From the IMG/VR virus record IMGVR_UViG_3300031857_000994, positions 1 to 29,492 of that record: DNA of 29,492 bases. One strand, 5' to 3'. Positions 1-29,492 of the stretch are shown here, in pieces. Origin of the DNA: a virus. A model generated the notes under the pieces. It was not told the origin of the DNA. It did no database searches and saw only the letters and a list, made by a program, of their open reading frames with translations. Position 1 is the first letter of the stretch. Every line of letters starts with the position of its first letter. Position numbers and translations under genes: made by a program.

Positions 1-1066
1 CATTAAAATCAATATTATCAATATTAGTGATTACGTTAACACCTAAATTAGTATCTTTACCACCACCTACTCTATATTTTATAAAAATAGTTGTATTTGC
101 TTTTGGTATGGCACCTAATGATAAATTATTCAAGTATGTTGCAAGATTCACTTTTAAATCCCCTGTGATGTAATTATCTAAATTATCTAATGGATTTACA
201 GTACCAGAACCAAATGTTAATTGGAAGTAACCCTCGGGTGTATATTCCGTAATAAATTTATTACTCACTGAAACATAGGTTCCCGCTCTAAAATTATCTT
301 TATCGGACGACTTAGTTGCATCAGGTATAAAAACTTTATCTTGCATTAAAGATTTTACTTCGTACCATTTATTTGTTGGTGAACTAAACTCCGCAAGGGT
401 CGGATTAGCCCCAAAGGTTGTTCCATCTTTATGAATGATTGAGGTAACACCTAAAACATTTAATTCGGGTAGAAATATTTTTAAAAATGGTTTTTGTTCT
501 ATATCTGTTATTACTTTTCTAAAAATTCTTGTAACCCCATTAACAACCGGTTCTCTCTTGGTTATGGTGTAAGATATCAACTTATTATTACCATCAAAAT
601 TAGGAATCTTTAATCTGTTTGGTTCACCCTTGCTATTGAACGGGTTGGAAAAATCTATGTCTTCTATTGTTTCAAAGATTTGACCTCCACCAGATATTTG
701 TGCTCCTGATCTTAATAAACCAAGATATTCTGTTTTTTCTTTATCACCACTAACCGGTACATTTATTGAAAAATCACAAAGTGTAACAGAAGGTCTATTA
801 CCGGGTATTCTTAAACCATATGTTTTTGCAATATGAAATAATGATTGTCTTTGTTGTGCAAAATCAAGAATGGTTTCTTGCCAAACTCTATCGATATGAA
901 AATGTAGATTATCGGTAACAGCGGCGTTTAAATCCAATAACACAGAAAATATAGATGCGTCGTTAGTATTCTTTACTAAATCGGGATAATATTGTTTGGT
1001 CATGTTGACCAATTCTTCTCTTAGTCCCGCAAAGTCTCTTGTTGCATATGATATTTTTTTCGACAT
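1..1066 (-). CDS. gp6: Baseplate wedge protein, T4 gp6-like (partial, 3' end off window)
   Basis: The frame is open from an ATG at 1066 to the left edge, giving the first 355 residues of a longer protein; T4 gp6 is about 660 aa, so roughly half is present. The N-terminus begins MSKKISYATRDFAGLREELV and continues with a segment about a long-tailed wedge fold (NDASIFSVLLDLNAAVTDNLHFHIDR). This is the usual opening of gp6/baseplate J-like proteins. gp6 forms the dimeric arms that join wedges into the baseplate ring. Near the window edge is a glycine-rich stretch (IKYRVGGGKDTNLGVNV) common to the family. It starts one base after the stop of the gp25-like gene, so the two are translationally linked, and gp25-gp6 adjacency is conserved in T4-like phages. 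Assignment rests on family recognition and context. Confidence 0.85.
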   Translation of the reverse strand, partial: MSKKISYATRDFAGLREELVNMTKQYYPDLVKNTNDASIFSVLLDLNAAVTDNLHFHIDRVWQETILDFAQQRQSLFHIAKTYGLRIPGNRPSVTLCDFSINVPVSGDKEKTEYLGLLRSGAQISGGGQIFETIEDIDFSNPFNSKGEPNRLKIPNFDGNNKLISYTITKREPVVNGVTRIFRKVITDIEQKPFLKIFLPELNVLGVTSIIHKDGTTFGANPTLAEFSSPTNKWYEVKSLMQDKVFIPDATKSSDKDNFRAGTYVSVSNKFITEYTPEGYFQLTFGSGTVNPLDNLDNYITGDLKVNLATYLNNLSLGAIPKANTTIFIKYRVGGGKDTNLGVNVITNIDNIDFN

Positions 1067-1067
1067 A

Positions 1068-1520
1068 TTATATATTGATAATTATAAAATCCGAAGACGA
1101 AAATGCTCCGTTATTAACCGTGTAGTCTATTCTTACTTTTGCGGTATATGGTTTACTTGATGCGTCTGAAACCCTGAATAGTCTTTCATCCTCATTCTGT
1201 GTGAATGTTTTTTCCTCCTCTGGGTCATTTTCCGCCGAATTTATTTTTATTGAGTTTATATCTAAATTAGGTATAAACTTTTTTACTCCTTCTCTTATTT
1301 CTTCTTCAATCAGACCAAATGTTATCACATCATTTTGTTCGAATATGTATTCATATATTCTTGTACCAAAATCAGGTAAATAATATCTTGACCCTCTCTT
1401 TGTTAAAAGAAGATGTATGAGGTTTGCTCTCACTTCTCTTTCTGGTGTTTCTGTCATCTTTAGAAAATCACCCTTACTACTGTCCCTAAATGGATAGTCT
1501 ATACCATAAGTTACTGCCAT
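1068..1520 (-). CDS. gp25: Baseplate wedge protein, T4 gp25 (GPW/gp25 family)
   Basis: The product is 150 aa, close to the 132 aa of T4 gp25. Residues 23-55 carry the family signature: TPEREVRANLIHLLLT, then a short basic-glycine turn and LPDFGTRIYEYIF. gp25-family proteins sit at the inner baseplate, where they contact the sheath initiator and trigger sheath contraction. The acidic middle (about residues 95-110, NDPEEEKTFTQNEDE) looks like a surface loop. The ATG at 1520 is the only sensible start and lies about 40 nt downstream (in transcription) of a terminator, so the gene probably opens a new late transcript. No Shine-Dalgarno sequence is visible. The stop is one base before the gp6 start. 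Confidence 0.92.
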   Translation of the reverse strand: MAVTYGIDYPFRDSSKGDFLKMTETPEREVRANLIHLLLTKRGSRYYLPDFGTRIYEYIFEQNDVITFGLIEEEIREGVKKFIPNLDINSIKINSAENDPEEEKTFTQNEDERLFRVSDASSKPYTAKVRIDYTVNNGAFSSSDFIIINI

Positions 1521-1560
1521 ATCAATAAATATAAACTAATACAAAATGGTAATAAATAAA

Positions 1561-1582
1561 AAACCCAACCGAAGTTGGGTTT
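1561..1582 (-). terminator. Intrinsic terminator after nrdA, UUCG tetraloop
   Basis: Read on the minus strand, a 9-bp stem (AAACCCAAC / GTTGGGTTT) closes on a TTCG tetraloop and is followed at once by TTTTTTATTTATT. The UUCG loop is the stable form only on the minus strand, which matches the direction of nrdA transcription. It separates the nucleotide-metabolism genes from gp25-gp6. Confidence 0.9.
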
Positions 1583-1680
1583 AATGTTGTGTCTTGATAT
1601 TCACCCCCGTTATTCTCGAGACCTGGGTGCTCAAGGTACGCCTTGACGACATTAGTACTTTGAGGAGTCACCCATTCTTT
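1583..1680. other. GC-richer structured non-coding element between nrdA stop and terminator
   Basis: These 98 bases are visibly richer in G+C than the flanks and hold no recognised gene. On the plus strand TGGGTG (1624-1629) and CTCAAGGTAC (1630-1639) pair with GTACTTTGAG (1655-1664) and CACCCA (1669-1674). This makes a stem of about 16 bp with one G-U pair, a 4-nt bulge (1665-1668) and a 15-nt loop, followed by TTCTTTTTA. On the minus strand the G-U pair becomes an A-C mismatch, which favours plus-strand RNA. An alternative hairpin, TCAAGG / CCTTGA around 1631-1646, is possible on both strands. A minus-strand frame also runs open directly after the nrdA stop, but it has no start codon and unusual third positions. 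It could be an antisense terminator, a small RNA or an acquired fragment. Confidence 0.5.
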
Positions 1681-3462
1681 TTACGCTTCACAGCTAACAC
1701 AATCGGGATTCATTGCTTGAGCAGCAATATCACCTCTTAATACCGATTCTGTTCTCATATAGTATAGTGTTTTAACACCTTGTTTCCACGCTTCTAAATG
1801 TACTTGATTAATCCATTTAGGATCCGCGGTTGCGGGAAATGCTAAGTTTAATGAAACCGCCTGATCAATATATTGTTGTCTTACACCAGCTTGTCTTACC
1901 AAATCTAATTGATTAATTTCTTTGAATGTTTTGAATACATCTTTAACGGAATTAGCTCTATGAGATCTTTCATCGATTGATATTTCTTTACTTTCAACTA
2001 ATTTACTATCCGAAAAACACCACTCATCTAAGAAATCTAATCCCTGTACTGAACCCCCATCCGCTAAGATTTGATCCCATACCTCTTTAGTGTTCTTACC
2101 GATTTTACGAAGTACCCTTTCTAATTCGGGATTTTTACGAATAAATGTACCCTTAGATGTTTGTTCGGTAAATACATTTGCAGCCCATGGTTCAATACCA
2201 CTACTTACGTTACCACTTAATTTAGAGTTTGATACTGTAGGTGCAACCGCTCTTAAATGTGTGTTTCTGAATCCACTCTCTTTACACCATAGTGGTTCAC
2301 CAAATTCTTTCGCCATATCTCTACTCGCCCTTTCAGATTCAATTTTAATCTGAGAGAAAATCTTACGTGTTTCAAATTGTGCAGTCAATCCTTCAAATGG
2401 AACACCTTTTTGTTGTAAATAAGTGTGCCAACCTAATACACCTAAACCAAGTGCTCGACCTTTTTCAGCGGAACGTACTGCATTATCAAATCCTCTTAAA
2501 TTTTTTGCTCTTTGAATAAATTCTTCTAATACTCCATCTAAGAAAATAGTTGATGTGTAAACTAAATCTGTATCTTTCCATTCATCATATTTTGCAACAT
2601 TTAGAGAAGATAAACAACATACAAATGAATGAGATTCGTCTGTGTGTAAAACAATTTCAGAACAGATATTTGTCATGTGAACTTTCAATCCATTCTTTTT
2701 ATACATTTCAGGATTTTGTTTATTAACATTACCCTTGTACATAATATATGGTTCACCTGTTGCTTTTCTCTTTTGAAGAAGTTTACCCCATTTTCTACGT
2801 GCATCAGAGTCACCCTCTTCTAACTTTTTCATAAACTTATCACTAACTACAACACATTGATGTAAGTTAAGTGATTGTCTGTTAACATCACCCTTTGGTT
2901 CTCTAATTTCCAAAAAGTCCTCAAAGTCTTTATGTTCGATTTTAATATTAACCGATGCTGCCCCTCTTCTTACTGAACCTTGATTTGTTGCAAGAATTGT
3001 TGAGTCGTAGATTTTGATAAATGGGATAACACCATCTGATGTTCCGTTATTCGTAATCTTAGCCCCCGCCGGTCTTATCATATTAACACCAATACCAACA
3101 CCACCTCCGTGTTTAGCTAATATCATTAACTCCAAATTCTTGTTACCAATTTCATAGATACTATCACCAACATCAATACCAAAACAAGAGATTGGTAATC
3201 CTCTATCTGTTCCTGTATTTGATAATACCGGTGTAGCTAAGCATAACCAACCTTTCCAAATGTAGTCGAAAAATTTAGTTGCTAAATTTGGTTTACCTAA
3301 TCTTTTAGCAACAGTTGTTGCAACTCTCCAATAAGCATCTTTTGGTTTTTCTCCTGGTAGGAGATAACCTTTAGATATTGTCTTTACATAAATCTCTGTA
3401 TTTCCCCAACTTGGGAAATCGACATCGAGTTCCCAACCGAGTTCTTCTCCGTAGTTCTTCAT
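1681..3462 (-). CDS. nrdA: Class I ribonucleoside-diphosphate reductase, alpha (large) subunit
   Basis: The 593-aa protein reduces ribonucleoside diphosphates to deoxyribonucleotides with NrdB, feeding phage DNA synthesis. All core catalytic elements are visible: C93 in LPISCFGI (E. coli C225), N265-C267-E269 in TNICSEI (N437/C439/E441), C282 in VCCLSSLN (C462), and the radical-transfer pair Y567-Y568 in KTLYYMRTE (Y730/Y731). A C-terminal C588-x-x-C591 pair fits the redox-shuttle tail. It is shorter than E. coli or T4 NrdA (about 750-760 aa) because the N-terminus begins close to the catalytic barrel; no ATP-cone is recognisable, so dATP feedback through that domain is probably lost. It lies 23 bp after nrdB in the same transcript and ends before a structured element and a terminator. 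No intron or intein interrupts it. Confidence 0.96.
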   Translation of the reverse strand: MKNYGEELGWELDVDFPSWGNTEIYVKTISKGYLLPGEKPKDAYWRVATTVAKRLGKPNLATKFFDYIWKGWLCLATPVLSNTGTDRGLPISCFGIDVGDSIYEIGNKNLELMILAKHGGGVGIGVNMIRPAGAKITNNGTSDGVIPFIKIYDSTILATNQGSVRRGAASVNIKIEHKDFEDFLEIREPKGDVNRQSLNLHQCVVVSDKFMKKLEEGDSDARRKWGKLLQKRKATGEPYIMYKGNVNKQNPEMYKKNGLKVHMTNICSEIVLHTDESHSFVCCLSSLNVAKYDEWKDTDLVYTSTIFLDGVLEEFIQRAKNLRGFDNAVRSAEKGRALGLGVLGWHTYLQQKGVPFEGLTAQFETRKIFSQIKIESERASRDMAKEFGEPLWCKESGFRNTHLRAVAPTVSNSKLSGNVSSGIEPWAANVFTEQTSKGTFIRKNPELERVLRKIGKNTKEVWDQILADGGSVQGLDFLDEWCFSDSKLVESKEISIDERSHRANSVKDVFKTFKEINQLDLVRQAGVRQQYIDQAVSLNLAFPATADPKWINQVHLEAWKQGVKTLYYMRTESVLRGDIAAQAMNPDCVSCEA

Positions 3463-3485
3463 ATTTCAATAAAATTTTTAGTTAT

Positions 3486-4481
3486 TTAAAAAATATCATC
3501 CCAATTTTCACCTTCTCCTGCTTTACTATAATCAGTAGGTCTCATTGCGAAGAAGTCTGTGTGTGTAACTCCTCCTGTAAGATGAAAAAACCAGTCCAAT
3601 TCAGATGACTTCTTCTCATTGAATTTAAATGTTGGGTCATATCCAAGTTCAACTAATTTATCGTTTATTCGTTTATTGATGAATTCTTTAAGGTCAGACG
3701 CTTTCAAATTTTCGAGGTCTCCCATTTCAAAAATCTTATCGATAAATTTGTGTTCCAATTCTTGAATAAGTTTAGCCGCATTATAAATGTCTTCTTTAGC
3801 CTCTTTCAATAATTCAGGGTATTCTAAACACATGTGTCTGAATAATTGACATCCCATTTTAGAGTGAAGTGATTCGTCTCTCACACTCCATTTCATTTGT
3901 TGTCCGATACCTTTCAAAAGATTTCTCATTTGAAAACTATAGAGAACCGCAAATGATGAATATAATGCAACACCTTCAGCAAACGCTGAGAAAATTGCCA
4001 AACTTCTTGCAACCTCAACTCTCGCCTTAGGGTTTTTCTCTAAATCCTTTGGTGTCCAATCCGCGGTTGTATTAGTAAGTAATTCAAAACGTTCTTTCAT
4101 GGTCTCATCATGTAAAAACCCTTCAAAATCCTCCAAACCTAACGTCTCGTTTAGATATGAATAAGCTACCGAGTGAATCGTCTCTTGAGACCCAAACGCC
4201 ATCGCCATTTGTTTGATTTCGTGTTTTGGAAACCATTTAGTAACCATTCCTGTCCAATAATCTGAAACCGCACACTCTGTTTGTGCAAACCCTAATAAAA
4301 TATTACCAACTAAATGTTTTTCAGAATCACTTAGATTTTCGTTCCAATCTTTTAAATCTCCCTGCATAGGTATTTCGGTATGTAACCAAAAAGCCTGCAT
4401 TTGTTTTAACCACCCTTCGTTGAAATATTCAGGATATTCAAATGGTTTAAATGGTATTCTTTCTGTGAATAATCTACTCAT
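3486..4481 (-). CDS. nrdB: Class I ribonucleoside-diphosphate reductase, beta (small) subunit
   Basis: The 331-aa protein is the radical-generating partner of NrdA. Ferritin-like metal ligands are visible at E69 (TECAVSDYW), E100 and H103 (SQETIHSVAY), E169 (FAEGVALY), and E203 and H206 (RDESLHSKM). The residue equivalent to the E. coli radical tyrosine Y122 is Y107. By spacing (31 residues before E100) E69 occupies the place of E. coli D84, so this metal ligand is Glu instead of Asp. The C-terminus ends in an acidic-aromatic tail (NWDDIF) of the kind that docks on NrdA. The gene starts 8 bp after the helicase stop and runs into nrdA. Confidence 0.96.
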   Translation of the reverse strand: MSRLFTERIPFKPFEYPEYFNEGWLKQMQAFWLHTEIPMQGDLKDWNENLSDSEKHLVGNILLGFAQTECAVSDYWTGMVTKWFPKHEIKQMAMAFGSQETIHSVAYSYLNETLGLEDFEGFLHDETMKERFELLTNTTADWTPKDLEKNPKARVEVARSLAIFSAFAEGVALYSSFAVLYSFQMRNLLKGIGQQMKWSVRDESLHSKMGCQLFRHMCLEYPELLKEAKEDIYNAAKLIQELEHKFIDKIFEMGDLENLKASDLKEFINKRINDKLVELGYDPTFKFNEKKSSELDWFFHLTGGVTHTDFFAMRPTDYSKAGEGENWDDIF

Positions 4482-4489
4482 ATTGTTAT

Positions 4490-5875
4490 TTAATTTTGTA
4501 TCCTTAATTTTCTTTCTTGTGATTTCTTAAATACTTCAGCCGCACGATTTGCTCTCTTTTCTTCTTGTTGATGTTCGTGTCCTAAAAGAGTATTCTGAGA
4601 TTCAGTATCAATTACTAAGAATTGATTATCGAATTTGCAATTTTGCCATATGATACCATCTTTACCAACACGAGATTTTAACAATGTTAATGTTGCTAAA
4701 TTATTCTCTTTTTGTTCAAGTGTTTTACCAATTGATAAAATGATATGTGCAATTTGTGCTTTTTTAATTGAACCTCCCATTTGGTCTCCTGTAACAACTT
4801 CAGATGAAATTGATTCACGATTACCTTGTGTTGCTGTCCATATTGCGATATTAAATTCAGATGTCATTGCCTCTAAACTTCTCATAATTGACCCTTCTCC
4901 TTTCCATTCTTCACCATTTACACTTCTCTCGGGTGAAATACAATCGACATAATCAATTACCACCAAATCGGGTTTAAATCCTTCTGAAATCATTTTTCTA
5001 ATTTTAGATTTAATTTCAGAAATGGTGATATTGTCACTTGGTAATTTTGATAATTTAAGAGAACCCGACGACCTTTCTTGTTGTTCTCTTACAGAAGCAA
5101 GAACTTCTTCTTTAAACTCTGGTTGTTCATCCGGAGCAACACCTGACCATATGGTATAGTGTTTTCTTTTAATTTGACCTTCATTATCTTCAAAAAATAT
5201 TTGAAGGACATTAAATCCATCGTTGTAAGCGGTATTGGAAAACTTAGTTAGTAATGTTGTTTTACCTGTACCAGTTGGTGCTAATACAACACCTAACTCA
5301 CCTCTACCTAGACCACCCTTTAAAACGTTATCTAAACCAACAATTCCTGTTCTAATTGGTAGTCTGTAATCCTTTTCAAGAGCGTCGTCAATATTGTGAA
5401 ATACATCAACAACACTATCGTTTATGACACCAACCTGTAAAGCTTTTTGAATTTTCTCTTCAATTTTATTGTATGACTCAAATTCACCATTATCAATAAT
5501 TGATTGAATGGTTTTCAATTCTTTTTTTAAGTTTTGTTGTCTACAAAAATTTAATGATTTGTCTTTTACAAATTCATCATTTTTCTCTAAATTTTTAATT
5601 GATTCTAATGTATCAATGTGTGGTCTATTAGAATCCTTATTACCACCTTCAGACATAATTTTTTGGGCAACTGTCTCATAGTTTGGGACTTTATTGTAAA
5701 GTTTATGAAGTTCCTTAATGTTCTCCATAATAAACTTAAATGAATTGTTATCGAAGTATTTACTCTCTAATACTTCAACGATAACGTCTCCAAACTTCTT
5801 ATCTTCTATAATAGCCTTTATTAGTTGTTGTTGAAATGTATGACCTAGGTACCCAAAATTTTTCTCTTCAGACAT
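4490..5875 (-). CDS. gp41: Replicative DNA helicase, DnaB/T4 gp41 family
   Basis: The 461-aa protein is a hexameric 5'-3' replicative helicase. An N-terminal helical domain (about 1-150) is followed by a RecA-like motor: Walker A APTGTGKTT at 199-207, a motif-1a-like acidic FFEDNEGQ (227-234), Walker B DLVVIDYVD at 303-311, and a polar WTATQGNR (346-353) that matches the sensor Q of DnaB helicases. The C-terminus (about 430-461) is charged and probably disordered. Length is close to T4 gp41 (475 aa). No separate primase gene is visible in this window. It sits in the replication block between an unknown duplicated protein and nrdB, with 15-bp and 8-bp gaps. Confidence 0.93.
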   Translation of the reverse strand: MSEEKNFGYLGHTFQQQLIKAIIEDKKFGDVIVEVLESKYFDNNSFKFIMENIKELHKLYNKVPNYETVAQKIMSEGGNKDSNRPHIDTLESIKNLEKNDEFVKDKSLNFCRQQNLKKELKTIQSIIDNGEFESYNKIEEKIQKALQVGVINDSVVDVFHNIDDALEKDYRLPIRTGIVGLDNVLKGGLGRGELGVVLAPTGTGKTTLLTKFSNTAYNDGFNVLQIFFEDNEGQIKRKHYTIWSGVAPDEQPEFKEEVLASVREQQERSSGSLKLSKLPSDNITISEIKSKIRKMISEGFKPDLVVIDYVDCISPERSVNGEEWKGEGSIMRSLEAMTSEFNIAIWTATQGNRESISSEVVTGDQMGGSIKKAQIAHIILSIGKTLEQKENNLATLTLLKSRVGKDGIIWQNCKFDNQFLVIDTESQNTLLGHEHQQEEKRANRAAEVFKKSQERKLRIQN

Positions 5876-5890
5876 GTTTGTAATTTTTTT

Positions 5891-6337
5891 TTAAAGTTCG
5901 TAATTCAAATATTTTGTTTCTAAATTTTTTGAAGACAGTATGTCAGTCAAATCTGACAAAATCCTCTTAAGTTTTGGACGAACATCTACTGTATATCTAA
6001 CCTTTGGATGGTAGTAATACGCTGGAAATATTCTTGAAATAAATACATCCTCATTCAACTTAATTTCAATTAAAAATTCCTCTTTTTTGTTCTCTTCGTC
6101 ATCTTCCACACTCTCCAAATTGAGGAAATAATTTTGATTTTCACACAAATAATCGGATGTTTTTGTTTTTAAATCATCACTTATTTCTTCAGAAATTTCT
6201 TTTATATAATAATGAAGATCCATTGACCTCCTCGCTTTAGGGTTATGGTTTTTTACATTAAAAAATCTTTGGCAGACAATGTTTCCATCCAATGTTAACA
6301 AAAATTCAAATTTTGTGATTTCTTGTTGATTAGTCAT
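5891..6337 (-). CDS. Unknown protein with internal tandem duplication
   Basis: I do not recognise this 148-aa protein. It appears to be two copies of a module of about 55 residues. Residues 10-64 (from FEFLLTLDGNIVCQRFF) and 86-144 (from EEFLIEIKLNEDVFISRIF) align through a hydrophobic beta-like start, an arginine plus Phe, an aromatic-His-Pro-Lys/Arg centre (NHNPKARRSMDL versus YYHPKVRYTVDV) and an amphipathic helix ending in SDYL / TKYL. An acidic linker (75-85, ESVEDDEENKK) joins them. No catalytic motif or membrane segment is seen. Its ATG overlaps the end of the RNase H-like gene by 8 bp, and the helicase starts 15 bp after it, so a role at the replication fork (for example as a small adaptor) is possible but only inferred from position. 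Confidence 0.8.
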   Translation of the reverse strand: MTNQQEITKFEFLLTLDGNIVCQRFFNVKNHNPKARRSMDLHYYIKEISEEISDDLKTKTSDYLCENQNYFLNLESVEDDEENKKEEFLIEIKLNEDVFISRIFPAYYYHPKVRYTVDVRPKLKRILSDLTDILSSKNLETKYLNYEL

Positions 6338-7349
6338 AGTTTTTAATTTTAATTAATTTTTTATTTTTTTCTTTTCTAGTTAATCTTAGGAAGGGGTTTA
6401 AAAAATTCGTCCATCTGTCATCGGACTTAGGTAATAAATTAAAAATCCCATCTTCCGTCATCATTTTCATCATATTTTTATAAGACCTTCCTTCGGGGTC
6501 TAATAAATCATTTATTAGTGAGTTTATTGTGTCTTTTGCTTCATCGGTCAAAAACGGTTCTTCTAAACTTACAATCCTTTTGTTAATTTCAAAAAACTCA
6601 TTACCAAAGACACCATATTTTGTTACACCCGTAAGTATGTTTTTGTATAACCAATTAGTTTTATCATCTTCGAACAATAAGTTGGTTCTTTCCAATATTT
6701 CCTCAATTGTGACCGCTCTATTTTTTATTTCAGGATATAAGGACAATAATCTTTTTAATCCCATACTTTTGATACCTGATATATTATCCGAGGGATCTCC
6801 ACACAACATTTTAACCAATTTGACATTACTAATATGAATATCCTCATGACTATAAGTTATAATATCGTTGGACTTATATAGTTTTCCGTGTGAAGGGTTA
6901 TATATTGATGTTTTTTCAGAAACCAATTGAGTTAAATCACCATCAGAAGAATAGATGATTTTTGTTTCATTTGGGGAGTTTTGAACATAATATGCCACAC
7001 AATCATCAGTTTCACAATATTCAAATTCACCCTGTCTAACATAAAGTTCCTCTAAATACTGTTTGATTCTGTTTCTTTGATAATTGTAGTTATCGAGTTC
7101 TTCCTCTGAACGGATTCTGTTTCTACGATTTTCTTTGTAGAGATGATAGATTTGTCGTCTTTGATGGGATCCGTTTTCACCGTCCCAAAACACAACAATT
7201 TTATCTAAATGATATGTTTCAAACGATCTCCTAAGAGTATTGATAAAATGATAGATTCCTCCAATATGTTTTCCCTTATAGAAGTGATTCTTAAGACCAA
7301 AGAAACCAATCGTGAGTAAATTGTCGCCATCAACTAATAAAACGGACAT
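6330..7349 (-). CDS. rnh: 5'-3' exonuclease / T4 RNase H-like flap nuclease (FEN family)
   Basis: The 339-aa protein matches the FEN/5'-exonuclease fold and is close to T4 RNase H (305 aa), which removes RNA primers from Okazaki fragments. Acidic metal ligands are visible in order: D7 and D9 (LLVDGDN), D56 (VVFWDGENG), D115 and D116 with E113 (ETDDCVAYY), D136 and D138 (SSDGDLTQL), and D185/D188 (GDPSDNISGIKSMG). The last of these leads into the helix-three-turn-helix that binds DNA backbone. A basic arch-like segment (64-82, RRQIYHLYKENRRNRIR) is also present. The basic C-terminus (KEKNKKLIKIKNYD) overlaps the next gene by 8 bp. It lies between uvsX and the helicase, as expected for a replication cluster. 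Confidence 0.92.
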   Translation of the reverse strand: MSVLLVDGDNLLTIGFFGLKNHFYKGKHIGGIYHFINTLRRSFETYHLDKIVVFWDGENGSHQRRQIYHLYKENRRNRIRSEEELDNYNYQRNRIKQYLEELYVRQGEFEYCETDDCVAYYVQNSPNETKIIYSSDGDLTQLVSEKTSIYNPSHGKLYKSNDIITYSHEDIHISNVKLVKMLCGDPSDNISGIKSMGLKRLLSLYPEIKNRAVTIEEILERTNLLFEDDKTNWLYKNILTGVTKYGVFGNEFFEINKRIVSLEEPFLTDEAKDTINSLINDLLDPEGRSYKNMMKMMTEDGIFNLLPKSDDRWTNFLNPFLRLTRKEKNKKLIKIKNYD

Positions 7350-7365
7350 TAATGTTTATTAATAA

Positions 7366-8340
7366 TTATTCATCCTCAGTTACAACTTCAATATCTTCCG
7401 CGTCTGTAACATTAACGCCTAACATTTTACTAATATAATCTCCATGTTCTGATTTGTAAAGCTCAATACTCTTCTTTTCTTCAACATCATCTCTACCCTT
7501 CATAAAGTCATGTGCAGTGACTAAAATTCTACCATCTTCATAACCCAAACCATTTACATGGTTTTTCATTATTGAAATTTTAGTTCTTGTTGCAATCTTA
7601 ACTTTTCTCTTGTCTTTGGTGATTGAGATTTTAGTGGTTCCCGCACCTTTTTGATTACCAAATAAGAATACAAGAGTTGAGTTTAACCAAATTGCTTCTC
7701 CACCTTTCGCTTTAATCTTAGGTTGACCAAAAGGATTGTCGGGTAATTCCACCCAAGGTTGATTCACAATTATTAGGGTATTTGTATATTTTTTATCGGC
7801 CCTTCTTGAACCTGAAATTCTTTGATTCAGTCCCATACCAATCTTATCCGCTAATGTAGATGCATTGTGTTGTTTACCACCTTTACCTTCGTAAGTCATT
7901 TTACAAGGTACTGAACCTACAGAGTCCCATAAGAATAGAATATCATGTGGTATTTCACCCTTTTCTTGAGCATCCAATACTTCATTAATAAAATCGGTAA
8001 TTTGTTCAATATACTCAAAATCACTATTGAAAAGATAGAAATCATCTTCTTTATTGAAACCCATTAATTCGGCGTGATCCCAACTCCATTTCTGTTCAGT
8101 AATAATAAACACAGGTAATATACCTTTCTTTTGTGCGTCTACTGCCGCCTTTACAAGTGCCGTAGTTTTTCCTGTATCACTATGACCCAAAAACATATTC
8201 AAATGTCCAATAGCCGGACCAGGAATACCTGTTGCATCTAAAAATGCATCACCCAAATCAAAGAACCTATCAGCCTTGTATTCGGCTTCTTTAGAGAACT
8301 TTTTCTTTATTGAACTAAAATCGTTTTTCTTGATTGCCAT
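7366..8340 (-). CDS. uvsX: UvsX/RecA-like recombinase
   Basis: The 324-aa protein is a RecA-fold strand-exchange ATPase. Walker A is GHSDTGKTT (52-60), the presumed catalytic glutamate is E82 in IITEQKW, Walker B is ILFLWDS (134-140), and a following IIVNQPW (190-196) places the conserved Gln. A KAKGGEAIWLNSTL segment (210-223) matches the conserved region after the L2 loop in RecA/UvsX proteins. The C-terminus is acidic (DAEDIEVVTEDE), like the regulatory tail of many recombinases. It is somewhat shorter than T4 UvsX (about 390 aa). It follows gp32, its known functional partner in T4 recombination-dependent replication, and precedes RNase H. Confidence 0.92.
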   Translation of the reverse strand: MAIKKNDFSSIKKKFSKEAEYKADRFFDLGDAFLDATGIPGPAIGHLNMFLGHSDTGKTTALVKAAVDAQKKGILPVFIITEQKWSWDHAELMGFNKEDDFYLFNSDFEYIEQITDFINEVLDAQEKGEIPHDILFLWDSVGSVPCKMTYEGKGGKQHNASTLADKIGMGLNQRISGSRRADKKYTNTLIIVNQPWVELPDNPFGQPKIKAKGGEAIWLNSTLVFLFGNQKGAGTTKISITKDKRKVKIATRTKISIMKNHVNGLGYEDGRILVTAHDFMKGRDDVEEKKSIELYKSEHGDYISKMLGVNVTDAEDIEVVTEDE

Positions 8341-8359
8341 ATTATATAAATTTAAAAGT

Positions 8360-8389
8360 GGGGGCCTTTGACGTTATCTCCGAACCCCC
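8360..8389 (-). promoter_or_regulatory. Hairpin between gp32 and uvsX (weak terminator or attenuator)
   Basis: On the minus strand GGGGGTT (8389-8383) can pair with GGCCCCC (8366-8360) as five G-C and two G-U pairs around a 16-nt loop, followed by ACTTTTAAATTT. The wobble pairs form only in minus-strand RNA. The short U stretch suggests partial termination or RNA processing that would set the ratio of abundant gp32 to UvsX. Confidence 0.45.
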
Positions 8390-8403
8390 TATTGTTTTAC
8401 CAA

Positions 8404-9258
8404 TTAAAATGGTAGGTCCCCATCAACTTCTTCCTCTTCTTGAGGATCAACAACCGGTGTTGATTTTTTTGGTGCCGCAATTGTTTCTTCTGATGAAGAA
8501 TCAAGTTGTGAAGTAGAAATCCATTTGTTACTTTCCGTACTCCATTTTGGAGTTTCTCCATTAGCAACTAATTCAAGATAATCCTCACCTTTTTTAGAGT
8601 ATACATCGGACCAAACCAATTCATCATTAACCCACTCGTTTGATTTGTCTGTATTCTCATGTAACGGACTCGGGTCTTCAGGAATTACAGAATTAATTGA
8701 AGTGTATTCCTTACCTGTTCCCGCCTTAGTTAAACCTAAAGAAAGAATCAAATCACGACCTTTAGTAGTATCAGTGATATCCCCTTTATTTTTAAAGATT
8801 GGGAAAATCTTATCTAAGACACCATCTCCCTTTGCGTTGTGTTTAAATCTCCAAAACTTAACACCATCTTCTTCGTGGTCTCTGTCTATTACTTTAACGA
8901 TATAGAATTTACGAGAACGGTATTGTCTAGCCAATTCTCTATCTGATTCTACCCCCGTTTCCATTAATCCTTGATACACCTCATTTAATGGTGACCTTTT
9001 ACCTTCTTGTTTTGGGTCATAAAGTTTTAACCATTTTCCATCTACTTGAACCTCATGGAAATACACCTCAACAAAAGGTGAACCACCGTCCTTAGTAGGT
9101 AAAATTCTAATTCTTCTTTCTTCTCCACGAGAACCCTTAGGTAAAACCGTGGTAAAGTACTTTTTCATTCTGTCTTCTTGTGAGACTTTGTTTGAGTTGC
9201 CACTTGTGGCTTGTTTACTTTTTTCGTACTGAGCCAGTACTGCATCAAATGTTGACAT
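8404..9258 (-). CDS. gp32: Single-stranded DNA-binding protein, T4 gp32-like
   Basis: The 284-aa protein matches gp32 (301 aa in T4), which coats ssDNA during replication and recombination. A basic N-terminal self-association-like segment precedes the core (about 45-210), in which RRIRILP, FVEVYFHEVQVDGKWLKLYDP and KFYIVKVI strands are typical of the gp32 OB-fold. The C-terminus is strongly acidic (EEEEVDGDLPF), resembling the protein-recruiting tails of gp32 and bacterial SSB. There is no cysteine anywhere in the protein, so the Zn-binding site of T4 gp32 (one His, three Cys) is absent. It is the first gene after a strong terminator and leads the replication block. Confidence 0.9.
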   Translation of the reverse strand: MSTFDAVLAQYEKSKQATSGNSNKVSQEDRMKKYFTTVLPKGSRGEERRIRILPTKDGGSPFVEVYFHEVQVDGKWLKLYDPKQEGKRSPLNEVYQGLMETGVESDRELARQYRSRKFYIVKVIDRDHEEDGVKFWRFKHNAKGDGVLDKIFPIFKNKGDITDTTKGRDLILSLGLTKAGTGKEYTSINSVIPEDPSPLHENTDKSNEWVNDELVWSDVYSKKGEDYLELVANGETPKWSTESNKWISTSQLDSSSEETIAAPKKSTPVVDPQEEEEVDGDLPF

Positions 9259-9312
9259 AATAGTTAAATTTTAAAATTAATAATATCATTGTTCTAAAAA
9301 TATAAATAAAAA

Positions 9313-9336
9313 AACCCGAATTACAAAATTCGGGTT
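9313..9336. terminator. Bidirectional intrinsic terminator upstream of gp32
   Basis: A perfect 10-bp stem (AACCCGAATT, 9313-9322; AATTCGGGTT, 9327-9336) closes a 4-nt loop. Read on the minus strand it ends in a run of T and terminates the tail-gene transcript after the DUF5856-like gene. Read on the plus strand it is followed by AAGTTTTTTTT, so it could also stop antisense transcription. Confidence 0.92.
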
Positions 9337-9362
9337 AAGTTTTTTTTAAATTATTTTTCGGG

Positions 9363-9728
9363 TTATTCTAATGTTAAAAGATAAGATAATTTGTTGACTT
9401 CTCCAATCATTTCGTCTCTTATATTCAATAAATCAGTGTCTTTTTCATCTAATTCAATTTGTACCAAAGCTTCCCTCACAGTATTAATTAAACCCTTCAT
9501 ATCCATGTCTGAAAGATTATTCATTTGAATTGTTTTAGTTTCGTCATCAAGAATAAATCTTCCATATTTTCCCATTGCACTCTCAACAAATGTATCGATT
9601 AATCCATCCATAACATCATAAAATTCTCCAAATGCTTTATGTCTAGCAAACCCTTTGGTTTGCCAATGATTTATCTTCATCTGTGTTTGTAAACCTAAGA
9701 AAAAATTTACATTAGAACTTAAATTCAT
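9363..9728 (-). CDS. DUF5856-like small helical phage protein
   Basis: The 121-aa protein resembles a family of uncharacterised phage proteins (DUF5856) that looks distantly ferritin/Dps-like. Residues 15-45 (TQMKINHWQTKGFARHKAFG, then EFYDVMDGLIDTFVE) carry the characteristic His-Trp-Gln-Thr and His-Lys-Ala motifs, with a following GKYGRF at 53-58. Predicted content is nearly all helical. No enzymatic role is established for the family as far as I know. The start overlaps the previous gene by 17 bp, and the stop is followed by a strong terminator, so it is the last gene of the hub-side transcript. Confidence 0.75.
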   Translation of the reverse strand: MNLSSNVNFFLGLQTQMKINHWQTKGFARHKAFGEFYDVMDGLIDTFVESAMGKYGRFILDDETKTIQMNNLSDMDMKGLINTVREALVQIELDEKDTDLLNIRDEMIGEVNKLSYLLTLE

Positions 9729-10353
9729 CTTCTTGTTGTTCGGGATTGAATGATTGTCTTATTGTGTCTTTTGGGTAATCTTCAACTTCTTGTTTTGTTA
9801 AAACGTATTCGTTTTTACCACTTTGTCTCATTTCTCCTTGTTTTTGTGCAAAGAACTGTTGTGGGTTTTGATTAAATGGATATGAATCTAACGATCTCAT
9901 TTCTAATTTTTCTTGTGCGGATGGTTCTTTCATAAGTTCAACTTTAGAACCTAGTTCATCTATTTTAGACATAACTTGGTCCATTTGTACTAATTTACTT
10001 TCTAAATCAGACAATTTTGTGAAAACATCGTCCATCTTATTTATAACACCATCATATTCAGACTTATTATCGTCCATATCCTTTTTAATACTCTTAGTCA
10101 TGTTAACCAAGTCTGTAATATCGATTTCTTCAGTAGTATCCATTTCAACTGGTGCGGAATCGGTCATTGGTGGAGCTGCGGCGGGATCTACAGGTGCTGA
10201 TGGGTCAACGGGTGGAACGTCTGCGGGTGCATCCGTGGTAGGAGGCTCAACCGCTGCAGGTGGAACATCTTGTTCCATAATCATTTTTTTTCCGTATTTA
10301 TTGATGGCATTAAATCTCATCAATTCTTCGTGTAATTTCTTTTCTAAACTCAT
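9712..10353 (-). CDS. Unknown protein: Pro/Ala-rich linker and coiled coil
   Basis: I choose the ATG at 10353 (MSLEKKLHEELMRFN), giving 213 aa. An upstream in-frame ATG at 10416 would overlap the preceding gene by 59 bp, whereas this one begins four bases after that gene's stop. The protein has a short basic helix, a Pro/Ala/Asp-rich low-complexity stretch (about residues 30-75, PPAAVEPPTTDAPADVPPVD and on), then a heptad-like coiled coil (about 85-150, with repeated hydrophobics in INKMDDVFTKLSDLESKL) and a polar tail. Such architecture occurs in phage scaffold and tail-associated proteins, but I see no family signature. It overlaps the DUF5856-like gene by 17 bp. Confidence 0.75.
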   Translation of the reverse strand: MSLEKKLHEELMRFNAINKYGKKMIMEQDVPPAAVEPPTTDAPADVPPVDPSAPVDPAAAPPMTDSAPVEMDTTEEIDITDLVNMTKSIKKDMDDNKSEYDGVINKMDDVFTKLSDLESKLVQMDQVMSKIDELGSKVELMKEPSAQEKLEMRSLDSYPFNQNPQQFFAQKQGEMRQSGKNEYVLTKQEVEDYPKDTIRQSFNPEQQEDEFKF

Positions 10354-10357
10354 AGCT

Positions 10358-10561
10358 TTAATCTTGTAAAAGTTGTCTACCGTCTTCGGTAATATATTTT
10401 TTATTAATTCTTTCAACGATACCGTCTTTAGACCTAATTACATAACATTCTCCTGTTTGTAAGTCACATTCTTCTCTTTCCATCCCATCGTTAGATATAT
10501 TTCTAATTTGTTTTGGATTCAAGAATTGGTCTACTGTGTTTTTAAGTTTATTATTATCCAT
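10358..10561 (-). CDS. Small conserved-looking phage protein, unknown
   Basis: The 67-aa product has a central cysteine-containing motif EECDLQTGECYVIRSKDGIVERI (residues about 30-52, written here in part) followed by YITEDGRQLL. The two cysteines and alternating strands suggest a small beta hairpin. I recall similar short proteins in T4-like phages but know of no function. It starts 47 bp after the hub-like gene stop, behind two overlapping TATTTATA-type motifs, and ends four bases before the next start, so the three small genes form one unit. Confidence 0.72.
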   Translation of the reverse strand: MDNNKLKNTVDQFLNPKQIRNISNDGMEREECDLQTGECYVIRSKDGIVERINKKYITEDGRQLLQD

Positions 10562-10572
10562 AATATTTTCGT

Positions 10573-10586
10573 TATAAATATAAATA
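10573..10586 (-). promoter_or_regulatory. Candidate promoter -10 elements (two overlapping TATTTATA)
   Basis: Two overlapping copies of TATTTATA (minus strand; 10580-10573 and 10586-10579) lie 11 and 17 nt before the ATG of the 67-aa gene. The same octamer occurs 36 nt before both sheath and tube genes. Promoter function is inferred from this recurrence only. Confidence 0.35.
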
Positions 10587-10608
10587 TCCCGTATATTATT
10601 AATGTTTC

Positions 10609-13600
10609 TTATTTTATTCTAAAATATAGAACATCTCCCTCTTGAATACGTAAAGTCTCCATTAATTTATTTGATAATGCAATACCATATCCATCAATAA
10701 ACGGTCCAATATTAACCGGTCCTGAAACGTTAAGTGTTTCAACCCTTCTATCTATATCATATATTGGGCTAACTGACGATGTTTTACCGTTATTTGGATT
10801 CAGAAATTCAGTCGTTCCTGTTATGATTTTATCCGCGGTTATACTATTTGTAAATTGAAACTTTGTAGAATAAAAGTTGTGAGAATTTGATAAAACATTT
10901 AATTCTGACCATTTTAAACCAGTTTCACCTTCGGAATTAACATTTGCGGTATTTCTTAATCTAGTTAACAAAGACATATGTGTTGTATCGGGTATGGTGT
11001 AAATTTTTGATTCCATTCCCATTCTAACAACCACAGCCCTAAACCATTCCCCCGTATTTCCATATTTTATTTTCTGAATGTACTTCTCATTACCAAATCC
11101 ATTATATGGAATACCAAATTCACTAATACCCGCACTTTGAACTAATACTTCTCCGTTAATTTTTGTTTTACCTAAATCAGTTGTAAAATTACCCTCAGGT
11201 GTTCTAATAACTTGTTCGGTTGTACCAGTTGTACTTGATGCATCTGCTCTCTTAACAATTGCTCGAGCAGCATTTGTTATTTTATCTAAAAGTGACTTAT
11301 AACTTGATACAAACGAATCCTCTGGATCAGGTAACGATGCAACCGGTATTCTTGTTCCTTTAAACGAAGTCTCAATATTGTTATTTCTAATATTATGACT
11401 AACCTCGGTTATCCAATATGTTCCTCTGAACATGGGTATATTTTTCAAATAAAAATACATTGTTGGTTGAATCATCACATTACCCATACAAGTAACGTCA
11501 CAAGAATATGATGCCTGTTTATAATAATCAAAAAGACTAACGTCCACATTGTATGTGCCTGCTCCCGATTCTGATCTAGCTAAGTTTTCCAATACAACAA
11601 AAGATTCTGATGTGTTTCTTAGTGTAGTTTGATCAAGTGTTACTCCTTTGAAAATATTTTGATATTGGTCACCGAAGCTAACCTCAAAAGCAACTACTTT
11701 ATTGGATTTATTTAATTGGTCAATATCGTACAATTCAGGAAGAGTTACAATTAACGGATTTTTATTTCTGTTCGAGATATCAAAACTATCATCATTAAAC
11801 TTATTAAAGTTTTTATCTCCATCAGCGGTATGTTTAGATGTTGGACCAACAAACTGAACAATTATTTTAGGTGATGATTCTTCATAATCGACATCTAAGA
11901 ATGTTCCAAATAAATTTTCGGCTACCTTTTTGGAGGGTGTAATTTTGGATCTGTTTGATATATTGGTTCCATAAAAGTTAATATACGCGGGTAATGCTCT
12001 CATGTCAAACCCACTATCTTTTAATAACATGGAAATTGTAGAATAAAGATTTGCCTTGTCATTTTTATTGTTTGTTAATGCACTAAACTTACTTATATTC
12101 AAATATGCTTTACTACCAATATCTCTATTAGCTCTGTCTAAAAATAAAAATTCTTCAAACAAAAGTCTTTGTCCCAATGAATTACCCGCAACCCATTTAT
12201 CATTAAATGATTTGAATGTGTTATAAAGTTCTACCTTAATTTGTCTATTATTATAACCATCTACAAAGTCTATACTAGCATTGTTCTTTTCTATTTTTAA
12301 AGAAGAAAATTTACTAATTAATTGTAATAAAAATAAATTAAGTCTGTTATTTGCCCCACCAGGTATTATTGAGGTGTTTGGTTTATCTAATATATTGTTT
12401 TTTAAATAATTTGAAAATGCCGTTACATTATTCGTTCCACCATTTTTTATATAACCACCATAAATCAATATTAAAGGTCTAAATAATAAAATGTTTTCCT
12501 CATTTAGTGCAATATCAGATATGTTAAAAAAATCTAAATAGGTTATACCTGTGTCAGGGTTTTCACCAACATATAATTCAAGATATTTCGTATTTCCACT
12601 TTGTGAAGCAAAATTATATTCACCAAAAGGTAATTCATTATTTACATAGTTATCCAAAACATATGAATCTAGTTCTTTTGGATTTCCTAATGTAATTTTC
12701 AACATATTTCTCTCACTACATATCAATTCTGATATTTCCGCTAATTTTTTACTTTGTTTGTTTACAATTTTTATAATTGTTTCTTCTATATCCCCATCTC
12801 CCGATTCCTTTTTTACTGTTACAATTTCCTTTAATAATTTTTGGAAATTATCAAACACAACATTATCAAATTTCTTAACTGGATTCTCAATTTCAACAAA
12901 TTCAGAACTAAATTGTAAAAAGATGTCCTCAAATTCATCTAATATTTGCGGACTAAAAGTTGCAATTAAATCATATATTTTTTCTTGGTCATTAGATAGT
13001 TGTAAAATATCTCCACCAGCCTTCATATTGTATTCTGATGGTGATGTAAATGTTTTACCACTATAGTTCTCCTCAACATATTCGGTTTTCCAAACTAATC
13101 TAAAATTAAATTGTTCGGATGTACCAAAATCAAAATTAGATGGTTCAATACCATTTACTTTAGATTTTAAATTAATTGCGGGATTAAATCCATCACAGGG
13201 TAATATTGTGTATGTTAAATCATTTGGTGTAAATTTTGAATTGTCCACATATTGTGTCCAATAATTTAACCCGTTTTCTCTTTGTCTATATTTTAAATTT
13301 ATTGTGTTATTTGATACGTTGGTTTCAAATGATGTTTTACCTGAAGAAACAACAAAGTGATTATACCCATTAACTATTTGATGGTAAATTGCATCATAGT
13401 AAGGATGAACACCTACGTCTTTACCTAAAGCATGTGAAACCGTTTGTCCCGATAATTGATATATATTCAAACTCGAACCAATAGAAGGTATGTCAAAAAA
13501 TTGTTGTCCATTTATATTTGTGGTTGTAGTGTCAGTGTTAGATGTTGTAAATCCATTTAATATATCAATACCCTCTATTTTTTTCTTTTTGTATCTATGA

Positions 13601-16428
13601 TATATTGACCCCCACTTAACAATCAAATGATATGGAACATAGTGTGTTGCACCAATTTCTCTAAAAATTGATGATAATCTTTTAGATTCAAGTGTGTTTA
13701 GTGTGGAATTATTATCGGCCCTTTGAAAACTTATCTCATCTCTCAAATCTAAATAAGGGAGTGAATTTAATAATAGATATGCCGAACCGACATATTTTCC
13801 AAAAGACGTTGTTTTATTAAAGTCACTATATAATTGTTTGTGAAAATATGGTGTATTTAAAATGTGTGTAAAATTATCACCTATTGTATATTCTCGTGTA
13901 AATAAATTATAATTTTCATTTAAGGGTCTATACAGAGATTTAATCCATTGTTTTATATTAAATGGCGTTGTTATAAAATCATCCGTATCATTACTTAATC
14001 TAAAAATACCTTTAAACTTAAATTCGTCATCAGTAAAACTATTTTTATTGATATAAGACAAATATTTGCTTGAATTGAATGGGAATATGTTTTTTCTATA
14101 TTCCTCTGGTGTATAATTTATTAAAAACTTATCTAATTTCTCATATGGTGTTAAATCAACGCTTTTAGATGTATCTAAACCTCTATATTGATCAATTCTA
14201 AATGATTTTGTAATGGTCTCTTTTAAATAATTTGTTGTTGGTACGGATTCCTTATAATTTTCAAACCTTTCATATGGTGAAAGTTTTTTCATGTATTCCA
14301 AAAGTTTATCTTTTGAATTAATATGGGTTTTTAATATGTCTAAAATATCTAATTCTTCTCCAGCAACTTGTTGAATGGTTTTAAATTCAATGTTGGCTAA
14401 TTCAATTAAAACACTAAAATCAAAAGAATCAACTAATGTCATCTGTTTCGCTCTTTCATATATTTCATATAAAAACGAAACGGGGGTTCTGTTACCATAT
14501 GGTAATGTATCTTGTACTCTGAATAGTTGACTTATATCGTTTATCCTTGACTCTTCTTGATTGCTTTCGAAAATATATTGTAAATCATTTACACCACCTT
14601 CTCTTTCAACTAATGGGTCTTTGACGTTTGTTGATACTCCAATAAATTCTTCAATGAAAGAAACTTCAGGCCACAATAAACCATTATATGATTGTAATTT
14701 ATCCTGTAATTCTGGTTCACCTGGATATGCAATAACTCTTTGTTTATCACCAGGTGTTGTTTTTTTGATTTCTGGCCATGGATAAATCGCATCGCCAACC
14801 GACTCATCAGAAAATTTACCGATAAGGGTTTTTCTATCATTCGAAACATTAAAGGCGTCAAAGTGAACATCTTTCATCATTCTGACATAAACCTCTGCAT
14901 TCGCTAATACTACCGCAAATAAATTTCTTACAGTAGGTTCGAAACCAAAACCCTTACTTGGATTCTTTATTATGTTATTCATTTGTTTCTCAATCTCTTT
15001 TTCAATTTTCACGTTTTGTTCAAAAAACACTTTTTTGATTGAGTGTATGTCTGACATTAACTTGTCAAATAATATATAATACTTTGATGGGTCGTTTTGA
15101 AGTTTATTGTAATAAGTGGTAATTGGTGGTAAAGTGTTTGATAATAGTCTTGTATTAACAACGACTCCGACGATTTCACCTTTCTCATTTTTCTTTACGT
15201 TATCGTTAAAAGTTTTTTGTAATATTTTTAAATTTTCTGAATAAGTTTTTATTATTCCTTCTAGTGTATTATTTACAGTGGCACCAGTAACTAAAACTAA
15301 ATCGAGTTTATCTTTTGCTTTTAAAGCATATCCTCTTGCTGGTTCAGAATCAATAATAAATTGATCAGTGAATATTGTTAAATCTAAATTTTTATTTTTC
15401 CAACCATTAACCGCAACTTCAAAGTTTTTTAAAACTTCTCTGTAGGCTCTTATACCATCCAAAACGGTTGGGTCAATGACTTGGTCAAAAATTTGTTGTT
15501 CTAATTTTTTATCTAATGTGGATGCCAGTGAACAGATTTCTCTTAATGTCTTAACTGGAAAATCTTGTGGAATCAGTTTCTTTTGTTTCATTTCAGAATA
15601 AACTGATTTTAATATTTGATATCCCTTTGATGATTTTAGTGCCTTTTTTTCATACAAACCAGTTTGTTCATTAAATTTTTGTGATCCCTCAACTGTTCTT
15701 ATAAACATATAAGGTGCATTCAAAATGGCTTTTAATGGAATGTCATTCATGAAAGCGTATGTGGACCCAACAAATTTTGTTGTTACTTCAAAATTACCCG
15801 AACCAGAATTAAATCTTGAACTAAATGAAACCAAATGAAGTCTATATCTTATTGTCTTACCATAATATCCTTTAATTGATAAATAAAATATCGGCCATGG
15901 TATATGAAAGAACGCCTTATATGGTGAATTTTCGGGTGAATCGAATAATGTTTTACCTCTTACGTCAATAAAATTTATTACAACTTGAGGAATAAAGTTA
16001 GCTCCCTTTATTTGTACGGAAATACTTTCGATACCAAAAGATTGACCCGATCCATCACTTCTAAAAGGGTCCCCAACAGGATTTCCCTTTTCATCTTTTT
16101 TTTGATTAGTTTCTAAAAACGCGTCTGTCCAATTTGTTGTGAACGCCCTATTTGATGGATCAGTTGCATCACCCACTTGAGAGGATAAAAAATTTAAGGT
16201 TCCACTTGCAATACTTCTAAGTGAATTTTTATCACCATCGGAAGCTAAGGTTGTTCTTGGAATTATATCAGCCTCAAGATTAACATACATAACCATCTTT
16301 TCTTGAGACACGTTTCTTGGTTGAACTTGACCGTCAACCAATACACTATTAGGATCGATGTATATTAAATTATTCTCATCGGTCTTAATTAATATATTTT
16401 CAGTATTCGATAAATCATTGTTCGCCAT
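10609..16428 (-). CDS. Giant tail structural protein, baseplate hub-like C-terminus
   Basis: The 1939-aa protein is one of two giants in the tail cluster. Around residues 128-200 it has a segment with repeated beta strands and aromatic residues (QSFGIESISVQIKGANFIP, then HIPWPIFYLSIKGYYGKTIR). At about 1650-1705 is a hub-like strand set (MYFYLKNIPMFRGTYWITEV, SHNIRNNNIETSFKGTRI) that resembles the end of gp27/phage late control D-type hub domains. The last 130 residues form a further beta-rich module ending GDVLYFRIK. Context supports a hub: it follows tape measure and a gp53/LysM-like adaptor, as hubs do in contractile tails. T4 gp27 is only 391 aa, so most of this protein is extra. No lysozyme or peptidase motif was seen. 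It overlaps the previous gene by 14 bp. Confidence 0.6.
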   Translation of the reverse strand: MANNDLSNTENILIKTDENNLIYIDPNSVLVDGQVQPRNVSQEKMVMYVNLEADIIPRTTLASDGDKNSLRSIASGTLNFLSSQVGDATDPSNRAFTTNWTDAFLETNQKKDEKGNPVGDPFRSDGSGQSFGIESISVQIKGANFIPQVVINFIDVRGKTLFDSPENSPYKAFFHIPWPIFYLSIKGYYGKTIRYRLHLVSFSSRFNSGSGNFEVTTKFVGSTYAFMNDIPLKAILNAPYMFIRTVEGSQKFNEQTGLYEKKALKSSKGYQILKSVYSEMKQKKLIPQDFPVKTLREICSLASTLDKKLEQQIFDQVIDPTVLDGIRAYREVLKNFEVAVNGWKNKNLDLTIFTDQFIIDSEPARGYALKAKDKLDLVLVTGATVNNTLEGIIKTYSENLKILQKTFNDNVKKNEKGEIVGVVVNTRLLSNTLPPITTYYNKLQNDPSKYYILFDKLMSDIHSIKKVFFEQNVKIEKEIEKQMNNIIKNPSKGFGFEPTVRNLFAVVLANAEVYVRMMKDVHFDAFNVSNDRKTLIGKFSDESVGDAIYPWPEIKKTTPGDKQRVIAYPGEPELQDKLQSYNGLLWPEVSFIEEFIGVSTNVKDPLVEREGGVNDLQYIFESNQEESRINDISQLFRVQDTLPYGNRTPVSFLYEIYERAKQMTLVDSFDFSVLIELANIEFKTIQQVAGEELDILDILKTHINSKDKLLEYMKKLSPYERFENYKESVPTTNYLKETITKSFRIDQYRGLDTSKSVDLTPYEKLDKFLINYTPEEYRKNIFPFNSSKYLSYINKNSFTDDEFKFKGIFRLSNDTDDFITTPFNIKQWIKSLYRPLNENYNLFTREYTIGDNFTHILNTPYFHKQLYSDFNKTTSFGKYVGSAYLLLNSLPYLDLRDEISFQRADNNSTLNTLESKRLSSIFREIGATHYVPYHLIVKWGSIYHRYKKKKIEGIDILNGFTTSNTDTTTTNINGQQFFDIPSIGSSLNIYQLSGQTVSHALGKDVGVHPYYDAIYHQIVNGYNHFVVSSGKTSFETNVSNNTINLKYRQRENGLNYWTQYVDNSKFTPNDLTYTILPCDGFNPAINLKSKVNGIEPSNFDFGTSEQFNFRLVWKTEYVEENYSGKTFTSPSEYNMKAGGDILQLSNDQEKIYDLIATFSPQILDEFEDIFLQFSSEFVEIENPVKKFDNVVFDNFQKLLKEIVTVKKESGDGDIEETIIKIVNKQSKKLAEISELICSERNMLKITLGNPKELDSYVLDNYVNNELPFGEYNFASQSGNTKYLELYVGENPDTGITYLDFFNISDIALNEENILLFRPLILIYGGYIKNGGTNNVTAFSNYLKNNILDKPNTSIIPGGANNRLNLFLLQLISKFSSLKIEKNNASIDFVDGYNNRQIKVELYNTFKSFNDKWVAGNSLGQRLLFEEFLFLDRANRDIGSKAYLNISKFSALTNNKNDKANLYSTISMLLKDSGFDMRALPAYINFYGTNISNRSKITPSKKVAENLFGTFLDVDYEESSPKIIVQFVGPTSKHTADGDKNFNKFNDDSFDISNRNKNPLIVTLPELYDIDQLNKSNKVVAFEVSFGDQYQNIFKGVTLDQTTLRNTSESFVVLENLARSESGAGTYNVDVSLFDYYKQASYSCDVTCMGNVMIQPTMYFYLKNIPMFRGTYWITEVSHNIRNNNIETSFKGTRIPVASLPDPEDSFVSSYKSLLDKITNAARAIVKRADASSTTGTTEQVIRTPEGNFTTDLGKTKINGEVLVQSAGISEFGIPYNGFGNEKYIQKIKYGNTGEWFRAVVVRMGMESKIYTIPDTTHMSLLTRLRNTANVNSEGETGLKWSELNVLSNSHNFYSTKFQFTNSITADKIITGTTEFLNPNNGKTSSVSPIYDIDRRVETLNVSGPVNIGPFIDGYGIALSNKLMETLRIQEGDVLYFRIK

Positions 16429-16741
16429 AATATAAATTATACAACTCTACTCCTCTCTTGTAATCTTGTAAAGTGGAGTTCAAGGGAAATGGTATTCTTA
16501 AAATGTAATTGTCTCCAATTTCAAATTCATTAGTACCCGCAGTTGGATTGGCCATCATAATTAACCAACCAAAAATTGGGGTGTTATAAAACTCTTGTGA
16601 TAATTTATCTAATCTATCTTTCCCTCTTTTATATTGATGATATTTGTCTGTACCTTTTATTGGTATTTCAATACCAGGTACTATTCTGAATTTACCATCA
16701 TCTATAAAAAACTGATACCTATCGAAATAACTTCTACTCAT
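16415..16741 (-). CDS. gp53: Baseplate wedge/adaptor, gp53- or LysM-like
   Basis: The 108-aa protein carries KRGKDRLDKLSQEFYNTPIF followed by GWLIMMANPT. This is the typical LysM-like signature of baseplate adaptor proteins: an Arg/Asp-Leu-Asp-Lys-Leu helix, an aromatic-rich turn, then W and an Ala-Asn. It is shorter than T4 gp53 (196 aa) and could equally be an XkdP-type LysM adaptor. Such proteins connect the tail tube end or wedges to the hub. It overlaps the 1584-aa gene by 4 bp (ATGA) and the hub-like gene by 14 bp, implying coupled translation of the three. Confidence 0.62.
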   Translation of the reverse strand: MSRSYFDRYQFFIDDGKFRIVPGIEIPIKGTDKYHQYKRGKDRLDKLSQEFYNTPIFGWLIMMANPTAGTNEFEIGDNYILRIPFPLNSTLQDYKRGVELYNLYYGEQ

Positions 16742-19700
16742 GAGTTAAAATAGTTTAATTTATTATTTATCGGTTGAGTTTTATTTTTATCTTTTAATTT
16801 TTTAACTTCACTTTTAACCGCATCATCTGTTACTTCTGACTCGGTAGATTTCGCGAATGAAATCTCTTTGTTGTTTTTTCTTTTCTTTAGTTTTTTTAAT
16901 CTAAACCTTTTATCTTTAATTGAATCAGAAATAAAAGAATCATATTTTCTTTCAATTTTATTCATGGTGTTTGTATCGAAAATTGAAGTATCTATTTTAA
17001 AAACATTTTTAAATCCTTCTTTATCTGTTTCTTTTAATAATACAGATAATAGTTCAGAAAGTACACTCGTAGTGATTGTTGGGTTATTATAGTTTATTGT
17101 AGTATCTAAATCTTCGTATAATTTATTTGTATTATTTGTAAAGTGTTCTATACAGTTTTCATATTCATCATAAATTAAATTATATGTGAATCCTGATAAT
17201 ACACACTTGGTTACTGTTGTTCCTGTAATTTTAGCATCATACCCATATTTTACTAAAAAGTTAACTTTGTCTAAAGATTCAATAACCTCGTCTCTTTGTT
17301 TAATAAAACCATCACTTCCACTCAATAAGATTTGTACTTTGTCTGTTATTGAATTTATTTTAGTTTCAATTGTTGTTTTAAAATATGGTTGTAATAATTC
17401 ATTTGCTTTATTTTGTTTTGGTACTGGTAAAACATCATCAAGACCCATCATTTGACATATATCAGTTGTTAACAACGTCTTTAACATAGATTCTTTTAAA
17501 ACCTTAACGTAATAAGATAATTGTCTATTTGTTGGATACTCACCAAATAAATCTATATTAAGTCCCGCACTTGATGATGTTGTGTTATATATATCATATT
17601 GTTTAATTTCTCTATAATTTGGGTGTAAAATAAAGGATGAAATTGATGGTCCATACTCTTTTACTATCTCATTGTAAAAAGATTGAATTTTTTCAAAATA
17701 ATTTTCTGTTGATTTATAAACATCGTCAACTAGTTCAGTGTAAACTAAATTGGTAGATTGTAATTTACCAATGTATCCTTCGGAAAAATTATCCCCCTTA
17801 CTATTATTTGGTTTATCTTCTATTTTTGGAAGTGTTTCTCTTATTTTTTCTAAAAATTCTCTAGTGAATTCCTCTCTCTTTTGACCGTTTATTGTCTCCG
17901 CGGTATTAATTGACCTCTCATCATACATTTCAGTATTTGCATAGAAATTAGAAGACAATGCGTTTTGTAGTCTTTCGACTGGTTTTGACAATCCTTGTCC
18001 ACCAATAAAGTTAACCTGTAGAGATACGTTTGCAATCATTGGTTGTACACCGATACCTTCTGGATTTAAATCCCATGTCGCATCTTCAAATGTTATGTTA
18101 ACATCTCTGATAATAACTTTAGAATGATAAAAATCACCAACTCTTAGTATACAAATTGGTGGTGGACCAAATGAAGTATTTCTTGCATTTAAATCAGAAA
18201 CATCACTTAATCCCTTTATAGGAATTGTATCACCCGGCCTAATACATTGTAACAAGAATGTTAATCTTGAATTAAGACCCTCTGGTGTTGTTGAGTGAAA
18301 AGCCGGATGAAAATATTTTAATTTTTCTCTAAGTGTTTTGAACACCACGGGATCACTTTCTTCTAACTTTTGAAAATAATAACACTCACTAAGTGTTTTC
18401 ATAATAATCCTCTTCATCAAATCGATTGGTGGTTTATTAGACGATGGAGGGTTTGTAGGTCCGTCAGTAGGTTCTAGTCTTGTTTTTATTGTTGGGTCCG
18501 GTTCAGGTGTTGATTGAGATGGGTCTGGTTTCGTGGTTTTTGTATATTCAAAAATCACGGCGGATTGTCTACAACCAAATGCAACAGGTGATACAACTTT
18601 TAATGAAATATCGTTATTATTACTATTACCTATACCATATTTGAATTCACTATTAGAACAATCTCTATTTTTATTTGAAGCCAATTCACCAGAACTAATT
18701 GTTCTAAAATTTATTTTACCATCAGATTCACTATACCCCAATTCTTTTAGTGTTATTTCTAAATCAAAATTTGTTTGTTGAGTCGCATTACCACTAAAAG
18801 ATGATGGCCATTTAGAGTCTAAAATACTTTTAGCATCAACATCTTTTTTTATTTTATCTAAAAAATCTAAAATGATACTATATGTTCTTCTAATTGATAA
18901 TCTAAAATTGTAATTATTATCCGCTAGTGCAGAACAAGAAGACCCTATCTGAACAGACAAATTTTTTACTAATCCAGCTTCAATATCTGTTTTTAAAGTT
19001 GTTGTTTGGGTTTCATATTTAGTAAATCCAGATTGTGCTTCGTTAATTTCTTTATTTAAATCAGCAACAACTTGGTTTTTATATGTAAGTGTTTCTCCTG
19101 TTGGAATATCTTTTCCAAATAAGATTTTTTTATCATGTATTGCGTTCGCGGTATTATATGAAGTACCAGATAATATTTCATCTAATATTGAATTCAAATT
19201 ACTCGTAGTAGAATTCAACCATCCTGTATCACCAATTGATCTATTATATTCAGATGTATATATTGCACCTTTAAATTCATCACTTCCGACTTTTTTAGGC
19301 CAATCATTTGCAAAGTTTAAACTTACTGTGAGATTTACTTTTTCACTATTATCTTTCAAAACAGGTGGTTCTTTTTTAGGAACGTCGCCTGTTGTTACAG
19401 TTTTAAATTCTTTAATTCTATCGGGGTCTTTTTTCCCGTTCAAATAATCTGTAATGGATTTAGCATCATCTGGTGTTATTTCTCTATATCTTGTTATTAA
19501 ATCATAAAAATCGATTTCTTCACAACCAGCAAAAAATGCGTTTATATAATTTTCAGATTCTTCATCTGACATTCCTTTGAAATGTTCTCTAACCAATAAA
19601 TTTAGTACACTCGGATGATCAACAACAACTTTAAAAGAAACTTGACCACTTCTTTCTGTATTTTGATATGTGTAAATTGGTTCGGGTCTTCCTAAAAATG

Positions 19701-21492
19701 TGTTACTTTCCCATCTAGCTGTATTTTGTTCTGACACTTTTAAGTCATATGGTGGAAACCACATAACTCTACCTCCATTATTTCCCCTTTCACAATAAGG
19801 TAAATCATTTACAGTAAAACCAGGCGTGTTTGATGTTTTCCATGCTAGGTTTTCAATTGAAAACATATATTTTTTTGCATAAAAACCATCACCTCTTGGT
19901 TTTATATTTGTGGATTCTGTGAAGTCTTTACCTCCATTAGAGATTGGTGCAATATTAAGATTCCATGTTCTATCTAAAATACTATCATCGTACTTTCTAA
20001 TATTCTGAGTTCTTTTCATTGTATCAGAATAATTTAAATACGACCTGTCTTTAGTCCAAACTCTACAATATTCTACACCACTTTCTCCTCCAAATTTATC
20101 TATATATTTAACCGCAGAACCTCTACTTAACAAAACATCACCTTCTCTAAAAATTCTACTTGTTTGATCAATAACATTAGCAACATGTGAACGAGCTTCA
20201 CCACCGTTTGATGGTAATGAGTCTAAAATTTCTTGGGTATACCCTAGTATTGAATCTTGTCTAAAATCAAAAGATGTTGATTGTGAATCGTCTAAATCTG
20301 TTTGTTGATTTGCCCATTCTTTATTGTTCGCACCTAATTCATTTTTAGAATTTCTACTAATCCATGTTAACTTACCTGTTATACTACCACCTTCAGAATA
20401 ATTTCTCTTTCTTTGGAACAATTCAGCTTGTACGGGGTCAAACATTAAACTTAAAAAATAATTACTTCTAACGGGTATGTCGTTAAAATCATTCATCGCA
20501 TATTTTACATCGTTACCCCTATCATCACCTATGTAAGCCTCACCTCTTGGAGCCTCAACACCTAAAAGGTCTTTAACTCCTTGTGCAACTTTATCGACAA
20601 AATTGAAAATCTTCGATGTGTTTTGTGATCTTGCTGATGTTGTGTAATTTGGTGAGTATTTTGAATATGACAGTAAATCATAAAGAACACTTTTTTGACC
20701 GCCCCCAAGATATTCAATCATTACATCGGATGGTTTTCTTGACGGTGATTGTCTTCTCTTTATACCTATTAATGAACCTAAAACACCTGTAACGTCTTGA
20801 AACACCTTACCTAATTCTGTTTTGGGTGTTGGTCTTACATTAACAGGGTTTCTTGGGTCGGAAAGATATTGACCCGGTATCTCTGAGAAAGGAAATTCAA
20901 CCCCCGCAGCAACTTGAACAAAATCAATAATCTTTCCTGGTAAAGTTTTCGCAACGGTGATACTATAATCAGGAGCAACCAAAGGTTCCCTTCCTGTTAC
21001 AATATTCGATGCAGTTGAAATACTTCCATTTAGAGCATCTGCAATCCTAAGTCTACCATTTGTTTGTCTCTCGATATTTTGTGAAATTCTTGAATAAACG
21101 GGACCATTGTTAGATAATAGATATTTTCCCGCAAACTTCATTAATTCTGACTCAGAATCTAAATTATTCTGTCTAAATACACTTATTAAATTGTGGTTTT
21201 GTAATTGAAAATATGGGTATAAACTAAGATTTGCTCTTCTTGGTAGAGTATCTATATTTTCGGTTACACTAAATTCTAATGGTTTAAAAACGTTACCTGT
21301 TTGTGGAAGTTGTAACATTTGAGTTCTATTATCCACAACCGTACCCGGATTTATATTTGCACTATCACTCAAATTTTGAATAGAATAGTTACCTGAGTTA
21401 AAAGTTTGAGGGCCGTTTGGCTGGTTCAAAGTTTTACCTAACACATAATCTCTAAATCTTTTAGTAGAATCAAAATCTAAGTAACTTGGCAT
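16738..21492 (-). CDS. Giant tail/baseplate structural protein
   Basis: The 1584-aa protein lies between tape measure and adaptor. The N-terminus (MPSYLDFDSTKRFRDYVLGK) starts a long Asn/Ser-rich region. Residues about 540-640 hold an aromatic strand-rich module (GRVMWFPPYDLKVSEQNTAR, GQVSFKVVVDHPSVLNLL). A proline-rich linker sits near residue 1000 (PDPSQSTPEPDPTIK). At about 1110-1165 is a tail-type beta module, GDFYHSKVIIRDVNITFED then WDLNPEGIGVQPMIANVSLQ, of a type seen in tube-end and baseplate proteins. The end is lysine-rich (RFRLKKLKKRKNNK). By position it may take the place of T4 gp48/gp54 at the tube base, or be an adhesin-bearing baseplate component; sequence alone does not decide. 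No fibre-type collagen repeats are visible. Confidence 0.6.
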   Translation of the reverse strand: MPSYLDFDSTKRFRDYVLGKTLNQPNGPQTFNSGNYSIQNLSDSANINPGTVVDNRTQMLQLPQTGNVFKPLEFSVTENIDTLPRRANLSLYPYFQLQNHNLISVFRQNNLDSESELMKFAGKYLLSNNGPVYSRISQNIERQTNGRLRIADALNGSISTASNIVTGREPLVAPDYSITVAKTLPGKIIDFVQVAAGVEFPFSEIPGQYLSDPRNPVNVRPTPKTELGKVFQDVTGVLGSLIGIKRRQSPSRKPSDVMIEYLGGGQKSVLYDLLSYSKYSPNYTTSARSQNTSKIFNFVDKVAQGVKDLLGVEAPRGEAYIGDDRGNDVKYAMNDFNDIPVRSNYFLSLMFDPVQAELFQRKRNYSEGGSITGKLTWISRNSKNELGANNKEWANQQTDLDDSQSTSFDFRQDSILGYTQEILDSLPSNGGEARSHVANVIDQTSRIFREGDVLLSRGSAVKYIDKFGGESGVEYCRVWTKDRSYLNYSDTMKRTQNIRKYDDSILDRTWNLNIAPISNGGKDFTESTNIKPRGDGFYAKKYMFSIENLAWKTSNTPGFTVNDLPYCERGNNGGRVMWFPPYDLKVSEQNTARWESNTFLGRPEPIYTYQNTERSGQVSFKVVVDHPSVLNLLVREHFKGMSDEESENYINAFFAGCEEIDFYDLITRYREITPDDAKSITDYLNGKKDPDRIKEFKTVTTGDVPKKEPPVLKDNSEKVNLTVSLNFANDWPKKVGSDEFKGAIYTSEYNRSIGDTGWLNSTTSNLNSILDEILSGTSYNTANAIHDKKILFGKDIPTGETLTYKNQVVADLNKEINEAQSGFTKYETQTTTLKTDIEAGLVKNLSVQIGSSCSALADNNYNFRLSIRRTYSIILDFLDKIKKDVDAKSILDSKWPSSFSGNATQQTNFDLEITLKELGYSESDGKINFRTISSGELASNKNRDCSNSEFKYGIGNSNNNDISLKVVSPVAFGCRQSAVIFEYTKTTKPDPSQSTPEPDPTIKTRLEPTDGPTNPPSSNKPPIDLMKRIIMKTLSECYYFQKLEESDPVVFKTLREKLKYFHPAFHSTTPEGLNSRLTFLLQCIRPGDTIPIKGLSDVSDLNARNTSFGPPPICILRVGDFYHSKVIIRDVNITFEDATWDLNPEGIGVQPMIANVSLQVNFIGGQGLSKPVERLQNALSSNFYANTEMYDERSINTAETINGQKREEFTREFLEKIRETLPKIEDKPNNSKGDNFSEGYIGKLQSTNLVYTELVDDVYKSTENYFEKIQSFYNEIVKEYGPSISSFILHPNYREIKQYDIYNTTSSSAGLNIDLFGEYPTNRQLSYYVKVLKESMLKTLLTTDICQMMGLDDVLPVPKQNKANELLQPYFKTTIETKINSITDKVQILLSGSDGFIKQRDEVIESLDKVNFLVKYGYDAKITGTTVTKCVLSGFTYNLIYDEYENCIEHFTNNTNKLYEDLDTTINYNNPTITTSVLSELLSVLLKETDKEGFKNVFKIDTSIFDTNTMNKIERKYDSFISDSIKDKRFRLKKLKKRKNNKEISFAKSTESEVTDDAVKSEVKKLKDKNKTQPINNKLNYFNS

Positions 21493-21501
21493 CGAGTTCT
21501 T

Positions 21502-21519
21502 TTATCTATAAATAGATAA
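21502..21519. promoter_or_regulatory. Palindrome upstream of 1584-aa gene
   Basis: TTATCTA (21502-21508), four spacer bases, TAGATAA (21513-21519) make a perfect 7-bp inverted repeat 9 nt before the start at 21492. It includes a TATTTATA octamer on the minus strand. It may be an operator, a leader hairpin or part of a promoter. The half-site TATCTA/TAGATA recurs at 28185-28202 in the opposite arrangement. Confidence 0.35.
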
Positions 21520-21549
21520 TTTATAAAAATATTAACCTCTAATCTTTAA

Positions 21550-23475
21550 TTATAAATCAACATACAAATAACCATTTGGATTTGAGGAATCAATAGTGTT
21601 AGATATTACAATTTTACCCTTATCATCATATTTGGTTTGTGTTCTTGCGTCTCTCATAATTCTCTCCATTTCGGCCGCAGTAAGAGGTTTATTGTTAGGG
21701 TCGGTATTTGTGTTATTTTGATTAGTTTGTTGGTTATTGTTAACATTTGTGGGAGTTAATGGTTGAGTTGATGTTTTTGTTGAATTTTCTTGAACCTTTG
21801 TGTTTAATTCCTTTCTTCTACTTTCAATTTCTGCATTTATATCCGTGTTACTTCTATCACCCTTGATATAGTTTTTTAACATATCATCAGCCTGCTTAAT
21901 ATACTTGTCCATGTCAGCACCCATACTTCTATAGGTGTTTGCAAACTCAACTTTTAACATTGCAGCAATTTCTGAAACTGTTAATGCTAATTTTTGTGTT
22001 TCGGTAAATTGTTCTAATGCGATATCTTTTGGGTTCATTTTTTCAAACTCTTTTTGATTTTCTAAAATTGCATTTGCCGCGGTTTGACTTAATTCATCTA
22101 ATGCTATTGTACTTTGATCCTTTGCTAATCCCAACGATTCCGCAATAGACGGAGGCACCTCAATAACCATTTTACCGTCTTTACCCATTCTAGCTAAGTT
22201 TGTAATAAATTCTTTTTCTTTATCGTCCACAGCAATACCCGCGGTCATTAAATCTGCGGCAGCTGAGGTTCTTTCTGCCGCAGCGATAGCCATTTGCGAT
22301 AAGTCTTGATAACTCATACCGAGTTCTTCAGCCATAGCTCTCGCTCTTCTTAAGTTAACACCCGTTATTTCAAATTTACCATTTTCTTCACTATATACGG
22401 CCAAAGATTCCGCGGCTCCAATCAACGCATCTTGTAATCCTTCCACGTTATTTGTAGCCATATACATCATTTGGAATGGGTCACCTAATGAACCAATCGC
22501 ACCACCTAATACTTGTAAATTAGCTGCTAAATCTATTGCTTTCTCAGGTGACATTACTTTTTCTGCAATGTCAAACACATTTTGCATGTTCATTCTAAAT
22601 TCAACAGATTTTTGAACCATTCTATTTAATCCTTGAACACCATTTTCAAAACCATATTGATTTATTCTTCCGATGTTTTTCTGAAATTCTTCTGTTGTTT
22701 TTCTAATATTTAAACCTAATGTAAGTGAAGATTTACCACCCGCATTAATATTTTCTAATGTTTTTTCTGCACCAATACCAACGAGTTCAAAACTTCTTAA
22801 TATTGGAGCCATTTCTTTCATGTCACCAATGAATGCTCTCGATGTTACTGCCATGTTTTCCATAACAGATTCATTCATTGTGAAAAATCTTCCTGTTTCT
22901 TTGGTTGCGGATATTGCGGTATCGGCCAATTCATCGAATGAATAACCCATACCTTGAACACCGTCATAAGCATTTACAATATTATCTCTATATCCTCTTG
23001 ATAATTCTTTTCCAATACCAATTTGGCTATTTAACTTATTCCTTAGTTCAACTTCCTTATTTACGATGTTCACCATCCCTTCGTAAAGATTTGATAAACC
23101 AGTTGAAAAAAGTCCTTTTAAACCGTCTTTTAGTGATTGACTACCAAATAACGCTTTACCAATTGATACCGCAGCATCGGCAATTTTGTCAGCTCCAATT
23201 AATTCAGTAGATGCCTCCGCACTTATCATTCCGTATCCTGTTGTAAACCCTTGTGCGGATACCGCTTTAGAAATTACACCTTTTCCACTTGTATCACCAG
23301 AACCCTTTTTATGATAGTGAGATAAAAATTGTTGACTTTCTCCTTGTGTTAATGAATATCTACCAGAAATATTATTATTTTTATTGTACATATTCATGGC
23401 GTCAATATACGCACCAGAATCTGCGTCTGCACTTCCAAATTTACCAATATAATCACTTATTAACGGTTTGTTCAT
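21550..23475 (-). CDS. Tail tape measure protein
   Basis: The 641-aa protein is close in length to T4 gp29 (590 aa), which sets tail length. It is mostly helical with long amphipathic stretches and a glycine/alanine-rich N-terminal third (about 75-125) that includes a moderately hydrophobic segment, SIGKALFGSQSLKDGLKGLF. The centre (about 200-470) is helix-rich with repeated Met/Ala (for example AIAAAERTSAAADLMTAG), and a Thr/Asn/Gln-rich linker near 560-600 precedes the end. Placement directly after the gp26-type chaperone pair and before baseplate genes is the standard place for a tape measure in contractile-tailed phages. Start at 23475 lies 11 nt beyond the stop of the frameshifted chaperone frame. 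Confidence 0.8.
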   Translation of the reverse strand: MNKPLISDYIGKFGSADADSGAYIDAMNMYNKNNNISGRYSLTQGESQQFLSHYHKKGSGDTSGKGVISKAVSAQGFTTGYGMISAEASTELIGADKIADAAVSIGKALFGSQSLKDGLKGLFSTGLSNLYEGMVNIVNKEVELRNKLNSQIGIGKELSRGYRDNIVNAYDGVQGMGYSFDELADTAISATKETGRFFTMNESVMENMAVTSRAFIGDMKEMAPILRSFELVGIGAEKTLENINAGGKSSLTLGLNIRKTTEEFQKNIGRINQYGFENGVQGLNRMVQKSVEFRMNMQNVFDIAEKVMSPEKAIDLAANLQVLGGAIGSLGDPFQMMYMATNNVEGLQDALIGAAESLAVYSEENGKFEITGVNLRRARAMAEELGMSYQDLSQMAIAAAERTSAAADLMTAGIAVDDKEKEFITNLARMGKDGKMVIEVPPSIAESLGLAKDQSTIALDELSQTAANAILENQKEFEKMNPKDIALEQFTETQKLALTVSEIAAMLKVEFANTYRSMGADMDKYIKQADDMLKNYIKGDRSNTDINAEIESRRKELNTKVQENSTKTSTQPLTPTNVNNNQQTNQNNTNTDPNNKPLTAAEMERIMRDARTQTKYDDKGKIVISNTIDSSNPNGYLYVDL

Positions 23476-23486
23476 ATTAATAAATA

Positions 23487-23642
23487 CTATTTGGAAGTAT
23501 TTTCTAATTCAATTAAATAACTAATATAATATCGTCTGATATAGACAGGCATAAGAAGGATGTCTCGATATGAGAATCCTCTTTTTACTAAAAATAAAAT
23601 TTCGTCTAATTGTCCCTTACTATAATCCGTAGAAAGGGCGAA
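23487..23642 (-). CDS. Second frame of tail assembly chaperone (probable +1 frameshift extension)
   Basis: After the gp26-like stop region a second frame codes for 51 residues beginning FALSTDYSKGQLDEILFLVK and continuing RGFSYRDILLMPVYIRR YYISYLIELENTSK. Its Y-R-D-I-x-x-M-P motif is typical of second-frame tail chaperones (gp51/G-T type). It has no ATG, GTG or TTG before an internal Met, and it is closed upstream by a TAG at about 23651-23649. Frame 0 reads GAA TTT TTT CGC at 23649-23638. A +1 slip of Phe-tRNA from TTT (23643-23641) to TTC (23642-23640) would join 242 residues of frame 0 to these 51, giving a fusion of about 293 aa. A -2 shift would reach the same frame but pairs poorly in the P site. 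The frameshift is an inference; the coding look of the second frame is clear. Confidence 0.8.
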   Translation of the reverse strand, partial: FALSTDYSKGQLDEILFLVKRGFSYRDILLMPVYIRRYYISYLIELENTSK

Positions 23643-24369
23643 AAAATTCTACCCCGAATCCAATTTCAACTTGGATTGTGTCTCCTGACGGGGTCGTTAC
23701 TGTTTTTTTAAGATCTAATGATGGTTTATTTTCTTTAATGTATTTTCTGAAATTTTGTGAATCTTTAATTGGTAGGTTTTGAACAAAGTTGTGAATGTTC
23801 ATCATTTCTCTATTACTTGCAACAGATTTAATCATCATCTCCAATTCTTTAGTTACAAGTGGAGCAACTCCGTTACCATTCCAACTTTTTTCTATTTCAT
23901 CAAGTTCTTTTTGTTGTTTCTTAGTTAAAAACTTAAAAGTAACTTCCACTTTAGATTTTTCCATAAAATATTTGAATTCACCATTTTCATTTGGTGTTAA
24001 TCCAAAATCTTTAAACTTAACTTCACTTAAATCAACCTTTGCGGTAAACGCTTCGTTTGTTTTTGGATCTGTTACATAAACATTGAATTCGGGACCAAAA
24101 GCGGTATTTCTTAAGAAGATTAAAATTGCTTGCCTATCCTCATCAACCAAATCATCTGAATTAAAATCTTTATCTAAAATTTTTCTTTTCAATAATTCGT
24201 CAACTACCGTATTACTTTGAATTAGGTTTTGTGCTGATAATATATTTTCGTCAGCGGCTGTTAAGTATGCAACTCTTAAAGATTTTTTTTGTGTTGTATA
24301 GTGAATACCTCTACTTGGTAATTCAACAACATCATATGCAATTGTTGGGTCTACTACAAATTGTTCCAT
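23620..24369 (-). CDS. gp26: Tail assembly chaperone / T4 gp26-family baseplate protein
   Basis: The 249-aa frame-0 protein matches the T4 gp26 (T4_baseplate) family: VVELPSRGIHYTT at residues 14-26, LRVAYLTAADENIL at 31-44, and then LLKRKILDKDFNSDDLVDEDR (59-79, shown in two parts: LLKRKILDKDF and DDLVDEDRQAILIFLR). In phages without a separate hub catalyst, these proteins act as chaperones that coat the tape measure before tube assembly. The last codons contain the slippery TTT TTT CGC that probably lets a fraction of ribosomes continue into the 23487-23642 frame. It follows the tube gene and a terminator and precedes the tape measure, the classic chaperone position. Confidence 0.85.
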   Translation of the reverse strand: MEQFVVDPTIAYDVVELPSRGIHYTTQKKSLRVAYLTAADENILSAQNLIQSNTVVDELLKRKILDKDFNSDDLVDEDRQAILIFLRNTAFGPEFNVYVTDPKTNEAFTAKVDLSEVKFKDFGLTPNENGEFKYFMEKSKVEVTFKFLTKKQQKELDEIEKSWNGNGVAPLVTKELEMMIKSVASNREMMNIHNFVQNLPIKDSQNFRKYIKENKPSLDLKKTVTTPSGDTIQVEIGFGVEFFRPFYGL

Positions 24370-24419
24370 ATAATAAAATATAATAAATAACTATTTCAAT
24401 GTAAAGTTTTAAAACAAAA

Positions 24420-24442
24420 AAGGTATCCTTTTGGGATACCTT
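24420..24442 (-). terminator. Intrinsic terminator after tail tube gene
   Basis: A 9-bp stem (AAGGTATCC, 24420-24428; GGATACCTT, 24434-24442) with a 5-nt loop is followed on the minus strand by TTTTTGTTTT. It lies 21 nt after the tube stop and would limit readthrough from the highly expressed tube gene to the chaperone gene. Confidence 0.9.
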
Positions 24443-24463
24443 CTCTTTGACAGATTTATTATT

Positions 24464-24952
24464 TTAGTAAACTTGGATACATCTATCCATTCTCAAAGAA
24501 CATGTGATTGTTGCAATTTCATCTCTTGAGTAATCTAAATCACCGAAGTTTAAGTCGGTAATAAAAGTACCTTGAAGAATCCACTTCTCAACCACAACAC
24601 CCGTTGGGTCTAACATTTCCAATTCAATATCTTTTTTATATCCAGCAGCATATCCCATACGACCAGTTACTGATTCCGCATGTAAACGGAACCATTCCAT
24701 TAACGCTTGTGAAGCTGATGGACCAATTGGGTCTTTAAAAGTTACCCTCATTTCCTGCCATTCGAATCTTCCAGCTACATATGTTGAAGTGTTTAGGAAA
24801 GGAATTGCCACAGAGTTGATTTTAGCAGCTGGTCTAGCGGCTGATGTTACATACCATTCATTGATACCCAAAGATGATGGGAATCTAACGATAAATCGGT
24901 TTTGTCTTTTCGGTTCATATGGAACCGGCATTTTCATTAATAAATCTGCCAT
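24464..24952 (-). CDS. gp19: Tail tube protein, T4 gp19 family
   Basis: The 162-aa protein is the length of T4 gp19 (163 aa) and matches the family through PKRQNRFIVRFPSSLGI near the start, the conserved IPFLNTSTYVAGRFEWQEM at about 50-68 and VTFKDPIGPSASQALMEW following, and the closing strand DEIATITCSLRMDRCIQ. The protein stacks as hexameric rings to form the inner tube. The gene has its own leader, with a candidate promoter 36 nt upstream, and its own terminator downstream, fitting high expression. The ATG at 24952 has no Shine-Dalgarno sequence. Confidence 0.95.
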   Translation of the reverse strand: MADLLMKMPVPYEPKRQNRFIVRFPSSLGINEWYVTSAARPAAKINSVAIPFLNTSTYVAGRFEWQEMRVTFKDPIGPSASQALMEWFRLHAESVTGRMGYAAGYKKDIELEMLDPTGVVVEKWILQGTFITDLNFGDLDYSRDEIATITCSLRMDRCIQVY

Positions 24953-24988
24953 TTTGTATTTGTTAAGTTTTTAGTTATTCTTTATTCC

Positions 24989-24996
24989 TATAAATA
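24989..24996 (-). promoter_or_regulatory. Candidate late promoter -10 for tail tube gene
   Basis: TATTTATA on the minus strand ends 36 nt before the tube ATG, in the context GAGTATATTTATAGG. The identical octamer is at the same distance from the sheath ATG. It also fits loosely a TAnnTTT-type Bacteroidota -7 box. No transcript data are available here. Confidence 0.45.
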
Positions 24997-25081
24997 TACT
25001 CAAATCAAGAAATATTTTTTTTTAACTATAATTGGTTCAATACTTGATTTTATCAAAAATTTTAGTTAGTTTTTTACTAGT

Positions 25082-25155
25082 CCCAGTATAACCAGTTCTA
25101 GAATATTTCTTTATTAATTAATAAATACTAGAATAACTGGTTCCAGAATACTGGG
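25082..25155. repeat. Long imperfect inverted repeat in sheath-tube intergenic region
   Basis: Within the gene-free 24953-25263 stretch, three blocks pair outside-in: CCCAGTAT (25082-25089) with ATACTGGG (25148-25155), AACCAGTT (25090-25097) with AACTGGTT (25135-25142), and CTAG plus TATTT with AAATACTAG (25123-25131). Loop is A/T-rich. The two arms are also near direct repeats, because ATAACCAGTTCTAGAATA and ATAACTGGTTCCAGAATA differ at three positions and each has a palindromic core. It could be a 5' leader hairpin or a pair of operator sites for the tube gene. It is not followed by a T-run, so it is not a terminator. The rest of the interval (24997-25081) is A/T-rich sequence in which I see nothing specific. 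Confidence 0.7.
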
Positions 25156-25187
25156 TTGGGTATAAAAGTATAATTATTATAAAAAAT

Positions 25188-25203
25188 GGTTCCGCGTGGA
25201 ACA
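25188..25203 (-). terminator. Short hairpin with T-run, parS-like sequence
   Basis: On the minus strand GTTCC-ACGC-GGAAC forms a 5-bp hairpin followed by CATTTTTTA, so it may be a second, weaker terminator behind the sheath gene. The 16-mer GGTTCCGCGTGGAACA on the plus strand also differs from a parS-type palindrome (TGTTCCACGTGGAACA) at only two positions. Terminator is the simpler reading. Confidence 0.45.
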
Positions 25204-25220
25204 TGTAAAACAATAAAAAA

Positions 25221-25239
25221 GGGAATCCAATGGACTCCC
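25221..25239 (-). terminator. Intrinsic terminator after tail sheath gene
   Basis: On the minus strand GGGAGTCC (25239-25232) pairs with GGATTCCC (25228-25221) around a 3-nt loop, flanked by AAAA before and TTTTTTATTG after. It begins 24 nt beyond the sheath stop. Confidence 0.9.
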
Positions 25240-25263
25240 TTTTCATTTTTATATACTTTATTC

Positions 25264-28101
25264 TTAAATGTTATCGAAAGATGCACCTGTAGGTGTAATA
25301 ACAAACTCCACATCTATGAATTCAAGAGAACGAGTAGGTTTGATGTATATTTTACCTCTAAGTGTATTTGCGTCAATATCCTCTGGATCGTTAGATACTG
25401 TTACACGGAAATCATATAAACCTCTTTCTTTCTTAATTGACTCAAGAATAGGGTTTACCAATCTCAAGAACTCATTTCTTACTTGTTCATCGTTTTGTTC
25501 AAATAACAATCTAACCGCAACCGCCGAAATTAACTTTCTAGCTCTTAATAACAATCTTCTTACGTTGATTCTATCAAGTGCGGATTCTCTAACCTGAAGG
25601 GTTTTGTTACCCCAAATAATTGTACCAGTGTCTGAGAATGTAGCAATTGGGTTAATTCTGTTCTTGTAAAGGTCGTCTCTTTCATCAAGGGTTAACTTCT
25701 TGAACGCTTTAATTGCATTTATAAGACCCCTTGAGTAACCCGCCACAGCGAACCAAGGATATGAAACATTGTCAGTCAATGCTATATTCTTTAAAACTTC
25801 ACCTGTTGGTGGAATATACAATTGAGTTGCATTGTCTCCATCTCTCACCTGAATCCAAGGCCAATATGTTGCTGAATAGTTACTATCAATTGCGATTGAA
25901 TCCAAATTGTCAATAACCTCTTCTGCAGTTGAAACGTTAGGGGCATTCATCACATAAAGTGAGTCAGCTCTATCGTTTTCAATCATGTCAATTGCTTGTG
26001 TTACCAATGAACTATGGTTAAAGAAATTTATACCTGGTGTTGCAAATACGTTAATATCTACCGCTTCAGGGTTTGCAAAAGTGTTTATACCTTGTAAGTA
26101 TGAGTAGTAGTCTGAGTTTCCGACAGTTGAACTAAAAACACCTCCATTAGTTGTGTGACCACTTACATAAACACTCTTACCAAAAATGTAAGAATCTTCG
26201 TTTGTTCTTACGTTTCTATAGATATCCCATCCATCGAAACCACCAAACACCGCGAAAGTGAACTTACGGAAAGAAATGTTTTCCAATTTATCTTTACTTG
26301 AACCTTCTAAATCATATGGTGTACACTGGAATGTTACTCCCGTTATAGAAGATGCGTTTGTTGATAAGTGGAAACCAAAAGTTTCTGTTAAGGCTCCTAA
26401 TCCCTTGTATTTCAATAAGTCTCTATCAAACCCAACTTGAGAGGATAAACCTAAGGAAACCTTTCTTATTTTATCACCATTTGATAAAACAGGTGTACCA
26501 TCTACTTCATACGATACCACATCACCTGCGTCAAAGTATTCAGTTTTATATAAAACACTACCTAATTTATTTCCACTACCAAACGCACCGTTATTTTTAA
26601 ATCCTTTAAAACCCGCAGGGAAAGCGTCAGTTGGATGATTGTCAGCCATAGATAACATAACGTATCTTGAACGTAATTCATATTCACCATCTGATGTACC
26701 AACTTTTCTTGCCACGTAACCTGGTAGGTCTGGATTCATATTACATCTTGTAAATTTCTCTAATACAACGATATTATCGTCAGAATCATTAAAATCTCTT
26801 ACTATTAAATCGAAATCACCACTATCCAAATCAATGTTTTGGATTGTAATTTTAACTTGGAAGTTTGCAGCTTCACCATCTGAAATTGTAATAACCTCAA
26901 ACAAATCAGCAACCTCACCACCACGAACCTCAGATACAACCATTGGTGAAATTGTGGTATCCCACTGACCCAAGAAGTTATTACCATCTGATTCTTCAAC
27001 TATTGTGGTGCTTAAACCTCTAATTAAACCCTTATCAAATGCCGATTTTAAAAGAGAAGAATAAACTTCATGAACATATAGAGGGAAATCTGATTTTACT
27101 TTGTCAAAAACTTCATGTCCTAAAACTTTAGTAATGAATTTAGTTGACGTTGTGTCTAAAGAACAGGTGAATGACTTAGATCCACTTGTTGAACCTGTTA
27201 CATTTAATGTAAATTCACCTAAAGGATTTCCTGTGATATCACCCGATATACTTACGGTTGAACCTGTTACTTCTAAATTTAATGTTTGACCACTATATGA
27301 ACCTCTTGATCTTAAAGCGGCCACAACAATATTATTATAGTCCGAATTTATTGACGCGTTATATTCATATCTTGTAACATCAAAACCTGTACCATCCCAA
27401 ACAAACAGATATGAATAAACATCTGTTATTGTTGCTCCACTGTTAAAAAACACATTGTACCATTCTTTTTCGTGATTGGATGTTTCATTATCCTGACCAG
27501 TTAATGGAGATACAACCTCTTTTGATGCAGTTAAAGCTGCAACATCATCTGCGTCAGGTTTACCAATTACAAACCAATTTCCTGTCTGACCAGTGGTATA
27601 ACCACTAAATTCAGATTTAATGTAATCTGTAATAGATGTACCATCAAATGATGTTTTACCCGATAATTCACCGTAAATTGTACTACCTGTGATACCAGCT
27701 GTTGTTGGTGTTAATGTTATACCTGTTGTTGAGGTATAACCTGTTAATGTAACTGAAACTCCACCTAAAGTTTTAATACCGTAAGTTTTTACTGGTTTGT
27801 AACCTGTTAAACCTAAAACTCTTGTTACGAATAATTGATTTGATTCTTCTAAATATGATTTCGCAACATATGGTAATTCATACTTTGGATTACCATTACC
27901 ATCTTTTACGGGTGATGATGGTCCAAAATATGTTTTAAACTCGTCGAAGTTGCTGATTAAAATTGGTTCAAAAGCGGGACCTTTTAAGGTTTCACCTACT
28001 AAACCGAGTGTTGTTACACCCACACTTTGAGCCACAAATGTTAAATCCTTCTCTGAGGTATATACACCAGGAGAAACGAAAACTCTGTTTGAACTTGCCA
28101 T
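25264..28101 (-). CDS. gp18: Tail sheath protein, T4 gp18 family
   Basis: The 945-aa protein starts with the standard sheath opening (FVSPGVYTSEKDLTFVAQ at 8-25, GLVGETLKGPAFEPILI at 33-49, FDEFKTYFG at 52-60) and ends with the conserved C-terminal domain (FRVTVSNDPEDIDANTLRGK, IYIKPTRSLEFIDVEFVI). This C-terminal arm knits sheath subunits together. T4 gp18 is 659 aa; the extra length is largely a Gly/Thr/Ser-rich insert at about 108-255, after which core-like IVVAALRSRGSY resumes. The insert probably decorates the sheath surface. The gene has its own upstream leader shared divergently with a small plus-strand gene, and a terminator downstream. Confidence 0.95.
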   Translation of the reverse strand: MASSNRVFVSPGVYTSEKDLTFVAQSVGVTTLGLVGETLKGPAFEPILISNFDEFKTYFGPSSPVKDGNGNPKYELPYVAKSYLEESNQLFVTRVLGLTGYKPVKTYGIKTLGGVSVTLTGYTSTTGITLTPTTAGITGSTIYGELSGKTSFDGTSITDYIKSEFSGYTTGQTGNWFVIGKPDADDVAALTASKEVVSPLTGQDNETSNHEKEWYNVFFNSGATITDVYSYLFVWDGTGFDVTRYEYNASINSDYNNIVVAALRSRGSYSGQTLNLEVTGSTVSISGDITGNPLGEFTLNVTGSTSGSKSFTCSLDTTSTKFITKVLGHEVFDKVKSDFPLYVHEVYSSLLKSAFDKGLIRGLSTTIVEESDGNNFLGQWDTTISPMVVSEVRGGEVADLFEVITISDGEAANFQVKITIQNIDLDSGDFDLIVRDFNDSDDNIVVLEKFTRCNMNPDLPGYVARKVGTSDGEYELRSRYVMLSMADNHPTDAFPAGFKGFKNNGAFGSGNKLGSVLYKTEYFDAGDVVSYEVDGTPVLSNGDKIRKVSLGLSSQVGFDRDLLKYKGLGALTETFGFHLSTNASSITGVTFQCTPYDLEGSSKDKLENISFRKFTFAVFGGFDGWDIYRNVRTNEDSYIFGKSVYVSGHTTNGGVFSSTVGNSDYYSYLQGINTFANPEAVDINVFATPGINFFNHSSLVTQAIDMIENDRADSLYVMNAPNVSTAEEVIDNLDSIAIDSNYSATYWPWIQVRDGDNATQLYIPPTGEVLKNIALTDNVSYPWFAVAGYSRGLINAIKAFKKLTLDERDDLYKNRINPIATFSDTGTIIWGNKTLQVRESALDRINVRRLLLRARKLISAVAVRLLFEQNDEQVRNEFLRLVNPILESIKKERGLYDFRVTVSNDPEDIDANTLRGKIYIKPTRSLEFIDVEFVITPTGASFDNI

Positions 28102-28137
28102 TGATTAATGTTTGGTTAAATAATTTATTACTTACAT

Positions 28138-28145
28138 TATAAATA
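28138..28145 (-). promoter_or_regulatory. Candidate late promoter -10 for tail sheath gene
   Basis: TATTTATA on the minus strand, in AAAGATATTTATAATG, ends 36 nt before the sheath ATG. This is the same octamer and spacing as for the tube gene. Confidence 0.45.
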
Positions 28146-28184
28146 TCTTTGTTTTTATGAAAGATTTCCCTAATATTTTTAAAA

Positions 28185-28202
28185 TAGATATTTATTTATC
28201 TA
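28185..28202. promoter_or_regulatory. Palindromic candidate operator in divergent intergenic region
   Basis: TAGATA (28185-28190), six bases, TATCTA (28197-28202) form a perfect inverted repeat 24 nt before the ATG of the plus-strand small gene and 83 nt before the sheath ATG. Ribbon-helix-helix proteins bind short palindromes of this kind, so autoregulation by the neighbouring gene is a reasonable guess. Confidence 0.35.
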
Positions 28203-28226
28203 ATAATATCTTAAATTATCTTTACT

Positions 28227-28382
28227 ATGGAAAACACAATTAAAAACGTTAAAATAAGTGAAAAACATCACGAAATGTTAAAAAAATTTTGTGATGAAAA
28301 GGGTATAAAAATTTACAAACTTTTAGAAAAATTAATAGAAGAAAATTGTAAACCTAAGAAAAAAGATTTGTATGGTGAGTGA
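28227..28382 (+). CDS. Small ribbon-helix-helix-like DNA-binding protein
   Basis: This 51-aa frame is the only convincing plus-strand gene in the window. The product reads MENTIKNVKISEKHHEMLKK then FCDEKGIKIYKLLEKLIEEN and a basic end (CKPKKKDLYGE). A short N-terminal strand (NVKIS) followed by two amphipathic helices with a G between them is the layout of ribbon-helix-helix (CopG/Arc) regulators, in which the strand pair contacts DNA. The high Lys content fits nucleic-acid binding. Its TGA ends directly next to the TAA of the convergent neck-protein gene with no gap. It is divergent from the sheath gene and a palindrome lies between, so it may regulate late structural expression. Alternatives: a host-takeover peptide, or chance ORF (less likely, since it fills the gap exactly). 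Confidence 0.68.
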   Translation: MENTIKNVKISEKHHEMLKKFCDEKGIKIYKLLEKLIEENCKPKKKDLYGE

Positions 28383-29474
28383 TTAATGTAGGTACGTAAT
28401 ACCTATTTTAGAACCAACAACAGGAGCACCTTGTAATGTAATTTCCCTTTGACTTGTAATTTCAAAACCAACACCTTCTTCTTCAACAAGACCATTAATA
28501 TCTAAAGTCACAACACTATCAATAAAGTTTACAACCTCAAAAGACAATGTCGACCCATCATATGTGTAATATTCAGTTGAAACCTGAATTGGTCTTCCAT
28601 ATGTGTCAATAATAACACTATTTTTACCCTTGTAATATGTAATTGTAATAACACTTCCATCTAATGGTGGTGTTACAAATGTAATTTTTGATGTACCGGC
28701 TACATGAAAATAATCTACACCTCTTTCCTGAACAAGACCATTAACCGCAACATTAAATAAAATCCCGATAGTTTCACCAACACTAAAGGCGGTCTGTAAA
28801 CCATCCGCTGTAAAACTTGCAACAGTAATATCAATAGATTTATTAATATACTTTTTTTGGTAATTACTACTTTGAATAAACTCATTCATAAGAAACATTC
28901 TACTTAAAGCGGGTTTTACCTCAAATTCTTCACTATCAATTAATATACCCAACATAGTAAACTTATAATTTTGAATATAAAATCTACGACTATCTAATGA
29001 TTCCATAGGAGTACTATCATCTATACCATCTAAAACTATTGGTATATAGTGACCTTTTACCGTTGTGTATGCCTGTCTTGAAGAGAACTTCTGTAAAACA
29101 ATTTTATTAAACTTATTTAAATCTCTAAATTTTGTACAAACAATAGTAACCTCATACGATATATCAATTGCGACGGGCTGAGGCATTTTATAAATGTCGG
29201 CTCCCATTTGTGTACCGTTCCAAGTTGGAACAGATGCATAATAGAACGTGGTTCTGTCAGGAATTGTTCTTTGAACCGAGGGATTTGTTCCGGGTTGTGC
29301 GTCCGGTTTTCTTATTAATGCAATAAATGGTAGTTTTATATTACCATCGTCATCAGTAAACTGCCAATTGTTTGTAAATTCACCCCATCTTTGAATCGTC
29401 ATTATTTTTGGAATAACAGGAATCATTTCACCATCTGTAACTATTTTAAAACTCTTTTTAACAAAGTCTAACAT
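28383..29474 (-). CDS. Neck/tail completion-like protein (gp15-like) with two C-terminal decoration modules
   Basis: The 363-aa protein has an N-terminal domain (about 1-200) with features of tail completion/sheath stabiliser proteins: SYEVTIVCTKFRDLNKFNKI, FSSRQAYTTVKGHYIPIVLD and FYIQNYKFTMLGILIDSEEF. Its place immediately before the sheath gene fits T4 gp15, which closes the tail top. Residues 220-281 and 303-362 are two related beta-rich modules of about 60 aa, each with VNGLVQERGVDY or INGLVEEEGVGF at the centre and ending in an ITITYYKG / IGITYLH strand; such modules are common on phage surface proteins. The start is uncertain: the frame stays open upstream (D-D-L-D-G-G) to the window edge, so the true start could lie outside. 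Confidence 0.6.
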   Translation of the reverse strand: MLDFVKKSFKIVTDGEMIPVIPKIMTIQRWGEFTNNWQFTDDDGNIKLPFIALIRKPDAQPGTNPSVQRTIPDRTTFYYASVPTWNGTQMGADIYKMPQPVAIDISYEVTIVCTKFRDLNKFNKIVLQKFSSRQAYTTVKGHYIPIVLDGIDDSTPMESLDSRRFYIQNYKFTMLGILIDSEEFEVKPALSRMFLMNEFIQSSNYQKKYINKSIDITVASFTADGLQTAFSVGETIGILFNVAVNGLVQERGVDYFHVAGTSKITFVTPPLDGSVITITYYKGKNSVIIDTYGRPIQVSTEYYTYDGSTLSFEVVNFIDSVVTLDINGLVEEEGVGFEITSQREITLQGAPVVGSKIGITYLH

Positions 29475-29492
29475 ACCACCATCTAGGTCATC

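Follow-up and report, generated by a model that had tools for sequence, protein, structure and literature searches.

A conserved UUU_CGN site and a probable programmed +1 frameshift in a putative T4-type tail assembly chaperone gene

Background

Phages lambda (G/GT), P2 and Mu each produce a short and a long tail assembly chaperone from one gene, the ribosome slipping close to where the first frame ends. The shift in P2 is -1. In the 2022 account of Vladimirov and colleagues, frameshifting is said to be kept in several T4-like groups, with genes 26 and 51 separate in T4. The shift is -1 in lambda according to the relevant passage of a review and -2 in Mu, in contrast to the +1 proposed for the locus described here; the likeness drawn here is one of arrangement.

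The T4-like chaperone genes were identified in 2022 (Vladimirov, Gautam & Davidson, by the title in the reference list of PMC10885494), and to judge from that title and from passages citing the paper, earlier publications already cover both the identity of the chaperones and the occurrence of frameshifting in some T4-like phages. A passage of a later paper citing that work mentions T4-like phages with one short gene and a long, fused one, and a statement in PMC12846349 names poly-T sequences as -1 signals in T4-like chaperone genes. A passage of a 2010 comparison of T4-like genomes gives cyanophage gp51 about 20% of the usual length and without the first ~200 residues (PMC3037559), while one in a 2016 review describes G-T frameshifting as widely conserved, with T4 as the exception (PMC5009743).

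Forward shifting is, as such, nothing new for chaperone genes. The chaperone site of HSTV-2 is called 'very likely +1' in the same 2016 review (PMC5009743), a forward shift like the one considered here, and the SEA-PHAGES set used to train PRFect is described as holding 350 forward cases among 2,718 slip-site cases, mostly or wholly within tail assembly chaperone genes. The UUU_CGN site is described from eukaryotic RNA viruses: UCC_UUU_CGU of influenza A PA-X was demonstrated to shift +1 (a result stated in PMC3498833), and UUU_CGN was proposed as a +1 site in amalgaviruses (in the relevant part of PMC5052127). Those sites and the present one share UUU_CGN at a codon boundary, a +1 shift and a rare CGN codon in the A site, but the present one belongs to a double-stranded DNA phage translated by bacterial ribosomes, and its slip codon is preceded by UUU where that of PA-X follows UCC. 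The literature searched gave no description of a phage chaperone gene with a +1 UUU_CGN site, though Vladimirov 2022 may contain a +1 group. A conserved site of this kind in such a gene looks new.

Results and Discussion

Layout of the locus

The window, the whole 29,492-nucleotide virus record analyzed here, carries T4-like tail genes on its minus strand. The features considered are:

23620-24369, minus strand: gp26-like ORF (short chaperone, 'G' or TAC-N), 249 aa, stop TAG at 23620-23622
23638-23646, minus strand: slip site TTT TTT CGC, 0-frame Phe Phe Arg; the second TTT is the codon proposed to slip +1, to TTC
23649-23651, minus strand: upstream limit of the second frame, a TAG 2 nt ahead of the T run
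23487-23648, minus strand: second open frame ('T' or TAC-C), 53 codons, offset +1; post-slip codons 23490-23639, stop 23487-23489
23487-24369, minus strand: proposed frameshift fusion (GT or TAC-NC), 293 aa
24464-24952, minus strand: upstream neighbor, gp19-like tail tube protein (PF06841, E 1.2e-6; phrog_4542, E 1.7e-25)
21550-23475, minus strand: 641-aa ORF directly downstream, in the tape measure position
25264-28101, minus strand: tail sheath, 945 aa (PHROG and Pfam matches)

The gp26-like ORF thus has a tail tube gene upstream by profile match, and the downstream ORF is a tape measure gene by position only: its PHROG and Pfam matches were no better than E 0.078, and BLASTP gave a weak match (E 0.012) to the tape measure protein of phage immuto.

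The last codons of the gp26-like ORF are GGG GTA GAA TTT TTT CGC CCT TTC TAC GGA TTA TAG. Direct reading of the frames confirmed the original prediction of a two-frame overlap with TTT TTT CGC and an offset of +1, although some of its measurements had to be changed. The TAG placed about 7 nt before the slippery run lies much closer to it, and the 51-codon frame said to lie beyond the gp26-like stop is real but continues 43 codons past that stop, with 50-51 residues from the slip. Reading TTTC as one step joins the two frames into a single protein. The second frame was also held to lack a start codon, and indeed no ATG, GTG or TTG occurs in the window ahead of residue 31 of the T part, which is an ATG. 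The CGC codon, predicted to be uncommon, occurs once among the 9,062 codons of the 19 long minus-strand ORFs of the window, and that one is the slip codon; the other CGN codons number 26 (CGT), 6 (CGA) and 0 (CGG), all counted in window codons. The window pair therefore resembles frameshifted pairs of the lambda G/GT kind in having an overlapping offset frame without its own start and a conserved slip site, and it resembles the UUU_CGN sites in having this motif in frame within the overlap, a second frame at +1, and CGN codons that are rare in the window.

Conservation among close relatives

Relatives of the 53-residue second frame were encoded in 224 stretches of viral contigs, the best 80 of which were used, and a search with the gp26-like protein gave 26 matching loci. 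In the loci from the gp26-like query alone, whose search patterns do not touch the slip site, TTT TTT CGC and the +1 offset were present in 25 of 25 usable loci (19 distinct). With both window proteins as queries, TTT TTT CG[C/T] and a second frame at +1 were found in 100 of 100 usable loci. These represent 56 distinct contexts, each from a different contig, with CGC in 50 and CGT in 6. The alignment of homologues that had been suggested as a check thus kept both the TTTTTTC run and the +1 offset in 56 of 56 distinct contexts, and none of these merged the two frames. The frame architecture and the conservation of the site are secure.

A second frame expressed from its own start codon had been named as evidence against a frameshift. 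Such a start is excluded in 31 of the 56 contexts, and in the window, by the lack of ATG, GTG and TTG before residue 18 of the T part, but in the other 25 a TTG or ATG stands in the second frame some 6-11 codons ahead of the slip. The start of the T part, FALSTDY, is conserved.

A motif-based scan asks for the site itself, and its loci were left out of the invariance counts. The +1 frame was complete in 76 of the 80 loci checked (from 120), several of them on contigs already counted, and was 46-64 codons long in 75 of these. One locus, L380, has the motif with a second frame of just 20 codons, either a real truncation or an assembly error.

Selection on the two frames and codon usage

Nucleotide diversity was compared by 0-frame codon position in 53 distinct windows of the window clade. 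Upstream of the site it was 0.167/0.116/0.302, whereas 30-90 nt downstream it was 0.328/0.123/0.045 and 90-150 nt downstream 0.442/0.216/0.113. In the window clade the third-base peak moves to the +1 frame after the site.

Arginine codons before the slip in the window-clade gp26-like ORFs were AGA (378), AGG (23), CGA (15) and CGT (7), with no CGG, and CGC was absent from all 423. Phenylalanine was encoded by TTT in 582 of 781 cases, and in-frame TTT followed by CG occurred elsewhere in these ORFs in 1 of 618 cases. Across all +1 ORFs, described below, TTT preceded CG five times and TG twice in 1,473 cases, whereas the sites have CGN or TGG in 170 of 178. The invariance of the site is partly forced by two-frame coding, because CGC or CGT supplies Ala or Val in the second frame; this does not hold for the avoidance elsewhere.

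A wider sample of loci

A set of 325 loci, several of which share a contig, was assembled from scans with cyanophage gp26, the second frame of Microcystis phage Mel-JY01 and a gp26 alignment, together with stretches of named phage records. Profiles found a gp26-like ORF in 321 loci, all but the window's own locus (L001, on the other strand), T4, RB43 and Aeromonas phage 31 (L107, L114, L115), and its stop in 319; L027 and L269 were left out because no stop was visible. A second frame ran across the gp26-like stop in 319 of 319 loci by a script that accepted any frame overlapping the stop and extending 60-500 nt past it, a count that excludes T4, RB43 and Aeromonas phage 31 as separate-gene phages without the overlap arrangement. 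The T profile, which was seeded with +1 types, matched at E<1 in 288 loci; the remaining 31, of which 30 are cyanophage-type, rest on the frame and, for those listed, on the sequences.

The offset was +1 in all 233 loci of HMM group G1. After removal of repeats, 260 contexts remained for motif counts. An alignment in which two rows (L014, L022) were misplaced did not enter these counts. Besides the window-clade motif, G1 contexts had TTT TTT TGG (96), TTT CTT TGG (17), TTT CTT TAC (3) and three single forms, all at +1. Named records with the +1 join were those of immuto, Mel-JY01, SP-15, LIS04, GXN1, RM378 and LR756508, and the sites include TTT TTT CAC in SP-15, TTT TTT AGT in LIS04 and TTC TTT CGT in GXN1. 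The site of L305 was TTT TTT TTC CCT by eye where the script had TTT TTC CCT. A +1 shift had been predicted to be unusual in the gp26 family; instead, a +1 offset is the rule in one large part of it, with 178 of 179 distinct contexts of HMM groups G1 and G3.

Not all T4-like phages follow the +1 rule of G1 and G3. Cyanophages and KVP40 have T_TTT_TTC with an offset of -1 in 81 of 81 contexts, as against the +1 at UUU_CGN of the window, and T4 has two separate PF12322 genes. LR756511 also has this -1 form. Where the sequences were inspected, a Phe-Phe or Phe-Leu pair marks the site near the C-terminal end of the gp26-like protein, and the first frame of LR756511 extends further. What the window shares with T4, the cyanophages and KVP40 is a short PF12322 protein, here with a C-terminal extension that may be of the gp51 kind and a place beside a tail tube gene and a putative tape measure gene.

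The third-base diversity peak moves to the -1 frame in the -1 set, and in the UGG set the shift is weak (0.627/0.585/0.487 downstream, in windows aligned without gaps). An ATG lies in the second frame before, or at most 60 nt after, the start of the slip in 79 of the 81 contexts of the -1 set (L112, L113 and L116-L195).

Identity of the proteins

The gp26-like protein matched PF12322 (T4_baseplate) at E 4.4e-9 with 36.8 bits (cut-off 24.5), and phrog_150 (baseplate hub) at 6.9e-11. Both gp26 and gp51 of T4 belong to PF12322 (8.8e-64 and 3.9e-52), and the match spans residues 1-201 of the 249 in gp51, with 48 beyond. Compared directly with gp51s, the +1-type extension gave an hhalign probability of 10% (E 0.003), and hmmsearch did no better than shuffled controls. 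The +1-type T part matched that of cyanophages and KVP40 with a probability of 94.5% (E 8e-8; hmmsearch to KVP40, 8.7e-6), and the cyanophage/KVP40 T part in turn matched the gp51 C-terminus with a probability of 97% (E 5e-11). A chaperone function by homology is likely.

An AlphaFold2 model of the fused protein had a mean pLDDT of 86.0 and a pTM of 0.79, with lower values in the extension (58-74 per ten residues). Predicted viral proteins gave 59 matches to the model at E<=0.001, and several of these are named baseplate hub or baseplate proteins. Foldseek gave no match to it in PDB at E<=0.001, and a sequence search for solved structures returned nothing credible. YqbN (3klu), which we take to be an XkdN-like chaperone, was the first row in VIA-align (Z 5.0, rmsd 3.8, 85 residues); it stood above the rest, but this Z may be chance, and it was not retained.

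Proposed mechanism

We consider it highly probable, from the comparison of sequences, that a programmed +1 frameshift yields the long form of a T4-type tail assembly chaperone. The original reading of the locus, a tail assembly chaperone with a +1 shift at TTT TTT CGC through a UUU-to-UUC slip beside a rare A-site CGC, fits the comparative data. From the frame architecture, the conservation and the invariant site we infer the slippage itself, its direction, exact codon and rate, and the chaperone role. The two frames would be one gene giving two proteins. The majority of ribosomes would terminate at the TAG at 23620 to give the 249-aa short chaperone. In a minority, the Phe-tRNA (anticodon GAA) would stand on the second UUU while the very rare CGC waits in the A site, and would move one base forward to UUC, after which the ribosome would read GCC CUU UCU ACG and so on. 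For the 50 residues thus added in the 293-aa long form, a small helical domain is predicted. If lambda G/GT is a guide, the short form would coat the tape measure protein, and the tail of the long form would bring in the tail tube.

The codon in the A site begins with a pyrimidine in 177 of the 178 +1 contexts, compared with 32% of the codons of the same ORFs, as P-site re-pairing on UUC or UUU needs. In the simplest account, a slow A-site codon would favor this re-pairing. In LIS04, the exception, the slip would have to take place on the first UUU. In the 17 relatives with CUU_UGG the re-pairing would be from CUU to UUU, the same as in the +1 shift of bacterial prfB (CUU then a stop); these differ from prfB in having a sense codon and no autoregulation.

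No conserved downstream RNA structure was found in the window clade (mean z -0.22 in 40 of 46 distinct 90-nt stretches; none by alifold), so no positive stimulator other than the codons is apparent in that clade, and a downstream pseudoknot or hairpin as stimulator was rejected. A hairpin around the site itself (GTAGAA/TTCTAC), visible by eye in the window, is broken by GTCGAG or GTGGAG in relatives. In the -1 set, the sequence just downstream gave a mean z of -2.23 against shuffled sequences (40 of 80 sequences), as expected if -1 sites use a stimulatory structure.

Alternative explanations

The second frame could be a separate small gene, translated by re-initiation or from a weak start and never fused to gp26. 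Several records are annotated in this way: immuto lists it as immuto35A_232 from an internal ATG (L103, 3354-3464), Mel-JY01 as WWT39326.1 from a TTG (L104, 3228-3464), KVP40 has it from an ATG overlapping the gp26 stop, and Bellamy and P-SSM2 list a separate gene. The upstream TTG or ATG codons in 25 of the 56 window-clade contexts and the ATG near the slip in most of the -1 set point the same way. However, FALSTDY is conserved even where no start precedes residue 18, and the slip nucleotides do not vary, a constancy that a separate gene would not require, making this explanation very unlikely. Sequencing error or a decayed gene might be suspected in a single virus record that is probably a metagenome assembly, but that idea is already refuted, with next to no chance of being right, since the arrangement recurs in 56 distinct contexts from as many contigs, is complete in nearly all of the motif-scan loci checked, and is the same in phages sequenced from culture. 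It is highly improbable that transcriptional slippage on the T run produces mRNAs lacking one U. Most +1 contexts do have runs of 6 or 7 T, and bacterial polymerases usually slip on longer runs; the 20 TTT CTT contexts have the same join with a longest nearby run of 3 (16 contexts) or 4 (4 contexts), and the codon after the run is conserved, though irrelevant to RNA polymerase.

A programmed shift to the +1 frame is thus very likely on the sequence comparisons, and that frame could also be reached by a -2 shift as in phage Mu, in which the Phe-tRNA would move back two U's and UUC would be reread, adding one Phe. The UUUUUU run permits P-site re-pairing at -2, and the frame alone cannot separate the two, but the pyrimidine after the slip codons is needed by +1 and not by -2, the 20 G1 contexts with TTT CTT before TGG (17) or TAC (3) have the CUU_U form of prfB +1 shifting, and UUU_CGU of PA-X shifts +1 in the account cited above. 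A -2 shift is accordingly quite unlikely, and +1 with the tRNA mechanism appears likely; the predicted junction peptide is GVEFFALSTDYSK under +1, with one extra Phe under -2. Lastly, the frameshift may be real while the proteins are parts of the baseplate hub rather than tail assembly chaperones. The family is named baseplate hub in databases (phrog_150, PF12322), and a review of the T4 tail cites genetic work placing gp26 in the hub (in a passage of PMC3004832). A table in that review, however, gives gp26 and gp51 as hub assembly chaperones, with gp51 absent from the particle (PMC3004832); the location next to the tail tube gene, with a gene annotated as tape measure on the other side in the records of immuto and LIS04, and the title of Vladimirov 2022, also favor chaperones. 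A hub role is therefore unlikely.

Possible evolution of shift direction

A tree was inferred from 46 representatives of 260 sequences and six T4-type proteins, with one cyanophage row left after thinning. It set 43 +1 rows and LR756511 (-1) apart from Bellamy and KVP40 (-1) and the separate-gene T4 types, on long branches with unsettled bootstrap support, so its details are unsure. LR756511 (L110), a huge-phage relative, has its -1 U_UUU_UUC at 2687-2760, and its nearest neighbors in the tree are +1, in a weakly supported placement.

On balance we lean towards one orthologous chaperone family with one slip position near the end of the gene and opposite directions of slippage. A large group of phages would shift +1 beside a slow A-site codon (UUU_CGN, UUU_UGG, CUU_UGG); cyanophages, KVP40 and, once more, LR756511 would shift -1 (U_UUU_UUC); and T4, having separate genes, would not shift at all. 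On this reading UUU_CGN would act as a +1 signal on both bacterial and eukaryotic ribosomes, and UUU_CGN and UUU_UGG are avoided elsewhere in the gene. We know of no general motif for forward frameshifting. A site described from eukaryotic viruses and kept base for base in bacterial viruses would open the question to bacterial genetics, in which rules such as the role of the CGN codon, the E-site codon and tRNA supply could be tested. The family would also illustrate how a programmed frameshift can keep its product and yet change direction. The annotation of Flavobacterium phage immuto and Microcystis phage Mel-JY01, in which part of the second frame is listed as a hypothetical small gene, would be corrected accordingly.

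Other features of the window

The best-scoring PHROG and Pfam stretches of the sheath lie in its C-terminal third (631-943 and 660-936), leaving about 600 residues unexplained. Also in the tail region, a 1,584-aa ORF (16738-21492, minus strand) matches nothing in PHROG or Pfam at E values up to 1. A search of genome contigs for a host gave a single weak match (L326, 50% over 36 residues) that looked like chance on reading. The ribonucleotide reductase beta subunit (3486-4481, minus strand) has its nearest matches in phages of Flavobacterium (52.9%) and Cellulophaga (50.5%), which hints at a Bacteroidota host.
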